This document shows positions 1 to 64,000 of a stretch of DNA of 64,000 nt, one piece after another. The DNA comes from Neobacillus dielmonensis (GTDB lineage: Bacteria; Bacillota; Bacilli; Bacillales; Cytobacillaceae). The stretch spans positions 19,661-83,660 of the forward strand of contig NZ_HG942085.1 of the NCBI RefSeq assembly GCF_000612665.1. The letters are read 5' to 3'. Under the pieces are notes generated by a model. That model did no database searches, was not told the origin of the DNA, and was given only the letters and a program-made list of their open reading frames with translations. The first letter of the stretch is position 1; every line of letters begins with the position of its first letter. The position numbers and the translations under genes are program-made.

Positions 1-240
1 CTAGTTGGACCGCGGTATCCGCTAGTTGAAGCACTCCTTCCGCTAGTCAGCTTGCCTTTCGCTAGTTGAAGCCGCTTATCCGCTAGTTGAAGCGGGTTAT
101 CCGCTAGTTGGATCGTGTTATCCACTAGTTGAAGCGCTCCATCCGCTAGTCAGTTTTCCTTTCGCTAGTTGAAGCACTCCTTCCGCTAGTTAGCTTGCCT
201 TTCGCTAGTTGAAGCCCGCTATCCACAAGTCAACTTTCCC
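1..240. repeat. Intergenic tandem repeat, alternating 21- and 19-bp units
   Basis: About twelve head-to-tail units begin with CTAGT. The 21-bp form is CTAGTTGAAGC, four variable bases, then ATCCG or TTCCG; the 19-bp form is CTAGTCAGCTTGCCTTTCG or close to it. The array is cut by the window start and decays after position 230. All frames carry stops because CTAGTT gives an in-frame TAG, so it is not coding. It ends about 80 bp before pepT and its full length is unknown. Confidence 0.85.
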
Positions 241-321
241 TTTAACTCCCTAAAAAAGTGTAGCTAACCCTATAAAGTGATATGATAATCATGAAAACTC
301 AAAAAAGGGAGTGTACCTACA

Positions 322-1554
322 GTGAAGAATGAACTAATCAAAAGATTTACTTCCTATGTAAAAGTCGAGACCCAATCCGACGAAAACAGCGACACTACGC
401 CATCCACAGAAGGCCAGTGGACATTGCTCCGGATGCTAGTCGACGAACTAAACGAAATCGGCATGCAAGAAGTAACCATCGACGAGAATGGCTACGTCAT
501 GGCGACACTGCCTGCCAACACCGACAAAGACGTGCCAACCATCGGCTTCCTTGCCCACGTAGACACAGCAACCGACTTCACCGGGAAAAACGTCAACCCG
601 CAACTTGTCGAGGACTACAATGGCGGAGACATCGTCTTAAACGCGGCACTCAAAGTAGTGATGTCACCAAGTGATTTTCCTAACCTGCAAAACTACAAAG
701 GCCATACTTTAATAACCACCGACGGAACCACCTTACTTGGAGCCGACGACAAATCTGGGGTCACCGAAATCATGACCGCAATGAACTACCTGATTCAACA
801 TCCTGAAATTAAACATGGCCGAATCCGTGTCGCCTTCACACCAGACGAGGAAATTGGCAGAGGACCCCATAAATTCGACGTCAAAGCCTTTGATGCCAAA
901 TACGCCTACACCGTCGACGGCGGTCCGTTAGGGGAACTCGAATACGAAAGCTTCAATGCTGCTGCCGCCAAAATCACCATTAAAGGCAACAACATTCACC
1001 CAGGCTCAGCTAAGGGGAAAATGATTAACTCCATGAAAATTGGCATGGAATTACATAGCAAGCTGCCAGCAGAAGAAGCACCTGAATATACCGAGAACTA
1101 CGAAGGCTTCTACCATCTCATCTCGTTCAATGGCGAAGTCGAGCAAACCAAACTCTACTACATTATCCGTGACCATGATAGAGAAAGCTTCAATAACCGC
1201 AAAGCGACTATGGAAAACATCGTCAAAGAGCTGAATGAAAAATACGGCCAAGACACCATCGTACTTGATTTAAAAGACCAATATTACAACATGCGGGAAA
1301 AAATCGAGCCTGTCAAAGAAATCGTCGATATCGCCCATCAGGCAATGGAGAACTTAGGCATTACGCCAATTGTCCAACCGATCCGGGGCGGCACAGATGG
1401 TTCCCAGCTTTCATTCATGGGTCTGCCAACACCAAATATCTTTACTGGCGGCGAAAACTTCCACGGCAAATATGAATTTATCTCCGTGGACAATATGATA
1501 AAAGCCACCAACACGATTGTTGAGATCATCAAGCTTTACGAACAAAGAGCTTAA
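322..1554 (+). CDS. pepT: Peptidase T (tripeptide aminopeptidase)
   Basis: Cytosolic zinc metallopeptidase of family M20B that removes the N-terminal residue from tripeptides. The 410-residue length is the family norm. Metal and catalytic residues are visible in order: HVD at 79-81, GADD around 140-143, the EE pair at 176-177, a DGG segment near 199-201, and a [10 protein letters not shown] segment near the C terminus carrying the last zinc-binding His. The start is GTG, chosen because GGGAG lies 9 bases upstream and homologues begin MKNELI. It is a single-gene unit with its own terminator directly downstream. Nothing looks broken. Family identification is from memory of the conserved motifs. 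Confidence 0.96.
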
Positions 1555-1558
1555 TTCC

Positions 1559-1602
1559 AAGCTAACTGGGGCCTACCAATGCCTTGGTTAGCTTATTTTT
1601 TT
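1559..1602 (+). terminator. Rho-independent terminator of pepT
   Basis: AAGCTAAC pairs with GTTAGCTT across a 20-base loop that can pair further, followed by a run of seven T. It starts four bases after the pepT stop codon. Confidence 0.85.
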
Positions 1603-1675
1603 GTCGCTCAACGAACCCGCGGGCGCGGCCAGCCCTGTACTCAGACAGGATTTGAGCTCTTCGTCTAGCAGAGCC
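1602..1675 (+). mobile_element. Internally deleted remnant of the MITE-like repeat
   Basis: GTCGCTCAACGAACCCGCGG matches the core of the copy near 30.75 kb, then jumps to the right half (CAGCCCTGTACTC, CAGGA, GAGCTCTTCG) and ends AGCAGAGCC, like the AACAGAGCC right end of other copies. The left end is missing; the pepT terminator abuts it. Confidence 0.7.
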
Positions 1676-1680
1676 ATTTT

Positions 1681-2619
1681 TTAAAAAAGCCGCTCCAGAC
1701 ACTGCTTTAATACAGAAGTTGTTTCCTCCAGCTGATTCTCCAGCTTCTCCCGTGGCCATTTACCATCCTCCGCCGCAAGGTCCCGTTGAATCAGCCCCAC
1801 CATCCACATCGAAAACACAGCTGAATATAAATAATACTCTTGTTTAAATGCATCATAATCTTCTACTTCAAACATGACCTCATCCAGGTAAAGCTGCAGC
1901 ACTTGGGCCCGAAGTTCACTAGTCATTTTTTTGGGAAAAAGGGGGTGAGACAAATCGAGTAGATGGTACAAATCCCAGAAAGGAGAGTTAATATGGGCGT
2001 GTTCCCAATCTAGGACAACCAGACGCTCACCAGCAACAGCAAAATTCCCCAAATGCAAATCGCCATGCGATAAGACTAGTTTCTTTGAAAATACGAAACT
2101 ATTAAGTAGGGAGAAAACTTGAAAAATATCTGCTTGATTGATGTCAAACAGAGGTAGTTGTAGCTCTTTACGATTAGCTATCACATCAGCCATAATATTC
2201 TCGAAACGTGGCTTCTGCCCTGTATTTGGAATGTCAGCAAACGTCTCAACCGGAAGGGAGTGCCAGCGCGCCATCCATTTTGTCACGTTCCAGATGGTTT
2301 CTTCGTTATATTGATGGGAAAGAGAACCAACATCCTCCAAAATGATCCAAGATGTTTCAGGATTGCCCGTATCAGAATGAGCAATTAGTTTTGGGTAAAT
2401 CTCAGGCAAGCGGGGCAGCAAGTGATCATATACCCAAACCTCTTTCCCAAGCTGTTTGTTTTGGGTTAACGGCTTAAAAATGTAGGAAGACCCATTCTCA
2501 AGAACAAACCTTTCCACCAACCGGCCATTTAAGCCTTTGTAAAGAACTTCCCGATTTCGTATCAACTTATCATTTAATCTGCCTTCCGCAGTAACTATAT
2601 TCCAGGGCAATTTTCTCAT
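1681..2619 (-). CDS. Phosphotransferase family protein (APH/choline kinase fold)
   Basis: A 312-residue kinase-like protein of the aminoglycoside phosphotransferase superfamily. It shows the catalytic-loop motif SHGDLHLGN and, about 15 residues later, the metal-binding LDWE (DFG equivalent) followed by PFWDLYHLLD. A Gly-poor N-terminal lobe with KPL-type lysine region precedes it. The substrate cannot be read from the sequence; many Bacillus members are uncharacterised and need not act on antibiotics. The ATG start has AGAAGGTGG upstream. It is convergent with pepT and divergent from gdhA, apparently a single-gene unit. Confidence 0.8.
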   Translation of the reverse strand: MRKLPWNIVTAEGRLNDKLIRNREVLYKGLNGRLVERFVLENGSSYIFKPLTQNKQLGKEVWVYDHLLPRLPEIYPKLIAHSDTGNPETSWIILEDVGSLSHQYNEETIWNVTKWMARWHSLPVETFADIPNTGQKPRFENIMADVIANRKELQLPLFDINQADIFQVFSLLNSFVFSKKLVLSHGDLHLGNFAVAGERLVVLDWEHAHINSPFWDLYHLLDLSHPLFPKKMTSELRAQVLQLYLDEVMFEVEDYDAFKQEYYLYSAVFSMWMVGLIQRDLAAEDGKWPREKLENQLEETTSVLKQCLERLF

Positions 2620-2774
2620 TTTCCCACCTTCTAGTTTTTAAATTAATTATATATCGACTTTTAGTAAAATATTGGTAGAAAAAATATTTATTACAGCAAA
2701 AGTCGGCAAGATAATTGCTAATAACAACAAATTTATTATACAATTATAGAATCTAGTTTGAAAATTCTGATTAA

Positions 2775-4172
<1,398 letters not shown>

Positions 4173-4254
4173 AAAGATTTTCCATATTTCCCGCATGATT
4201 TCTTGTCTGATAGGACACATTAACATTTGTCCAATGGATAAGGAGGATGCTGAA

Positions 4255-4380
4255 ATGAATCAAGAAAGCACACATGAGTTTGTTGAAAAAATCCATGAAA
4301 AACAAGCCAAAGATCAAAAGAACCGCCAGCAGCAAGGGAGCAATACGCCCAGCAAAAAGCTGCCAAATAAACAGCACTAA
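4255..4380 (+). CDS. Small DUF4023-type protein
   Basis: A 41-residue, very hydrophilic protein with the core THEFVEKIHEKQAKDQKN and a C-terminal SKKLPNKQH. This composition and the invariant-looking ends fit the Bacillus DUF4023 family of about 38-41 residues, whose function is unknown. The start is the ATG preceded by AAGGAGG at a spacing of 8; a longer in-frame reading into gdhA has no ribosome binding site and is rejected. It lies 82 bp after gdhA and just before a terminator. Confidence 0.75.
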   Translation: MNQESTHEFVEKIHEKQAKDQKNRQQQGSNTPSKKLPNKQH

Positions 4381-4395
4381 GTTTTTGTCTACTAG

Positions 4396-4428
4396 AAAGC
4401 CCCGCATCAATTATGAGCGGGGCTTTTT
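4396..4428. terminator. Bidirectional terminator
   Basis: AAAGCCCCGC and GCGGGGCTTT form a 10-bp stem around an 11-base loop with T-rich flanks on both strands. It serves the gdhA side on the plus strand and the ParR-like gene on the minus strand. Confidence 0.9.
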
Positions 4429-4430
4429 CC

Positions 4431-5030
4431 TTACTTATTCATATTAGCTAAAAACCCGCCAAGCAGGTCATCTGCATCCAATTCTTCTTCTTCCTCTTCC
4501 TCAGTAGCCGCCGTTTCTTTGACGGCATTTTCCCAATCAAACATGTTTAAATCATCCATGATATCCAGGTCAGGAGGGGAGGGCGGTTCCTCCTCTAACT
4601 TAGCGGCCTTTTCTGCATGTTCATGGTGGTTTGGCTGTTCTGTAAGCAGCTGCTCCTGCAAATATAAAGCCTCATCAATATCCAATGCATTACTTGTTAA
4701 TGAGGCTAATAAAGAGGCCGAGCGGACAGGGTCAGCAATCAATTGATAAACGATGCTGCCCAGCAGTGCCTCAGAATGCTCATGCTTAAGCCAATCCCGC
4801 TGCGCCTTGGTCAATTTCCTAGGCAAGGGGATCGTAATTGTTTCTTTTTCACGCGAAAAAGACTGGCTGACCCCCTGCAGTACAAATTCCGCAATGGTGC
4901 TGGAAAAATTTCTCCGCTCTGTTTCCTTAATTTTTTGTAGCTGTTTTACTAAATGATCCGGCGTATCAGAGGGGATGCGGAACGAAATAGCCTGGCCCCT
5001 CTTCATTTCATTACCAGCAGCCTTATTCAT
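4431..5030 (-). CDS. ParR-like centromere-binding protein, partner of the actin-type ATPase
   Basis: 199 residues. The N-terminal part (about 12-60: basic, RGQAISFRIP strand, then two helices around HLVKQLQKIKE and SSTIAEFVLQG) has the form of a ribbon-helix-helix DNA-binding domain. The C-terminal third is strongly acidic, with a run of six Glu, and ends LLGGFLANMNK, which is suited to binding a filament end. It starts 12 bp after the ParM-like gene, with AAGGTGATC overlapping that region, so the two form one operon. Known ParR proteins are small RHH proteins encoded just downstream of parM and bind iterons upstream of it; all three features are present here. The role is inferred from architecture and context, since sequence conservation in ParR is low. 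Confidence 0.7.
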   Translation of the reverse strand: MNKAAGNEMKRGQAISFRIPSDTPDHLVKQLQKIKETERRNFSSTIAEFVLQGVSQSFSREKETITIPLPRKLTKAQRDWLKHEHSEALLGSIVYQLIADPVRSASLLASLTSNALDIDEALYLQEQLLTEQPNHHEHAEKAAKLEEEPPSPPDLDIMDDLNMFDWENAVKETAATEEEEEEELDADDLLGGFLANMNK

Positions 5031-5042
5031 AGGATCACCTTA

Positions 5043-6224
5043 TCAGCTTTTCACAGGCTGCTTGTCCGCTTTCGGTTTCTCTTGCTTCCGGACATAATCC
5101 ATAATCAGTTTATAGTAGGCATTGGCCATCATCCAGATGCTTTCTTTATCATCCTCAAAGAACTCAATATTGTAGCCATCCAAATTATTATTTAATGTTT
5201 TCAAATAATCCTTCAGCACATGAGCTCCGCCGCCGACAAAATAGCAAATTTCCGACTGTGAATTCTTTTGCCAAACATTGCGCAGCAGGCGGTATTGCTT
5301 TTTAGCCAACTCTAGCAGAATACGGTCGGTAATATCATGGACGCTGGTGCGGCTTCCTTTCACCATGATATGGTTGCGGTCATTTTTCCGAGTTATGATC
5401 TCAACTACATCCCGGCGGCTATCCAGTTCAACCCCATGCTTTTTCCTGATTTCCTCACGGATTGATTCCAATGATTCGGATACCCCAAGATTGAATCCTT
5501 GGGCTTTATCATCGTCGACATTGCGATTTTTAATGACTGCGATATCTGTCGACAAACCGCCAATGTCTTGAATAAGAATTCGTTTATCAATCAAATCCTT
5601 GTTGATGATTTTTAAATCATTGTCCATGACTAAGTTAATATAAGCGGCGAAGCCTTCAGGATATACTTTCACTTCATTAAATTTAATATTAACCTTTAAT
5701 CCTTGATACTTTGGAGTGACCAGGAATTCTACCTGGTGCACAGAGCTTACTAATCTCGAACGGTAGCCGGCGTCTTTGCCTTCCTTAACCTCACGAAGCG
5801 GGAGGCCTGTCCCTAAAGTATATTGGGCGTCAATAACGTTTTTTGTTCGCGGAAAAATTTGTGCATTTTCATCCTTAACAGCATCCAAGGCCAATGTGGC
5901 AAACAGCATCACCAGGGTCTGATCTTCTTCTGACTTGCTTGAGCCTGGATCTAATTCGGTTGCGTTATCGGCTTTAGTAGCTAACTGGCCAACCCGGTAA
6001 ATGACATTGTTCTCTTTTAGGGCAGGGGAGTGGACTTTAATGTGAATCCCATCCAATGGATTTTTGGAATCAAGTTCCTCAATTCCGATAACCGGTCTGT
6101 CCTCCGTATCCCTCGCAATAATGTTTGGAATATTTAATTCATATTCTAATTGGCCAAAAATTGCTTTGATTGAGTCGTTACCTACATCAACAGCGGCAAT
6201 TCTAGATTTCGTCAAATTCCTCAT
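5043..6224 (-). CDS. ParM/StbA-family actin-like ATPase
   Basis: A 393-residue actin-fold ATPase expected to form dynamic filaments that move DNA apart. Phosphate-1 motif AAVDVGND (D13-G15-N16), phosphate-2 motif DIGGLSTDIA (about 220-227) and adenosine motif FVGGGAHVL (about 330) are intact. The longest reading frame has 17 further codons without a ribosome binding site. The ATG at 6224 has GGGAAGG only two bases away; a TTG at 6215, giving MTKSRIAAVDVGN, has better spacing and may be the true start. A ParR-like gene follows and an iteron array precedes it, the classic type II parCMR order. It sits between ordinary chromosomal genes, so it is either a domesticated plasmid locus or a chromosomal filament system. 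Confidence 0.85.
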   Translation of the reverse strand: MRNLTKSRIAAVDVGNDSIKAIFGQLEYELNIPNIIARDTEDRPVIGIEELDSKNPLDGIHIKVHSPALKENNVIYRVGQLATKADNATELDPGSSKSEEDQTLVMLFATLALDAVKDENAQIFPRTKNVIDAQYTLGTGLPLREVKEGKDAGYRSRLVSSVHQVEFLVTPKYQGLKVNIKFNEVKVYPEGFAAYINLVMDNDLKIINKDLIDKRILIQDIGGLSTDIAVIKNRNVDDDKAQGFNLGVSESLESIREEIRKKHGVELDSRRDVVEIITRKNDRNHIMVKGSRTSVHDITDRILLELAKKQYRLLRNVWQKNSQSEICYFVGGGAHVLKDYLKTLNNNLDGYNIEFFEDDKESIWMMANAYYKLIMDYVRKQEKPKADKQPVKS

Positions 6225-6334
6225 TCCTTCCCAAAATAAATAGATGTATGTAAAAAGGGTGTCTTCTATTAACAATATAGTAGATTGATAGATTGTTCAA
6301 TAACTCTGAAGCAAAAGAAATACAAGTGTAAAAG

Positions 6335-6503
6335 TGTAAACAATATGTAAACATTAAACTTCAATGTAAACGCATTTGTAAACATTGAATACAAAGTCGT
6401 ATACATGGCGTTCTTATCAAATGTACACAACTTTGTATACATATAAACATATTTGTAAACACAGTGTAGACAAATAGTAAACATGTATACAAATATGTTT
6501 ACA
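6335..6503. repeat. Iteron array resembling a parC centromere
   Basis: About twelve copies of the octamer TGTANACA (TGTAAACA, TGTATACA, TGTACACA, TGTAGACA and near matches) occur at 6335, 6346, 6365, 6377, 6398, 6422, 6434, 6442, 6454, 6465, 6476 and 6484, with an inverted TGTTTACA at 6496. Most neighbours are 11-12 bp apart, one helical turn. The array lies 110 bp upstream of the ParM-like gene, where parC sits in ParMRC loci. It likely doubles as the operator for the parMR promoter. Confidence 0.75.
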
Positions 6504-6569
6504 ACCCAAAACTTTCCATTTATCTTGCGTTAGCAGTCTTACTGAATCATTCTTTTCTTCTTTGCAAAA

Positions 6570-6822
6570 TGCTGTGTTAAACGATATTGTTGATTTTTTA
6601 ACTATGTTGATTGGAACGGAAGGAGCTCGACACCTCGAATATTCTCAATTATGCTATTGGATAGTTTCACGCGAAGAAAGCTCATGGAAACTCTCTTTGT
6701 ACTATCGCACTTTCTTCGTGCGTGGACGGATTCGAAGATGAATTTCAGTGTCCTGCGGTGTACGGGGTCGGGGGGCGCTAAGTGACTGGAGCAGAAATTA
6801 ACAACCAAATTTTAAAAAAGCC
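6570..6822 (-). mobile_element. MITE-like element, about 250 bp, inverted orientation
   Basis: The left end GCTGTGTTAAA and right end TTTTAAAAAAGCC are degenerate versions of the GGCTCTGTTAAA ends. Inside, read on the minus strand, are CTGCTCCAGTCACTTAGCG and TTCCGTTCCAATCAACA, matching the other copies. It is flanked by TTGCAAAA (6562-6569) and CTGCAAAA (6823-6830), a 7-of-8 match to a target duplication. It holds an extra roughly 70-bp palindromic insert (GCGAAGAAAG and CTTTCTTCGT). Confidence 0.7.
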
Positions 6823-6825
6823 CTG

Positions 6826-6866
6826 CAAAAAATAAAGACACCTCTGAAGGTGCCGTTATTTTTATT
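6826..6866 (-). terminator. Terminator of the L,D-transpeptidase gene
   Basis: On the minus strand GGCACCT and AGGTGTC pair around TCAG, extended by AATAA and TTATT, followed by a T-rich tract. It lies 10 bp after the stop codon. Confidence 0.75.
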
Positions 6867-6876
6867 ACATATGAAC

Positions 6877-8289
6877 TTAAAAGCCCGCTATCTGTACATC
6901 ATTCATGGAACTAGCTGCCATATCAGCATTAACATATAAATAGTACCAGTTATTTTGATAGTTCACCCAACCGGGTACGGTCACCTTAGTGCTGCCTAAG
7001 AAATAAGAGTTTCCAGATAAATCAACCCAGCCTGTGTTCGACACATCTTGAGCGGAACTTCCAGAATCGACTGGAGAAAATGCCGTCTTGAGAGCCCCAT
7101 TGGAATGGATATAATACCATTTGCCCGTTTCGTTAATCCAACCCGTCTTCATCATTCCTGTTTCATCAAAATAGTGCCATTGTCCGCCCTGTTCCAACCA
7201 ACCGGTCTTTACCGCCCCATTGGAATCAAAATAATACTTTTGACCGTTTTCCTCCAGCCAGCCCGTCTTCATCACACCACTTGGATCCAGATAATACTTG
7301 GTGCCGCCATCGAGTAACCAGCCGGTCCTCATGATGCCATTTGCATTCAGATAATATTTCATTCCGTTGTCTTCCACCCAGCCCGTTTTCATAACCCCTG
7401 TGCCGTCAAAATAATATTTCTGTCCATTCACCTCAAACCATCCTATTTTCATGGCCCCATCATCTTCAAGGTAATACTTTTGGCCGCCATCCTCCAGCCA
7501 GCCCGTTTTCATGACACCATCCTGATCCAAGTTAAAGCGCTTACCATTAACATCAATCCAACCCGTCTTCATGACACCATTACTGTCCAGGTAATATTTT
7601 TTACCGTCACTGGTCATCCAGCCTGTTTTCATGGCACCTTGTTTATCAAAAAAATACTTTTTACCGTCAATGGTTTGCCATCCCGTACTAGCGGCACCGT
7701 TCTTATAGTAAGACTTTTTTCCGCCCGCTTGTACCCATCCGTCTGTCGGTGTGGAAACCCCAGCAACGCTGGATGGAACAGTCACGCCATACCCACTTGC
7801 CATGGCAATTTCATCAAAGCTGCTTGCTGAATAGGTAATGACGACTGGTGTATTCATCTGCACCTGGTCAAATAGCCAGCGGACCTCCGCGTTGTGCATT
7901 CGAACACAGCCAGCACTAACATATTTTCCAATCGAACTTTCATTGCTATTGCCATGAATAGCATACGTCGTGCCATATGTGCCACCGACTTCAAGCCCCA
8001 TCCAGCGGTCACCCAATGGATTGCGGGGATTGCCCCCGGGGATGTTGTGCTTATAATAAGGCCGATTCTTTATCATTGTGACAATCCTGAATGTCCCCTC
8101 CGGCGTTAATGACCTTGATTTACCCGTTGCCACTCTAAAGGTTTTCACTAATGCCCCACCCTCATAAAATGCGAGAGTGTTGGTTTTTTTATTAATAATA
8201 ATCATTTGGGAACCACCGTTGGCCTCAGTCTGGCCAGCGTAAAGAAAGAAGCAGAATAACAAAATGAAAATTGCTGATAATCTCTTCAT
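6877..8289 (-). CDS. Secreted L,D-transpeptidase with eleven cell-wall-binding repeats
   Basis: 470 residues. A signal peptide (basic MKR, hydrophobic 5-18, likely cleavage after TEA at 23) leads into a YkuD domain (about 28-155) with HGN at 112-114 and the catalytic SAGCVRMHN (Cys128). From about 184 to 405 come eleven 20-residue repeats of the form GW-x4-G-x-K-Y-Y-x8-MKT, with two degenerate ones to 450. These are CW-binding (choline-binding-like) repeats. YkuD enzymes make 3-3 peptidoglycan cross-links; the repeats should hold the enzyme on the wall or a wall polymer. Fusion of YkuD to this many repeats is uncommon for Bacillaceae, where LysM is the usual anchor. It is a single-gene unit with its own terminator. 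Confidence 0.9.
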   Translation of the reverse strand: MKRLSAIFILLFCFFLYAGQTEANGGSQMIIINKKTNTLAFYEGGALVKTFRVATGKSRSLTPEGTFRIVTMIKNRPYYKHNIPGGNPRNPLGDRWMGLEVGGTYGTTYAIHGNSNESSIGKYVSAGCVRMHNAEVRWLFDQVQMNTPVVITYSASSFDEIAMASGYGVTVPSSVAGVSTPTDGWVQAGGKKSYYKNGAASTGWQTIDGKKYFFDKQGAMKTGWMTSDGKKYYLDSNGVMKTGWIDVNGKRFNLDQDGVMKTGWLEDGGQKYYLEDDGAMKIGWFEVNGQKYYFDGTGVMKTGWVEDNGMKYYLNANGIMRTGWLLDGGTKYYLDPSGVMKTGWLEENGQKYYFDSNGAVKTGWLEQGGQWHYFDETGMMKTGWINETGKWYYIHSNGALKTAFSPVDSGSSAQDVSNTGWVDLSGNSYFLGSTKVTVPGWVNYQNNWYYLYVNADMAASSMNDVQIAGF

Positions 8290-8423
8290 ATAAATCTCCC
8301 CAATATTATGTTGTTACTAATAAAAATACCATTTATAGCAGGAATATTTTGTCATATTTTAGCGCAAACTTGTAATCTTTTTGTATTTTATTCATTTTTT
8401 AGAAATAATTTAAATTTATATGT

Positions 8424-8451
8424 AAAAAAACACCTAAATTCTAGGTGCTTT
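8424..8451 (-). terminator. Terminator of the sigma-54 activator gene
   Basis: On the minus strand GCACCTA and TAGGTG pair around GAATT, followed by seven T, nine bases after the stop codon. Confidence 0.85.
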
Positions 8452-8459
8452 TACATGGT

Positions 8460-9893
8460 TTATTGAATTCGATATGCCCTACATTTGTCATAAAAGCTAG
8501 TTTTACCGACTTTCAGCAGTTTTGCCGCTTCGATTTTATTGCCATTGGTCATGGTAAGTGCTTTTTGAATGGCTTGCTTTTCTGCTTGGGCAAGCGTTTC
8601 TTTTAACGGCTGCACAGTCAATGGGATAGAGGACCGAAACGGGGTGGACAGCGACCTTGTAAAAGATTGTCCATCATTTTCTTCTTTAGATTTGGTTTCC
8701 TGATCTCTAAGATATAAAGGGAGATGGACCAGTTGTATTGTTTTTCCATCCAAAACATTGATGGATCGTTCCAACACATTTTCCAGTTCCCGAACGTTTC
8801 CCGGCCAAGAGTGCTGCATTAGCCGCTCCTTTACTTCATTTGAGATCTCGAGACCATGACGATAAAATTTTGGCTCCAGTTTGTTTAATAAAGCCTTTGC
8901 TATGTCTGGAATATCTTCATTTCGTTCTCTTAGCGGGGGGATGTCAATTTTGATGACATTTAGACGATAATATAAGTCCTGGCGGAACTTTCCTTCCTCT
9001 ACCAATTGTTCTAAATCCCGATGGGTGGCTGCGATAATTCGGACGTCAACCGGTATCGGTTTATGTCCGCCCACACGATGAAGCTCCTTCTCCTGAAGAA
9101 CCCTTAACAGTTTACTTTGCATCGATAGAGGCATATCCCCGATTTCATCCAAGAACAGAGTTCCTTCGTTGGCAATTTCAAACTGTCCTTTCTTTCCTCC
9201 TTTTTTCGCTCCGGTAAAAGCACCGTCCTCATAGCCAAACAACTCAGATTCCAGCAAATGCTCCGGGATGGATGAACAGTTGATGGCAACAAACGGAAAA
9301 GCAGCCCGGACACTGCTGTTATGAATCGCATGGGCGAACAGCTCCTTCCCTGTACCGGATTCACCATTTAACAGGACTGATGAATTGCTTCCGGATACCC
9401 GTTCCGCCAGTTTTTTGACTGCCAGGAAAGCGGGACTGCTGCCGATTAAATCCTTGAAGGTGTATTTACTGCGTAAATCCCTTTGGACCTTTGCCTGGTA
9501 ATAATTTAGCTCCTCAACTAAACTCTGGATTTTGGTTTTGTACATCCGCCACTCCTCAGGGTTGCGGAACATTACACTTCCTATTGCGCCAACGAGTTCT
9601 CCATTCTCAAAGATAGGAAACCGGTTGGCAATCATTTCACTGCCATTTATTTTTTGAAGCGCTGCCAATTCTTTTTGTCCAGACTGAGCCACAATGTGCA
9701 TGCGGGAGTTTTCAATCACATCCTGTACGGGTCGGTTCACTGCCTCTTCAACCGTTGTCCCGATAAATTCACAATACCCCTCATTTATGTATAAAATCAT
9801 TCCATTGCGATCGACTATGACAACTCGTTCTGCTAATAGATTAATAATTTGCTCGTGCCAGCTTTTGGGAACTTGTTCAAATGGCCGATTCAT
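8460..9893 (-). CDS. Sigma-54-dependent activator, PAS-AAA+-Fis, of the hydroxybutyrate regulon
   Basis: 477 residues. An N-terminal PAS domain (about 15-110) should sense a metabolite. The AAA+ domain (about 145-380) has Walker A GESGTGKE (177-184), the sigma-54 contact loop GAFTGA (224-229) and Walker B GTLFLDE (244-250). A C-terminal Fis-type helix-turn-helix (about 435-477) contains NKIEAAKLLKVGKTSFYDK. It lies at the end of a cluster for 3-hydroxybutyrate use whose two transcription units each start at a clear -24/-12 promoter with TTCCG-N6-CGGAA palindromes upstream; those are its probable binding sites. Its own promoter seems to be sigma-A with an extended -10. The inducer, perhaps hydroxybutyrate or acetoacetate, is inferred from context only. 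Confidence 0.92.
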   Translation of the reverse strand: MNRPFEQVPKSWHEQIINLLAERVVIVDRNGMILYINEGYCEFIGTTVEEAVNRPVQDVIENSRMHIVAQSGQKELAALQKINGSEMIANRFPIFENGELVGAIGSVMFRNPEEWRMYKTKIQSLVEELNYYQAKVQRDLRSKYTFKDLIGSSPAFLAVKKLAERVSGSNSSVLLNGESGTGKELFAHAIHNSSVRAAFPFVAINCSSIPEHLLESELFGYEDGAFTGAKKGGKKGQFEIANEGTLFLDEIGDMPLSMQSKLLRVLQEKELHRVGGHKPIPVDVRIIAATHRDLEQLVEEGKFRQDLYYRLNVIKIDIPPLRERNEDIPDIAKALLNKLEPKFYRHGLEISNEVKERLMQHSWPGNVRELENVLERSINVLDGKTIQLVHLPLYLRDQETKSKEENDGQSFTRSLSTPFRSSIPLTVQPLKETLAQAEKQAIQKALTMTNGNKIEAAKLLKVGKTSFYDKCRAYRIQ

Positions 9894-9920
9894 CTCATCC
9901 CCCCCTTGTCCAATAAGTCC

Positions 9921-9929
9921 ATTATAGCA
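9921..9929 (-). promoter_or_regulatory. Extended -10 promoter of the activator gene
   Basis: The minus strand reads TGCTATAAT, a perfect extended -10, 28 bp upstream of the start codon. No good -35 is seen. This suggests constitutive sigma-A expression of the activator rather than autoregulation by sigma-54. Confidence 0.55.
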
Positions 9930-9960
9930 AAATGTTTTAGAAAATTATGTGAATTAGAGC

Positions 9961-9996
9961 AAAAGAGAATCCTGTTATCAAAATAGGATTCTCTTT
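9961..9996 (-). terminator. Terminator of the permease-dehydrogenase operon
   Basis: On the minus strand AGAGAATCCT and AGGATTCTCT form a 10-bp stem with an 11-base loop followed by TTTT. It separates the bdh operon from the activator gene. Confidence 0.85.
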
Positions 9997-10029
9997 CTCT
10001 TCACTACATTTTCCTAAAAACGGGCAGCC

Positions 10030-10815
10030 TTACTGTGCGGTATATCCACCATCTAGTACGACAGCCTGCCCTGTTATGCCTCGGCCTTTCACACTTGCGA
10101 GGAATACCGCATAATCAGCAATTTCCGAAACAGCTAATAATCTTTTTTGCGGAACAAGCGGCAATAAGACTTCTTCCACTACTTGGTCAAGGCTGACGTT
10201 CCTGGTTTTTGCCAAGTCAGCCAGCTGGCCCCTGACTAATGGAGTATCCACGTAGCCAGGGCATAAGGCGTTTACAGTAATTCCATGCTGGGCGCCTTCC
10301 AATGCGGCGACTTTGGTCAAACCAATGACCCCGTGCTTGGCACTATTGTACGCGGCTTTTCCGGCAAAGCCGACGAGGCCGTTTATGGAGGCCATGTTGA
10401 TCACCCGGCCAAAGCCCTGCTCTTTCATGTATGGGAATACATGTTTAATACCGACAAATGGTGCTGTTAACATAACTTTTACTAATAGTTCAAATTTTTC
10501 CGTTGGGAATTCTTCTATCGGCGCTACATACTGAAGGCCGGCATTATTGACTAAGATGTCCAATGTTCCAAAGTGGCTGCGGGCAGACTCCAGACTATAT
10601 TTAAAGGCATCCTCGTTCGTGACATCACAAGGTGCAGCAATTGCTGCAACCCCTTGTTTCCTTAGCTCTGAGGCAACCTGTTCGCTTTTTTCCGCATTTA
10701 GGTCGGAAATCACCACATTGGCGCCTTCCAAGGCAAAGGTTTTGGCAATTTCCAAGCCAATCCCGCTGGCCGATCCTGTGATAAATGCTGTTTTTCCTGC
10801 TAATGCTTTACTCAT
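10030..10815 (-). CDS. 3-hydroxybutyrate dehydrogenase (SDR family)
   Basis: A 261-residue short-chain dehydrogenase that oxidises (R)-3-hydroxybutyrate to acetoacetate with NAD. The cofactor motif TGSASGIG (about 14-21), the NNAG motif near 90, the active-site Ser of ASINGLVGF and YNSAK are all present. The tail GRGITGQAVVLDGGYTAQ is typical of the BdhA group. It is the second gene of the operon, 51 bp after the GntP permease, with AGGAGG before ATG. Genes for CoA-transferase and thiolase nearby complete the route to acetyl-CoA, which supports the hydroxybutyrate assignment over other SDR substrates. Bacillus subtilis YxjF is the likely counterpart. Confidence 0.88.
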   Translation of the reverse strand: MSKALAGKTAFITGSASGIGLEIAKTFALEGANVVISDLNAEKSEQVASELRKQGVAAIAAPCDVTNEDAFKYSLESARSHFGTLDILVNNAGLQYVAPIEEFPTEKFELLVKVMLTAPFVGIKHVFPYMKEQGFGRVINMASINGLVGFAGKAAYNSAKHGVIGLTKVAALEGAQHGITVNALCPGYVDTPLVRGQLADLAKTRNVSLDQVVEEVLLPLVPQKRLLAVSEIADYAVFLASVKGRGITGQAVVLDGGYTAQ

Positions 10816-10866
10816 ACTTAATCCTCCTAAACTCTCAACCTTGATGTCTCGTAGTTTGTCTTCCTA

Positions 10867-12306
10867 TTAAGCAATTCCAAATAATGTGTAAATGGCAATA
10901 ATCACAAATACCGCTAATGTTTTAATAATCGTTATGGCAAAAATGTCTTTATAGGACTGTTTATGTGTAAGTCCTGTTACAGCGAGCAGGGTGATGACTG
11001 CTCCGTTATGCGGCAGGGTGTCCATGCCGCCTGAAGCCATTGCCACTACGCGATGCATGACTTCAGGCGGGATGTTGGCCGCAGCGATCGCTTGGTTATA
11101 TTTATCGGCCATGGCACCTAAAGCAATCCCCATACCGCCGGAGGCTGATCCCGTCATTCCAGCGAGGGTACTGGTCGTAACCGCGCCATTTACTAGCGGG
11201 TTGGTGAACGTGCCGGAGATTCCATCACTGATTTTCGTAAAGCCTGGAAGGGCAGCGATGATACCGCCGAATCCGTATTCTGCACCTGTATTCATCGTAG
11301 CCAGAAGCGACCCGCCGATTGCGGTATTGACCCCTTCTTTAAAGCCTGCGGTAACCCGCTTCCAATCGTAAGCAATAGAGGTAACGATTCCGACAATAAG
11401 TGCCATTATGATTGCCCATATCGAGGCAGATGCGGCCACATCGACGGTATACGCCTGTAAACCAATCGCCTTAAAGTCAAAGCCATTTGGATACCATTTC
11501 GGAATATTGGTCACAAAAATCTTATTGGAAACCCCTACTAGAATAAGCGGAACAAAAGCAAGGATCTGTCTTGCTAATGATTGCTGTGTTGTAAGATCTG
11601 GAACCGCAGGCTCATTATCAGCCAGCTTTTCCTTTTCCAAAGCAGCAGCTGTTTCTTCCCCAAACCCATAATAGCCTTCGCCGGCTTTCTCAGCCTTTTT
11701 CCTCCTGGTTTCGAGATAAAGCAAGCCTGCTCCCAAAACGAGAATTGCGCCGATGATTCCGAGAGTCGGTGCAGCATAGATGTCTGTTTTAAAAAATGAA
11801 ATTGGGATAACATTTTGGATTTGCGGTGTGCCTGGCAGTGCGTCCATCGTAAAGGTAAATGCACCAAGAGCAATCGTACCCGGGATTAACCGTTTCGGAA
11901 TATTTGCCTGTCTGAACATTTGTGCGGCAAACGGATAAATGGCAAATACGGCCACAAATAAGCTGACGCCGCTGTAGGTTAAGATGGCACCCAGTAAAAC
12001 GATGGTTAACATGGCCCGCTTTGCGCCCAGCCATTGAACGATGGTTTTGGCAATCGATTCGGCGATTCCCGACATTTCGACAACCTTTCCAAAAATAGCA
12101 CCTAATAAGAAAACGGCAAAATAAGATTTAATGAATCCGACCATTTTTTCCATAAACACTCCGGAAAAGAATGGCAATACGTGGCTTGGTGCTATCAACA
12201 GAACAGCCAAAAGCGCACAAATTGGTGCAAATAAAATGACGGAGTAACCTCGGTAGGCAACAAAGATTAACAATCCCAGTGCCAATAAAATAACTAATAA
12301 ATCCAT
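10867..12306 (-). CDS. GntP-family permease, probable hydroxybutyrate/acetoacetate importer
   Basis: 479 residues with about 12-14 hydrophobic segments; it opens with MDLLVILLALGLLIFVAYRG and holds the GntP-like GAFTFTMDALPGTPQIQNVIP and SASGGMGIALGAMADKYNQ stretches. GntP carriers import organic acids with protons. It leads the operon with the hydroxybutyrate dehydrogenase, and its promoter is sigma-54-dependent with enhancer palindromes. The neighbouring pathway suggests the substrate is 3-hydroxybutyrate or acetoacetate, as also proposed from context for Bacillus subtilis YxjC. Start ATG has AAGGGGGA upstream. Confidence 0.85.
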   Translation of the reverse strand: MDLLVILLALGLLIFVAYRGYSVILFAPICALLAVLLIAPSHVLPFFSGVFMEKMVGFIKSYFAVFLLGAIFGKVVEMSGIAESIAKTIVQWLGAKRAMLTIVLLGAILTYSGVSLFVAVFAIYPFAAQMFRQANIPKRLIPGTIALGAFTFTMDALPGTPQIQNVIPISFFKTDIYAAPTLGIIGAILVLGAGLLYLETRRKKAEKAGEGYYGFGEETAAALEKEKLADNEPAVPDLTTQQSLARQILAFVPLILVGVSNKIFVTNIPKWYPNGFDFKAIGLQAYTVDVAASASIWAIIMALIVGIVTSIAYDWKRVTAGFKEGVNTAIGGSLLATMNTGAEYGFGGIIAALPGFTKISDGISGTFTNPLVNGAVTTSTLAGMTGSASGGMGIALGAMADKYNQAIAAANIPPEVMHRVVAMASGGMDTLPHNGAVITLLAVTGLTHKQSYKDIFAITIIKTLAVFVIIAIYTLFGIA

Positions 12307-12347
12307 ACAAATCCCCCTTGTATATTATTAAAAAGAACAATTTCTAT

Positions 12348-12363
12348 AGTAAGCGTTTACATG
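12348..12363. promoter_or_regulatory. Candidate cre site (CcpA) downstream of the sigma-54 promoter
   Basis: TAGTAAGCGTTTACAT matches the cre consensus WTGNAANCGNWWNCAW at all but one position. It lies between the predicted transcription start (about 12375) and the permease start codon, so CcpA could block elongation when preferred sugars are present. Confidence 0.65.
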
Positions 12364-12384
12364 AAATTGTCTTTATCTGATATC

Positions 12385-12402
12385 TTGCAAGTTTCATGCC
12401 AA
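12385..12402 (-). promoter_or_regulatory. Sigma-54 promoter of the permease-dehydrogenase operon
   Basis: The minus strand reads TTGGCATGAAACTTGCAA: TGGCA (-24) and TTGCA (-12) at correct spacing. It lies about 80 bp before the permease start. An almost identical promoter stands before the CoA-transferase genes. Confidence 0.88.
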
Positions 12403-12498
12403 AACGATTTGAAATGAAGATTCTAGCATTTCCATTATCATTATAGGGTTAATTCCATGAATCATGTTTATCGATTTCCAGATTTCAGGAATTTCAGC

Positions 12499-12533
12499 TT
12501 CCGAAACAGCGGAATTGTTCCGGTTTTTCGGAA
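12499..12533. promoter_or_regulatory. Double enhancer palindrome, upstream activator sites of the permease operon
   Basis: Two 16-bp palindromes TTCCG-N6-CGGAA at 12499-12514 and 12518-12533, 3 bp apart (centres 19 bp apart), sit about 125-155 bp upstream of the predicted start. The same palindrome occurs at the second sigma-54 promoter. They are the predicted binding sites of the Fis-type activator encoded at 8460-9893. Confidence 0.8.
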
Positions 12534-12550
12534 GCTGTTTTATTAGATTA

Positions 12551-13735
12551 TTACTCTTCCTTTTCGACAATGGTTGCAATGCCTTGGCCGCCGCCGATAC
12601 AAAGGGCAGCTAAGCCGTATCGCGCGCTGCTCCGTTTCATTTCATGCAGCAAGGTTACGAGAATTCTCGCGCCGCTGGCACCAATTGGGTGTCCGAGAGC
12701 CACTGCACCACCGTTCACATTGAGTTTATTGTTTGGTATGTTTAGTTCACGACCGACAGCCAAGGACTGGGCGGCAAAAGCCTCATTAGCCTCTATTAAA
12801 TCCATGTCCTCTATGGTAAGCCCTGCTTTTTTCAATGCTTTTTTCGTTGCCGGGACTGGGCCGATTCCCATAATTTTCGGATCAACTCCGGCGGTACCAT
12901 TGCCGCGGATAGCAGCCATTGGTTTAATTCCAAGTTCAATAGCTTTGTCTCGGCTCATGAGCACTAGTGCGGCGGCACCATCATTGATTCCTGAGGCATT
13001 TCCTGCTGTTACCGTTCCTTCCTTCTTAAAGGCCGGCTTTAATCTAGCCAATGTTTCAGCCTTGGCACCAGCTCGGGGGAATTCATCCTTTTGAAATACA
13101 ATCGGATCTCCTTTCCGCTGAGGAATCACAATTGGAACAATCTCCCCCTCAAACTTCCCTTCGTTGATGGCTTTTTCAGCTTTTTGCTGGCTCCAGGCGG
13201 CAAATTCGTCCTGCTCCTTACGGGTTAGACCATACTGCTCGGCGATATTTTCAGCAGTGACGCCCATATGGTAATGGTTGACCGCACATTCTAAACCATC
13301 CTGAATCATGCTATCGATGATTTTCCCATCACCCATACGATAACCTGTGCGACCTTGGGGGAGAAGATAAGGAGCCATGCTCATATTTTCCATCCCTCCG
13401 GCCACCACAATTTCCGCATCGCCTGTTTGGATTGCTTGAACGGCAAGGTGGACGGCCTTTAGTCCGGAACCGCAAAGCTTGTTGATGGCCATTGACGTGA
13501 CCTCAACCGGAAGCCCGGCTTTCAGTGCTGCCTGACGGGCAGGTCCCTGTCCGAGACCAGCCTGAAGCACATTTCCCATGATGACTTCATCAACTTGTTT
13601 ACCAGTGATACCGGCCCGGATGATGGCTTCCTTGATCACCGCCGCACCTAATTCGGTTGCCGGGGTATTGCTTAACGCCCCCATGAAACTGCCTATCGCT
13701 GTACGAACAGCACTAACAATAACGACTTCACGCAT
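12551..13735 (-). CDS. Acetyl-CoA acetyltransferase (thiolase)
   Basis: A 394-residue biosynthetic/degradative thiolase II. The acyl-accepting Cys is in [11 protein letters not shown], the His in [11 protein letters not shown], and the second Cys in CIGGGQG near the C terminus. It cleaves acetoacetyl-CoA to two acetyl-CoA, the last step after the CoA-transferase encoded upstream. It lies 198 bp downstream of scoB on the same strand with no obvious terminator between, so it is probably the third gene of the scoA-scoB-thl unit. ATG has GGGGAGG upstream. The enhancer of the next operon begins 18 bp after its stop. Confidence 0.93.
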
Positions 13736-13744
13736 AAAATTTCC

Positions 13745-13930
13745 TCCCCTTTGAACTTCCAGTTTATGAATCGGTCGGCTCAGTTACTGCTGGCTCATTT
13801 TTTGGGCGCCTTTGGTCGCTGAGCTTCCTCCTTAGTGACCGCTTCCCTTTTTTGACCTCCTTCAGGCACTGAGGACTCGCATCAATAACCGTTTCCTCTC
13901 TTTTTGCCTACTCCGGCACTGACAATCTAC
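13745..13930. repeat. Degenerate tandem repeat between scoB and the thiolase gene
   Basis: Three diverged units of roughly 50-60 bp share ACCG-TTCC, TTTTTTG or TTTTTG, CC-TC-GGCACTGA and similar blocks. No open reading frame or start site is evident. It may be a leftover repeat family or an mRNA processing region inside the operon. Confidence 0.5.
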
Positions 13931-13933
13931 TAA

Positions 13934-14590
13934 TTAGGATATTTGAAGTTTCGGATTTATTCGAAACGAAGCCTCCGTTTTTTCCTGCACTGTCTCAAGG
14001 TCAACGCCTTCTTGAAGTTCCTCCAGCAGTAGTCCAGCTTCGGTTACCCGGAAAACGGCTAGCTCCGTCACAATCAAATCGACTACCCCTTTACCTGTCA
14101 ACGGAAGCCGGCATTTCTTGAGAACTTTAGACGACCCGTTTTTTGCTGTATGCTCCATCGCAATAATCACTTTTTTTGCACCCGTTACTAAATCCATTGC
14201 CCCGCCCATACCGGGTACCATTTTTCCTGGAACCATCCAGTTTGCCAGATTCCCCTCCTCATCGACCTCCAGTCCGCCAAGAACCGTTACATCGATATGG
14301 CCGCCGCGGATCAGTTCAAAAGAGAACAAGCTGTCAAAAAATGCACCGCCGCTTACAATTCCTGCTGGCTGCCCGCCGGCATTCACAATGTCCGGGTCCA
14401 CTTCTCCCTCGAGCGGCCCGAGACCGATGTACCCATTTTCAGATTGGAGAATCACATTAACACCCTCGGGAAGAAAGTGCGGCACCATCGTCGGCAGCCC
14501 AATTCCAAGATTGACGACATTTCCATCCTTCAGTTCCCTTGCCACACGTGCTGCAATGATCTGCTTTGGATTGATAATTGTAGGAGTCAT
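13934..14590 (-). CDS. scoB: Succinyl-CoA:3-oxoacid CoA-transferase, subunit B
   Basis: 218 residues, class I CoA-transferase beta chain. The catalytic Glu lies in [12 protein letters not shown], after [11 protein letters not shown]. With subunit A it moves CoA from succinyl-CoA to acetoacetate. Its ATG overlaps the TGA of scoA by four bases, so the two are translationally coupled, as expected for a 1:1 complex. Context (hydroxybutyrate dehydrogenase, thiolase) supports acetoacetate over other acids. Confidence 0.93.
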
Positions 14591-15249
14591 GATACATACC
14601 CTCCATTTACAATAATTTTGTCGATTAAGATTCCTGGGGTCATCACTTCATCTGGATCAATTTCTCCGATTTCGACAAGTTGCTCCACCTGAACAATGAC
14701 GGTATCTGCAGCCAGAGCCATTAATGGATTAAAATTACGGGCTGACCGGTGATAGACTAGATTCCCTGCCTTATCCGCTTTATAAGCTTTTAATAAGGCG
14801 ACTTCAGCTCGCAGAGGCTTTTCCAATAAGTATTCCCGTCCATCAACCATCAGCTTTTCTTTCCCTTCTTCTGCCACAGTTCCAACCCCAGTTGGAGTGA
14901 GAACACCGCCAAGCCCCGCACCGCCTGCCCGGACACGTTCTGCCAGAGTCCCCTGGGGAACCAATTCAACCTCTACTTCCCCAGCAATCATCTGCCGGCC
15001 AGTCTCAGGGTTGGTGCCAATATGTGATGCTATCACCTTTTTTACCCGCTTGTTTGTAATTAAGGGTCCCACCCCCGTCTCTACGAAAGCGGTGTCATTT
15101 GCAATCAAAGTAATATTTTTGACGTCCGCCTTAAGAATGGCGGATATCAGCTCCTGCGGTGTCCCAACCCCCATAAATCCGCCGGCCATGATGGTCATCC
15201 CATCTTTTAAAAAAGAAGATACTTCTTCCAATGATGTAATTTTATTCAC
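14587..15249 (-). CDS. scoA: Succinyl-CoA:3-oxoacid CoA-transferase, subunit A
   Basis: 220 residues, alpha chain, with the CoA-binding [13 protein letters not shown] near residue 22 and the [18 protein letters not shown] segment. The start is GTG, preceded by AAGGAGGGG at 7 bases. It is the first gene of its operon, behind a perfect sigma-54 promoter and three enhancer palindromes. In Bacillus subtilis the corresponding genes (yxjD/yxjE, scoAB) also sit with a GntP permease and a dehydrogenase. Confidence 0.94.
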
Positions 15250-15292
15250 GTCAAGCCCCTCCTTAGGTGAATAATCTTTTCATTTAATAATC

Positions 15293-15310
15293 TTGCAAGT
15301 TTTGTGCCAA
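15293..15310 (-). promoter_or_regulatory. Sigma-54 promoter of scoAB
   Basis: The minus strand reads TTGGCACAAAACTTGCAA, a full match to TTGGCAC-N5-TTGCA. The start would be near 15283, 34 bp before the scoA start codon. Confidence 0.92.
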
Positions 15311-15375
15311 CTTGTGAGGGGCAGCAAAAATCCATGTACAGAAACTGGTTTTATATTGAAATAACAAAAAGAGTT

Positions 15376-15440
15376 TTCCACAAAAACGGAAAGTTCCGCA
15401 AAGACGGAAGTTTATTAGAAGTCCTTCCGAAGTTCCGGAA
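15376..15440. promoter_or_regulatory. Three enhancer palindromes upstream of scoAB
   Basis: TTCCA-N6-CGGAA at 15376-15391 (one mismatch), TTCCG-N6-CGGAA at 15394-15409 and TTCCG-N6-CGGAA at 15425-15440. They are 90-155 bp upstream of the predicted start, the usual range for sigma-54 activators, and match the palindromes at 12499-12533. The rest of the gap between scoA and the RND gene holds a repeat-like GAACCGTCCC segment at 15553-15581. Confidence 0.8.
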
Positions 15441-15552
15441 AGTTTGTTAAAAAGTAGTGTCGTAGAATTGCTGTCGATAAGCGGGGAACCAATAAACGCC
15501 AAAAAAGAGACCAAGTTTTCCACTCAGCCTCTTTCTTGAAACCACCTATTTG

Positions 15553-15581
15553 AAGCACGAGAACCGTCCCTACGCTTCACC
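15553..15581. repeat. Short interspersed GAACCGTCCC motif
   Basis: GAAGCACGAGAACCGTCCC and following CTTCAC form a short intergenic word; GGGACGGTTCTTGTG occurs in a hairpin pair at 53.83-53.88 kb. Function unknown. Confidence 0.45.
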
Positions 15582-15591
15582 CGCACATCTG

Positions 15592-18500
15592 TCAGTTTTC
15601 GTCTATATTTTTACGATCTTTCTTGAATAGTTTGGATAGTATTTCATATACGATTGGTACTATGATTAGTGTTAATAGGGTTGAACTGGTTAGGCCGCCG
15701 ATGACGGTGATGCCGAGTCCTTTGGAGATAAGTCCGCTGCCGCCGCTTCCCAGAGCTAGTGGGATAAGCGCTCCGATGGTGGCGATCGCTGTCATCAGGA
15801 TTGGGCGCAGACGAGTCGCTCCTGCTTCCAGGATAGCTTCACGCATGCCCATGCCAGCACGTTCCATATGGATAATCCGGTCAACCAATACAATCGCATT
15901 GGTGACGACGATCCCAATCAGCATTAACAGACCCATCATGACCGATACCGATATCGTTTCGCCTGCAATTAACAATCCAACAAACGAGCCAATTACTGCA
16001 AACGGCAGCGAGAATAGGATGGCAAACGGCGCCAAACCTTCTCCAAAGGTCACTACTAGAATAAAATAGACAATCGCAATCGCTGCAAGCATCGCCATTC
16101 CAAGCTGGGTAAAGGTTTCCGTCATATCCGCCTGGACACCGGCAACTCCTGCTGTTACACCTTTTGGTAAATCTAAATTATCAATCTTCTTACCGACTTC
16201 AGAAGTGACTTTCGAAATATCATCACCCTTGACAGTACCGGATACACTTGCATAATATTCGCCTTTACTGCGTGCCAGTGTATTTAAAGTCGTCCCTTTT
16301 TTAACTGTCACCAGTTCAGAAAGCGGCATCGTGCTGCCAAGCGCTGTTGGTACAGGAGTATCTAGGATTTCATCAATTGATTTTGGCTGTTTCGATTGCT
16401 TTTGCTGAACAATAACATCCAGCGAATCCCCATCTTTCTCAACAGTCGTTAACACATCTTTCGTGTTATCCGGACTTAACATCATAACAATTTGCCCTGT
16501 GGTTAAGCCATATTTCATTAATTCATTTTGATCGGTTCGGAAAGTATATTCCACATATGGGTCTTCAAGACTGGAAGTTACCTTTTCTAATCCGTCATTC
16601 TTCTTCAAGATATCTTCAGCCTTTTTGACTGATTCTGTTAGTTTATCTAAGTCCTCGCTATAGAAGGTGTAGCTGAGTTCATTTTGATTCATCGACATCG
16701 ACGAGAAGTTTTGGCTCTTCCATTCGCCAGACTGGCCAATGTTGGTCACATAGTCCTCAATTTCTTTCCGCACCTCTGGGAAATCCTTCATGTCTGGGTC
16801 GAAGATGAGATACATCAAGGCACCATCGCCGCCTCCGCCCATCATCGCTGCCATCGGGTCGCCGCTTTCCGTTACAGATAATTGAACGATATCAATATCT
16901 TCACGTTTTAACAGCTTCTCTTCAACAGTTTGCACATTTTTCAACGTATCGTCCTTCAACTCGCCAGTTCCCGGAGTATACGTCAAGTACATAACCTTTT
17001 CTTCTTCACTGCCCATAAAACTGAAGCCAATAATTGGCGTCAGCGCTAAGCTTCCTACTAATAATACAACCGCGATCACAGAAGTAATGACTTTATGATT
17101 AAGGGCCTTTTCAAGTACGCCCTTATACCATTTGGCTAATTTCCCAGCCTCTTTATGACTAGATTCTGTTTTCTCACCATATAACTTTTTCTTAAATAAT
17201 CCGTGCGCCAAGGCAGGTACGATCGTAATCGCCACGAGCAAAGAAGCACCCAGGGCAAAGGTCATCGTTAACGCAAACGGTGCGAACAATTCCCCTACCA
17301 TACCGCCAACGAAAATCAACGGCGCAAATACTGCAACGGTTACTAACGTCGATGCCAGAATTGGCTTGAACATTTCAATCGTCGCTTCACGAATCAAGGC
17401 CCGGCCTGATAATTTTTCTCCTTTTAGGTGCAGGCGGCGGTAGATATTTTCTACCACTACGATGGAGTCGTCGATTACCCGGCCAATCGCCACTGTAACC
17501 GCTCCAAGTGTCATGATATTTAAGGTAATATCCAGCCAGTGCAGCAGCAGGAAGGCCATGAATACCGATACCGGAATTGAGATAATCGAAATAATTGTTG
17601 ATTTAACATCCCGTAAAAACAACAGGATGATCAGCACGGCAATCAAACCGCCGAATACAGCTTTTTCAACCATGGTTGAAATCGACTCTTCAATTGGCTT
17701 TCCTTGGTCAAGCGATACATCAACGGTTAATCCATCAATTTTTGCTTTTTGGTCTTTCATTAAATCTTTTACTTTATTGACCACATCAACAGTATTCGCT
17801 TGCTGCTCTTTCACCACTTGAATGGCAATGGCATCTTTGCCGTTTGTCCGTGATACAGACTGCACTTTACCAACCGTTTCAATTCTTGCAATATCACTTA
17901 ACTTGATAAACGGTGATGGATTGGCTGCAGACGGTGTCACAGGAATCATCATGTTCTTCAATTCATCGACAGTCATGAATTTACCGTCAATTGAAACGGC
18001 CTGTTCCCCTTCTTTAAATTCATAAAGTCCTAAGGAAACTGCCATGTTGCTAGCCTGAATCATTTGTTTGACTTTATCTTCCGTCAAGCCATACTGAGCC
18101 AGTTTTGCCTCATCATAGGTAAGGTCCACTTCCTCAATATGCTGACCTGTAATCGTAGCTGAGGCCACCCCATCGATTTTCTCAATTTTAGGAAGCAGTA
18201 CATCTTCCACGGTCGATGTCAGTTCGACAATATCTTCTTTGGAGCTGCTGACACTAAGGGCAACAACCGGCATCATATTCATGCTGATCGCCGTAATTTT
18301 TGGCTCTTGAGCCCCTTCAGGCAGTTTCACTGTATCTAGCGCTGATTCTAATGCCCGTTTTGCCTCATCCATATCAATTCCATATTCATATTCCACTTGA
18401 AGGCTCGACATGTTGGAATAGGAGTTGGAATAAACAGCCTTCACATCTTCAAGTCCTTCGACTGCCTTCTCAATCGGCATCGAAATATCTTCCATTACTT

Positions 18501-18675
18501 TTTCAGGAGTCGCTCCGGGATATACGTCCATTACCATTAAATAAGGAATAGAGATATTCGGAATCGTCTCCATGTTCATCCGGGTACCAGAATAAATCCC
18601 GGAAACGGTAATAATAATCGTAAGCAGCCAGACTGCTAGTTTATTTTTCAGAACAAAATTGACTAATCCTTTCAC
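15592..18675 (-). CDS. RND-family efflux permease (SwrC/AcrB-like)
   Basis: About 1027 residues. It has the AcrB-type plan: a first membrane helix (LAVWLLTIIITVSGIYSG), large periplasm-type loops, and two sets of helices with GAVTVAIGRVIDDSIVVVENIYRR (proton-relay Asp pair) in the first and a LMLIGIVVTNAIVLVDRI helix in the second. It exports amphipathic compounds with proton antiport; the closest known relative in Bacillus is the surfactin exporter SwrC. The GTG at 18675 is preferred because GGGTAGGTG lies 5 bases upstream; a TTG 36 bases further up lacks a site. A divergent TetR gene and a palindrome between them suggest local repression. No membrane-fusion partner is nearby. Confidence 0.9.
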   Translation of the reverse strand: MKGLVNFVLKNKLAVWLLTIIITVSGIYSGTRMNMETIPNISIPYLMVMDVYPGATPEKVMEDISMPIEKAVEGLEDVKAVYSNSYSNMSSLQVEYEYGIDMDEAKRALESALDTVKLPEGAQEPKITAISMNMMPVVALSVSSSKEDIVELTSTVEDVLLPKIEKIDGVASATITGQHIEEVDLTYDEAKLAQYGLTEDKVKQMIQASNMAVSLGLYEFKEGEQAVSIDGKFMTVDELKNMMIPVTPSAANPSPFIKLSDIARIETVGKVQSVSRTNGKDAIAIQVVKEQQANTVDVVNKVKDLMKDQKAKIDGLTVDVSLDQGKPIEESISTMVEKAVFGGLIAVLIILLFLRDVKSTIISIISIPVSVFMAFLLLHWLDITLNIMTLGAVTVAIGRVIDDSIVVVENIYRRLHLKGEKLSGRALIREATIEMFKPILASTLVTVAVFAPLIFVGGMVGELFAPFALTMTFALGASLLVAITIVPALAHGLFKKKLYGEKTESSHKEAGKLAKWYKGVLEKALNHKVITSVIAVVLLVGSLALTPIIGFSFMGSEEEKVMYLTYTPGTGELKDDTLKNVQTVEEKLLKREDIDIVQLSVTESGDPMAAMMGGGGDGALMYLIFDPDMKDFPEVRKEIEDYVTNIGQSGEWKSQNFSSMSMNQNELSYTFYSEDLDKLTESVKKAEDILKKNDGLEKVTSSLEDPYVEYTFRTDQNELMKYGLTTGQIVMMLSPDNTKDVLTTVEKDGDSLDVIVQQKQSKQPKSIDEILDTPVPTALGSTMPLSELVTVKKGTTLNTLARSKGEYYASVSGTVKGDDISKVTSEVGKKIDNLDLPKGVTAGVAGVQADMTETFTQLGMAMLAAIAIVYFILVVTFGEGLAPFAILFSLPFAVIGSFVGLLIAGETISVSVMMGLLMLIGIVVTNAIVLVDRIIHMERAGMGMREAILEAGATRLRPILMTAIATIGALIPLALGSGGSGLISKGLGITVIGGLTSSTLLTLIIVPIVYEILSKLFKKDRKNIDEN

Positions 18676-18723
18676 TGTGACACCTACCCTTGATTGACTT
18701 ATTGCACTCAACTATTTATACTA

Positions 18724-18739
18724 ATGACCAGCCAGTCAT
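18724..18739. promoter_or_regulatory. Candidate TetR operator
   Basis: ATGACCAGCCAGTCAT has perfect 5-bp arms (ATGAC and GTCAT). It lies between the divergent RND and TetR genes, a typical place for a shared operator. Confidence 0.6.
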
Positions 18740-18772
18740 TTGTCAATCAAAGACTTAGGAGAGAATTACTAT

Positions 18773-19597
18773 ATGTTGAAAAAACAATTAATTATGGAGA
18801 AGGCATTAGAGCTATTTGCCAAACAAGGATTCGAGGCCACCTCCGTCCAACAAATCACCGATTATTGCGGCATCTCTAAAGGCGCCTTTTACCTATCATT
18901 CAAGTCCAAGGATGAATTAATTTTAGCCTTGATCGATTATTTTTTAAGTGAATTCATCTCCAATACTGACTACTCAGTCAGAAACACGGACGATGATGAG
19001 GTTTTATATCAGTTTTATTACAACACCTTTGATTCTTTTCAAAAGCATTCTAATTTTGCAAAGGTTCTTATGAAGGAACAGTCACACTCGTTGAACAAAG
19101 AACTGTTCCTTAAAATGCGTTATTATGACAGCTTACTTGAAAATATTATATTATCCATGATTGACCGTTTATATGGCTGCGAAATCGAGGATACTAGATA
19201 TGATTTAATGTTTTGTATAAAAGGATTCATGAATACTTTTTCACAGTTTTTCCTATTTAGCCATCTTCCTTATGATTTGACCCGGCTGTCTCAATCACTT
19301 GTTGAAAAAACAAATCTGCTGGCCAAGCAAACAACGATCCCCTTTATATCAAAAGATATGATTACCATTGTAAAGCAGTCAGTCGATGAAACCACAAAAG
19401 AGAACGTAATGGAGTTATTAGAACAAAAAGTGGAAGAACTGGATAACGCATTGGTTAAGGAATCTCTTATCTTATTAAAACAACAGCTTAACGAACCTGT
19501 ATTTCCCCAGGCCATTGTGGCCGGGCTTTTAAAAAACATTCAAGAACATCCGCACTGCAAGTGGGTTGCCTACTTGCTCCGCCAGCGTCTAGGTTGA
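18773..19597 (+). CDS. TetR/AcrR-family repressor
   Basis: 274 residues. The N-terminal helix-turn-helix (about 5-50) reads IMEKALELFAKQGFEATSVQ and then CGISKGAFYLSFKSKDELI, the TetR signature. The long C-terminal ligand domain fits regulators of lipophilic compounds. The ATG at 18773 is chosen for TAGGAGAG 8 bases upstream; an earlier in-frame start is inside the ribosome binding region. Divergent from the RND pump, it probably represses that gene and perhaps its own. Confidence 0.9.
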   Translation: MLKKQLIMEKALELFAKQGFEATSVQQITDYCGISKGAFYLSFKSKDELILALIDYFLSEFISNTDYSVRNTDDDEVLYQFYYNTFDSFQKHSNFAKVLMKEQSHSLNKELFLKMRYYDSLLENIILSMIDRLYGCEIEDTRYDLMFCIKGFMNTFSQFFLFSHLPYDLTRLSQSLVEKTNLLAKQTTIPFISKDMITIVKQSVDETTKENVMELLEQKVEELDNALVKESLILLKQQLNEPVFPQAIVAGLLKNIQEHPHCKWVAYLLRQRLG

Positions 19598-19684
19598 ACA
19601 AGGCTTATTTTCTGCTCCAAGGTTAATTCACAACCGTCGGGTTAAACTAATCGGTAGTTTAAACCGGTAAAGGATGTGTCTTGA

Positions 19685-20389
19685 ATGAACTTCATTTCAA
19701 GCCAGGAATCACTTACTGTGATCCAGTGGGTACTAAGGGCAGTAGTGGGATTTGTTTTTTTAATCGTGATCGCAAGAATTTTAGGCCAGCGTGCCATTTC
19801 TCAATTGAGATTGATTGATTTTGTCATTGCATTGGTGATCGGGGACGTGATAGCCCACCCGTTATCAAATGAGGAACATAGTTTTAAAGGAGCCCTTATC
19901 ACAACATGTGTACTGGTCCTTTTATACCTCATTGGCATTTATCTTGTTCTGAAATTTCCTAGTTTCAGGAAATTAATTACTCCTCCAGCGATTACCGTCG
20001 TTAAGGAGGGAAGAATCCTTTATCATGGATTAAAGAAGGCTAGGATCTCCCTAGACGTGTTATTAGAGCAGCTGCGGGAACAAAAGGCGGACGATGTCAA
20101 AAAAGTCGCTTTGGCGATTTTTGAAGCAGATGGAAAAATTTCTGTATTCCTTGATCCAAAGTATGAACCTGTTACCCCAGCAGACTGCCAAATAGAAACA
20201 CAACCTTTCAACTTACCACGGACTATAATTAAAGAAGGGAAAATCAACACGGAGGAGTTATACCAGTCCCAAAAAACCCGGGAATGGGTCATCTCCACAT
20301 TACAAAACCAATATCAGGCTGAAGTACATAATGTCCTACTTGCTACTCTAGATAATCGTGATAATCTGAAGGTGTTTTTCTACAAATAA
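19685..20389 (+). CDS. DUF421 membrane protein (YetF-like)
   Basis: 234 residues with three N-terminal membrane helices (about 15-35, 45-60, 70-90) and a cytoplasmic DUF421/YetF domain, recognisable by ARILGQRAISQLRLIDFVIALVIGDVIAHPLS and KKARISLDVLLEQLREQ. Family function is not settled. ATG preceded by AAAGGATG. It follows the TetR gene by 87 bp on the same strand and ends at its own terminator. No functional link to neighbours is apparent. Confidence 0.85.
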   Translation: MNFISSQESLTVIQWVLRAVVGFVFLIVIARILGQRAISQLRLIDFVIALVIGDVIAHPLSNEEHSFKGALITTCVLVLLYLIGIYLVLKFPSFRKLITPPAITVVKEGRILYHGLKKARISLDVLLEQLREQKADDVKKVALAIFEADGKISVFLDPKYEPVTPADCQIETQPFNLPRTIIKEGKINTEELYQSQKTREWVISTLQNQYQAEVHNVLLATLDNRDNLKVFFYK

Positions 20390-20421
20390 GGCAGCAGAAG
20401 AAAACACAGCTGCCTTATTTT
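20388..20421 (+). terminator. Terminator of the DUF421 gene
   Basis: AAGGCAGC pairs with GCTGCCTT around a 13-base loop, followed by ATTTT. It overlaps the stop codon. Confidence 0.75.
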
Positions 20422-20804
20422 GATGGAAACCAGTGGTTATCATTTACAAACTGAATTCTCATTTACCCTATTTATACAGTAACTATAATTAAATTTAGTC
20501 ATTCACTACTGATAATGAACAAAAATCCGATAACTCACGCTTCTTAAGCAAGAATAAGCTATCTATTTAACTACATTACTATATAGGTATACTAATAGCG
20601 ATAAAGCGCTTACATATAAATTCATCTTTTTTATAGTTTATATCTATTTAAAATAATTATTTATTTTATTTGACAAAAATATTATAAGATATCTATAATA
20701 ACTAATATAAATTAATAATAATTTTAGATAAGCCTGGACATACTATTACTAGTAGTGGACAAGCTATCTATTATTAAACATAAATTTTTAGGAGGAATTT
20801 TATT
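20422..20804. other. AT-rich leader region upstream of ahpC
   Basis: This 380-bp gene-free stretch is AT-rich. It contains a 12-bp direct repeat AAGCTATCTATT (20556 and 20761), the ahpC promoter, and a palindrome over its -10. I see no start-to-stop reading frame and no riboswitch fold that I recognise. Confidence 0.5.
20670..20700 (+). promoter_or_regulatory. Sigma-A promoter of ahpCF with a palindrome on the -10
   Basis: TTGACA at 20670 and TATAAT at 20694 are 18 bp apart, a near-perfect promoter, 105 bp before ahpC. TATTATA-N7-TATAATA (20680-20700) has perfect 7-bp arms across the spacer and -10. Peroxide regulation by PerR is expected for ahpCF, but the PerR box has 7-1-7 spacing, so this palindrome is not a standard one. 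Confidence 0.7.
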
Positions 20805-21368
20805 ATGTCTCTAATTGGAAAAGAAGTACAACCATTTGTTGCACAAGCTTTCAAAAATGGTGAATTTATCGAAGTAACAGATGCAGATTTCAGAGGTCAC
20901 TGGACTGTTGTTTGTTTCTATCCAGCAGACTTTACATTCGTTTGCCCAACTGAACTTGAAGACCTTCAAGATCAATACCCAACACTTCAAGAACTTGGAG
21001 CTGAAGTATTCTCTGTATCAAGAGATTCTCATTTCACTCATAAAGCATGGCACGAAACTTCAGACGCCATCGGCAAAGTTACTTATGGCATGATTGGTGA
21101 CCCTGCCCATGTTCTTTCTACTCAATTTGAAGTATTAAGAGAAGGCGAAGGCGCTGCTGACCGTGGTACATTCATCATCGACCCAGACGGCGTGATCCAA
21201 GCTGTTGAAATCAACGCAGACGGTATTGGCCGTGATGCTAGCACATTAGTTGATAAAATTAAAGCTGCACAATACGTGCGTAACAATCCTGGCGAAGTTT
21301 GCCCAGCTAAATGGAAAGAAGGAGCTGCAACACTTAAGCCAAGCCTTGACCTAGTAGGTAAAATTTAA
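20805..21368 (+). CDS. ahpC: Alkyl hydroperoxide reductase subunit C (peroxiredoxin)
   Basis: 187-residue typical 2-Cys peroxiredoxin that reduces peroxides. The peroxidatic Cys47 lies in [12 protein letters not shown] and the resolving Cys166 in GEVCPAKW. AhpF, encoded 13 bp downstream, re-reduces it. The ATG has TTTAGGAGGA upstream. The codon use and strong promoter indicate high expression. Confidence 0.97.
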
Positions 21369-21381
21369 GGAAGTGCTATAA

Positions 21382-22911
21382 ATGATACTCGATGCAGATA
21401 TAAAAGCACAACTCAACCAATATCTTCAATTATTGGAAAATGACGTACTGCTTAAAGTCAGTGCTAGCACAGATGAACTTTCAAGAGACATGTTGTCTCT
21501 TGTGGATGAGCTGGCAACGATGTCACCTAAAATTAAAGTAGAAAAAACAGCATTAGATCGAACACCAAGCTTTAGTGTCAATCGTCCTGGGGAAGACACC
21601 GGCATTATTTTTGCCGGTCTTCCATTCGGACATGAATTCACTTCCTTTGTGCTAGCCCTGCTCCAAGTCAGCGGCCGAGCTCCAAAGGTCGATCAGAAAT
21701 TAATCGATCAAGTGAAAAATGTAAAAGGCGAATATCGCTTTGAGACATTTGTATCATTAAGCTGCCATAACTGTCCTGATGTGGTACAGGCCATGAACGT
21801 GATGAGTGTCCTCAACCCCGGGATCAGCCATACGATGATTGATGGTGCTGCATTCAAAGAAGAAGCAGAACGCCGAAACATCCTGGCAGTACCAACTGTT
21901 TTCCTTAATGGAGAACCATTTGGAAGCGGCCGGATGACACTGGATGAAATCCTTGCCAAAATGGGCAGTGCTCCAGATGCATCTGAATTTGCCGAGAAAG
22001 AGCCATTTGATGTATTGGTTGTCGGCGGTGGTCCTGCCGGATCCAGTGCCGCTATCTATGCAGCTCGTAAAGGCATTCGTACTGGAATTGTAGCGGAACG
22101 CTTTGGCGGCCAGGTGCTTGATACCCTTGGCATTGAGAACTTGATTGGTACTAAATATATTGAAGGTCCACAGCTAGGCGCAAGTCTAGAAGAACATGTG
22201 AAACAGTACAATGTGGATATTATGACAGCACAGCGTGCGAAGCGTTTGGAAAAGAAAGACCTCATTGAAGTCGAACTTGAAAACGGCGCTGTTCTAAAAA
22301 GCAAGACAGTCATTCTTTCGACGGGTGCCCGCTGGCGCAATGTCAATGTCCCAGGCGAAGCTGAGTTCAAAAACAAAGGGGTAGCCTATTGCCCTCACTG
22401 TGATGGACCATTGTTTGCCGGAAAAGACGTTGCTGTAATCGGCGGGGGTAACTCTGGTATTGAAGCAGCCATTGACCTTGCTGGCATTGTTAAGCATGTC
22501 ACGGTCATTGAATTTGCGCCAGAACTGAAAGCTGACTCTGTACTGCAAGACCGTCTCTACAGTCTTCCAAATGTAACGGTTGTAAAAAATGCTCAAACAA
22601 AGGAAATTACCGGTACTGACAAAGTAAACGGCATTACCTACATTGACCGCGAAACAGAAGAAGAACATCATATTGAATTACAAGGTGTGTTTGTCCAAAT
22701 TGGTCTTGTACCAAATACGGAATGGTTAGCCGACACGCTTGAACGCACTCGAATGGGTGAAGTGGTTGTCGATAATCGTGGCGCAACCAGCACTCCTGGT
22801 GTATTCGCTGCAGGTGACTGTACGAATAGTCCATATAAACAAATCATTATTTCAATGGGATCAGGTGCGACAGCATCCTTAGGTGCATTCGATTACCTCA
22901 TCCGAAATTAA
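21382..22911 (+). CDS. ahpF: Alkyl hydroperoxide reductase subunit F
   Basis: 509-residue flavoprotein that passes electrons from NADH to AhpC. The N-terminal thioredoxin-like pair has CHNC (128-131); the thioredoxin-reductase-like part begins near 207 with VLVVGGGPAGSSAA (FAD), the redox CPHC near 337, and a GGGNSGIEAA NAD site. The ATPGVFAAGDCT-like STPGVFAAGDCTNS is present. It is the second gene of the ahpCF operon. Confidence 0.96.
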   Translation: MILDADIKAQLNQYLQLLENDVLLKVSASTDELSRDMLSLVDELATMSPKIKVEKTALDRTPSFSVNRPGEDTGIIFAGLPFGHEFTSFVLALLQVSGRAPKVDQKLIDQVKNVKGEYRFETFVSLSCHNCPDVVQAMNVMSVLNPGISHTMIDGAAFKEEAERRNILAVPTVFLNGEPFGSGRMTLDEILAKMGSAPDASEFAEKEPFDVLVVGGGPAGSSAAIYAARKGIRTGIVAERFGGQVLDTLGIENLIGTKYIEGPQLGASLEEHVKQYNVDIMTAQRAKRLEKKDLIEVELENGAVLKSKTVILSTGARWRNVNVPGEAEFKNKGVAYCPHCDGPLFAGKDVAVIGGGNSGIEAAIDLAGIVKHVTVIEFAPELKADSVLQDRLYSLPNVTVVKNAQTKEITGTDKVNGITYIDRETEEEHHIELQGVFVQIGLVPNTEWLADTLERTRMGEVVVDNRGATSTPGVFAAGDCTNSPYKQIIISMGSGATASLGAFDYLIRN

Positions 22912-22914
22912 TAC

Positions 22915-22952
22915 TATCCGCTGTGTTTTGCACAGCGGATTTTTTATTTTTT
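22915..22952 (+). terminator. Terminator of ahpCF
   Basis: ATCCGCTGTG and CACAGCGGAT form a 10-bp stem with a TTTTG loop, followed by a long T-rich tract. Confidence 0.92.
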
Positions 22953-23064
22953 GTCTACTATATTAGAAATCTCTCCAAAACTTAGAATATGATTCAACAC
23001 CCCCTCTCTTTGCTTTAAAATTAATCATACATACAAATTTGACTGGCATATGGAGGTACCGTAC

Positions 23065-24294
23065 TTGAAGAGTCATAGAATCAATAGTTGGATCCTATTA
23101 TTCGTTGTTTTTGGTGGATTTCTTTTTTTCGGGCTATCGGAAAATATCAAGGGGCCCGCTCTCCCGAGTATGCAATCGGAGTTCTCTCTCGAGGAATCAC
23201 AGCTCGGTGTCCTGCTCTCCCTTAACTCTTTAGGATATTTACTAGCCTGCTCGTTCACCTCGGTTCTTGCTGATAAAATTGGCATTAAATTTACAGGGAT
23301 TCTCGCTTTTGCCTCAATGGCCTTATCGGGAGTCTTTATGTTTCTATCAAAGGGATATCTCTCCTTAACTGCTTCCTATTTTCTTCTATACATAGGAAAC
23401 GGGATGTTAGAAATTGGACTTGGCATCATGGCCGCCCGCATTTTCACTAAGAATACAGGGACCATGATGAATTTGGCCCACTTTTTTTATGGTCTTAGCT
23501 CGATTGGGGCGCCGATTTTAGGAGCTGCTATGATGGGCTGGCACCTGACAGATCATCAATTGGGATGGCGGGGCATGTACCTGATTCTTCTTTCCTTGTC
23601 CCTCTTGCCGATTATTCCTTCGCTAATAGGAAGGTTTCCTGAGGAGCATCAAAGCGAGGGAGAAGCAGCCTCGTTTAGCGGGTTATTGCGCGACCCGATT
23701 GCCTGGCTGATTGTAGCGGTACTTTCATTTGGGGTGATTTCCGAGTTGGCGGTCGGAAGCTGGCTTGTCTATTATTTGGAGCATGCCTACGATTGGTCCT
23801 TAAAGCAATCGTCAGGAATGCTATCATTATTTTTCCTGTTTTTTACCCTATCCCGTTTATTTGCCGGTCCAATCACTGACAAAATCGGTTACGCTCTTTC
23901 CATCATGCTGTTTTCTGCCTTCTCAGGCATATGCAGCTTTGCTGCAATTTTCATTGGGGAAACCGGGGCCATTCTTTTTGCGATTGCCGGGATTGGAATT
24001 GCCCCTATCTATCCTACGGTGATGGCACTGCTAGCGAAGCGCCATGCCAAAGGAGTGGGGACGGCGATTACCTTTACGGTTACATTGATGGGAATTGCCA
24101 GCGTAATCGGAAACCTGTTAATCGGGTTCATTATTGATATGGTGAATGAGTTTTTTGGAAAAAATCAAGGGAACGAACTTGTTGGCCTGCAAGCCGGATA
24201 TGGATTTATTGCTGGAATGGCCATTCTTTGTTCACTTTGCTGTTTCTTTTTATATAAAATGCTTCGAAGAGCCCGGCAGGATACGGTAATATGA
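23065..24294 (+). CDS. MFS transporter
   Basis: About 409 residues and twelve membrane helices, with a loop 2-3 motif (SVLADKIGIKFTG) typical of the major facilitator superfamily and a second copy at the 8-9 loop (GPITDKIGYALS). Overall form resembles the FucP/GlcP-like sugar group, but the substrate is not readable. The TTG at 23065 is preferred, as GGAGG lies 8 bases upstream; the ATG at 23050 is part of that ribosome binding site. It is a single-gene unit closed by a bidirectional terminator. Confidence 0.82.
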   Translation: MKSHRINSWILLFVVFGGFLFFGLSENIKGPALPSMQSEFSLEESQLGVLLSLNSLGYLLACSFTSVLADKIGIKFTGILAFASMALSGVFMFLSKGYLSLTASYFLLYIGNGMLEIGLGIMAARIFTKNTGTMMNLAHFFYGLSSIGAPILGAAMMGWHLTDHQLGWRGMYLILLSLSLLPIIPSLIGRFPEEHQSEGEAASFSGLLRDPIAWLIVAVLSFGVISELAVGSWLVYYLEHAYDWSLKQSSGMLSLFFLFFTLSRLFAGPITDKIGYALSIMLFSAFSGICSFAAIFIGETGAILFAIAGIGIAPIYPTVMALLAKRHAKGVGTAITFTVTLMGIASVIGNLLIGFIIDMVNEFFGKNQGNELVGLQAGYGFIAGMAILCSLCCFFLYKMLRRARQDTVI

Positions 24295-24307
24295 CGAGAT
24301 CGATTAA

Positions 24308-24350
24308 CAAAAAAACAAGGCCTGACATCATTGTCAGACCTTGTTTTTTA
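24308..24350. terminator. Bidirectional terminator
   Basis: AACAAGG-CTGACA pairs with TGTCAG-CCTTGTT, with A-run and T-run flanks. It lies between the convergent MFS and glycerate kinase genes. Confidence 0.92.
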
Positions 24351-24355
24351 CAACA

Positions 24356-25498
24356 TTATCGTTTAACAAAACCGATCTTAAAAACAGCAGCTATGCTCGC
24401 AGCCGTTCTCTCGGCGTATTCTCCTGCATGCTTGAAAGCATCCTCCAAAGAAGTCACCCCAGGAACAATACTGAACAAGGCATCGATGCCATGTTCATAA
24501 ACTGCCTCACTATCTTTGGCGACGTTACCAGCAATCCCAACAACAGGGATGCCATGTTTTTTGGCTGTTTTCGCAACACCAATGGGAGTCTTGCCAAAAA
24601 TGGTCTGCCCGTCAATCTTTCCTTCTCCCGTAATGACCAAATCCGCATCCTCAACGATACTAGATAAACCTGTTGCTTCAATCACAATATCGACACCCCG
24701 CTTCAACTCTGCCGACATGAAGGCGAGCAATCCGCCGCCGAGTCCCCCAGCGGCACCAGCACCAGGGACATCGTTTATATTTTTGCCAAGGTCCCGCTCA
24801 ATAACGGCAGCATAATGCGCAAGATTTTGGTCAAGCAGGGCTACCATTTGTTGGTCTGCCCCTTTTTGCGGTCCAAAAATCGCCGATGCTCCTTTTTCCC
24901 CTGTCAGCGGATTATCAACATCACACGCTACTTCAATTTTCACATGGGAGAGACGTGGGTCAAACTCTGAGAGATTGATAGAATCTAAGCACCCTAGGGC
25001 ACCGCCGCCTTCCTCTATTTCCGCCCCATTTTGGTCAAGCAGCTTTGCCCCAAGTGCCTTAGCCATACCAGCACCGCCATCATTCGTTGCACTTCCGCCT
25101 ATACCAATGATGATGTGGTCAACCCCATGGTCGAGTGCTGCAGTTATTAATTCACCGGTTCCTCTTGTCGTGGTCACCAGTGGATTTCGCTGCTCAGCAG
25201 GAACAAGGTGAATTCCAGAAGCCGCCGCCATTTCGATGACCGCTGTCGTTTTGTTGCCAAGGATCCCAAAAAAAGCTTCTACAGGTTCTCCCAGCGGTCC
25301 AGTCACTGTTTTAGAAATGATTTGACCGCCAGTTGCGTCTACCAGCGACTGAACGGTTCCCTCACCACCGTCAGCCATCGGCACCTTTACATATTCAGCA
25401 TCAGGAATGACCCGTTTAAAGCCTCTCTCAATCGATTCTGCTGCCTCTAATGCGGATAAACTTTCTTTAAAGGAATCTGGCGCAATGACAATCTTCAT
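24356..25498 (-). CDS. Glycerate kinase (GarK/GlxK family)
   Basis: 380 residues; opens MKIVIAPDSFKESLSALEAAESI, the glycerate kinase family start, and holds MADGGEGTVQSLVDA, GIGGSATNDGGAGMAKALGA and the GEGKIDGQTIFGKTP segment. It phosphorylates D-glycerate (class II enzymes usually give 2-phosphoglycerate). It is cotranscribed with a GntP permease 27 bp upstream; a CdaR-type regulator lies beyond, a grouping typical of glycerate or sugar-diacid use. Confidence 0.94.
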   Translation of the reverse strand: MKIVIAPDSFKESLSALEAAESIERGFKRVIPDAEYVKVPMADGGEGTVQSLVDATGGQIISKTVTGPLGEPVEAFFGILGNKTTAVIEMAAASGIHLVPAEQRNPLVTTTRGTGELITAALDHGVDHIIIGIGGSATNDGGAGMAKALGAKLLDQNGAEIEEGGGALGCLDSINLSEFDPRLSHVKIEVACDVDNPLTGEKGASAIFGPQKGADQQMVALLDQNLAHYAAVIERDLGKNINDVPGAGAAGGLGGGLLAFMSAELKRGVDIVIEATGLSSIVEDADLVITGEGKIDGQTIFGKTPIGVAKTAKKHGIPVVGIAGNVAKDSEAVYEHGIDALFSIVPGVTSLEDAFKHAGEYAERTAASIAAVFKIGFVKR

Positions 25499-25525
25499 CT
25501 TTTTCCCTCTCCTGTCTAGTTATTC

Positions 25526-26800
25526 TTACCCAAAGATATGGAATACCCCGTAAATCAACGTGGAAACAATCGCTAACGTTAAACCAACCAATGTTTCATA
25601 TGGAATCACTTTTAGGCGTTCTTTGATTTCCATATTGACACTGCCTCCTGTCGCGTGGAAAAAGCTTCCGTGCGGTAAGTGGTCGAGTACAGTCGCACCG
25701 GCATGGATCATAGCAGCGCCTGCGATGGCGGAAACGCCCATTCCCAATATCGTTGAACTAAACACTTGGCTGGCTACTGCTGTACCAGCTGTTGTTGACG
25801 CAGTGGCAGCTGACATAAAGATACCTGAAACTGGTGCCAGAACATAACCTGGAAGACCTAGTGCATTTAATCCTTCAATTAAAACATCTTTTAATCCGGA
25901 ATTGGCAATAATGCCAGCAAGAGTACCGGTTCCAAGTAGCATGATCGCAACACCGGTCATTTTTCCCAAACCTGAAATGGCATACTCGTTTACTTTTCTT
26001 CCTCTGCCCATCACGACTGCACCAACGATTCCTCCAATAGGCAATGCAATCATCGGGTCAATACTGATATCGAATAAAGGCCGTAAAGCTAATAAAATTA
26101 TGGTCACAATTGGCGCAATCAAAGCCGCTATGAAGGAAGGAAGCGGGCCGCCGTTATGTGTCTGAATTTCTTGTCCTTGTACAACTGAACCCTTTTTGAC
26201 TAGTTTTTTAGCTAAGAAATACGTTACAACCAGTCCAAAAATGGCTGGTATGATTCCAGCAGCCATAATCGATGTTAATGGAACTTTAAACGCATCCGAA
26301 GCGGCAATGGCATTTGGATTTGGCGACATAATGTTTCCGGCTTTACCGCCGCCAATCATCGCTAGTAATATAGCAGTCTTTGAAATGCCAGCTCGTTTGG
26401 CAATGGCCAGGGCAATCGGAGAAACGGTAATAACCGCTACATCAATGAAAACCCCAACTGCTGTCAAAATCATCGTAGCAACAGCCAAAGCAAGCAACGC
26501 TCTTGTTTCCCCTAATTTTTTTACAATCGTTTCTGCAATAACAGCAGCAGCACCTGATTCAATCAAGACGCCTGCTAAAACACCTGCTGCTAAAATCCTT
26601 AACACAGCTGGAATAATGCCTTTGGCACCTTCCATCATTAATGTAACTGTATTGGTTATATCAACACCGCCGACAAGACCTCCGACTAACGCACCGGCGA
26701 TCATTCCGTAGGCAGGAGAAACTTTCTTTAAAATCAAAACAATCGCAACAACTAAAGCGACAACTGCACCTAAAGCGCTTACTTGAACTTGAGCATCCAT
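25526..26800 (-). CDS. GntP-family permease, probable glycerate importer
   Basis: 424 residues, about twelve hydrophobic helices, with GKAGNIMSPNPNAIAASDAFKV and SAATASTTAGTAVASQVFS-type stretches of the GntP family. Pairing with glycerate kinase and a CdaR regulator suggests D-glycerate uptake. A candidate cre site overlaps the upstream promoter region, so catabolite repression is likely. ATG with AAGGGGGAA upstream. Confidence 0.85.
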   Translation of the reverse strand: MDAQVQVSALGAVVALVVAIVLILKKVSPAYGMIAGALVGGLVGGVDITNTVTLMMEGAKGIIPAVLRILAAGVLAGVLIESGAAAVIAETIVKKLGETRALLALAVATMILTAVGVFIDVAVITVSPIALAIAKRAGISKTAILLAMIGGGKAGNIMSPNPNAIAASDAFKVPLTSIMAAGIIPAIFGLVVTYFLAKKLVKKGSVVQGQEIQTHNGGPLPSFIAALIAPIVTIILLALRPLFDISIDPMIALPIGGIVGAVVMGRGRKVNEYAISGLGKMTGVAIMLLGTGTLAGIIANSGLKDVLIEGLNALGLPGYVLAPVSGIFMSAATASTTAGTAVASQVFSSTILGMGVSAIAGAAMIHAGATVLDHLPHGSFFHATGGSVNMEIKERLKVIPYETLVGLTLAIVSTLIYGVFHIFG

Positions 26801-26833
26801 AACTCTATTCCCCCTTGTCTTGTTGTACTTACA

Positions 26834-26849
26834 TTGTAAGCGGTTGCGA
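26834..26849. promoter_or_regulatory. Candidate cre site upstream of the glycerate operon
   Basis: Read on the minus strand, TCGCAACCGCTTACAA fits the cre consensus apart from the T of the first TG. It overlaps TACAAT, a possible -10 of the permease promoter. Confidence 0.5.
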
Positions 26850-26874
26850 AAATGTTTTCATTATTCACCCTATC

Positions 26875-26905
26875 AAAAAAAGACCTGGCAATCCCAGGCC
26901 TTTTT
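26875..26905 (-). terminator. Terminator of the CdaR-type regulator gene
   Basis: On the minus strand AAAGGCCTGG and CCAGGTCTTT form the stem around GATTG, followed by TTTT. Confidence 0.88.
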
Positions 26906-26921
26906 GTGCATTTGCACAATT

Positions 26922-28043
26922 TCATTTTACTTGATGCTGCAAAATAGATAAGTAAAGTTCCAGTAAATCCTTTACCTTTCGAGGGTCTTTGTCGGTTATT
27001 TCCGTAATCCGTTCTAAACGGTAACGGAGGGTGTTTCGGTGAATGAAGAGTCTTCCTGCTACCTTATTGATATCCCCATTCTCCTCGACATAACTCATCA
27101 AGGTCTCCAGCAGTTCCCCCTTTTTATCATGGTGCTGCAGCTGTGCAAAATAAGGACCAATATCCTCCGCAATTCCAAGTTGATTTGCTCGCGCTAGAAA
27201 CACAGGCAGCTTATAATCCTGATAAAAATAAATCGTTTTGTCTGGATGTAGTTTTTCTCCCACCTTCGAAGTATCAACAGCATCCTGATAAGACTTGGAA
27301 ACCCCGTCTAAACCAGCATGATAATCACCCATTACTACTTTTAAACGATTCTGCTGCTGGCTTTTTAGTCCCAACATCCACTTTTCCAATCTATGCAAAG
27401 TTCTGGAATAGTCCCATTCATACTCCTTTATATGTACCTTTTTTAACAGGACAATATGATCAGGATGCATCACGTATAAGTCATCTTTCTCCAATTTTTC
27501 CTGAATATATTTATACGCATTGGATTGGTTTTCAACACTCAAAAGAATCACCACTCTGGGGATATCCAGGTTAATCCCCAGCCGTTCCACCCGTTCAAAA
27601 TAAAATGGTGTCAATTTGTCGGTGCCCTGAAGCAGCTGGCTGATTAATTCTTCCTTTAGCCGTTCATCCCACTGCATTTCTTCGACAAGGACAGCCTGTT
27701 GCAGAATCATTTCGGCTGCCATTTTGACTAATTCCCCATAGTTGCGGATTTCATCCGGTGCTCCTGTAATCCCGATCACACCGACGACATGATCCCGAAA
27801 GGTAATCGGCAGATTGATGCCTGCCTTGACTCCGTGAAGCAGTTTCGCTTCAGCCTCCTCAATTTCAAAACCGGACTTGTTCTCAATTACCCTTACGGCT
27901 CCTTCATGAATCGTATCAATCCTTTTTTTATCTCCTGAGCCGATAATGATTCCCTTTTCATTCATCACATTTATATTTCGGTTGATGATTTTCATCGTCC
28001 GATTGACAATTTCCTGTGCCAAGCCCTGGTTCAAAAATCTCAT
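26922..28043 (-). CDS. CdaR-family transcriptional regulator (sugar diacid/glycerate)
   Basis: About 373 residues. An N-terminal sugar-diacid recognition domain (about 5-135: LAQEIVNRTMKIINRNINVMNEKGIIIGSGD and LPITFRDHVVGVIGITG) is followed by a GGDEF-like middle and a C-terminal PucR/CdaR helix-turn-helix (about 315-370: VAGRLFIHRNTLRYRLERI). These regulators activate diacid or glycerate genes; here the downstream permease and glycerate kinase are the obvious targets. The ATG at 28043 is chosen for GAGGGAT at 6 bases; a start 42 bases upstream overlaps the preceding gene and has poor spacing. Confidence 0.9.
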   Translation of the reverse strand: MRFLNQGLAQEIVNRTMKIINRNINVMNEKGIIIGSGDKKRIDTIHEGAVRVIENKSGFEIEEAEAKLLHGVKAGINLPITFRDHVVGVIGITGAPDEIRNYGELVKMAAEMILQQAVLVEEMQWDERLKEELISQLLQGTDKLTPFYFERVERLGINLDIPRVVILLSVENQSNAYKYIQEKLEKDDLYVMHPDHIVLLKKVHIKEYEWDYSRTLHRLEKWMLGLKSQQQNRLKVVMGDYHAGLDGVSKSYQDAVDTSKVGEKLHPDKTIYFYQDYKLPVFLARANQLGIAEDIGPYFAQLQHHDKKGELLETLMSYVEENGDINKVAGRLFIHRNTLRYRLERITEITDKDPRKVKDLLELYLSILQHQVK

Positions 28044-28077
28044 TTCAATCCCTCTACTCGATGATTTCTTTTGTTTG

Positions 28078-28749
28078 TTATTCATTCCTTAACATATCAG
28101 CAAGCTTACGCAATGCGTCTGGCTGCTGAATCAAATAGGACCGGCCTTCCTTTTGCAAGTATCCTTTCTCACAAAATTGCCCAAGGACGTGTAAAAGGTG
28201 GCGATAAGAAACCCCTAAAAAATCACAAACCATTACGTGTTTTTCTTTGTAAACATGGCCATCTGCTGTTTGCAAAATAAACTCCGCCAGTCGGTTTTCA
28301 AGTGGAAAGGCCAGGCTTTGTGTATACTTTGCCGCCATAATGGTGGATTTCAGGCTTAATAATCTGGTCAGTTCACGAAGAAATACCACATCTTCGAGCA
28401 ATTGCGCCCGGCAACGATTAAATGGAATCGCCAAACAGATTGTCTTTGTAGAGCTTTGAATCCCTTTTGTATAGTAGATATCATTTAAAAGCTCCATTTC
28501 CCCAATATACTCGTTCGGGTTAATAAAATTGATCAAGGACACTTTGCCGTTTTGATGGGTCACATATATTTTTGCTTTTCCTTCGATCACATAAAATAAA
28601 TAATCCGGCCGTGTGCCTTCTTGGATTATCCATTCATCGCGTTTATATTCATGGACTTCGATATAGTCTTCAATCGGAAAAGAGAATAAATGTTTAATCG
28701 AATGTTTCTCCAAAAAATGCTGTCTTTTTTCATTTTTATAAATTTCCAT
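28078..28749 (-). CDS. Crp/Fnr-family regulator (YeiL-like)
   Basis: About 223 residues. A cyclic-nucleotide-binding-type jelly roll (about 25-125, with DYLFYVIEGKAKIYVTHQNGK) precedes a dimer helix and a C-terminal HTH (about 150-215: VMVCDFLGVSYRHLLHVLGQFCEKGYL). No Fnr-type N-terminal Cys cluster is seen. The form resembles Escherichia coli YeiL. It is divergent from an MFS gene with two 10-bp palindromes in the gap, so it probably controls that transporter. ATG at 28749 preferred over an upstream TTG. Confidence 0.82.
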   Translation of the reverse strand: MEIYKNEKRQHFLEKHSIKHLFSFPIEDYIEVHEYKRDEWIIQEGTRPDYLFYVIEGKAKIYVTHQNGKVSLINFINPNEYIGEMELLNDIYYTKGIQSSTKTICLAIPFNRCRAQLLEDVVFLRELTRLLSLKSTIMAAKYTQSLAFPLENRLAEFILQTADGHVYKEKHVMVCDFLGVSYRHLLHVLGQFCEKGYLQKEGRSYLIQQPDALRKLADMLRNE

Positions 28750-28766
28750 TCTCCACCCCAAAATAT

Positions 28767-28806
28767 GAGATATCTCCTATTATCTTATCTTTCTCCATGA
28801 TATCAT
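28767..28806. promoter_or_regulatory. Two palindromes between the Crp-type regulator and MFS genes
   Basis: GAGATATCTC (28767-28776) and ATGATATCAT (28797-28806) are perfect palindromes sharing a GATATC core, 30 bp (about three turns) apart, in the divergent promoter region. Confidence 0.45.
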
Positions 28807-28831
28807 GCAATCATTGGGGGGATTCAAGAAA

Positions 28832-29983
28832 ATGAATACGCAACGCTGGATGGGCAGACAATTTTTCACTTTTTATTTGACTTGGGGCATCTTTCTTCCT
28901 TATTGGACGGGATGGTTGGTCGAAACAAAAGGGGTTTCCATCTCACAAGCGAGTTTGATTATGAGCTTAGGTTTGGTTGCCCGGGGACTTTCCACCCTAT
29001 TTGCCTTTCCGTACTTATCGGGGAAATTCAGCAGCAAAACATTATTAAATGGCATGGCCGTTATCACGCTGGCCGCCTTATTGTGCTATATCCCAGTAAA
29101 CTCATTTAATAGTTTACTATTGGTAACCTTACTTCTTCATATTTTTTACCCTACCTTAATGCCCGCATTGGATAGTGCGGCTGGTGTTCTGGTACAAAAG
29201 GGTCTATTAAAACATTACGGAAAAAGCCGTTCATGGGGATCTATAGGATTTGTCGCGGCTGGTATGATTTTAACGGTCTTTACAGGAAAGTTTGGCGATG
29301 AGGTTATTTTATGGACACTGTTACTTGGCTCAGCAGCATTTGTGTGCCTTGGTTTGATGCCTGCTCCACAAGTTTTATCGGAAAAACCGCAAAAGCAGCC
29401 AAAAGAGAAGGCGGGCATGCTCAAATTGTTTCGCATTAAGCACTTTAGTTTAGTGCTCATTATTGTCATTTTACTGCAATCAGCACATGCTTCTTACTAC
29501 AGCTATGGCTATCTCTTTTTACAAGACATTCATGCACCAAAATATTTAATTGGAGTCATCCTGAACATTGCCGTGCTGGCAGAAATCATCTTTTTCTCGA
29601 TTGCCGATCGGGTATTTCCTAAATTTTCAGCAGGTGCTTTGCTGGCACTATCGGCCTTGGGCTCAACGCTAAGGTGGATCTTAGTATTCGCCTTTCCAAA
29701 TGTGGTTGTATTTTGTTTTGCCCAAACACTGCATGCCTTTTCCTTTGCCATGGGGCATTATGCGTTTATGAAATACTTAATCACACATATCCCTAATGAC
29801 CAAATACCAATTGCACAGGGTCTGTATTCCGCATTGGCGCTTAGCTGGGGCACAGCTGTGTTCACGATATTCGGCGGCTATTTATTCGAAATGGAGCCAA
29901 GATATGCCTTTATCGGCATGATTGCTTGTTCGGTACCAGCCATGCTGTTAGCCCTCACCTTTCGTAAAACAGAAAGTGCATAG
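28832..29983 (+). CDS. MFS transporter (MFS_1-like, YwbF type)
   Basis: About 383 residues, twelve helices. The N terminus RWMGRQFFTFYLTWGIFLPYWTGWL and the SRSWGSIGFVAAG segment are typical of the MFS_1-like group that includes E. coli HcaT and Bacillus YwbF. Substrate unknown. The ATG at 28832 has GGGGGGAT about 9 bases upstream; an earlier in-frame ATG lies before that site. It is probably controlled by the divergent Crp-type regulator. Confidence 0.82.
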   Translation: MNTQRWMGRQFFTFYLTWGIFLPYWTGWLVETKGVSISQASLIMSLGLVARGLSTLFAFPYLSGKFSSKTLLNGMAVITLAALLCYIPVNSFNSLLLVTLLLHIFYPTLMPALDSAAGVLVQKGLLKHYGKSRSWGSIGFVAAGMILTVFTGKFGDEVILWTLLLGSAAFVCLGLMPAPQVLSEKPQKQPKEKAGMLKLFRIKHFSLVLIIVILLQSAHASYYSYGYLFLQDIHAPKYLIGVILNIAVLAEIIFFSIADRVFPKFSAGALLALSALGSTLRWILVFAFPNVVVFCFAQTLHAFSFAMGHYAFMKYLITHIPNDQIPIAQGLYSALALSWGTAVFTIFGGYLFEMEPRYAFIGMIACSVPAMLLALTFRKTESA

Positions 29984-30103
29984 GAAGAGAATTTAAAGAA
30001 GCCACCCTTCGTGTAACGGGTTCGGTTTTCGAGAAGAAAACGTTAATTTGCAACCCATTTAGCACCTAAATTAACAAGCGTTTTGAAACCAAATTAGTAA
30101 ATG

Positions 30104-30141
30104 AAAAAGCAATGGAATTCGTTATTCCATTGCTTTTTTTT
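30104..30141. terminator. Bidirectional terminator
   Basis: AAAAAGCAATGGAAT and ATTCCATTGCTTTTT form a 15-bp stem with a TCGTT loop, ending in eight T. It lies between convergent genes. Confidence 0.93.
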
Positions 30142-30180
30142 AAATAGGAGTTATTTTCGTTTCAATTTTTTAGCTTAAAT

Positions 30181-30684
30181 TCAAAAAGAAACCTTAAATT
30201 CAATGATTGAATTCCCATTACTTTCAATGACTTCAGAAGTTACTTCAGTGACAATCGTTTCGAAGCTCTCCTCAAATGGCTTTGTAACATCCAATGCTGT
30301 TAGAAACTCAATATCATTTTTTAATCTCCCAACAGTCAAATGAGGAGAATAGGTATGTTGACGGCTCATAAATTCAAATAATGGACCAGAATATAACCGA
30401 TCGTGCAATTCGATTAAATTGTCGTTTCCCTTTTTAACATTTAAGAATAGGTAATTATTTAGCGAACCAGTAACTCCCTTCAACAGAATAGGAAAAGGTT
30501 TGACCCCAATTAATGTATTTTTTATGTGTTCTTCAAGAGTTAAAGATGAGATTTCGCTCTCAAAGGGGAAGACAAGCGTAATATGTGGCTGCACAACCCC
30601 AAACAATGGGTCATACTTTTTTCTTAATTCTTCTATCAAATTTATATTCTTAAATTCGGGAAAAATATGAATTGCCCTTTGCAT
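30181..30684 (-). CDS. 2H phosphoesterase (2'-5' RNA ligase/YjcG-like)
   Basis: About 167 residues with the two HxT/S motifs that define the 2H superfamily, PHITLVFPF (about 33-41) and PHLTVGRL (about 112-119). Members hydrolyse cyclic phosphodiesters or ligate RNA ends; Bacillus YjcG is similar in length. The exact substrate is unknown. The ATG at 30684 is preferred because GAGGTGA is 6 bases upstream; an in-frame GTG lies inside that site. Confidence 0.82.
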   Translation of the reverse strand: MQRAIHIFPEFKNINLIEELRKKYDPLFGVVQPHITLVFPFESEISSLTLEEHIKNTLIGVKPFPILLKGVTGSLNNYLFLNVKKGNDNLIELHDRLYSGPLFEFMSRQHTYSPHLTVGRLKNDIEFLTALDVTKPFEESFETIVTEVTSEVIESNGNSIIEFKVSF

Positions 30685-30715
30685 ATATGTCACCTCGCTC
30701 TGTATATTTTTTAAG

Positions 30716-30899
30716 TACCTTTAAAATTTGACTGATGATTTCCGCTCCAGTCGCTCAGCGAACCCGCGGGCGTGCCGGGGAGTCTCCTCGGCGATGAAAG
30801 CGCCTGCGGGGTCTCCCCAGCCCCGTACTCCCGCAGGAGTCGAGCTTATCCTCTCCAATCAACAGGTTTTAAAAATCAACATTATCGTTTAACAGAGCC
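30716..30899 (+). mobile_element. MITE-like element, most complete core
   Basis: Starts near CCTTTAAAATTTGACTG, passes TGATTTCCGCTCCAGTCGC, a GC-rich core with GGGGAGTCTCC and GGGGTCTCCCC able to pair, then CTCTCCAATCAACAGG and ends TTTAACAGAGCC. The left end has decayed compared with the 47.5 kb copy. No reading frame is present. Confidence 0.75.
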
Positions 30900-30905
30900 T
30901 TTTTG

Positions 30906-30941
30906 AAAAAAAACCTTCAATTCAAAATGAATTAAAGGTTT
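30906..30941 (-). terminator. Terminator of mqo
   Basis: On the minus strand AACCTTTAATTC and GAATTGAAGGTT pair imperfectly around ATTTT, followed by TTTTTT. Confidence 0.85.
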
Positions 30942-30949
30942 AATCTAAT

Positions 30950-32452
30950 TTAATGCAGAACCAGTTCTTTTTCGACTAGGCCAAGTGCCTCTGCTGTTGT
31001 ACCATGAATTTTATCAAGAAGCTCTGGATTGTCCATTAGTGACTCGCCGTACGATGGAATCATCTCTTTGATTTTCGATTCCCAGTCTTCAATTTGACGA
31101 GGGAAGCATCTTTCCAATACCTGAAGCATAACGTGAACAGCCGTCGAAGCACCCGGAGAAGCACCGAGCAAGGCAGCGATTGAGCCATCCGCCGCCGTAA
31201 TCACTTCCGTACCAAATTGAAGTGTTCCTTTGCCGCCTTTTTCTGTATCTTTAATCACCTGAACACGCTGTCCAGCTACTACCATATCCCAATCTTCAAG
31301 CTTTGCATTCGGGATAAACTCCCGTAACTCTTCCAGTCGCTGTTCCTTCGATAACATTAATTGCTGGATGAGATATTTTGTTAAAGATAACTCTTTTACT
31401 CCTGCTGCCAGCATTGTAAGGACGTTATTGGGTTTCACAGAACCAATTAAATCAAGATTCGATCCGGTTTTTAAAAACTTTGGTGAGAAACCGGCAAACG
31501 GTCCAAACAGCAAGGTTTTCTTGTTATCAATGAATCTTGTATCAAGATGCGGAACAGACATTGGCGGAGCACCTACTTTGGCTTTACCATACACCTTTGC
31601 GTGATGCTTCTCCACCACTTCCGGATTGTTGCATACCATAAATAGTCCGCTGACTGGGAATCCGCCAATATGTTTTGACTCAGGAATTCCTGTCTTTTGC
31701 AGTAATGGCAAACTTCCGCCGCCGGCGCCAATAAACACAAACTTGGCATAATGCCGTTCGATGTTGCCTGTAGCCATATTCCAAATTTTGAGTTCCCATA
31801 AGCCATCTTCCGTACGCTTGATATCCTCCACACTGTGCTTGTAGTTGACCTCAACGTTTTGGCTCTTTAAATGATCAAATAAGATGCGGGTTAACGCACC
31901 AAAGTTAACATCCGTTCCAGAGTCAATTTTGGTTGCCGCAACCGGCTCATTGGATGCACGGCCTTCCATGATGAGCGGAACCCATTCCTTCAGCTTTTTA
32001 GGATCTTCTGTATATTCCATTCCTTGGAATAGAGGGTTATCCGAAAGCGCTTTAAAACGCTTTTGTAAAAAAGTAACATCCTTTTCGCCTAGCACCAGAC
32101 TCATGTGAGGCAATTGTCTAATAAACTCCTGCGGATTTTGAATCAGATTGCTGTTCACAAGATAAGACCAAAACTGTCTTGACAGCTGGAACTGTTCATT
32201 AATGCTGATAGCTTTGCTGATATCAATCGACCCGTCCGGTTTTTCGACAGTGTAGTTTAGCTCACACAGTGCGGAATGTCCCGTTCCTGCATTATTCCAC
32301 TCATTCGAGCTTTCTTCTCCTGCACTTTCAAGTTTTTCAAATACTTTTATGTCCCATTCCGGCGCCAGTTCCTTCAATAAGGATCCCAACGTGGCGCTCA
32401 TGATTCCAGCCCCGATTAAGATAACATCTGTTTTCCCCTGTATGTTACTCAT
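30950..32452 (-). CDS. mqo: Malate:quinone oxidoreductase
   Basis: 500-residue peripheral membrane FAD enzyme that oxidises malate to oxaloacetate and reduces quinone. The FAD-binding [14 protein letters not shown] is at the N terminus, followed by [39 protein letters not shown] and a C-terminal [13 protein letters not shown] segment, all typical of Mqo. The ATG at 32452 is chosen for AAGGATGG at 5 bases; the in-frame ATG 9 bases up touches the ribosome site. Single-gene unit. Confidence 0.96.
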
Positions 32453-32745
32453 GATATCCATCCTTATCCCCTATATTGGCAAAAAAGGGCAAGTGCTCCT
32501 GCTTGGTTTCAAAAAGCAAGATATCACTTAGAAACACACCTTTTCTGTCTCCATCACAAAGATTCATAGTCTAAAATCATTATACTACTATTATCTGACT
32601 ATTATAAACTATTTAGAGCTTTTAAAAAAGTGAAAAGTCCTTCCACATGCCGTTCAATTCATCTCCTAAGCGTGTTTATTTTGAAATGGCTACAGATTGT
32701 TTTATACTATGGTTTGAATTCTTAACGGAAGGAGCGTGGTCAATC

Positions 32746-33324
32746 TTGAACAATGAATTAAATCTTAAAAAAGCTGCATTAGTGGTCATTGATTTGCAAA
32801 ACGGTGTGGTAGCTCTTGAAGGAAAACCTTATTCAACAAAAGATGTGGTATCAAAAGCTGCTAAGCTTATTAATGTGTTCCGGGAAGAAGGGGCATTTGT
32901 TGGAATTGTTCGAGTAACATCGAAAGACGGGAAAGATGTTTTAAAACCCCTAACCGACATTTCCTCGCCATTAATTACTGGAAAGCCGCCAAAGAATCCG
33001 GGGGATATTGTTTCGGAAATCGGCGTGACGGATACAGATTTTCTGATTACCAAACATCAATGGGGTGCGTTTTACGGAACAGATTTGGATCTTCAGCTCC
33101 GCAGGAGGGGAATCGATACGATTGTTCTTTGCGGAATAGCCACAGGCTACGGCGTTGATACGACCGCCAGGGAAGCATTTCAACATGGCTACAACCAAGT
33201 ATTTGCCATTGATGCGATGACCGGGATCAGCCAAGAAGAACATGAATATGTTTTGAAGTATATTTTTCCAAGAATCGGCAGACTGCGTACAGTAGATGAA
33301 ATTATTGAATCCCTATTGGATTAA
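32746..33324 (+). CDS. Isochorismatase-family hydrolase
   Basis: About 192 residues. Signature segments are [12 protein letters not shown] (catalytic Asp), [43 protein letters not shown] (given here in two parts of the family pattern: Lys of TKHQ and the GIAT motif) and a C-terminal [14 protein letters not shown]. In cysteine hydrolases of this fold the nucleophile follows the GIAT turn; here that place reads GYGV without Cys, and the only nearby Cys is before GIAT. Substrate unknown. The start TTG at 32746 (GGAAGGAG upstream) is the best in-frame choice; the longer frame lacks a ribosome site. Confidence 0.78.
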
Positions 33325-33346
33325 AGTAGAGTTTATTCCTGTTTAG

Positions 33347-33380
33347 AGAAGCGAACTTATATCATCGTTCCCTTCTCTAA
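33347..33380 (+). terminator. Possible weak terminator of the hydrolase gene
   Basis: TTAGAGAAG-GAAC pairs with GTTC-CTTCTCTAA around a 10-base loop; only a short T-rich tail follows. Confidence 0.5.
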
Positions 33381-33435
33381 GACCTTTTACCATTTACTCG
33401 GCTATTCCATGCGCGGCCATCAATTTTAGTTAAAT

Positions 33436-33463
33436 TATTAAAAGGACACCGATATACGGTGTC
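33436..33463 (-). terminator. Terminator of the HPr kinase-like gene
   Basis: On the minus strand GACACCG and CGGTGTC pair around TATAT, followed by CTTTTAATAATTT. It starts 8 bp after the stop. Confidence 0.65.
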
Positions 33464-33470
33464 AAATTGA

Positions 33471-34418
33471 CTAAGGTTCAAATTGGTTTGTGCTAGATTT
33501 GGCCATGTCCGCTTCAATTCGGTTCATAAATTCTTCTGCCGCGCTGTAGCCCTGCTGCTTCAAATACCAGTTATTTGCGGCTGCCTCAATTAATCCCGCC
33601 ACATCCCGTCCAGGCTGGAGTTGAATTTCAATGGAAGGAATTTTAACCCCCATATAATCAGTATAGTGAAACTCCTGTTCCAAATCATTATACAAGGCAT
33701 CCTTTTCCCATTTGGTTAAATGAATATCCAAAGAGATTCGGGTCTCATCTTGAAAAGCCTTGCGCCCGTACAAGCGGACCACATTTAACAGGCCAATGCT
33801 CCGAAGCGCCAAAAACTCTTTATTTTTCTCATTATGTGTCCCTAAAATGGTTTGCGTACTTAGTTTCTTTAGCACAACAATATCATCCGCTACCAGCCGG
33901 TGTCCTCGGCGGATTAATGTGTGTGCAGTCTCGCTTTTTCCTACTCCTGAGCTTCCGCGAAGCAAGATGCCGATACCAGACACATTCATACAAACCCCAT
34001 GAATTGCCATTTCCGGTGCCAATTCCTTCACCAAATAAGCATCTATTTTAGTGATAAATTCTGAAGTTGTTTCCGGCTTGTTTGTGACTAGCAATGGAAT
34101 GCCCTGTTCGGTACAGTGGTGAATTAAGTAGGTAAGTCCTTCTTCCCCAGCTGTTACAATAAAGCACGGCGGATGATAGTGGACAATATTGCCGATGCGG
34201 ACTTTGCGTTCTTCTCTGCTTAACTTATGCAAATAGGTAATTTCCTTTTTTCCCAAAATTTGAACCCGTTCTGTTGGAAAAAAGTCAAAATGGCCAACAA
34301 ACTCCAGGCCTGGACGATGCACCCGTGGTTGCGTAATTTGTTTCTGCAGTTGACGTTCACCTGCCAGGACCTTCAAAGAAAACTTCCTAACCAAGTCTCC
34401 TACTGTAATTTCTTTCAC
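33471..34418 (-). CDS. HPr kinase/phosphorylase-family protein (divergent copy)
   Basis: 315 residues. The HprK fold is clear: N-terminal domain with RPGLEFVGHFDFFPTERVQILG, active-site His140 in IHGV, P-loop GSSGVGKS (155-162), and ADD (178-179). HprK phosphorylates Ser46 of HPr/Crh for CcpA-dependent repression. Two points are unlike the standard Bacillus enzyme: it is not followed by lgt, and the family signature usually written EIRGLGIINV is here ALRSIGLLNV, losing the Glu and Gly. This suggests a second, specialised paralogue rather than the housekeeping hprK. Start GTG; ribosome site is weak (AGGA 11 bases away). Confidence 0.85.
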   Translation of the reverse strand: MKEITVGDLVRKFSLKVLAGERQLQKQITQPRVHRPGLEFVGHFDFFPTERVQILGKKEITYLHKLSREERKVRIGNIVHYHPPCFIVTAGEEGLTYLIHHCTEQGIPLLVTNKPETTSEFITKIDAYLVKELAPEMAIHGVCMNVSGIGILLRGSSGVGKSETAHTLIRRGHRLVADDIVVLKKLSTQTILGTHNEKNKEFLALRSIGLLNVVRLYGRKAFQDETRISLDIHLTKWEKDALYNDLEQEFHYTDYMGVKIPSIEIQLQPGRDVAGLIEAAANNWYLKQQGYSAAEEFMNRIEADMAKSSTNQFEP

Positions 34419-34502
34419 CCTATTCTCACGTCCTAATTAACCTTGTTATAATTGCCATTATACTTAAGATTCCTGAAAACGTCATCAACTGATTATCCCA
34501 AT

Positions 34503-34541
34503 GTTACCCATATGGGTGACTCTAATGTTCCACATGAAACA
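34503..34541. promoter_or_regulatory. Palindrome plus parS-like site
   Basis: GTTACCCATATGGGTGAC (34503-34520) is a near-perfect palindrome, a possible operator. TGTTCCACATGAAACA (34526-34541) differs by one base from the Bacillus Spo0J/ParB site TGTTNCACGTGAAACA. Both lie between the divergent HPr-kinase-like and quinone reductase genes. Confidence 0.55.
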
Positions 34542-34652
34542 TTTTTTCTAAACCTCCCTTCTGGGTTATAACAGGAATTTTAAAATGAAAGTGGAATTTT
34601 TAATGGTGGACCCTACCTCATTAAAGAAAAAAAGCTAGAAAGGATTTTTAAA

Positions 34653-35636
34653 ATGACTGTTCAAAAACCAGCTGAAATTAGCACAGATGGCTCTTTCAAG
34701 CGTCAAGTAAATAAATTCACCACACCTTTTGGAGATAAACCACAGGACCTTCCAGTTATAGCGGGCCGCTATCGACTCATATGGTCTGCAGCATGTCCTT
34801 GGGCCCATCGTTCTGTCATTGTACGAAAGGTCCTTGGATTAGAAGAAGCCATCAGTCTAGGAACTGTTAGTCCAATCCGTCCGAGGCTGCCACATGTAGA
34901 CTGGGAATTTTCATTGAATAAAGGCGGGGTAGATGACGTTTTAGGTTTCCAGTACATGAGTGAAGTCTATAACAACACCGATCCAAACTATTCGGGCCGT
35001 CCGACTGTCCCGGCCATCGTTGACATTCAAAGCCGTAAGGTTGTCAATAATGATTATTTTAAACTGACCAATTATTTTGAAACAGTTTGGAAACCCTATC
35101 ATAGGGAAAATGCACCGGATTTGTATCCTGAGCCTCTCCGCCAGGAAATAGACACATTAAATGAGATTATTTTTACGGACATTAACAACGGGGTTTATAA
35201 ATGTGGGTTTGCACAATCTCAGGAGTCTTATGAAGCGGCTTATGATGTGTTATTTAATAGATTAGATGAATTTGAGCAACGCTTATCGAAACAGAGATTT
35301 TTATTCGGTGATTTTATAACCGATTCAGACGTCAGGCTATACACAACACTTGTCCGCTTCGATGCGGCTTACTTTACAGCGTTCCATACAAACCGGAATT
35401 TAATCCGTGAATTTCAGTACTTATGGGGTTATGTGCGTGACTTATATCAAACGCCAGGTTTTGGTGACACGACAGATTTTGATGCTATAAAAAAACACTA
35501 TCATTTATCAATTACGATTTCACCCGAGAAGTCAGAACCGAAAATCCTGCCAAAAGGCCCTGATCTATCCGTGTGGAATTCGGAGCATTACAGAGATGCA
35601 CTGAGTGGAAACCAAGAAAAGTTCCTTATTCAATAA
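34653..35636 (+). CDS. Glutathionyl-hydroquinone reductase homologue (GST Xi class)
   Basis: 327 residues. The catalytic Cys lies in SAACPWAHRSVIVRKVLGLE, followed by the GTVSPIRP and GRPTVPAIVD elements and a helical C-terminal GST domain with FGDFITDSDVRLYTTLVRFDAAYF. Xi-class enzymes (YqjG/ECM4) remove the thiol from glutathionyl-hydroquinones. Bacillaceae generally make bacillithiol, not glutathione, so the physiological thiol here may be bacillithiol. ATG with AAAGGAT upstream. A GNAT gene follows by 12 bp. Confidence 0.9.
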   Translation: MTVQKPAEISTDGSFKRQVNKFTTPFGDKPQDLPVIAGRYRLIWSAACPWAHRSVIVRKVLGLEEAISLGTVSPIRPRLPHVDWEFSLNKGGVDDVLGFQYMSEVYNNTDPNYSGRPTVPAIVDIQSRKVVNNDYFKLTNYFETVWKPYHRENAPDLYPEPLRQEIDTLNEIIFTDINNGVYKCGFAQSQESYEAAYDVLFNRLDEFEQRLSKQRFLFGDFITDSDVRLYTTLVRFDAAYFTAFHTNRNLIREFQYLWGYVRDLYQTPGFGDTTDFDAIKKHYHLSITISPEKSEPKILPKGPDLSVWNSEHYRDALSGNQEKFLIQ

Positions 35637-35648
35637 AACAAAGGGGAT

Positions 35649-36167
35649 ATGGATGGAATGGAAAAATTAGTAATTTACGATGCTGAAAAAGAGATGTACC
35701 CGTCTATCCGAGAACAAAGAATAGAGGCTTATCGCCAATACAAAGATGTTCTGCCAGCAGACCACTGGGAGGCTTTAGCCAAGTCCATTTCTTCGGCTGT
35801 GGCTGAACAGGAAGGAGTAGAATTAATTGTTGCCCTCATACAGGAGAAAATGGTTGGAAGTGTTGCTTTATTTCCTGCCAAAACAAATGCCTATGAAGGA
35901 TATATCGGCGAACTCGACTATCCTGAAATTCGCATGCTTGCCGTAGCATCAGAGGCCCGGGGCAAAGGAGTGGCTTCAGCACTTATACGTGAATGTATAA
36001 AACGCTCCAAGGCAAAAGGATTCAGTACCATTGGGCTGCATACTGGGGAATTTATGAAAAATGCCATCAGTCTATATGAAAGATTTGGCTTTGAGCGATT
36101 GCCCCAATTTGACTTTGAACCAGCTAATGACGGAATTCTTGTCAGGGCCTATCAACTTAAACTCTAA
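35649..36167 (+). CDS. GNAT N-acetyltransferase
   Basis: 172 residues with GNAT motif A around EIRMLAVASEARGKGVASALIRE and motif B in NAISLYERFGFERLP. It transfers an acetyl group from acetyl-CoA to an unknown amine. It starts 12 bp after the hydroquinone reductase gene, likely one operon. Starts at 35649 and 35658 are both possible; the ribosome site GGGGAT is close to the first. Confidence 0.85.
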   Translation: MDGMEKLVIYDAEKEMYPSIREQRIEAYRQYKDVLPADHWEALAKSISSAVAEQEGVELIVALIQEKMVGSVALFPAKTNAYEGYIGELDYPEIRMLAVASEARGKGVASALIRECIKRSKAKGFSTIGLHTGEFMKNAISLYERFGFERLPQFDFEPANDGILVRAYQLKL

Positions 36168-36248
36168 TTTCAAGAATTGCTAGATAAATAACCAGCAAAT
36201 AAAACTGTAATCATCATCCGCCAATCTGTATGAATAAACTGCTCGATT

Positions 36249-36288
36249 AATAAACGGGTGTAGAGAACACTACACCCGTTTATTTTCA
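36249..36288. terminator. Bidirectional terminator
   Basis: AATAAACGGGTGTAG and CTACACCCGTTTATT form a 15-bp stem with an AGAACA loop. It separates convergent genes. Confidence 0.93.
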
Positions 36289-36324
36289 TTCGAAACTATC
36301 CTCTTCTTGAACCGTATTTCCTGT

Positions 36325-37167
36325 TCAAGATTCCTTCCCTTTTGCTACTGAGTTCTCTTCATAAGAGACCCAATCACTATAACTGCCTGCATATAACTTT
36401 ACATTTTGATAGCCTGCTATTTTTAAAGCAATATAATTTGGAGTGGCTGTTACCCCTGAACCGCAATAAACGATGATAGGCTCTTCCTGATTAAGCTCAG
36501 CAAATCTCTTTTTTTGCTCATCGCTATTTTTAAATGTTCCCTGTTCCAATCCTTCTGCCCAAAACTTGTTTATGGCACCCGGAATATGTCCTGCTATTCG
36601 ATCTAGTGGTTCCACTTTTCCTAAATACCGAGCTTCATCCCTCGAATCGATTAATACCGGGGATGAACTCTTTTGGTCGACAATTTTTCTTACCTCATCA
36701 TAAGAAGCCAGCATATCTTTTCGAATTTTCACCTCATATTCTGCTGGTTGGTACTTAGGCACTTCTACTGTTGTTGGATAACCTGCTTCATTCCAACCTG
36801 TAATGCCCTCATTTAATACATATACTTTGTCATGGCCAATATAGGTAAGCAGCCACCAAAGGCGGGATGCATACTGCCCCTCTCCGCCGTCATATGCGAC
36901 TACTGTACTCGTATTGCTGATTCCAGCCTTTTCAATTTCAAGCTTAAACTCATTGATATCTGGAAGCGGGTGCCGCCCTCCGTGTACTCCAACAGGAGCA
37001 GATAACTGTTTTTCTAGATGAAAATAGACCGCTCCCGGGATATGGCTTTCTTGATAGAGCCGCTCCCCTTTATCCGGATTGCCCAATTCAAAGCGGCAAT
37101 CTACAATCTTCACCTGTTCATTATTTAATTGTTCAACGAGCCATTCCTTGTTAACAACAAAATTCAC
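36325..37167 (-). CDS. Sulfurtransferase (two rhodanese domains)
   Basis: About 280 residues with an inactive N-terminal rhodanese repeat (VKIVDCRFELG to LWWLLTYIGHDKVYVL) and an active C-terminal one ending in IVYCGSGVTATPN, with the catalytic Cys in CGSGVT. The loop sequence fits 3-mercaptopyruvate sulfurtransferases better than thiosulfate-specific ones. The GTG at 37167 is chosen since GGAGG lies about 9 bases upstream; a longer frame begins inside the leader. A TGGAC-N8-GTCCA inverted repeat at 37226-37243 may be an operator. Confidence 0.88.
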   Translation of the reverse strand: MNFVVNKEWLVEQLNNEQVKIVDCRFELGNPDKGERLYQESHIPGAVYFHLEKQLSAPVGVHGGRHPLPDINEFKLEIEKAGISNTSTVVAYDGGEGQYASRLWWLLTYIGHDKVYVLNEGITGWNEAGYPTTVEVPKYQPAEYEVKIRKDMLASYDEVRKIVDQKSSSPVLIDSRDEARYLGKVEPLDRIAGHIPGAINKFWAEGLEQGTFKNSDEQKKRFAELNQEEPIIVYCGSGVTATPNYIALKIAGYQNVKLYAGSYSDWVSYEENSVAKGKES

Positions 37168-37225
37168 TCCAACCAACCTCCATCTTGAGCCAGCATACAT
37201 TTTTATAAGACCTAATTTGTATTAT

Positions 37226-37243
37226 TGGACACCAACCAGTCCA
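37226..37243. promoter_or_regulatory. Inverted repeat upstream of the sulfurtransferase gene
   Basis: TGGAC and GTCCA arms separated by 8 bp, about 60 bp before the start codon. It could bind a TetR-type regulator, but none is encoded next to it. Confidence 0.35.
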
Positions 37244-37271
37244 TTTCCTACTTCAAAAGGCTTTACTAACA

Positions 37272-37316
37272 ACAAAAAATGCCTGTTCACTTTACGTTGA
37301 ACCAGACATTTTATTA
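37272..37316 (-). terminator. Terminator of the purine permease-Rieske operon
   Basis: On the minus strand AATGTCTGGTTCA and TGAACAGGCATT pair with small bulges around an 8-base loop, followed by TTTTTTG. Confidence 0.8.
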
Positions 37317-37346
37317 TTCTTAACTAGTTTATTCCTTTTCTAATCC

Positions 37347-38336
37347 TTACTTCACCGTTAATTGAGCTATTGTCCCGTTTTCCACACCAAGCTCTTGTAA
37401 CCATCTCCGATAAGCTATCGTAAGGGCATCTGACTTTAAGTGCATTTCTGCTTGCAGATCCAATGGAAGAAGCTCAGGCTTTTGACTTTCCACTATATCC
37501 AGGTCTTGATTAAAAATAATATCCTGGAATTCAATAAACGGTTCATCCGGCTTATCCAAATCATAATTCCTGGTTAATAGCATAAAAGCCTTTGATTTTT
37601 CGTTATCCTCTTGATTGACAGCAAGCAATATCGTAAATTCCTCATCGGATCCTTCAGTCGTTTTGGTAAACCTGACTGTCGTAGGATTTAAAATTTCATA
37701 CACATAGTTGGCATATCCACCCTTTGACCGGCCATCCGGGTTCGGCTGATAAACTGGAATTTTACTAGTGACAATGCGATTATCAAGGAAATTCACATCG
37801 TAATTGGCCACTTCAGCGTGATCCTCATCTCCAAGCAAGCCTTCATGAACGAACATAAGATGAGAGACATCAAGGAAATTTTCAATAATTCTGGGCCCAT
37901 TTGCCTTCACATCATACGGACCGCATAGCGCCGTACGATAGCCTTCCTGGCTAAATTCAGGATATGCAGCAAGTGGTGCTGGTTCATCACCCAAGTTGAC
38001 CCAGATTAATCCAAGGTATTCCTGACAATGATAAACGGTTGCCCGTGCCTTAGTAGGAATTGGCCGGCCGCTTGGCAGCGCGGGAATTTTTACACATGTG
38101 CCTTCACAATTATATTCCCAAGCATGATACGCACAGGCCAGATTGCCATTTCTTACTTTTCCGAGTGATAATGCCGCTCCGCGGTGAATACAAAGGTCCT
38201 TAAATGCATGTACGCCTTTTTCATTGCGAAAAATAACGACACGTTCACCAAGGACAAATACCTGTTTCGGGTCATCCAGCAATGCCTCTGCCCTACATAC
38301 CGGATGCCATTCATTCCATAATCGATCCTGTTGCAT
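37347..38336 (-). CDS. Rieske non-heme iron oxygenase, likely acting on a purine
   Basis: 329 residues. The Rieske 2Fe-2S ligands are C49-x-H51 (CIHRGAALS) and C68-x2-H71 (CAYHAWEY); the mononuclear iron site is the N153-D156-H159-H164 stretch (ENFLDVSHLMFVHEG). The size and layout match VanA/NdmA-type oxygenase subunits that hydroxylate or N/O-demethylate small aromatics. It lies 24 bp after a purine permease gene in one operon that starts with a guanine-class riboswitch, so a purine, for example a methylated or hydroxylated xanthine, is the likely substrate. No reductase or ferredoxin gene is adjacent, so electrons must come from elsewhere. Confidence 0.85.
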   Translation of the reverse strand: MQQDRLWNEWHPVCRAEALLDDPKQVFVLGERVVIFRNEKGVHAFKDLCIHRGAALSLGKVRNGNLACAYHAWEYNCEGTCVKIPALPSGRPIPTKARATVYHCQEYLGLIWVNLGDEPAPLAAYPEFSQEGYRTALCGPYDVKANGPRIIENFLDVSHLMFVHEGLLGDEDHAEVANYDVNFLDNRIVTSKIPVYQPNPDGRSKGGYANYVYEILNPTTVRFTKTTEGSDEEFTILLAVNQEDNEKSKAFMLLTRNYDLDKPDEPFIEFQDIIFNQDLDIVESQKPELLPLDLQAEMHLKSDALTIAYRRWLQELGVENGTIAQLTVK

Positions 38337-38360
38337 GATGAATCCTCCACTTTAAGATTA

Positions 38361-39728
38361 TTAGTTTATCGTTACATTTACTTTACTTTTTAGTCCGCTG
38401 TCTTCAAGCTTTTGCGGAAGAACCAAATTAAGAATTAATGCCGTAATAGCCCCCACTGCTGTTCCTGATGAAACAAAATAAGTGACGATATGCGGCAGCC
38501 CCTTTGAAATATCGGCAGGCATTAGCACCGCAAACATCGCAAGCATGATGGACACACCGATTACAAGCATATTTCTTTCTGTAAACGGCACTTCTTTGAT
38601 GACTTTAAATCCATTCATCATAATCACGACACATAAAATCGCAAACACACTGTTAATGACAACCCCAGGAATACAAGCAATAACATTCATCAGTTTAGGC
38701 ATCATTCCCAGAATCACTAAAATGACACCGCCCATAACAATTGGTTTCCGGCTTTTTACGCCCGTAATCGCAATAATTCCTGCATTGGAAGAATATCCTG
38801 TTACGGGTGTTCCCCCAAAGAAAGAGCCGATAAAACAACCTAAGCCTTCACCAAACGCCCCGCCATTTAAGCGTTTATCTGTAAGCTCTTCTCCTGTTAC
38901 ATTACCAACCGTAAACCATGTACCAGTTGTTTCAATGGTGACGATGAAATAGATTGCAAGCATGATCAAGATTGAATTAACATCAAATGTTGGTGTTCCA
39001 AACGCAAAGATACTTGGCATCTGGAACCAGGCTGACTTTCCAACCGATGAGAAGTTGACCAAACCAAAAGATGAAGCAACAATCGTTCCAATCCCCAGTG
39101 CTAAAATAACTGATACCAGCTTAATATATTTCAGTTTTGTTTTTGACTTTTCCCCGACATACATACAAAAAATAAGCACAGCCGCTGTTATACAAGCCAC
39201 CAATATATTAGTTCCAAAGCTTCCTTGTGCCGTATAAATGGAATTGATGGCACTCGGCATTAGCGAAATGCCGACCACGACAATAACTGTTCCCGCCACA
39301 ATCGGGGGAATGAATTTTCTCACAACCTTACTAAAAACTTTGAGAGACCCTAATATCGCAATTAATATGGCGCCTGGTATCAAACTCCCAATCATGGCAC
39401 CAATACCGGATGTGGTGCCAATGGCAGCCAGTGCACTTAGCGGCACAAAGGAAGGCCCCTGCATGACAGGCAGTTTCATCGCAAACCCAGCTTGAATAAT
39501 GGTCGCAATACCACAAGCAAGAAACGTCATTTGAATGAGCATTGTACTATCAGAAACAGAAAAGGATAACATTCCAGCTAAAATAACCGGTGGTATAAAA
39601 AGGTCCATTGCCAACACTTGCTGTAAACCCAAGAATAATGCTTGCCCAGCAGAAACATCCTGCTTCATCTGCCCGCTGACTTCATCCCTTATTTCCTCAG
39701 ATTCGAGTTTCCTTGCCGTACTCTCCAT
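38361..39728 (-). CDS. NCS2-family purine permease
   Basis: About 455 residues, 12-14 membrane helices. The NCS2 signature stretches QGPSFVPLSALAAIG and FGGTPVTGYSSNAGIIAITGVKSR are visible. Carriers of this family import xanthine, guanine, uric acid or uracil with protons. A guanine-class riboswitch with a terminator precedes the gene, which points to guanine/hypoxanthine-related substrates. The ATG at 39728 is preferred (GGGGAGA upstream); a longer frame would run into the terminator hairpin. It is first in the operon with the Rieske oxygenase gene. Confidence 0.9.
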   Translation of the reverse strand: MESTARKLESEEIRDEVSGQMKQDVSAGQALFLGLQQVLAMDLFIPPVILAGMLSFSVSDSTMLIQMTFLACGIATIIQAGFAMKLPVMQGPSFVPLSALAAIGTTSGIGAMIGSLIPGAILIAILGSLKVFSKVVRKFIPPIVAGTVIVVVGISLMPSAINSIYTAQGSFGTNILVACITAAVLIFCMYVGEKSKTKLKYIKLVSVILALGIGTIVASSFGLVNFSSVGKSAWFQMPSIFAFGTPTFDVNSILIMLAIYFIVTIETTGTWFTVGNVTGEELTDKRLNGGAFGEGLGCFIGSFFGGTPVTGYSSNAGIIAITGVKSRKPIVMGGVILVILGMMPKLMNVIACIPGVVINSVFAILCVVIMMNGFKVIKEVPFTERNMLVIGVSIMLAMFAVLMPADISKGLPHIVTYFVSSGTAVGAITALILNLVLPQKLEDSGLKSKVNVTIN

Positions 39729-39775
39729 TATGGTCCATCTCCCCATTTGTTTCCCTATAATCACAGTTTCTAATA

Positions 39776-39831
39776 GAAAAGCCCGAAGCACATGCTTTCC
39801 AAAACGTAGAAAAGCATGTACCTCGAGCTTC
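39776..39831 (-). terminator. Riboswitch-linked terminator in the permease leader
   Basis: On the minus strand AGCTCGAGGTACATGCTTT pairs with AAAGCATGTGCTTCGGGCT with few mismatches, followed by TTTT. It stands between the aptamer and the permease start codon, the usual off-switch geometry. Confidence 0.85.
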
Positions 39832-39894
39832 TAAACAACGAAATACGAAAGAAAGAATAAACTCCAAATAAAGAAGAGTCCATCCTTGCCCTGC

Positions 39895-39966
39895 TTTTCA
39901 TAGTCAGTTTATTTACGGTAAACGGGTAGAAACTTGTAGGCCATATCCCTACGATTATATGAAAAA
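39895..39966 (-). promoter_or_regulatory. Purine riboswitch, guanine class
   Basis: Read on the minus strand, P1 arms TTTTCAT and ATGAAAA enclose the invariant ATAATC, GATATGG, AGTTTCTACC, CCGTAAAT and GACTATG elements. The base that pairs with the ligand is C in GACTATG, the guanine type; adenine switches have T (GATTATG). The elements match the Bacillus subtilis xpt aptamer closely. Together with the terminator downstream it should shut off the operon when guanine or hypoxanthine is abundant. Confidence 0.95.
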
Positions 39967-40086
39967 CAATATTTATTTTTTGAATGACGTCTTACAGAAA
40001 GAATTCGTGCATTTCTATAGACTACAAATTATTTATTCATTACAATCATGATAATAACACAAAATACGAACGTTAGGAAGATGTTT

Positions 40087-41451
40087 ATGGGTAAATATAC
40101 GCAAATTTTTCAAGGAACTGCTTTTACAAGTGATTCCCCCAAGAAACTGAGCATTTTAAAGGATTACCTTTTCTGTGTAAATGCAGATGGTATGATTGAA
40201 AAAATCGTTGCACCTAAACAAGCTGATTACCAGCTGTTACTAGATACCTATAAAGGGCAAGAAAACTTTCATCGTTTGGCGGAGGGCCAATATCTCTTAC
40301 CAGGTTTTGTGGACTTGCATGTACATGCCCCGCAATGGGCTCAATCAGGTACAGCACAGGACCTTCCCCTATACGACTGGTTAAATGAGTACACTTTTCC
40401 CCTGGAAGCGAAATATTCCGATTTAACCTTTGCAAAAAAAGTTTATGAAGACTTAGTGGACACCTTACTATCAAACGGAACAACAACAGCCCTTTATTTT
40501 GCAACAGTTCATAAAGAAGCAAGTATCTTATTGGCAGAAATTTGTGCCCAAAAAGGTCAGCGTGGTTTAGTGGGAAAGGTCGTCATGGACGATGCTGAAC
40601 AAAACCCTTCCTATTATCGTGATCAGGATACCAAAACAGCACTCATCAATACAGAAGAGTTTATTTTAGCCGTAAAGGAGTTAGCTCAAACAGTGAAGCA
40701 AGGGGTGTATCCCGTTGTTACACCTCGGTTTATTCCAAGCTGTACCGATGAAGCGTTAAAGGGCTTAGGCGAACTTGCCTTAAAGTATGATACACATATT
40801 CAATCTCATTGCAGCGAAAGTGATTGGGCACACCATTATGTACAAGAGCGTTTTCATAAACATGATGCTTTTGCATTAAACGACTTTGGACTATTAACGG
40901 ACAAATCAGTCATGGCTCATTGCAATTTCTTAGATGACAATGATGCTTCCCTTTTTGCTAGAACCGGAACTGCCATTGCCCATTGTCCCTTATCAAATGC
41001 TTACTTCGCCAATAGCGTTCTCCCCCTGTCCCGCTTCATGGCCAAAGGGATTGATATTGGTTTAGGAACTGATATTTCTGCAGGGGCAACGCCTAGCCTA
41101 TATGATAATGTCAAACAGGCCGTTGTGTCTTCCAGAATGTTAGAAGACGGTGTTGACACAGCCCTTCCAGCTGAGGAACGCGGTGTACCAAATTCTCGCA
41201 TTACCATTAATGAAGCTTTCTATCTTGCGACCGCTGGCGGAGGAGATAGCCTGAATTTGCCAGTCGGACAAATCCAAGAAAACTATACATGGGATGTACA
41301 AATCATTGATACAAAAGTATCCACTGCAAAGCTTCCAATTTTTGATGACAATGAAGATTTATATGATGTGTTCCAGAAACTGATCTATAATGTTCGACCA
41401 GAAAATATTCGGGAAGTATGGGTACAAGGCGAAAAAGTCCATTCACGTTAA
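40087..41451 (+). CDS. guaD: Guanine deaminase (amidohydrolase type)
   Basis: About 454 residues, zinc amidohydrolase that converts guanine to xanthine and ammonia. Metal ligands: HVH at about 78-80 in GFVDLHVHAPQWAQSG, the His of QSHCSESDWAH, and Asp of GLGTDISAG; LYDWLNEYTFPLEAKY is typical of guanine deaminases. It differs from the small cytidine-deaminase-like GuaD of Bacillus subtilis. The ATG at 40087 has AGGAAG 6 bases upstream. It is divergent from the riboswitch-controlled permease operon, forming a purine salvage/catabolism locus. Confidence 0.93.
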   Translation: MGKYTQIFQGTAFTSDSPKKLSILKDYLFCVNADGMIEKIVAPKQADYQLLLDTYKGQENFHRLAEGQYLLPGFVDLHVHAPQWAQSGTAQDLPLYDWLNEYTFPLEAKYSDLTFAKKVYEDLVDTLLSNGTTTALYFATVHKEASILLAEICAQKGQRGLVGKVVMDDAEQNPSYYRDQDTKTALINTEEFILAVKELAQTVKQGVYPVVTPRFIPSCTDEALKGLGELALKYDTHIQSHCSESDWAHHYVQERFHKHDAFALNDFGLLTDKSVMAHCNFLDDNDASLFARTGTAIAHCPLSNAYFANSVLPLSRFMAKGIDIGLGTDISAGATPSLYDNVKQAVVSSRMLEDGVDTALPAEERGVPNSRITINEAFYLATAGGGDSLNLPVGQIQENYTWDVQIIDTKVSTAKLPIFDDNEDLYDVFQKLIYNVRPENIREVWVQGEKVHSR

Positions 41452-41467
41452 ATGGACTTAAACAAAT

Positions 41468-41507
41468 AGAATCGAGGTAATGTTCGACTACCTCGATTCC
41501 TATTCTT
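41468..41507. terminator. Bidirectional terminator
   Basis: GAATCGAGGTA and TACCTCGATTC form an 11-bp stem around ATGTTCGAC between convergent genes. Confidence 0.88.
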
Positions 41508-41520
41508 ATAAATACTTAGA

Positions 41521-41877
41521 TTATCTAAAAAACACCTTGTCTATATTATATTTCGCCTTAAGTTCATTAATGATATACGTTTCATAAATTTCCCTATGTG
41601 CCGGGTCATCCACAATACATACATCAATCCTCGCTACTTCATCCCGATGCATTTTCATTGGAGATACATTGTCCTCAAAATGCTTTTTAATCCTTTGGCG
41701 TAACTTTCTGGCTTTCCCAACAAATAATAGCTCTTGGTTGTGATTATAGAACATAAATATTCCACCTTTATCTCTAGGGATAAGATGGAACTCGGTAAAC
41801 CCATAAATATTACTTTCCTCTGGATTATTCTTTTTGGTAATACTCACACTTGGTTTTGGGATCGTTATATTTATCAC
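41521..41877 (-). CDS. GIY-YIG nuclease-domain protein (YurQ-like)
   Basis: 118 residues. The GIY-YIG core is GGIFMFYNHNQELLFVGKA (with variant GIF-FVG in place of GIY-YIG), then RKLRQRIKKHF with the catalytic Arg and YETYIINELKAKYN with the Glu. It resembles the UvrC N-terminal domain and Bacillus YurQ; a DNA-repair role is plausible but unproven. Start is GTG with AAAGGAGG upstream. Confidence 0.85.
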   Translation of the reverse strand: MINITIPKPSVSITKKNNPEESNIYGFTEFHLIPRDKGGIFMFYNHNQELLFVGKARKLRQRIKKHFEDNVSPMKMHRDEVARIDVCIVDDPAHREIYETYIINELKAKYNIDKVFFR

Positions 41878-42130
41878 GTTTTTTCCTCCTTTGCAATGTG
41901 AAAATAAATTAAAAACCGTCTCAAGCTTATGATACGGTTCCCTTCATTGACTTATCCCGCATTAACGGGCAGTAATGTTCATTCTTCAACGCTTAACAGG
42001 ATGCGGAAAGCATTTCACCTTATCCTGAAGTTATGTTTGCCGAAATATTTCGATATAAAACAAACATTTGGTAAAATAAACAAAAACCAATGATAAAGTA
42101 TAACTATAAAGTAAAGAAGGAGTTATTACA

Positions 42131-42928
42131 ATGTCTGAAGCCTATCAAGTAGTAAGTTTCGTCGAAAATCAAAATATAAAAATTGAGGTTTTGGAGTACC
42201 AGAACTTAGGTGGCAATGATAACTTTACTGTTGCCGAAAAGCTATACTTTGCGCAAAAATCCAGCATTAAATTACGACAAGTAAGGATTACTCTTAAAAA
42301 CAGCTCCCTCACCGCTGAAGCCGGCGCACTGCAGTTTATGAAGGGCAATATTACGTTAAAAAGTTTAGGAGGTTCCGGCGCAAAGGGCTTTTTAAAAGGT
42401 TTGACCTCCAGTGTATTAACGAATGAATCAGCGATTAAACCACAATACCAAGGAAGCGGGATTATTTACTTAGAACCTAGTTTTAAACACTATATGATTG
42501 TGGAACTTGACCACGATGAAATGATTGCCGATAAAGGCCTGTTTTATTGCTGTGAGTCGAGTGTTACTGTTTCTGTTCAGGCCATGAAAAATATATCCTC
42601 CGCCATTGCCGGAGGAGAAGGATTGTTTCAAACAAAAGTATCCGGAAGCGGCTATTGCGTGTTTGAAATACCTGTCCCTGAGGAGGAACTGGTGGAGTTT
42701 GAACTCCAAAATGAAACGGTTCAAGTAGATGGCAATTTCACACTATTCCGGCTTGGAAACATTGATTTCACGGTAGAAAAGTCAACAAAAAGCATTTTCG
42801 GTTCTGCTGCATCCGGCGAAGGTTTGCTTCAGACATTCAGAGGAACCGGGAAAGTCATCATTGCACCAACGTTACCTGTTTATGAGAAGTTGGGTTATCT
42901 CTTAAACCCCATACCATCAACAAAGTAA
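42131..42928 (+). CDS. AIM24/DUF124-family protein
   Basis: 265 residues, a predicted all-beta protein with the AIM24 pattern: AEAGALQFMKGNITLKS, GSGIIYLEPSFKHYMIVEL, GGEGLFQTKVSGSGYCVFE and GEGLLQTFRGTGKVIIAPTLP. Bacterial AIM24 proteins have no settled role. ATG has AGAAGGAG upstream. It is flanked by an intergenic stretch with a CCCG-CATTAA-CGGG hairpin on one side and by a possible gene remnant on the other. Confidence 0.88.
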   Translation: MSEAYQVVSFVENQNIKIEVLEYQNLGGNDNFTVAEKLYFAQKSSIKLRQVRITLKNSSLTAEAGALQFMKGNITLKSLGGSGAKGFLKGLTSSVLTNESAIKPQYQGSGIIYLEPSFKHYMIVELDHDEMIADKGLFYCCESSVTVSVQAMKNISSAIAGGEGLFQTKVSGSGYCVFEIPVPEEELVEFELQNETVQVDGNFTLFRLGNIDFTVEKSTKSIFGSAASGEGLLQTFRGTGKVIIAPTLPVYEKLGYLLNPIPSTK

Positions 42929-43105
42929 TCCTTTTAACACCTCAAGAAAGATCCAAATCGGTTATGCCCGGAATTGAATTTGTAGTCACTCTTGAAATCC
43001 GCGTCAAAGGTAATGATGTGAACTTCACCAACCATATTTTTGCCCTTGATGAGTAAAATCAGCAATAATGCTTAGCTACGATGACAATTTTACAGCTTAG
43101 TTAAT

Positions 43106-43150
43106 AAAAAGGGTGCCCCAAATGGTTATACTTCCGGGACACCCTTTTTC
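43106..43150. terminator. Bidirectional terminator
   Basis: AAAAAGGGTG-CCC pairs with GGG-CACCCTTTTT around a 13-base loop. Confidence 0.9.
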
Positions 43151-43707
43151 TACCAATCTTCCAAATCATTGCTATTCCATAATTGATTAAAGGTATCATT
43201 CATGGATGAGGCCAAATCAGAATCCTTCACCGTTACGAGGTTTTCTTGATTTTCCTCTGCAGAATCTTTTGTGTAATTAAAAGAACCCGTTACGACTGTT
43301 TGATTGTCGGATATGGTCAGCTTGACATGCATTTTTTCATCTGTACTAATTTTAATAGGAATATTAAGTTTCTCAAACTCCTTAAATATCTTTCTGCTAT
43401 CTTTATTTTCTGTATTTTCTCCATCCGCAATGATCCTTATGGAAACTCCTCTTTCTGCAGCAGCATAAATGGCGTCTGCAATTTGCTCATTATCAAGGTT
43501 ATAGATGGCAATATTCAATTCGCTTTTTGTGTTATTAATCACATGAACTAAATCTTTCTCGGGGTCACCTTGATAACCCGTGATCGAATAAGATAACTGC
43601 GTACCGCCTGAATCTTCTTGCGTAGAATCTTTTATGATGATGCCTAAAAACACCAAGTTTATTACCAGTGATAAGAGTAAAACAATTGTACCTATTTTTT
43701 TGCTCAA
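43150..43707 (-). CDS. Membrane-anchored phospholipase D-like protein with one HKD motif
   Basis: 185 residues. An N-terminal hydrophobic segment (about 5-27) is likely an uncleaved anchor or signal. The rest is a single PLD domain with the motif H-x-K-x4-D in MHVKLTISDNQTVVTGSFNYT, followed by ENQENLVTV. Single-HKD proteins such as Nuc act as dimers on nucleic acids or phospholipids outside the cytoplasm. Start is TTG with GGAGG upstream. Confidence 0.82.
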   Translation of the reverse strand: MSKKIGTIVLLLSLVINLVFLGIIIKDSTQEDSGGTQLSYSITGYQGDPEKDLVHVINNTKSELNIAIYNLDNEQIADAIYAAAERGVSIRIIADGENTENKDSRKIFKEFEKLNIPIKISTDEKMHVKLTISDNQTVVTGSFNYTKDSAEENQENLVTVKDSDLASSMNDTFNQLWNSNDLEDW

Positions 43708-43942
43708 AATATTATACCTCCAATATTATAATAACCGTTAACTATTATATTAAGAATTAACCTTAAACTAACCTTAAATCAAAGTGGTAGGCACTTATTT
43801 TAATGGCAGGTAAACAGTAAAAAGGATATAAATAATTTCGAATTTGTCTGGTACTTCGGATGAAATATGGGCAAATTATCCATTGCATTCATAAATAAAA
43901 AAGAATATTATAGACAAGTTTGAGTGCATCAGGAGGTTACAT

Positions 43943-45124
43943 ATGCGATATGGTATTTCGATTTTAGGTATTATTGTTGTATTGTTTTTAGCTTGGCTGG
44001 CAAGCTCCAACCGAAAGCAAGTAAAGTTTAAACCAATTATCATAATGATTGCCATTCAAATTATTTTATCTGTGCTGCTGTTAAACACAGAATATGGCTA
44101 CATCATCATTAAGGCAATAGCTACGGTTTTTAACCAACTGCTCGAATATGCAAGTGAAGGAGTTTCCTTTGTATTTGGCGGTATGGCCAACAAAGGAGAG
44201 GCCCCATTCTTCTTAACGGTATTGCTGCCCATTGTCTTTATTTCCGTCTTAATTGGGATCCTTCAACATTTAAGAATTCTGCCGTTGCTCATGAAAGCTA
44301 TCGGATTGCTATTAAGTAAAGTAAACGGCATGGGTAAGCTAGAGTCCTATAATGCAGTAGCTTCGTTGATGGTAGGCCAATCAGAGGTATTCATTACCGT
44401 AAAAAAACAACTCGGCCTGCTGTCAAAACAGCGTCTGTATACTCTATGTGCTTCGGCGATGTCAACAGTATCGATGTCCATTGTCGGGTCTTATATGACG
44501 ATGCTCGAGCCAAAATACGTTGTTACCGCTTTAGTATTAAATTTATTTGGCGGGTTCATCATCACTTCGCTCATTAATCCGTACGAGGTGCAGTCAAGTG
44601 AAGATATTTTAGAGATTCAAAATTTAGAAAAACAGACCTTTTTTGAAATGCTTGGGGAGTATATCCTTGACGGCTTTAAGGTTGCGGTTATCGTTGGAGC
44701 CATGCTGATCGGGTTCATTGCTTTAATGTCAGGCATCAATCATGTGTTTGAGTTATTGTTTAGCATTTCCTTTCAGCAGCTATTAGGTTATCTGTTTGCA
44801 CCTATTGCCTTCATGATGGGAATTCCTTCATCGGAAGCAGTGAATGCCGGGGGAATCATGGCCACCAAGATGGTAACGAATGAATTTGTTGCGATGCTGG
44901 ATTTGTCTGGCGGCGATTATCACTTCAGTGACCGTACACTCGGAATTCTTTCGGTGTTCCTGGTTTCCTTCGCCAACTTTTCATCCATTGGTATTATTAC
45001 TGGGGCGGTTAAAAGTCTGAATGAAAAGCAGGGAAATGTCGTGGCGCGTTTTGGTCTGAAACTGTTATACGGCGCCACACTTGTCAGCATTCTTTCAGGG
45101 ATCATTGTTAGTGTTGTATTATAA
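43943..45124 (+). CDS. nupC: Concentrative nucleoside transporter (NupC)
   Basis: 393 residues, CNT family. The signature [23 protein letters not shown], the [24 protein letters not shown] segment and a FGGFIITSL helix are present, as is [23 protein letters not shown]. It imports nucleosides with protons (or sodium). ATG follows AGGAGG at 7 bases. Single-gene unit with a strong terminator. Confidence 0.93.
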
Positions 45125-45146
45125 ATAAACTAGTTTTTACTAAATC

Positions 45147-45183
45147 AAATTGTCGAGAAGGGTATCTTCTCGACAATTTTTTT
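45147..45183 (+). terminator. Terminator of nupC
   Basis: AATTGTCGAGAA and TTCTCGACAATT form the stem around GGGTATC, followed by seven T. Confidence 0.93.
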
Positions 45184-45189
45184 GAATTA

Positions 45190-45290
45190 TACTCTATTAA
45201 ATTGAGCTGTTGATTTCCGCTCTAGTCGCTTGAATGAGCCCGCAAGTCGTGCGCCTTCCGCTCCATATGTCTCCGCTAACGCAAAGAGCA
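45190..45290 (+). mobile_element. Truncated MITE-like element
   Basis: The left half TACTCTATTAAATTGAGCTG then TTGATTTCCGCTCTAGTCGC matches the start of the 47.5 kb copy; GCGCCTTCCGCTCC follows, but the right end has decayed. Confidence 0.6.
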
Positions 45291-45344
45291 ACTCTATTAT
45301 AGGATTAATGTCAATTCCAACAGACCATTAATCATAATATCATA

Positions 45345-45376
45345 TAGTTGTATATACCACCCGATATCTGTCTAAT
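45345..45376 (+). promoter_or_regulatory. nagAB promoter overlapped by a NagR dre site
   Basis: TTGTAT (45348) and TCTAAT (45371) are 17 bp apart, a candidate promoter. TAGTTGTATATACCAC, whose complement reads GTGGTATATACAACTA, covers the -35 and matches the NagR operator pattern TGGTATAGACAACTA. Confidence 0.6.
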
Positions 45377-45430
45377 TTAAAATTCCTTGTAAGTGAGGGT
45401 TTTATATAGGTGCGGATTTTCTTTCCTTTA

Positions 45431-45447
45431 AATTGGTATAGACATCT
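45431..45447. promoter_or_regulatory. NagR operator (dre) upstream of nagA
   Basis: AATTGGTATAGACATCTA-like stretch fits the known GntR/NagR dre core TTGGTATAGACA; it lies 50 bp before nagA and downstream of the candidate promoter. The regulator gene is the third gene of the cluster. Confidence 0.75.
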
Positions 45448-45496
45448 ATATTATAGGAATGATAAGATTAAGGTGAACGGAAAGGATGGAACTTTG

Positions 45497-46705
45497 ATGG
45501 AGACAAAATCTAACAGTATATTGCTCAAAGGTATCCAAATTTATTCTGAAGATAAATGGATTAACAATGGGTATTTAAAAATAAAGAATCAAAAAATAGT
45601 TGAACTAGGAGCGATGGAAACCCTATCCTCCCAGGAAGAATTTGAAGTAATCGACCTTCCTTTAGGATACAAAGCCATCCCTGGTTTTATCGATGTCCAT
45701 ATCCACGGAGCAAACGGAGCAGATACGATGGATGCTACGCAAGAAGCCCTGGATATCATGTCACATGCATTACCTGGTGAGGGCACTACTAGCTTTTTGG
45801 CAACCACCATTACCCAGGAAGAAAGTCAAATTGAAGCTGCCTTAAATAATGCGGGAAAATACATCAACAAATATCAATCACCCGGAAAAGCAGAAATACT
45901 GGGAATCCATCTTGAAGGTCCCTTTGTAAATAAAACCAAGGCTGGTGCTCAACCAATCCAGCATATTATTGACCCAAATCTAGAATTGTTTAAAAAGTGG
46001 GAAGAAGTCTCAGCTGACACCATTAAGCTCGTCACATTGGCACCCGAACTGCCTAATGGAATCGAGCTGGTTAAATACTTAAAAGAAAAAGGAATTATTG
46101 CTTCCATCGGTCATACGGATGCAACCTATGAAGAAGTGATCGAGGCCATTGAGGCAGGAGTAAACCATGTTACCCATCTATACAATCAAATGAGGGGATT
46201 GCACCACCGTGAACCAGGTGTCGTGGGGGCTGCATTTCTAAAAGATGAATTAAAAGCAGAGTTAATTGTTGATGGAGTTCATGTCCACCCTGACATGGTG
46301 AAACTTGCCTATAAACAAAAAGGGAAAAAGGGAATCATTCTAATTACTGATGCTATGCGGGCAAAATGTCTAAAGAACGGAAATTATGATTTAGGCGGCC
46401 AAGATGTCACAGTGAAGGATGGAAAGGCTGTTTTGAGTGACGGAACACTGGCCGGAAGTATTTTGAAGTTAGGCCAAGGTGTTAAAAATATCGTTTCTTT
46501 TGCTGGCTGCCAACTGGAGGATGCCGTTGAAATGGCGGCTGTCAACCCTGCTAAACAACTAAATATTTTTGACCGCAAAGGAAGCCTTTCAGAGGGAAAA
46601 GATGCAGATATTGTCATTCTTGACGAGAACATGGATGTCTATATGACTCTATGCCGTGGTGAGGTTGCCTACTCTAAAGGAGGAGAACACAATGAAAATC
46701 ATTGA
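45497..46705 (+). CDS. nagA: N-acetylglucosamine-6-phosphate deacetylase
   Basis: 402 residues, metal-dependent amidohydrolase that yields glucosamine-6-phosphate. HIH lies in GFIDVHIHGANGADTMD, the metal Glu in GIHLEGPFVN, SIGHTDATYEE and VTHLYNQMRGLHHREPG supply His ligands, and the catalytic Asp is in ILITDAMRA. The ATG at 45497 has AAAGGATGG upstream; earlier in-frame starts have no ribosome site and would include the operator. It overlaps nagB by 14 bp. Confidence 0.96.
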   Translation: METKSNSILLKGIQIYSEDKWINNGYLKIKNQKIVELGAMETLSSQEEFEVIDLPLGYKAIPGFIDVHIHGANGADTMDATQEALDIMSHALPGEGTTSFLATTITQEESQIEAALNNAGKYINKYQSPGKAEILGIHLEGPFVNKTKAGAQPIQHIIDPNLELFKKWEEVSADTIKLVTLAPELPNGIELVKYLKEKGIIASIGHTDATYEEVIEAIEAGVNHVTHLYNQMRGLHHREPGVVGAAFLKDELKAELIVDGVHVHPDMVKLAYKQKGKKGIILITDAMRAKCLKNGNYDLGGQDVTVKDGKAVLSDGTLAGSILKLGQGVKNIVSFAGCQLEDAVEMAAVNPAKQLNIFDRKGSLSEGKDADIVILDENMDVYMTLCRGEVAYSKGGEHNENH

Positions 46706-47429
46706 AGCAAAAGATTATCAAGATATGAGTAAAATCGCTGCTGCTTATATCATTAAAAAGGTGAATGAGAATCCAAAAATAAAACTTGGGCTTGCAACAG
46801 GTGGAACCCCCATCGGTGTGTATTCTAAATTAATTTCTGACCACCAAGAGAATGGAACCTCATACCAATCAGTCACAACCTTCAATTTAGATGAATATGT
46901 TGGACTCACAGGGGATCATGTAAATAGTTATCGGTATTATATGAACGTTAACTTATTTAATCATATTGACATTCAGAAGAATAACACCTTTATTCCCCGT
47001 GGGGATGTGGATGATGTCCTTAAGGAATGCGATGATTATGAGCAACTAATTGCAAATCATAAAGGCATTGACTTACAACTTCTTGGCATCGGAGCAAATG
47101 GCCATATCGGCTTTAATGAACCCGGTACATCCTTTGATTCCGAAACCCATTTAGTTCAATTAACTCCTTCAACCAGAAAAGCGAATGCAAGATTCTTTAC
47201 TAGCTTAGAGGAAGTACCAACAAAAGCCATTACAATGGGAATCGGCACAATTATGAAGAGCAAAGAAATTCTCTTACTTATTTCTGGAGAGCAAAAAAGA
47301 GAGGCCTTAAAAAGGCTGGTGACTGGAAATGTCGATGAAAGTTTTCCAGCCTCCATTCTGAAAAGTCATCCATATGTTACAATTATTGCAGATAAGGCTG
47401 CGATTGCTGATTTAAAGGTCCATTGTTAA
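46692..47429 (+). CDS. nagB: Glucosamine-6-phosphate deaminase
   Basis: 245 residues; converts glucosamine-6-phosphate to fructose-6-phosphate and ammonia. Signatures: GLATGGTPIGVY, FNLDEYVGL (catalytic Asp), and LLGIGANGHIGFNEPG with the His-Glu relay. The length is that of the short Bacillus enzyme without the allosteric tail of E. coli NagB. The ATG has AAAGGAGG within the end of nagA; translational coupling is likely. Confidence 0.97.
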   Translation: MKIIEAKDYQDMSKIAAAYIIKKVNENPKIKLGLATGGTPIGVYSKLISDHQENGTSYQSVTTFNLDEYVGLTGDHVNSYRYYMNVNLFNHIDIQKNNTFIPRGDVDDVLKECDDYEQLIANHKGIDLQLLGIGANGHIGFNEPGTSFDSETHLVQLTPSTRKANARFFTSLEEVPTKAITMGIGTIMKSKEILLLISGEQKREALKRLVTGNVDESFPASILKSHPYVTIIADKAAIADLKVHC

Positions 47430-47459
47430 CATCTTCATCTCTTTAGTCCTTTAATGAAA

Positions 47460-47579
47460 GGCTTTGTTAAATTTGGCTGTTGATTTTCCGCTCCCGGTGC
47501 TCAGCGAATCCGCAGGCATGGGGCACCTTCCGCTCCAAATCATCAGTTAAGAAAATAAACATTTCCGTTTAACAGAGCC
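47460..47579 (+). mobile_element. MITE-like element with intact ends and 8-bp target duplication
   Basis: 120 bp bounded by GGCTTTGTTAAA and its near-complement TTTAACAGAGCC. Both sides carry TAATGAAA (47452-47459 and 47580-47587), an exact 8-bp target-site duplication. Inside are TTGATTTTCCGCTCC and CACCTTCCGCTCCAAATCA blocks shared with the other copies. It sits between nagB and nagR. Confidence 0.85.
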
Positions 47580-47634
47580 TAATGAAAAGCAAACAGTTTT
47601 CAGTTTAAATAGAAAGGATGCAGTTGAGAGGAGA

Positions 47635-48357
47635 ATGATTAGAAAGGATTCCCCAATCCCCATTTATTATCAACTACAAGAGCTTATAAAGGATTTAATC
47701 GATAAAGGGGAATTAAAACCTGGCGATTTAATTCCTCCGGAAAGAGAATATGCAGAAAAACTGCAAATCAGCCGGATGACAGTAAGACAAGCTTTAACCC
47801 AGCTTGTCAATGAAGGATACTTATATCGAATTCAAGGCAAAGGAACGTTCGTCTCAGAGCGAAAGATTGAACAGCCCCTTCATCAATTAAGAAGCTTTAC
47901 CGAGGATATGGTTTCTAGAGGGCTTAAACCGGGAAGCCAACTCATTTCCTTTGAAGTGATCCCTGCAACCATCCAAATCGCCAGCCAATTAGGTATCCAG
48001 GAATATGGACCTGTTTATGAAATTAAACGCATTCGTTTGGCTGATGATGTTCCAATGGCATTAGAATCGAATTATATTTCAGCAAACCTGGTTAAAGGAC
48101 TGACAGAACAAATTGTAAAAAAATCTGTTTACGCATTTATTGAGGAACAATTGAATTTTACAATTGATCATGCATCACAGGTCATTGAAGCGTCGATTGC
48201 CAGCGATGTTGAATCCGAATATTTAAGGATTAAAAAGGGGTCTCCCATTATGCTAATTCAGCAGCAAACCTTTCTAAAGGACGGAACGCCAGTTGAATAT
48301 GTTCGCTCGTCTTATCGGGCTGACCGCTATAAGTTTATGATTCAAATGAAAAGATAA
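47635..48357 (+). CDS. nagR: GntR/HutC-family repressor NagR
   Basis: 240 residues. N-terminal winged helix (about 1-70: SPIPIYYQLQELIKDLI, then PPEREYAEKLQISRMTVRQAL) and a C-terminal UTRA ligand domain (about 85-235). It strongly resembles Bacillus subtilis NagR (YvoA), which responds to glucosamine-6-phosphate or GlcNAc-6-phosphate. The nagA-nagB-nagR order and the dre sites before nagA support this. The ribosome site GAGAGGAG is very close to the ATG. The MITE separates it from nagB by interrupting the presumed operon. Confidence 0.93.
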   Translation: MIRKDSPIPIYYQLQELIKDLIDKGELKPGDLIPPEREYAEKLQISRMTVRQALTQLVNEGYLYRIQGKGTFVSERKIEQPLHQLRSFTEDMVSRGLKPGSQLISFEVIPATIQIASQLGIQEYGPVYEIKRIRLADDVPMALESNYISANLVKGLTEQIVKKSVYAFIEEQLNFTIDHASQVIEASIASDVESEYLRIKKGSPIMLIQQQTFLKDGTPVEYVRSSYRADRYKFMIQMKR

Positions 48358-48373
48358 AAGCCTGTTAAAACCT

Positions 48374-48411
48374 AAAAAAGGTGTGTAATTATTTTTGTAC
48401 ACACCTTTTTT
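48374..48411. terminator. Bidirectional terminator
   Basis: AAAAAAGGTGTGT and ACACACCTTTTTT form the stem around an 11-base loop, between convergent nagR and scrB. Confidence 0.92.
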
Positions 48412-48438
48412 AATAGTGCCTAGACTTATGGAGAACAC

Positions 48439-49851
48439 CTAACCAAGATTCCACTTGGTCAATTTACATACCGCTTCCCTATCAAAACTAATCAATTCAT
48501 TCGTTAAATTTGGAAAATAACGCGAGGTAAAAACTTCTTCACCATTATTAATGAAAATCTCCAGGGAAGAATGATCGATAAAAATCTGAAGCTTAGAAAC
48601 AGAATCTATTTTGCAGGTTCTAGTTTCAATGGCATCTGTTTTCACATTTCTTCTTTGCAGACTGATTTCCTTTTTATCCGGCTCAAAGAATAAAGTGGCC
48701 TCATTCCGGAATGAAATTTGAAATGGAACAGCTTTCCCGTCTAATTGCAGCAGCAATTCCGCTGATACTCCATTCAGTAGGATATGATTCCCTTCATACT
48801 CTTGTTGATCTTTCCTAAGTTTTTTTAATTCCTCCACCGGCTTTTGATAAATTTTGCCGTCTCTTAGCTCCAATTCCCTTGGAATCGTTAAGGCATGCAC
48901 CCAATGATTGGCGATAGTCGGTTGATACGACTCCGTTTCATCGGTAATTCCCATCCAGCCGTAAAGAATTGTTCTCCCCTGTTCATCTGTAAAGGTTTGT
49001 GGAGCATAGAAGTCAAAGCCGCGGTCTAACTCCGTAAATGCTCCATGTTGAAAATCAAGGGAATGATAATTTAATTCTCCAACAAAATAGCCAGATTGGA
49101 ACAAATTATGATATAAATGGCCGCTTGGCTCAAGCCCCTGGGGCGAAACCAATAATATGTCTTTCCCATTTAAATGAATCAGGTCTGGGCATTCCCACAT
49201 ATAGCCAAAATCGCCGATACCATTCATTGCTGATCCGGCTATCTTTCCTAATTCCTCCCAATGATACAAATCTTGTGAACTAAATAAAACAGCCGCACCC
49301 TTTTCATCCAAAGTCTGGGCGCCCACAACCATATACCAGCGATTCCCTTCTTTCCAAACCTTTGGATCGCGAAAGTGGGGGGTATAATGCTCCGGGAGCT
49401 TTAGTACAGGACCGTGTTTTTCAAAATGGATTCCATCTGAAGATACTGCAAGACATTGATAAGTCTCGCGAGTCCCATCTTCTTGCTTTACATTCCCTGT
49501 ATAAAAGAGATAGAGCTTTTCATCCGATGCAACAGCACTTCCAGAGTAACAACCGTTTCTTTCATACCAATTACTCGGTGCCAAGGCAATCGGTTCCTCA
49601 CGCCAATTTACCATATCTGTAGATGTATAATGTCCCCAAAATTTAGCACCATGCGCCGTGTCAAATGGGTTCCACTGATAGAAAACATGGTAAACCCCTT
49701 TATACTGAATTAGCCCATTCGGGTCATTTAATAATCCAACGGGTGACATTAGATGATACTTTAAACGATAAGGGTCATTTATCACCTTATTCTTATATTT
49801 TTTCACTTCATTGTAAGCTTTTTGAATGAGGAGACCTTCTTGTTCAGTCAT
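48439..49851 (-). CDS. scrB: Sucrose-6-phosphate hydrolase (GH32)
   Basis: 470 residues. GH32 signatures: the nucleophile Asp in LLNDPNGLIQYKGVYHVFYQWNP, FRDPKVW (transition-state stabiliser) and MWECPDLI (acid/base Glu). It splits sucrose-6-phosphate into glucose-6-phosphate and fructose. It follows the sucrose PTS gene by 63 bp with an intervening hairpin. The same enzyme is called sacA in Bacillus subtilis. Confidence 0.95.
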   Translation of the reverse strand: MTEQEGLLIQKAYNEVKKYKNKVINDPYRLKYHLMSPVGLLNDPNGLIQYKGVYHVFYQWNPFDTAHGAKFWGHYTSTDMVNWREEPIALAPSNWYERNGCYSGSAVASDEKLYLFYTGNVKQEDGTRETYQCLAVSSDGIHFEKHGPVLKLPEHYTPHFRDPKVWKEGNRWYMVVGAQTLDEKGAAVLFSSQDLYHWEELGKIAGSAMNGIGDFGYMWECPDLIHLNGKDILLVSPQGLEPSGHLYHNLFQSGYFVGELNYHSLDFQHGAFTELDRGFDFYAPQTFTDEQGRTILYGWMGITDETESYQPTIANHWVHALTIPRELELRDGKIYQKPVEELKKLRKDQQEYEGNHILLNGVSAELLLQLDGKAVPFQISFRNEATLFFEPDKKEISLQRRNVKTDAIETRTCKIDSVSKLQIFIDHSSLEIFINNGEEVFTSRYFPNLTNELISFDREAVCKLTKWNLG

Positions 49852-49875
49852 AGGTGAACCTCCTGTATGTTCTCT

Positions 49876-49910
49876 TAAAAAGAAAAGGCAAGTTGTATTC
49901 TTGCCTTTTC
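49876..49910 (-). terminator. Intercistronic hairpin between scrA and scrB
   Basis: On the minus strand AAAAGGCAAG and CTTGCCTTTT form a 10-bp stem around AATACAA, followed by CTTTTT. It could be a partial terminator or an mRNA-stabilising 3' end, lowering scrB relative to scrA. Confidence 0.65.
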
Positions 49911-49914
49911 CCCT

Positions 49915-51318
49915 TTATTGTTTAATTTCGTTTGTTTCCTTATCTGAATAGCCGAACAGCCATGTCAAAATGAAGGCTACGGCAATGGCAATTAGGTTTA
50001 CTAAGATATATTGCAATATCTGCCCATTTAAATAAAGCAAGGTACCAGGAATAACCGTAACCGCCATCCCTGTTGCCTTAAGTCCAAGGATTGAAGCCGT
50101 AAATCCACCTACGGCACCGCCAATTAAAGCCATAATAAATGGTTTACCATAACGAAGGTTAACCCCAAAAATGGCCGGTTCCGTAATGCCTAAAAATGCT
50201 GAGAAAGAGGATGGCAAGGCAAGCGCTTTTAATTTTGCAGACTTTGTCTTTAAGCCAACAGCCAGTGAGGCACCGCCCTGTGCTGCAACCGCGCACGTTA
50301 CAATGGCGTTGTATGGGTTGTTTTTATACTCAGCCAATAGCTGGATCTCTAACATATTAAAGACATGGTGAACACCTGTGATGACAATAAGCTGGTTCAA
50401 TCCACCAATTAATAGACCAGCCAAGCCAAACGGCCATGAAAGAACACTCGTAGCAACATGTAGAATTCCTTGTTCAACTGTATGAAAAATTGGTCCTATG
50501 ATTAATAAGGAAAGCACAATCATGACAAGAAGCGTCAAAAATGGTGTAACAATTAAATCCAATGATTCTGGAACACGCTTTCTAATTGCCCTTTCAAGTT
50601 TCGCCCCTATAATACCAGCAATAAAGGCTGGAATTACAGATCCTTGATAACCAACTACCGGAATAAAGCCAAAGAATCGAAGCGCCTCTGCGTCACCGCC
50701 TGCAACGGCATAAGCATTTGGTAAGGAAGGCGAGACCAGCATAAGTCCCAATATTAATCCAATAATCGGAGTTCCACCGAAAACTCTGAAAGTGGACCAG
50801 GCAACAAGAGCCGGCAGGAAGGCAAATGCCGTGTCAGTCAATACCTGGGTAAATAATAAGAAGTTCTGTGATACATCATCCGGTTTCATTCCAAATAAAG
50901 CTAAGATTTGATCCTGCATTACTAAGCCGCGAAGACCCATAAATAAGCCAGTAGCAACTAGTACAGGTATAATTGGAACAAATACATCTCCAAAGGTCCG
51001 AATGGCTCTTTGGAATTTCGTTCCGCTTTTTACAGCTTCTTTTTTCTGCTCAGATGTGGACTTGGTTTCAAGGCCAAGGTTCGATACCTCTTCATATATT
51101 TTATTGACAGTACCGGTGCCAAAGATGATTTGGTATTGACCGGAATTAAAGAAAGCTCCTTTTACTTTGCTAATCTGTTCTATTTGTTCCTGGTCGATTT
51201 TTTCTTTATCATTGACCATAATTCGAAGTCTGGTCGCACAATGGGCCACGGATTGAATATTCTCTTTTCCTCCAACTGCTTCTATCACTTCTTCAGCAAT
51301 TTTGCGATTTTCCGTCAT
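49915..51318 (-). CDS. scrA: Sucrose-specific PTS enzyme IIBC
   Basis: 467 residues. The N-terminal IIB domain (about 1-90) has the phosphorylated Cys in SVAHCATRLRIMV; the IIC domain follows with about ten helices and GGLNQLIVITGVHHVFNMLE and GITEPAIFGVNLRYGKPF. No IIA domain is attached, as usual for Bacillus sucrose permeases. It imports and phosphorylates sucrose. ATG has AGGGGTGAG upstream. Two cre-like palindromes upstream are the likely ScrR operators. Confidence 0.93.
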   Translation of the reverse strand: MTENRKIAEEVIEAVGGKENIQSVAHCATRLRIMVNDKEKIDQEQIEQISKVKGAFFNSGQYQIIFGTGTVNKIYEEVSNLGLETKSTSEQKKEAVKSGTKFQRAIRTFGDVFVPIIPVLVATGLFMGLRGLVMQDQILALFGMKPDDVSQNFLLFTQVLTDTAFAFLPALVAWSTFRVFGGTPIIGLILGLMLVSPSLPNAYAVAGGDAEALRFFGFIPVVGYQGSVIPAFIAGIIGAKLERAIRKRVPESLDLIVTPFLTLLVMIVLSLLIIGPIFHTVEQGILHVATSVLSWPFGLAGLLIGGLNQLIVITGVHHVFNMLEIQLLAEYKNNPYNAIVTCAVAAQGGASLAVGLKTKSAKLKALALPSSFSAFLGITEPAIFGVNLRYGKPFIMALIGGAVGGFTASILGLKATGMAVTVIPGTLLYLNGQILQYILVNLIAIAVAFILTWLFGYSDKETNEIKQ

Positions 51319-51410
51319 CTATACTCACCCCTATTTTTAATTTGTGGAATGGACTGTCGTAATAAAAGATAAAAGTTATTTTTTATTATTAAGAAGATTC
51401 CACCCTATTT

Positions 51411-51430
51411 TTATGGAATCGATTCCATAA
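51411..51430. promoter_or_regulatory. ScrR operator 1
   Basis: TTATGGAATCGATTCCATAA is a perfect 20-bp palindrome with the CG centre typical of LacI-family operators, 93 bp before scrA. Confidence 0.85.
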
Positions 51431-51468
51431 AGAAGAAAAAATTTTTGATTTGTTACAAAGCAATCATT

Positions 51469-51484
51469 GTGGAATCGATTCCAC
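51469..51484. promoter_or_regulatory. ScrR operator 2
   Basis: GTGGAATCGATTCCAC, a perfect palindrome with the same core, 56 bp from operator 1 centre to centre; looping between the two is possible. Confidence 0.82.
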
Positions 51485-51522
51485 TTTTTCAAAAAAATAA
51501 AGTGTAACCGAGAAAACAAATA

Positions 51523-51536
51523 TGAAATCGATTACA
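51523..51536. promoter_or_regulatory. cre site or third operator at the end of scrR
   Basis: TGAAATCGATTACA is a full match to the cre consensus TGNAANCGNTNNCA and is less symmetric than the two palindromes beside it, so CcpA is the more likely binder. Confidence 0.7.
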
Positions 51537-51542
51537 CAGTCA

Positions 51543-52532
51543 TTATATACTGGAACGTTCAATAAGTCTATACTTTACCATCTTAATTTTTTCATGGTAA
51601 ATTTCTCCGTTTATTTGCTCTAATAATAAACCCGCTGCTTCGCGCCCTACCTCCTCCATTGAGAAGTCGAGGGTAGTTAAGGCTGGCGAAATAAATTTGG
51701 ACAGCTCTGACGCACCCATTCCTGCCACTGCTATATCAGCAGGTATGGAAAGTCCGGCTTCTTTTATATATTGCATAGCTCCAATCGCAAGCCGATCGGT
51801 TACGGCAAGTACTGCAGAAGGCTTTTGTTTGGAAAAATCCATCATTTGTTTCATGCAATGATACCCGGATTCTACATCAAATATTCCTTTTTGCACCCAG
51901 CTATCTTCAACAAGTAAATGATTTTCTTTCATTGCATCTAAGTAACCAGCTTTTCGTAGATAACCTACGGAACGGTCCTTTTCATCTACCCCAATAAATG
52001 CGATCTGTTTATAGCCCTTATTAACGATGTAATTAACCATATCTTTAGAGGCCTGGTAATCATCAAAAAGCACATTGGCAAGTCCCGAGATATATTGTCC
52101 AACTGTGACAAACGGGATATTCAATTGATTAATTTCATCTATTAGAGGCTGGTTAATAATAGTCGCAGACAAGATAATTCCATCCACATGTCTACTTTTC
52201 AATAACCTTAGATATTCTATCTCTTTTTCAGTTTCGAGATTTGTATTTGTTAAAAGAATTTGATAACCCTCTTTTGCCAATACATGGTCCAATCCCTTTA
52301 CAAGACGGCTCGATGTTTCTGTACTAATTTTAGGAAGAATCACGCCAATTACTTTTGTCTTCTTCGTCCGTAACGATTTTGCATTTTCACTTGGGATATA
52401 CCCTGTCTCTTCTATTACCTGTAATACTCTCTTTTTTGCTTCCTCACTAACGTAACCAGAATTATTTATAACTCTTGAAACGGTGGTGCGCGAAACCTTT
52501 GCCCTTTCAGCTATTTCTTTAATTGTTGCCAT
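51543..52532 (-). CDS. scrR: LacI-family repressor of the sucrose genes
   Basis: 329 residues. N-terminal LacI helix-turn-helix MATIKEIAERAKVSRTTVSRVINNSGYVSEEAKKRV-type region (about 1-50) and a periplasmic-binding-protein-like sensor with GVILPKISTETSSRLVKGLD and VLAVTDRLAIGAMQYIKEAG. It is upstream of scrA and scrB on the same strand, with LacI-type palindromes between, so it represses sucrose uptake. ATG preceded by AGGAGG. Confidence 0.9.
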   Translation of the reverse strand: MATIKEIAERAKVSRTTVSRVINNSGYVSEEAKKRVLQVIEETGYIPSENAKSLRTKKTKVIGVILPKISTETSSRLVKGLDHVLAKEGYQILLTNTNLETEKEIEYLRLLKSRHVDGIILSATIINQPLIDEINQLNIPFVTVGQYISGLANVLFDDYQASKDMVNYIVNKGYKQIAFIGVDEKDRSVGYLRKAGYLDAMKENHLLVEDSWVQKGIFDVESGYHCMKQMMDFSKQKPSAVLAVTDRLAIGAMQYIKEAGLSIPADIAVAGMGASELSKFISPALTTLDFSMEEVGREAAGLLLEQINGEIYHEKIKMVKYRLIERSSI

Positions 52533-52635
52533 GTACGGGTCCTCCTGGGCAGCAAATGATCATATCCCTATTTTACACAATTATTTTATTTAAGGTAGAT
52601 TGAATTTTCTCCATTCCTTTTTTTAAGCGGTGGCT

Positions 52636-52872
52636 TCAAATAAAGAAGAACGGGGCAAATAATAATGCCAGTACGAAAAGAAGCGGGTAGAAGACAATTC
52701 GAGTTATTGAATTTCTATTGATTGAAAGTGCTTCAAGCGGATCTGCAGCCGGAGCATAAATCCAGTTTGCCAAACGATTTAGCTTACTCTTTTTAATGGA
52801 TATATCCGGAACTTTCACATGAAATTCATCCAGCCTGGTTTGAAGTTCATCCGTTATCTCATTTTTACTCAT
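52636..52872 (-). CDS. Small single-helix membrane protein, possible anti-sigma factor
   Basis: 78 residues: a charged N-terminal half (TDELQTRLDEFHVKVPDISIKKSK) and one C-terminal membrane helix (IVFYPLLFVLALLFAPFFFI). Its ATG overlaps the stop of the sigma-factor gene (ATGA). Small membrane proteins encoded directly after ECF sigma genes are often anti-sigma factors; Bacillus YxlC after sigY is a comparable case. No zinc anti-sigma HxxxCxxC motif is seen. Function is inferred from position. Confidence 0.6.
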   Translation of the reverse strand: MSKNEITDELQTRLDEFHVKVPDISIKKSKLNRLANWIYAPAADPLEALSINRNSITRIVFYPLLFVLALLFAPFFFI

Positions 52873-53393
52873 CCGTTCTCCTCCAATAGACCTTTTAATT
52901 TTTTTAGTGATACGTGCAGCCTTGATTTCACTGTACCGATTGGGATTTCAAGAATGTTTGAAATCTCCTTTTGTGACAAATCATGATAATAATATAATAA
53001 AATAACTGAACGTTGTTCATCAGGCAGCTGCTGGAGGGCTGCTTGGATGCTGAGTATCTCATCATGTGAAATTTGTGTTTTATGATTCTGGTTGTATAAG
53101 AATGGCAGCAATTTATTCATGCGGCTTCGCCTTTTTAACCGATTGATCATCAGCTGGTAGGCTATCCGAAATAAATAGGTTTTTAGGCTGGACTTTTGTG
53201 AATCAAATTGTGCCTGATATCTATGAAATTTTTCAAAAGTATCTTGGACAAGATCAATACTAAGCTGTTCATCTTGGCAATACCGATAAACAAATTGGTA
53301 AATGGGAGCTTTGTAGGTAATAAATAATTCTTCTATCGAATACTCCACCTGATTTTCTACAACATCAGATGCTTTTTCACTATTTGAATTCAT
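52869..53393 (-). CDS. ECF-type RNA polymerase sigma factor
   Basis: 174 residues. Region 2: IYQFVYRYCQDEQLSIDLVQDTFEKFHRY; region 4: QLPDEQRSVILLYYYHDLSQKEISNILEIPIGTVKSRLHVS, which includes the -35-binding helix. Start ATG at 53393 (GGTGG upstream) overlaps the preceding gene by 14 bp; a start 33 bases earlier lacks a site. Upstream and downstream genes both encode membrane proteins and all three overlap, so this is a coupled regulatory unit. Its signal and regulon are unknown. Confidence 0.9.
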   Translation of the reverse strand: MNSNSEKASDVVENQVEYSIEELFITYKAPIYQFVYRYCQDEQLSIDLVQDTFEKFHRYQAQFDSQKSSLKTYLFRIAYQLMINRLKRRSRMNKLLPFLYNQNHKTQISHDEILSIQAALQQLPDEQRSVILLYYYHDLSQKEISNILEIPIGTVKSRLHVSLKKLKGLLEENG

Positions 53394-53751
53394 CAGACCA
53401 CCGCTCTTTAATCCCTTTAAAAACATAGGATATTCGGGTAATAAACCAAATAAAGGTGATTAATGAAAATACAAAGGTTTGATGCAGAAAAAACTGGATC
53501 CACGGGCTTTTGATATTATCGCCCCGAAGCAAAAATATAAAAAGGCCCATGATACACAAAAATGTGTAAACAGCAGCTAATATGATCGTATAATCCCATC
53601 TAGTCCAGTAAAAATAAATGTCAGACTTACAGAAATCAATGTTCCCTTTGTAATCCCTAACTACCTTTTTATTCATTGTAGCAATGAGTATTGCAAAAGT
53701 CGTCCCAATTATTGCTGCTGCAATTGTCCCTATTAACCAGCCTAACGCCAT
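53380..53751 (-). CDS. Small membrane protein in the ECF sigma operon
   Basis: 123 residues with three predicted membrane helices (about 4-25, 54-74 and 88-108) and a cytoplasmic, charged C terminus. I do not recognise the family. Its end overlaps the sigma-factor start. It may sense the signal for the sigma factor or help its control. ATG follows GGATGAAAG. Confidence 0.65.
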   Translation of the reverse strand: MALGWLIGTIAAAIIGTTFAILIATMNKKVVRDYKGNIDFCKSDIYFYWTRWDYTIILAAVYTFLCIMGLFIFLLRGDNIKSPWIQFFLHQTFVFSLITFIWFITRISYVFKGIKERWSDEFK

Positions 53752-53821
53752 CTTTCATCCACTCCCTCTAATTCATCTATAAACATATACAACTGAGCAG
53801 ATAAAAAGGTTCATTTGGGAA

Positions 53822-53880
53822 CCATGGGGACGGTTCTTGTGGATATTTTTCCGGAGAATGCCATAAGAACCGTCCCTGTG
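53822..53880. repeat. Hairpin of the interspersed GGGACGGTTCT motif
   Basis: GGGGACGGTTCTTGTGG and CATAAGAACCGTCCCTGTGG are inverted around a 25-base centre. The half-motif also occurs at 15.55 kb. It lies between the PBP terminator and the ECF sigma operon. Confidence 0.5.
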
Positions 53881-53904
53881 GAGTAAATCCAGTACTAAGA
53901 AAAC

Positions 53905-53940
53905 ATAAAAGGAGACCGTCTAAAGCCAGACGGTCTCCCT
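53905..53940 (-). terminator. Terminator of the PBP gene
   Basis: On the minus strand GGAGACCGTCT and AGACGGTCTCC form an 11-bp stem around GGCTTT, followed by TTTTATG. Confidence 0.88.
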
Positions 53941-53951
53941 AACTGAATACA

Positions 53952-56612
53952 TTAAGGATTTGTTGGTTTCGTCTCTCCAGTCACTGGTTCTGCCTCTCCA
54001 GTATTCCCTTTCCCATTGTTGTTGTCATTCTTCTCTTGGTGATCTACTGTAACAGATGTGGAAGCTGGTTCACTTGTTCCTGTATTATTGGAAGCCACTA
54101 CCTTAATGACATACGTTTGACCTGGCAGCGGGTTACTCAATGTTGCATTCGTCACGGATGTTGGCGCTAAAGTTTGGGTAGTGCCATTTACTGTAAAAGA
54201 AACTACATAGCTCACATTTTGTGCATTGGCATTATTGTTGCCCCAACTGATTGTAATTTGGTTCGAGTTTTTATCATATTTAGCTTGCAATCCACTTGGA
54301 CTTTTTAACGCTTCTTCTGTACCTTGAACCGTTAAGGAAGCAGAAGCCGCATCACTCTTGGTGCCTCCCGTAACTGCAACGACATTAAACACATAGGTTT
54401 TTCCTTTCTCAGGGCCTTGCAGAACTGCTTGCTTCTCACCCGTTGACGGCAAGCTTGCAGCTTTTCCGTCCACCGTATAAGAAACTTCAAAGGTTGTCCC
54501 GGAATCTCCTGAATTGTAATTCCATGTTAATTGAATGCTGTCGGAAGCTTCATCATAGGCTGCTTTCACATCCGTCGGTTTATCCGGTTTTGGCGGCTTC
54601 GGTTTTTCCCCGCCTTTTACGTAGTATTCATTCCCGGATTTTGCCACACTGCTAGGTTGCTTAAATTTTTCTGTGCTGGCATCTGCCCGTGACAGGATGG
54701 CTTTAAACACTAACTTAGAAAAGTTTGCACTTGTGGTTCCTAAATAGTCATCTTTCGATTTTGTTTCGGTATATCCTGTCCAAACCGCACCGGTGTACTG
54801 TGGCGTATATCCTACAAACCAGGCGTCACGCGTTGCATTGCCCGGTAATCCATATTTTTTTATGGCTGATTCATCAAAGCTGGTGGTCCCCGTTTTGCCC
54901 GCTAAATCAAGACCTGAAATATTGGCCATGGTCCCTGTACCGGAATCCATAACCGAGCGCAACATATCTGTAATGAGGAATGCCGTATAATCCTCCATTA
55001 CTTTCTTTTTACTTGAAGCCAATTTATCTTCTGTTCCATTTGCATAAACAATTTTTGAAACCGTGTATGGTTCAATATAATAGCCGCCATTTCCAAATGC
55101 AGCATACGCACCAGCCATATTCAGCGGTGATGCGGCATCAATGGCACCAATGGCATTCGATTCATTTGCTTTTTGTGTATCTGAAATTGGGAAACCAAGA
55201 CTATTGGCAAAATCTGTAGCATAGTCAGCCCCTACTTCTTGATACGTTTTTAACGCTGGAATATTCCGCGACCATGTTAAGTGATCTCTTATCGACTTAT
55301 TTCCAGCATAGGAACGGTTGGCATTGCGGATTGGAGTACCAGTCGAATATTGATAAGGCTCGTCCTTTATAATGTGTCCGGTCGACCATTGGAATTTTTC
55401 AATGGCTGGCCCGTAATCAAGAATTGGCTTAATCGTTGAGCCTGGGTGGCGTCTAATCTTTGTCGCATAGTTATAGCCCCCGGTTTGATAATTCCTTCCG
55501 CCGCCGATTGCTTTGATGGCGCCTGTTTGTGTATCCAAAATGACAACAGCTGACTGTAACATATCATTATCTGGATAGTTGATATACTCATTGGTTGATA
55601 GGACATCTTCCGTTACTTGTTGGATTTTCGGATCAATCGTTGTATAAATTTTTAGCCCGTCTTCAAAAATATTCGCTTTTGTTTTGGTTTGAACTTCCTG
55701 TATCACCGTATCAACAAATGCCTGGTATTTATTCGTTTGTTTTTGTTGAATATTTAACGTATCTTTTATCGGTGTACTTTGTGCTTTTTGCATTTCCGCT
55801 TTAGAAATATAACCATGTCTATTCATATACTGAAGAACTAAATTCCTTCGCTTTTCTGCATTCGGAAGATTACTTTCAACAGTAGGAATATAGTTATTTG
55901 GGCTTTGCGGAATCCCCGCTAGTAAGGCCGCTTGTTCGAGCGTCAATTGATCTAACTCATCTGGACCTAAGCCGAAAAATCGTTGGGCCGCTTTTGCCAC
56001 CCCATATACATCACTGCCATACAAATTTTTATTAAAATACATTTCAAGAATTTGATCTTTCGTAAATTGTCTTTCTAATTGGATAGCCAAATACCATTCT
56101 TGCACTTTTCGTGTAACTGTTTTTTGAGTAGTTAAAAATGAATTTTTGACAATTTGCTGGGTTATCGTGCTTCCGCCTTGAGAAGTACCAGAAGTGATAT
56201 TCGTCCCAATTGCAACAAGTGTCCGTTTTACATCGATCCCGTGATGCTGGTAAAAACGGGCATCTTCAGTTGCCAACACCGCATTTTTGAGGACATCAGG
56301 TATTTGATCGATCGTAATATCGTCCCGTTTTTCTTTACCAACCTCGGCTATTAAAGTCTTCTCATCAGCCGCATATACTTCAGAGGATAACGGGTCTTTT
56401 AATAACGTTTCGTCAAACTTCGGCGCATCTTTGATGATATATAGAAAAGCACCTGCGCCCACTAAAATCATAACAAGCCCTAGGGTAAGACAAATATAAA
56501 AAACTTTTTTCCATACGCTCTTTCCGGTCTTCTTGCTCCCCTTTTGTCCTGAAGCTTTTTGCTGTTCTTGTATTTTCCTTCGCTCTGTGCGAGAGCGATA
56601 CTCTTCTGACAT
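53952..56612 (-). CDS. Class A penicillin-binding protein (PBP1A type)
   Basis: 886 residues. Cytoplasmic basic N terminus, one membrane helix (about 35-57), a GT51 glycosyltransferase domain (ATEDARFYQHHGID, GGSTITQQIVKN, KDQILEMYFNKNLYG), then a transpeptidase domain with STIK (Ser nucleophile), SRN and KTGTT. Two fibronectin type III domains (about 690-860) follow, ending in an Asn/Gly-rich tail. It polymerises and cross-links peptidoglycan outside the membrane. Bacillus subtilis ponA also has an FN3 tail but is followed by recU; here no recU is near, so this may be a second copy. ATG preceded by GGGAGG. Confidence 0.93.
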   Translation of the reverse strand: MSEEYRSRTERRKIQEQQKASGQKGSKKTGKSVWKKVFYICLTLGLVMILVGAGAFLYIIKDAPKFDETLLKDPLSSEVYAADEKTLIAEVGKEKRDDITIDQIPDVLKNAVLATEDARFYQHHGIDVKRTLVAIGTNITSGTSQGGSTITQQIVKNSFLTTQKTVTRKVQEWYLAIQLERQFTKDQILEMYFNKNLYGSDVYGVAKAAQRFFGLGPDELDQLTLEQAALLAGIPQSPNNYIPTVESNLPNAEKRRNLVLQYMNRHGYISKAEMQKAQSTPIKDTLNIQQKQTNKYQAFVDTVIQEVQTKTKANIFEDGLKIYTTIDPKIQQVTEDVLSTNEYINYPDNDMLQSAVVILDTQTGAIKAIGGGRNYQTGGYNYATKIRRHPGSTIKPILDYGPAIEKFQWSTGHIIKDEPYQYSTGTPIRNANRSYAGNKSIRDHLTWSRNIPALKTYQEVGADYATDFANSLGFPISDTQKANESNAIGAIDAASPLNMAGAYAAFGNGGYYIEPYTVSKIVYANGTEDKLASSKKKVMEDYTAFLITDMLRSVMDSGTGTMANISGLDLAGKTGTTSFDESAIKKYGLPGNATRDAWFVGYTPQYTGAVWTGYTETKSKDDYLGTTSANFSKLVFKAILSRADASTEKFKQPSSVAKSGNEYYVKGGEKPKPPKPDKPTDVKAAYDEASDSIQLTWNYNSGDSGTTFEVSYTVDGKAASLPSTGEKQAVLQGPEKGKTYVFNVVAVTGGTKSDAASASLTVQGTEEALKSPSGLQAKYDKNSNQITISWGNNNANAQNVSYVVSFTVNGTTQTLAPTSVTNATLSNPLPGQTYVIKVVASNNTGTSEPASTSVTVDHQEKNDNNNGKGNTGEAEPVTGETKPTNP

Positions 56613-57030
56613 GGTTCGCGTTCCTCCCTTTTCAAAATGGCTTCCAGTAAACCATCTGTATTCTATTATTCCATGGCGTATTCATTTGTTAAAATAATTA
56701 CACTTGGAGTTTATCAAAAGAAGTATTTTATTCTCAATGTTTTTGAACATTTAGCTCCCTTTTCAATATAAGACATTTTTTCAATTTGTCAGAGGTAACA
56801 AGTATCATTCATAAACGGAATGGTAAGCTGGTAATAGTTTAACATGCTGTTTTTTATTATTTAAGCCCTTAATAGAATTTCATAGAGAAGTGGAAACAAG
56901 TTAGTCCTAATAAGATGACTGTTTAAAAAATAGAGACAGTATCCTACCCCTCTTGTGATATTTTACTATACTTCGGCATTGGAGACGAAACTGGACTAAC
57001 TCAAAATATTTAGGTTTTAACTGACACTGC
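56613..57030. other. Gene-free AT-rich stretch
   Basis: About 418 bp between the PBP promoter side and the end of the WYL regulator gene. I see no convincing reading frame, strong hairpin or repeat. The PBP promoter should lie in its first 100 bp. Confidence 0.5.
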
Positions 57031-57993
57031 TTATGGGCAAAATGATAATAACCTCTCTTGTATACCTTCTAAGACTTCTTCTGGTATTGCCCTTACCTTA
57101 ATATCTCCACCTAGGAACAGCAGCCAATTTGTTATTTCGGCCAATTCCTCAGGATGATCCACATGAATAAAAGTCCTTAGAATGGCTGTAGTTTGATAAG
57201 GATTTGTATAGGAAATAGAAACCTTTAAAGGATGGTATTTTCTGAACTGGGCAATTGCTTTTGGACCAAGTTCAAGAACAAGGTTTATTTCTTCTTCCCG
57301 CTCACTTAGTTTTTCTAAAATCTTTTTCTTACTTAATCTAGTTTGTGGCTGGAAGGGTTCAACATGAAGGAGATGGTCAACATTAAAAATCTTCCTCTTT
57401 TCTTCCTTTAGGTCAAATCCTTCAATCAGCCACAGGCTATTCTCATGATAAAGGTGCAAGAGATAAATATGATAACTGTTTATTACTTTTTCATCTTTCA
57501 TCGTCACCAATAAGTAACTATCCAAAAGGAGAATCTGGATAAGTTTTTCTAACATGGGGTGGGGAAGGTCTGAAAGCTCAAGCAGGTCGGGATTATTGGG
57601 GTTGGTCCCTTCAAAAAGTAAGATTTGATTTAAATGAACCAGGTCATCTTGCTGATTTTCTGAGATGAGGCCCAGTAACTTTTCAGCTAAAGACTGACGG
57701 CTCTTTAGATAAGGAAGCTGCTGATTTCTTGTTGCCATAAAGGCAATAAAAAGCGCTTTGACCTCATTATCAGTAAAACGAACAATGGGAAGGACAGAGT
57801 TTTGCATGACAAAATAGCCCCCATCCCTTCCAACCTCAGCGACAAGCGGCATCCCCATGGCTTCTATTTCTCTGATATCTCTAATTGCTGTCGAACGAGA
57901 GATGTTAAATTCTTGCATGATCTCAGATATGGTAAAGTGGGAGCGGTTATTGATGTACCGCATGATGGTGTTAATCCGTTCAACTTTTTTCAT
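57031..57993 (-). CDS. WYL-domain transcriptional regulator (YafY/DeoR-like)
   Basis: 320 residues. N-terminal HTH_11 domain (about 1-60: INTIMRYINNRSHFTISEIMQEFNISRSTAIRDI), a middle helical part, then a WYL-type domain (about 135-310) with IYLLHLYHENSLWLIEGFDLKEEKRKIFNVDHL. The classic W-Y-L triplet is degenerate. It is divergent from a pair of small genes that it probably controls. ATG preceded by AGGAG. Confidence 0.85.
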   Translation of the reverse strand: MKKVERINTIMRYINNRSHFTISEIMQEFNISRSTAIRDIREIEAMGMPLVAEVGRDGGYFVMQNSVLPIVRFTDNEVKALFIAFMATRNQQLPYLKSRQSLAEKLLGLISENQQDDLVHLNQILLFEGTNPNNPDLLELSDLPHPMLEKLIQILLLDSYLLVTMKDEKVINSYHIYLLHLYHENSLWLIEGFDLKEEKRKIFNVDHLLHVEPFQPQTRLSKKKILEKLSEREEEINLVLELGPKAIAQFRKYHPLKVSISYTNPYQTTAILRTFIHVDHPEELAEITNWLLFLGGDIKVRAIPEEVLEGIQERLLSFCP

Positions 57994-58090
57994 CGTGACT
58001 CCTAAACAGTATCATTTTTTGACATGATTTAACGCTATTATAAACTCATCAAGTGAAAAAACAAATTTATTTGAAAGGAAGTTTTTGAAC

Positions 58091-58570
58091 ATGGCAGACT
58101 ATTCTTTAGAAGAGAAAAAAAGTTTTACCGTTTTAGGCATTGGAACAGAGCTTAAGAGCAACTATACAGACTATGCAGGCATTAATAAGGAAAAGGCAGA
58201 TTTTTGGCAGGCCGTTAAACAAAATGGAATGCTTGATAAATTAAAATCGATTGCCACAAATGACTACATTTTTGCCGTAAATGAAGCAGTGAATAACAAG
58301 ATGATGCATTATGCCGGTGTCATGACAGAGGCAACGGTACCAGAAGAACACAGAGTCATCCAATTTCCTAAAGGGGAGTACCTGGTTGTGAAAGGGGAAG
58401 GCAAGACGGCTGATGAGTTAAGCAATAAACTTTCTGGCATTGCCTTCGGTCAAGTATTGCCGGAAGCTGCGAACTTTGCCTATGTTGGCGGGCCCAATAC
58501 AACGGTTGAAATGGGACAGCGAAACGGCTTAGTATTTGGTGAAATGTGGATTCCAGTAGTACGGAAGTAA
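58091..58570 (+). CDS. GyrI-like/AraC effector-binding domain protein
   Basis: 159 residues, a stand-alone effector-binding (SOUL/GyrI-like) domain: a KKSFTVLGIGTELKS strand, HYAGVMTEATVPEEHRVIQFPKGEYLVVKGEG and a GLVFGEMWIPVV end strand. Such proteins bind small amphipathic molecules. The ATG at 58091 has AAAGGAAG upstream. It is divergent from the WYL regulator and followed after 17 bp by an unknown gene with a strong ribosome site; the two form an operon. Confidence 0.8.
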   Translation: MADYSLEEKKSFTVLGIGTELKSNYTDYAGINKEKADFWQAVKQNGMLDKLKSIATNDYIFAVNEAVNNKMMHYAGVMTEATVPEEHRVIQFPKGEYLVVKGEGKTADELSNKLSGIAFGQVLPEAANFAYVGGPNTTVEMGQRNGLVFGEMWIPVVRK

Positions 58571-58587
58571 AGAGAGGAGGAATGGAA

Positions 58588-59052
58588 ATGTCCTATATCG
58601 TTGATTTTAAAAATGTGTCTACGGTTGGTTTAGAGTCTTCACCAGTAGCAGAGGCACTTGCTGGTTTGCGTGCTAATGAAGCGCGTTACTTTATGAACAA
58701 ATACAAGCATGAATTTACGGTTGTACCAGCTAGTGAAAGTCAGGATACACTTGATTACGTAAACCGGATCTTGAAAGAGGAACGTGATATTGAGTTTGCC
58801 GCCAAACCTTTAGAAACATCGCGTTTTCAAGTGGAAAATATCGATTGGACTTACGTCTTTTATGAGGATGGTCTTTCGGTCAACGTCTTGTATACGATTG
58901 ATAATCCTAAGAAGCGGGCAGTTGGTTTTAAGCTGTCTGAAGGGATGGAAGTACCAAAGGAGTTAGAAGGAAAGTTTAAGTTTGCCAGGCAGAAGTCTAA
59001 ACTAGCTGGAACCATTCGGGGCTCGTTTTTTGTGATTAAGGGAGAATATTAA
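58588..59052 (+). CDS. Uncharacterised protein in the WYL-regulated pair
   Basis: 154 residues, soluble, no signal peptide or membrane helix, mixed alpha/beta content. I do not recognise the family. The length and the end pattern (strand-rich, with FKLSEGMEVPKEL and GTIRGSFFVIKGEY) are loosely like its neighbour, the effector-binding protein, so it could be a diverged relative. The ATG at 58588 is chosen for AGGAGG at 7 bases; a start 6 bases earlier lies too close to that site. Confidence 0.7.
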   Translation: MSYIVDFKNVSTVGLESSPVAEALAGLRANEARYFMNKYKHEFTVVPASESQDTLDYVNRILKEERDIEFAAKPLETSRFQVENIDWTYVFYEDGLSVNVLYTIDNPKKRAVGFKLSEGMEVPKELEGKFKFARQKSKLAGTIRGSFFVIKGEY

Positions 59053-59110
59053 AGTAGGTAAAAACGACTATTTATGCAACAAATGCTCTTCATCTAGATA
59101 TGCATTGTAA

Positions 59111-59156
59111 AACAGCACCTCTCCATGATAATAGGAGAGGTGCTGTTACTTTTTAA
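59111..59156 (+). terminator. Terminator of the two-gene operon
   Basis: AACAGCACCTCTCC and GGAGAGGTGCTGTT form a 14-bp stem around ATGATAATA, followed by ACTTTTT. Confidence 0.92.
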
Positions 59157-59233
59157 CAAGATCTTCATTAAAGATAACGTAGTCCCATCATTATATTAAC
59201 GGTTAACTATAGACCCATTTTTCTGAAGGAATT

Positions 59234-59285
59234 TTGTCGATTTTTTGTTGCGTCTTGTCGAATGTATTTGGTACTTTTCGACTAT
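59234..59285. promoter_or_regulatory. Cluster of TGTCGAA (0A-box-like) words
   Basis: TTGTCGA at 59234, TTGTCGAA at 59255 and TTTTCGAC at 59275 resemble the Spo0A box TGTCGAA in three copies; the last two form GTCGAA...TTCGAC arms. They lie about 200 bp upstream of the surface-protein gene. Confidence 0.4.
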
Positions 59286-59382
59286 TGTTTCATTTATAAT
59301 TACTTCATAGAAATGCTGTTCGATATATTGGATGTGGCCACGAGATATATCTGAACAATAATGTATGGATATTCCAATCATT

Positions 59383-59454
59383 ATTGGGAAGCGTTGAATT
59401 ATAGCCTGTAACTGGACACTTGGGCTATAAGGAGCTACTAGTGTAACCGGCCCT
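59383..59454 (+). promoter_or_regulatory. c-di-GMP-II type riboswitch
   Basis: The leader carries the conserved TAACTGGACACTTG, a small hairpin (GGCT with AGCT around ATAAGG), then CTAGTGTAACCGGCC. ACACT (59416-59420) pairs with AGTGT (59440-59444). This matches, element by element, the class II c-di-GMP aptamer (TTGGGCACTTG, hairpin, AGTAGTGCAACCGACC), and the upstream GGGAAGCGTTGAAT fits its GGAAA-TGAA side. A competing stem TATAGCC/GGCTATA (59400-59429) would break the fold. The GGG/CCC closing stem is short. Confidence 0.78.
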
Positions 59455-59470
59455 CTTACATATTAAGAGG
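59452..59470 (+). promoter_or_regulatory. Hairpin hiding the ribosome binding site of the surface-protein gene
   Basis: CCTCTTA (59452-59458) and TAAGAGG (59464-59470) pair perfectly, the second arm being the Shine-Dalgarno. The first arm begins inside the last part of the riboswitch, so ligand binding could release or lock translation. Confidence 0.7.
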
Positions 59471-59480
59471 AGTGAAGATT

Positions 59481-62400
59481 ATGTTAAAAAAAATGAAGAA
59501 GAGGTTCAGGAAGCAGGCTGCAGTGAGTACTGTTGCTGCTCTTACCCTTACAGGGGCACTGCAGACGGGGGTTCCTGTGTTTGCATTTGTTGATCCTTCA
59601 GTTGAAATTACTGCAATCTCTCAAAATGGTGTTGTAACCATCGCTTCGGGTCAAACAGTTAATTTTACCATTGAAGTAACAGTACCGACTGGTTACAATG
59701 TCGACGCAGATGTGTCAGTAGACACTAAATACTACCTAAAGTCAGATGGCTCAGTTATTTCAGACACTCCGTCTAAATCGGCAAAGATGGCACAAAATGG
59801 TACATTAATCATCCCAGCAAGTGTAACTGTTGCCGCTAATTTATCCGCAGGTAATATAACAGTACCAATTAAAATGACTGTCGAAAACGCAACGAATGGA
59901 ACAAATAATAAGAATCGAATTATAAACGAAGTTATTGACAAATTTACCGTTAACGTTATTTCATCAGACACTACCGCTCCGGTTGTAACCATCTCCTCTC
60001 CGGCCAACAATGGGTATTATAAGTCTAGTGCGCTCCCTGTTTCACCACAGTATTCTATTGTGGAGGCAAATAGTCATACAGAATTGGTTACCGGTTGGGA
60101 TAACACAGAAGGCACCCATACAGTCACAGTAACATCTACAGATGGTTCTGGAAATGTCGGCAGTGCTAGTGCTACCTATACTGTCGATAATACTGCTCCT
60201 ACCATTTCAACAACTTTAGTGGATGATGGTATTTATAATGAGACCACACTCCAAAATATGGGGTCAACCTACTATTCCGTCCAAGATGCAAATCCAGGTA
60301 CAGTTTCTGGAACGCTTCTAGATACTACTGAGGGTGACCATGAAGCTGTGATAACGGCAACTGATAAAGCTGGAAATACGGCCACTGAAACGATTCATTA
60401 CACTGTAGACAATACGGCGCCGGTGATTACCTTTAATTTTTCTAACAATGGATTCTATAAATCTAGTGTTCTATCAAGTCTTAACCCTTATTATAAAGTA
60501 ACAGATGCTCACCCAAATCCTAATGGTGTGAATGCACCATCACTTAACCTTGGAGAGGGCAATCAGAGTGTGAAGGTAATTGCGTCTGATTTGGCCGGAA
60601 ACTCAAGCAGTACAAGTGCCTCTTATACGGTTGACGATACTGCTCCTAGTGTAACCATTAAGCTCGACCCAACCAAGTATTACAACAAAGTAGGCTTAGA
60701 GGCACTGGGTGATTATTATACAGCTACTGATGCTAACTTATTAAGCGTAAATGCTTCAGCTTTAGTAGATGACCAAGATGGAACTTATGAAGCTACTGTT
60801 TCTGCTGTTGATAAGGCCGATAACGAAACGGTAAAAACAGTTAGTTACAACGTGGATAATACGGTACCAGTTATTAAATTTAATTCAGCGCTTCAAAACG
60901 GCGGCTTCTATCAATCAAGTGCATTAGAATCTATTAAAAATTCTTTCTTTTCGGCAACTGATGCTCACTTAAAGAATGTATCTGATGCTTCACTTGATTT
61001 AACAGAGGGTCAGCATACCGTAACAGTTACTGCCACTGATGAAGCAGGAAATGAAACGGCCGAGTCGATTACCTATACAATTGACAATACTCCACCTCAA
61101 GTTGATTTTAACATCCCGGATGGAGGTTACATGACTTCACAGGATGTGGAAAGTCTTCTAAATGGAGGCAACTATTACAGCGAATCAGATAATATTGGTG
61201 TAGTAAGCGTTGTTGCAGACGAATTAAATTTAGCAGAAGGAACTCATACGCTAACTGTTACAGTTAAAGATGCTGCCGGTAATGAAACTACAAAAAGCTT
61301 AACTTATACCATCGATGATACTGCGCCAACTATTGCATTTAATTATCCAAATGATTGGTTCTTCAAGTCAACAAATTTTAATGTCAATAATATCTTTACT
61401 GCAACTGATGCGAATCTCGATACTGCAGTAGTTACTAACCCACAGGCACTGGTAACTACGGAAGGTACTCACACTGTTACGGTTAAGGCCACTGATAAAG
61501 CTGGTAATTCAACATTAGAAGATTTTACCTACACGATTGATGACACAGTTCCAACAATTATTGGCATCATTGATAGTACCCCTAATGGAGCAGGCTGGTT
61601 TAACCATGATGTAACGGTAAGCTTTGCAGCTGAGGATGCATTATCAGGGATTGCCAGTGTTACAGAGCCAAATACCCTTGGGGAAGGACCCGATCAAACT
61701 GTCATTGGTACTGCATTAGATAACGCAGGTAACTTCTCTTCAGCTACAGTGTCTGGCATTAATATTGATAAAACGGCGCCAACCATCAGCGGAGTAACAG
61801 ACAGTTCACCTAATGCAGCAGGATGGTACAATAAGGATGTAACCGTAAGCTTTTCTGCCGATGATGCATTATCAGGAATTGCTAGTGTCACAGAACCAGT
61901 TATCTTTGGGGAAGGGGCCAGTCAATCTTCCACCGGTACTGCAACGGATAAAGCCGGTAACTCTGCTTCTACTACTGTGTCCGACATCAATATTGATAAA
62001 ACGGTGCCAACTATCAGCGGTGCGGCAGATAGTTCGCCTAATGCAGCAGGATGGTATAACCATGATGTAACGGTAAGCTTTACAGCCATTGATGCATTAT
62101 CAGGAATTGCCAGCGCCACAGAGCTGGTTACACTTGGGGAAGGTACTGACAAAACTGCCACTGGTATCGCAATTGATAAGGCCGGTAACTCTGCTTCCAC
62201 TACAGTATCCGGCATCAATATTGATAAGACGGCACCGGTTATTACAATTAATGACAATGTTACCTATACATTAAATCAAGTTGCAACTTGGACTGCATCG
62301 GATGCATTGTCCGGACTTGCGACTCCTGCAAGCGGAACAATCGATACAAGTACGCCTGGCAAACATACTCAAACTATCACTGCAACCGATAATGCCGGAA

Positions 62401-62783
62401 ACACAGTCGAGAAGACTGTAAGCTATACAGTTGTATATAATTATGGTGGAATCCTTCAACCTATTGACAGTGACGGGGCCAGTGTTTTCAAAGCTGGAAG
62501 CACAATACCTGTGAAATTCCAACTAAAAAATATCAGTGGCAATTTTATTTCGACTGCCCATGCATCCATTTCATTTGGAAAAATTACTGATATGGTATTA
62601 GGTACTGTTTCTGAGGTTGGTGTTAATAGTAACGCAAATGCTGGAAATGAATTTAGATACGACCCAACATCCAAACAGTACATCTTCAACTTAAGTACTA
62701 AGGGGTTAACAGCAGGTACTTATAAAATATCAATTACCCTTGATGATGGTACTACTAAAACTGTTAACGTAAGTTTAAGATAA
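59481..62783 (+). CDS. Large secreted surface protein with Ig-like repeats and PxKF domain
   Basis: 1100 residues. A signal peptide (MLKKMKKRFRKQ, hydrophobic stretch, cleavage about 35) precedes seven Ig-like repeats of about 75-80 residues, each starting with a D-N-T-A-P-type linker and ending in a T-A-T-D-x-A-G-N motif, then three 75-residue repeats beginning DKTAPTISG and holding SSPNAAGWYN, one shorter Ig-like unit, and a C-terminal domain with AGSTIPVKFQLK, the PxKF signature. No LPXTG, LysM or S-layer-homology anchor is seen, so it is secreted or held non-covalently. The start is ATG at 59481 (AAGAGGAG upstream). A c-di-GMP-II riboswitch in its leader suggests a role in adhesion or matrix. 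Confidence 0.88.
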   Translation: MLKKMKKRFRKQAAVSTVAALTLTGALQTGVPVFAFVDPSVEITAISQNGVVTIASGQTVNFTIEVTVPTGYNVDADVSVDTKYYLKSDGSVISDTPSKSAKMAQNGTLIIPASVTVAANLSAGNITVPIKMTVENATNGTNNKNRIINEVIDKFTVNVISSDTTAPVVTISSPANNGYYKSSALPVSPQYSIVEANSHTELVTGWDNTEGTHTVTVTSTDGSGNVGSASATYTVDNTAPTISTTLVDDGIYNETTLQNMGSTYYSVQDANPGTVSGTLLDTTEGDHEAVITATDKAGNTATETIHYTVDNTAPVITFNFSNNGFYKSSVLSSLNPYYKVTDAHPNPNGVNAPSLNLGEGNQSVKVIASDLAGNSSSTSASYTVDDTAPSVTIKLDPTKYYNKVGLEALGDYYTATDANLLSVNASALVDDQDGTYEATVSAVDKADNETVKTVSYNVDNTVPVIKFNSALQNGGFYQSSALESIKNSFFSATDAHLKNVSDASLDLTEGQHTVTVTATDEAGNETAESITYTIDNTPPQVDFNIPDGGYMTSQDVESLLNGGNYYSESDNIGVVSVVADELNLAEGTHTLTVTVKDAAGNETTKSLTYTIDDTAPTIAFNYPNDWFFKSTNFNVNNIFTATDANLDTAVVTNPQALVTTEGTHTVTVKATDKAGNSTLEDFTYTIDDTVPTIIGIIDSTPNGAGWFNHDVTVSFAAEDALSGIASVTEPNTLGEGPDQTVIGTALDNAGNFSSATVSGINIDKTAPTISGVTDSSPNAAGWYNKDVTVSFSADDALSGIASVTEPVIFGEGASQSSTGTATDKAGNSASTTVSDINIDKTVPTISGAADSSPNAAGWYNHDVTVSFTAIDALSGIASATELVTLGEGTDKTATGIAIDKAGNSASTTVSGINIDKTAPVITINDNVTYTLNQVATWTASDALSGLATPASGTIDTSTPGKHTQTITATDNAGNTVEKTVSYTVVYNYGGILQPIDSDGASVFKAGSTIPVKFQLKNISGNFISTAHASISFGKITDMVLGTVSEVGVNSNANAGNEFRYDPTSKQYIFNLSTKGLTAGTYKISITLDDGTTKTVNVSLR
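61536..62225 (+). repeat. Three 225-bp direct repeats inside the surface-protein gene
   Basis: Units beginning near 61536, 61765 and 61990 share long stretches (for example GATGTAACGGTAAGCTTT and GATGCATTATCAGG). The high DNA identity suggests recent duplication and a chance of copy-number change. Confidence 0.8.
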
Positions 62784-62801
62784 AATAAAATACTAACATT
62801 T

Positions 62802-62836
62802 AAAGCCGAGGATTACTTGAATCCTCGGCTTTTTTA
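62802..62836. terminator. Bidirectional terminator
   Basis: AAAGCCGAGGATT and AATCCTCGGCTTT form a 13-bp stem around ACTTG, followed by TTTTT; between convergent genes. Confidence 0.93.
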
Positions 62837-62861
62837 TAACTCTCCAGTGACTAGGCACTCT

Positions 62862-63146
62862 TTATATTTCGCGATAAATATTAAGTTCTGTACTTTCCCG
62901 CATTTTTCGCAGTTCGGGAACCAATCTCTTAATATGTTCACTTTGATTATGCTGTTGAAGCGCCTCTTCGTCTTCCCATTCTTCGATTGTGGTAAGGACC
63001 AATGGGTCATTGATATCTTGATGGTAGGTGTACATGATGCATCCTTTTTCTTTTCTGGTTTCCTGGACAACTTCTCTAGCCAGACTCAAATAATTTTCAA
63101 TATTAGCCTCAGGTTTAAGCTTTCCTTTACATACCACTCTAATCAT
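62862..63146 (-). CDS. Antibiotic biosynthesis monooxygenase (ABM) domain protein
   Basis: 94 residues, a ferredoxin-like ABM fold: MIRVVCKGKLKPEANIENYLSLAREVV, then RKEKGCIMYTYHQDINDPLVLTTIEEWEDEEALQQHNQSEH, the usual E-W-x-D motif and HxxS-H end. Members are small quinol monooxygenases (YgiN) or heme-degrading enzymes; this one lacks clear heme-degrader features. The ATG at 63146 has AGGAG 7 bases upstream; a longer in-frame reading has none. Confidence 0.85.
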   Translation of the reverse strand: MIRVVCKGKLKPEANIENYLSLAREVVQETRKEKGCIMYTYHQDINDPLVLTTIEEWEDEEALQQHNQSEHIKRLVPELRKMRESTELNIYREI

Positions 63147-63274
63147 TTGGTTTCTCCTGTATCTGTATTTTTTCATGTTTTGTATAATTTGTTTTATAAT
63201 TACCATTTTATCAGAAGGAATAACTTTGTGTCTTTCATTACTCATAAACAGATTTGGCTAACATTTGCCTTTTT

Positions 63275-64000
63275 CTACGATAATTTTTTTATAAACACAA
63301 CCTTAAGATAGTTGCCTTCTGGGAATTCTTTTATTGTCTTAAAGTCTTTCGGAAGGGAAAATTCCTCAACAAGCTGATATTTCCTGTTTGTTTCACTAAA
63401 TGCCTGATCAATAAAACTTTTAAATTTTTTCATATTAAAAGAGCTTGAGTTGGTGGATGCAACGATCATCCCCTCATCTTTTGTTATCGCAATAGCCTCT
63501 TTTAAAAGATTTTTGTAATCCTTTTCGGCACTGAATACGGTTTTTTTTGACCTTGCGAAGCTTGGGGGATCCAGGATTACCATATCAAACTCTAGCTGCT
63601 TTTTCACCGCATACTTAAAGTAATGGAACACATCTTCAACAATAATATCCTGTGCTTCATCATCTATTCCATTCAAACTAAACTGCTCAATAGTCTTGTT
63701 TAAGCTTCTATTTGCTAAATCCACACTTGTCGTTTTTACTGCGCCTCCTAAGGCAGCAAATACTGAAAACGCACCTGTGTAGGAAAAGGTGTTTAGTACG
63801 TTCTTCCCTTTCGCATAAGCATCGCGGATCCTTTTTCTGACATCCCTTTGATCTAAAAATACACCGACCATCGCACTTTCATTTAAGTAAACAGCGAAGT
63901 TTACTCCATTTTCTTTTACGATAATCGGGAAGGTTCCTCTTTCTCCCGCTACGAAATCATCTTCTTCAATATACTTTCCGCTGACATCAAATCTTTTCTT
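63275..64000 (-). CDS. SAM-dependent rRNA methyltransferase, YwbD/RlmI family (5' end beyond the window)
   Basis: The frame is open to the window edge; 241 C-terminal residues are visible. They include the end of the PUA/EEHEE linker region (FAVYLNESAMVGVFLDQRDVRKRI), SAM-binding VLNTFSYTGAFSVFAALGGA, TSVDLANRSL and the catalytic-type motif MVILDPPSFARSKK. The family (about 390-400 residues) methylates cytosine C5 of 23S rRNA. An internal ATG at 63871 is not the start, because upstream codons continue the family pattern. Confidence 0.92.
   Translation of the reverse strand, partial: KKRFDVSGKYIEEDDFVAGERGTFPIIVKENGVNFAVYLNESAMVGVFLDQRDVRKRIRDAYAKGKNVLNTFSYTGAFSVFAALGGAVKTTSVDLANRSLNKTIEQFSLNGIDDEAQDIIVEDVFHYFKYAVKKQLEFDMVILDPPSFARSKKTVFSAEKDYKNLLKEAIAITKDEGMIVASTNSSSFNMKKFKSFIDQAFSETNRKYQLVEEFSLPKDFKTIKEFPEGNYLKVVFIKKLS

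Follow-up and report, generated by a model that had tools for sequence, protein, structure and literature searches.

The window, by which I mean the whole 64,000-nucleotide stretch of Neobacillus dielmonensis DNA that was analysed, carries a gene for a secreted Ig-like repeat protein on its forward (+) strand, to which all coordinates below refer. The gene (59481..62783) was assigned from the ORF, Pfam, and NCBIfam, and it has 1100 codons before the stop codon; a GTG start at 59472 given by the ORF tool would add three. By a hydropathy rule only, the N terminus resembles a signal peptide (about residues 1-36; 59481..59588). The Ig-like repeats (60186..62447; Pfam and repeat reading) match Pfam Big_13 with an E-value of 3.9e-36 and contain ten D[NDK]T[APV]P joints at a spacing of 74-77 residues, while a 228-nt unit is present in 2.9 copies at 61581-62233 (79% matches). 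The C-terminal domain (residues 990-1100; 62448..62780) matches the NCBIfam PxKF model NF038114 at 87.2 bits against a cut-off of 35. It is predicted to be all-beta; the AlphaFold2 model of the last 130 residues has a mean pLDDT of 73.4 and a pTM of 0.65, and Foldseek gave weak, mostly Ig-like matches for the PxKF model (best E 3.4e-4, TM 0.51). Thus, the length, the Ig-like repeats, and the PxKF end named in a preliminary description of this locus were all borne out. Its word "giant" holds for the 1100 residues in a relative sense only, as related targets reach 2210 residues (L077). The term "PxKF domain" was not found in the open-licence full texts searched.

Neither an LPxTG-like motif nor a Cys residue was found in the protein sequence. 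The protein has no LPxTG-type sorting signal of a cell-wall-anchored adhesin and has the features of a secreted PxKF Ig-like protein, namely the signal-like N terminus (hydropathy rule), the Ig-like repeats, and the NF038114 domain. Judging from the sequence, it is most likely exported to serve on the cell surface or within the matrix. With its Ig-like repeats and signal-like N terminus, it may act in adhesion or matrix formation, but it has no recognised cell-wall anchor. A terminator-like hairpin with a T-run was read 3′ of the upstream gene (59114..59156), and a terminator hairpin with a T-run was read at 62803..62836. The former is absent from a terminator scan of 59050-59500, which listed none, probably because its 9-nt loop (my own count) exceeds the limit of 8. 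It is thus probable that the gene is transcribed separately from its neighbours, as a monocistronic mRNA.

As the preliminary description had proposed, the leader contains a class II c-di-GMP aptamer. The covariance-model search with the Rfam c-di-GMP-II family (RF01786), suggested there as a check, gave a match above threshold at 59378..59461 (model positions 1-84 of 84, 69.5 bits, E 1.6e-13; gathering cut-off 53.5 bits), 5 nt upstream of the start proposed earlier (59383). In the Rfam search of the window, an overlapping match with a lower score, from a related family, was dropped at one of two hits. The window copy is the only c-di-GMP-II match found in its genome, and none of 14 control genomes has a match. 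In the cmscan alignment, the inner P1 helix is formed by GGG (59386..59388) and CCC (59451..59453). Two inverted repeats lie 5′ of the aptamer (59322-59351 and 59356-59386; repeat search and folding), the second of which finishes on the first base of P1. The sequence CTGGACACTTG occupies 59412-59422. The pseudoknot pairing GGNC / GUGN is retained, and one pair is A-U (GGACAC / GUGUAACC), as judged from the Rfam match and the leader comparison.

It had also been claimed that the 3′ end of the aptamer enters a hairpin containing the Shine-Dalgarno (SD) sequence, and this was confirmed by an inverted-repeat search. The arms CCTCTTA (59452..59458) and TAAGAGG (59464..59470) are complementary at 7/7 positions with a loop of 5 nt. 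The SD sequence AGGAG (59468..59472) lies 8 nt before the ATG at 59481, and its AGG falls within the second arm. The CCC of P1 is common to both structures, in that nucleotides 59452-59453 are used by both the 3′ strand of P1 and the SD-sequestering helix. When the 3′ strand of P1 was withheld, the unpaired probability of the SD rose in 36/36 SD-type leaders of the GTDB family (39 so classed, minus L035, L048, and L106, which have a T-run by eye). The mean rose from 0.27 to 0.68, with the smallest rise in L067 (0.57 to 0.59). For the window, the value rose from 0.20 to 0.75, and the hairpin changed from -8.8 to -0.6 kcal/mol. Forcing P1 on the whole window leader opened the SD partially, from 0.20-0.23 to 0.51-0.59, at a model cost of 6.3-6.9 kcal/mol in a folding model that includes neither the pseudoknot nor the ligand. 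The inner P1 of the window consists of just three G-C pairs, which counts against the explanation preferred here. In an alignment of 20 leaders hand-picked from the 36, 83.9% of the SD hairpin cells are paired, versus 33.9-65.0% with the partner slid. The covariation is modest; the paired fraction was reached by 46/500 shuffles, and the cells changed on both sides were matched in 8/500.

Since P1 and the SD hairpin are mutually exclusive, the leader is best read as a translational ON switch; c-di-GMP, with which bacteria signal the change to a settled way of life, would probably turn on synthesis of the secreted Ig-like protein at the level of translation. The preliminary description had left the sign of control open; it is most likely ON. 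An OFF switch, in which the ligand-bound RNA would block the ribosome, is conceivable sterically because just 6 nt separate the end of the aptamer (59461) from the start of the SD (59468). However, a stabilised P1 competes for bases with the hairpin and should weaken it, as in all 36 folded leaders, and class II switches of Clostridioides difficile are uniformly ON in the excerpted text of PMC6200980; an OFF switch is therefore improbable. A switch acting on transcription only, without translational control, is hardly credible here. Terminator-like platforms were assigned by script to 43 of 89 family leaders, but the window has no T-run between aptamer and gene, no terminator was listed in 59050-59500, and its hairpin covers the SD.

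Is the leader of the window common in its relatives? I compared 173 leaders. Besides the window, the own-family sample had 94 matches, of which 88 were fetched; the other six adjoin another match or stand in tandem. The order-level sample comprised 88 loci read among the matches listed, and L179, L186, L199, and L201 were dropped due to ambiguous orientation. In 40/173 leaders, one pair of the pseudoknot was found to be A-U where the others have G-C. Among the 160 leaders with a parsed pair, 120 have G-C, 40 have A-U, and none is mixed; in the other 13, the pair was not parsed. By a strict pattern (CCC arm and SD), the SD is hidden in 35/40 A-U leaders versus 0/133 others, the latter including L255, which was misplaced by the script. 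With looser scripts, 16 of the non-A-U leaders also count as SD-type, namely five (L035, L048, L103, L106, and L108) and 11 more, and L078 and L082 were placed among the SD-type leaders by hand. An ORF with a signal-peptide-like N terminus (hydropathy rule) lies downstream of 39 of the 40 A-U leaders; the sole exception is L086, whose ORF has 26 codons. Thus, the window leader is one of a sub-type that recurs in front of genes for secreted proteins. Several of the candidate proteins scanned have no Pfam match.

The strict split of A-U and G-C leaders raises the question of whether the ligand of the A-U sub-type is a different cyclic dinucleotide or whether its affinity is strongly altered. The swapped pair adjoins an AACCG stretch, which is reported to lie by the ligand pocket in the solved class II structure. 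Against this, the canonical c-di-GMP-II model matches well above the cut-off, the base change keeps the pair, and enzymes of c-di-GMP turnover are abundant in the genome (17 GGDEF rows, 16 of them above the cut-off, and 11 EAL rows). An altered ligand or a much altered affinity is quite unlikely, and the aptamer is expected to bind c-di-GMP.

Upstream of the aptamer, I found a TATAAT -10 box (59295..59300) without a good -35 by promoter reading and leader alignment; this promoter was not among the predictions of a sigma-70 consensus scan. Transcription would start near 59307, about 70 nt upstream of the aptamer. A perfect Spo0A (0A) box TGTCGAA (59256..59262; motif scan), kept in relatives, lies 39 nt before the -10 box, and a degenerate box TGTCGAT (59235..59241; motif scan) lies 21 nt upstream of the perfect one. 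The stretch from the box to the -10 contains another conserved element (about TTTAACTATNGTTTAA). TGNCGAA is not rare by itself (26 in the window versus 31.5 expected). Genome-wide rarity of the box-32 nt-TATAAT arrangement (up to one mismatch) was rejected as an argument, with 14 occurrences versus 15 in the reversed control. Since box-39-TATAAT is no commoner genome-wide than the control, the case stands on conservation in like leaders.

A Spo0A box with up to one mismatch, placed 38-39 nt upstream of the -10 box, was found in 25/40 A-U leaders versus 3/133 others; the Fisher value of 1e-16 is no true probability because the leaders share ancestry. The box ranks first of 630 letter permutations (mean 0.49), and the next-best permutation (17) is the identical site shifted by one base. 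An earlier alignment count used rows picked by the box. In a non-circular test, promoters were chosen by the -10 region alone, and the box was present in 17/19 of the A-U type versus 0/16; a second box 21 nt further upstream was present in 8/19. In its strict form, the arrangement is seen in 15/39 SD-type leaders but only two times in the 1.47 Mb of sequence around them. As the box idea arose from family loci, only the six A-U leaders outside the GTDB family provide a fresh test, and five of the six have the box. At L082, the tested promoter precedes a tandem pair, whereas the tested ORF follows a third aptamer, some 0.9 kb further along. The preliminary description was silent on both the Spo0A-box promoter and the recurring sub-type. 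Among 193 genomes, 14 of 23 PxKF genes lie behind a c-di-GMP-II match, paired by eye from coordinates. At the nine switch-less PxKF loci, including the second one of the same genome (L168), no Rfam match was found at E 0.01. L167 has a very similar PxKF end and no aptamer; TGTCGCT lies 39 nt before TACTAT, and its leader retains the AACTATAGTTTA element and the AAGAGGAG SD by my own reading. Thus, the promoter can outlast the switch.

Which protein may read the box? The genome encodes Spo0A (L120), with a DNA-binding domain almost the same as that of the solved Spo0A structures (119 residues aligned to 1fc3 and 1lq1, E 3.5e-70 and 7.9e-70), and the spo0A gene itself has an exact 0A box at -82. 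Relative to the inferred start, the box before the riboswitch spans about -51 to -45, a place that suits activation, as at spoIIG. The sequence TGTCGAA is the published Spo0A core motif (in an excerpt of PMC3485338). These points argue for activation by Spo0A over reading by a non-Spo0A regulator or repression by Spo0A. Such a different reading is possible but rather doubtful: a second Spo0A_C protein (L121) is encoded and could also read the box, the conserved TTTAACTATNGTTTAA element stands between box and -10, and the arrangement is absent from 15/40 A-U leaders. A separate idea, a feed-forward loop with 0A boxes before the GGDEF/EAL genes of the same genome, was unsupported. An exact forward box was found at L129 alone (-220) and one-letter variants before L127, L137/L144 (one gene), and L147, in a rough test with mechanical starts and several ORFs close to the edge of the sequence piece.

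The following mechanism is proposed. With little c-di-GMP, the CCC at the 3′ end of the aptamer would be drawn into the CCTCTTA/TAAGAGG hairpin, and the SD would be hidden. With c-di-GMP bound, P1 (GGG/CCC) would be held shut, so that the hairpin would shed its outer G-C pairs, the SD would open, and the secreted Ig-like protein would be made. Given the exact match to the Spo0A box at this promoter, 39 nt from the -10 box, it is probable that transcription of the gene depends on Spo0A~P and its translation on c-di-GMP. It is likely, taken jointly, that a class II translational ON switch under a Spo0A-box promoter controls an exported surface or matrix protein at this locus. With less confidence, I favour the broader view that the A-U, SD-hiding sub-type and the Spo0A-box promoter form a two-signal AND gate, in which Spo0A~P would supply the mRNA and c-di-GMP the SD, before almost only secreted proteins in six families of the spore-former order. 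A cell in the Spo0A programme would then restrict the making of these surface or matrix proteins to times of high c-di-GMP. Spore-formers choose among swimming, matrix building, and sporulation, and Spo0A and c-di-GMP both bear on the choice. Through the combination, a single gene would be the meeting point of two life-style decisions, and a promoter-plus-leader module reading both signals would make the joint decision directly testable by one reporter. Its recurrence before secreted proteins also provides a list of candidate matrix or surface proteins.

According to excerpts of PMC6200980, the C. difficile class II switches are uniformly ON and three of four precede known or putative adhesins. 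The CD630_32460, CD630_28310, and pilA1 switches are similar to that of the window in class, probable sign, and known or putative adhesin targets; however, transcripts were the measured quantity there, and sortase is required for two of the proteins (PMC6200980, same excerpts). In contrast, the window has an SD-hiding platform, the A-U sub-type, a Spo0A-box promoter, a PxKF end, and no LPxTG-like motif. In the Bc2 switch of Bacillus thuringiensis, c-di-GMP likewise turns on a secreted adhesin, the collagen-binding cap/cbpA product, but with a class I aptamer, a terminator/antiterminator platform, and a protein predicted to be cell-wall-anchored (excerpts of PMC4933901 and PMC7423583). Terminator-type RF01786 members of the same family, such as L034, also have a P1 3′ strand overlapping the platform by eye; they differ in having the G-C pair where parsed and a terminator, and the box arrangement occurs in only 3/133 non-A-U leaders. 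By eye, pilins, prepilin peptidases, and response regulators seem to be the targets of these members. The window promoter resembles those sigma-A promoters under Spo0A control, spoIIG for example, that have an upstream 0A box and a -10 without a good -35, but it feeds a riboswitch-controlled gene for a secreted protein. Upstream 0A boxes at Spo0A-controlled promoters are mentioned in an excerpt of PMC12090719. Searches of open-licence full texts showed no paper in which the same gene has both a Spo0A box and a c-di-GMP-II riboswitch. Direct action of c-di-GMP on a surface protein is already known in kind, from the C. difficile class II and B. thuringiensis class I switches; what is new here is an A-U leader sub-type coupled to SD hiding, signal-like ORFs, and a Spo0A-box promoter.

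The aptamer in front of the Ig-like protein gene, proposed in the preliminary description together with a covariance-model search as its check, was recovered as a full-length c-di-GMP-II match (RF01786, Rfam) at 59378-59461 on the plus strand (69.5 bits, cut-off 53.5, E 1.6e-13). By the covariance model, it is a member of this class. It is the only c-di-GMP-II match found in its genome, which has three c-di-GMP-I matches, 17 GGDEF rows (16 above the cut-off) and 11 EAL rows. In the GTDB family, 72 of 193 genomes had RF01786 matches; in a sample of 397 genomes of the order 148 did, and in the 14 control genomes there was none. Elsewhere in the window, a purine riboswitch (RF00167, 39881-39982, minus strand, 86.1 bits) precedes a gene (38361-39791, minus strand) for a permease of the Xan_ur_permease type.

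I compared 173 leaders: that of the window, 88 further family loci and 84 usable order loci. One pseudoknot pair divides them into 120 G-C and 40 A-U leaders with no mixed case (13 were unparsed), and this split is tied to the type of platform, the segment after the aptamer through which switching works. A strict pattern for a platform blocking the Shine-Dalgarno sequence (SD) was found in 35 of the 40 A-U leaders, which include that of the window, and in none of the 133 others; looser scripts also called 16 of the 133 SD-type, three of them wrongly by eye. Another pseudoknot pair is A-U in 128, G-C in 28 and G-U in 4 leaders. Two loci, L103 and L108, have a G-C aptamer, a short SD-pairing platform and an ORF directly after it (a protoglobin-chemoreceptor at L103); this is a second translational type, distinct from the A-U one. 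Four loci (L078, L082, L208 and L225) have two aptamers in tandem with starts 76-83 nt apart, followed by signal-peptide-like ORFs, an arrangement that might sharpen the response; at L082, a third aptamer lies about 0.9 kb further on.

How may the A-U leader switch? In my reading of the cmscan alignment, the inner part of the closing helix P1 consists of three pairs, GGG (59386-59388) with CCC (59451-59453). The last two C residues of P1 are the first two of CCTCTTA (59452-59458), which pairs completely with TAAGAGG (59464-59470), holding part of the SD (AGGAG, 59468-59472). Thus, the aptamer's 3′ end does enter an SD-pairing hairpin, as had been described. Judged from the sequence, P1 and this hairpin are mutually exclusive. 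In local folds, withholding the P1 strand weakened the window hairpin from -8.8 to -0.6 kcal/mol and raised the unpaired probability of the SD from 0.20 to 0.75. The SD opened in all 36 leaders folded in this way (mean 0.27 to 0.68), hardly at all in one of them, L067 (0.57 to 0.59). When P1 was forced on the full window leader, which cost 6.3-6.9 kcal/mol, the unpaired probability of the SD increased only from 0.20-0.23 to 0.51-0.59, and so the modelled effect is partial; the folding model ignores the ligand and the pseudoknot. In 20 leaders that I picked from the 36 and aligned by sequence only, the SD helix was paired in 83.9% of cells, against 33.9-65.0% with the partner slid. Both-side changes occurred in 13 cells against 8.0 in shuffles, and the paired fraction was equalled in 46 of 500 shuffles, suggesting modest covariation support. 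The leader is predicted to be an ON switch.

Upstream, a -10 box TATAAT lies at 59295, and TGTCGAA, the published Spo0A box core (PMC3485338, in extract), lies at 59256, exactly 39 nt before it; TGTCGAT occurs 21 nt further upstream. The arrangement of TGTCGAA 38 or 39 nt before TATAAT, with up to one mismatch in each, was found in 25 of 40 A-U leaders (missing in 15) against 3 of 133 others, counts whose support is weakened by the common descent of the leaders. TGTCGAA ranked first among the 630 rearrangements of its seven letters (mean 0.49), and the second-ranked (17) is the same site moved by one base. The idea was derived from family loci; five of the six A-U leaders outside the family also have the arrangement. 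Since choice by the box itself was to be avoided, promoters were also selected by GTTTAA-N2-TATAAT alone, and the box stood at exactly the expected place in 17 of 19 A-U leaders and 0 of 16 others. Two counts speak against the Spo0A reading: by itself the box shows no enrichment in the window, and its combination with the -10 box shows none in the genome. The genome encodes Spo0A, whose DNA-binding domain aligns to solved ones nearly unchanged and whose own gene has an exact box at -82. The genome encodes one further response regulator whose Spo0A_C domain scores 115.3 bits (L121, 264 aa); this Spo0A paralogue could share the box. In A-U-type promoters, a conserved element near TTTAACTATNGTTTAA (about 59277-59294 in the window) lies between the box and the -10 box, directly before the latter. 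At L167, a PxKF homologue without an aptamer or any Rfam match, I read the spacing as kept and the box as worn.

The gene (59481-62783) encodes, as had been described, a 1100-residue repeat protein with a PxKF end. By a hydropathy rule, its N terminus is signal-like. The repeats are Ig-like (Big_13, E 3.9e-36), with ten joints of the form D[NDK]T[APV]P spaced 74-77 aa apart, and the PxKF domain covers residues 990-1100 (NF038114, 87.2 bits); no LPxTG-like motif was found in the protein. A 228-nt Ig-repeat unit occurs in 2.9 copies at 61581-62233 (79% matches), a possible site of repeat-number change. Since terminator-like hairpins, read from the sequence, follow the gene and precede the promoter, the unit is probably monocistronic. 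By the same hydropathy rule, the ORF that follows has a signal-like N terminus in 39 of the 40 A-U leaders. Among 33 such family proteins, the PxKF model has 13 matches and the OmpL47-type repeat model 22. Other targets are proteins of about 1010 aa (Pfam, run on L033 only, gave Ig-like domains) and small proteins of about 165 aa, with no Pfam match in the two scanned (L044 and L064). The motif GKGDVQ occurs in secreted proteins of the latter size at L044, L056, L060, L064, L068, L070, L079, L083, L222 and L249. The coupling of switch and PxKF holds from the gene side too: 14 of 23 PxKF genes in the 193 genomes lie directly behind a c-di-GMP-II match (coordinates compared by eye).

The locus is most simply explained by a two-signal gate, in which Spo0A~P would permit transcription of the exported Ig-like protein gene and c-di-GMP would permit its translation. 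The aptamer, the P1/SD overlap, the box and their conservation were computed; I infer the binding of ligand and regulator, the direction of the switch in cells and the role of the protein. What appears to be new is a sub-family that combines the A-U pair and the SD-type platform with a Spo0A-box promoter; among the matches listed from open-licence PMC full texts, no title or abstract reporting it was found. Adhesins under c-di-GMP riboswitches are already known. In C. difficile, the riboswitch is of class II, like the window leader; the excerpted text of PMC6200980 gives these switches as ON without exception, the direction predicted here, and three of four as preceding known or putative adhesins. 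In contrast, the B. thuringiensis adhesin is under a class I riboswitch acting via a terminator, according to extracts of PMC4933901 and PMC7423583.
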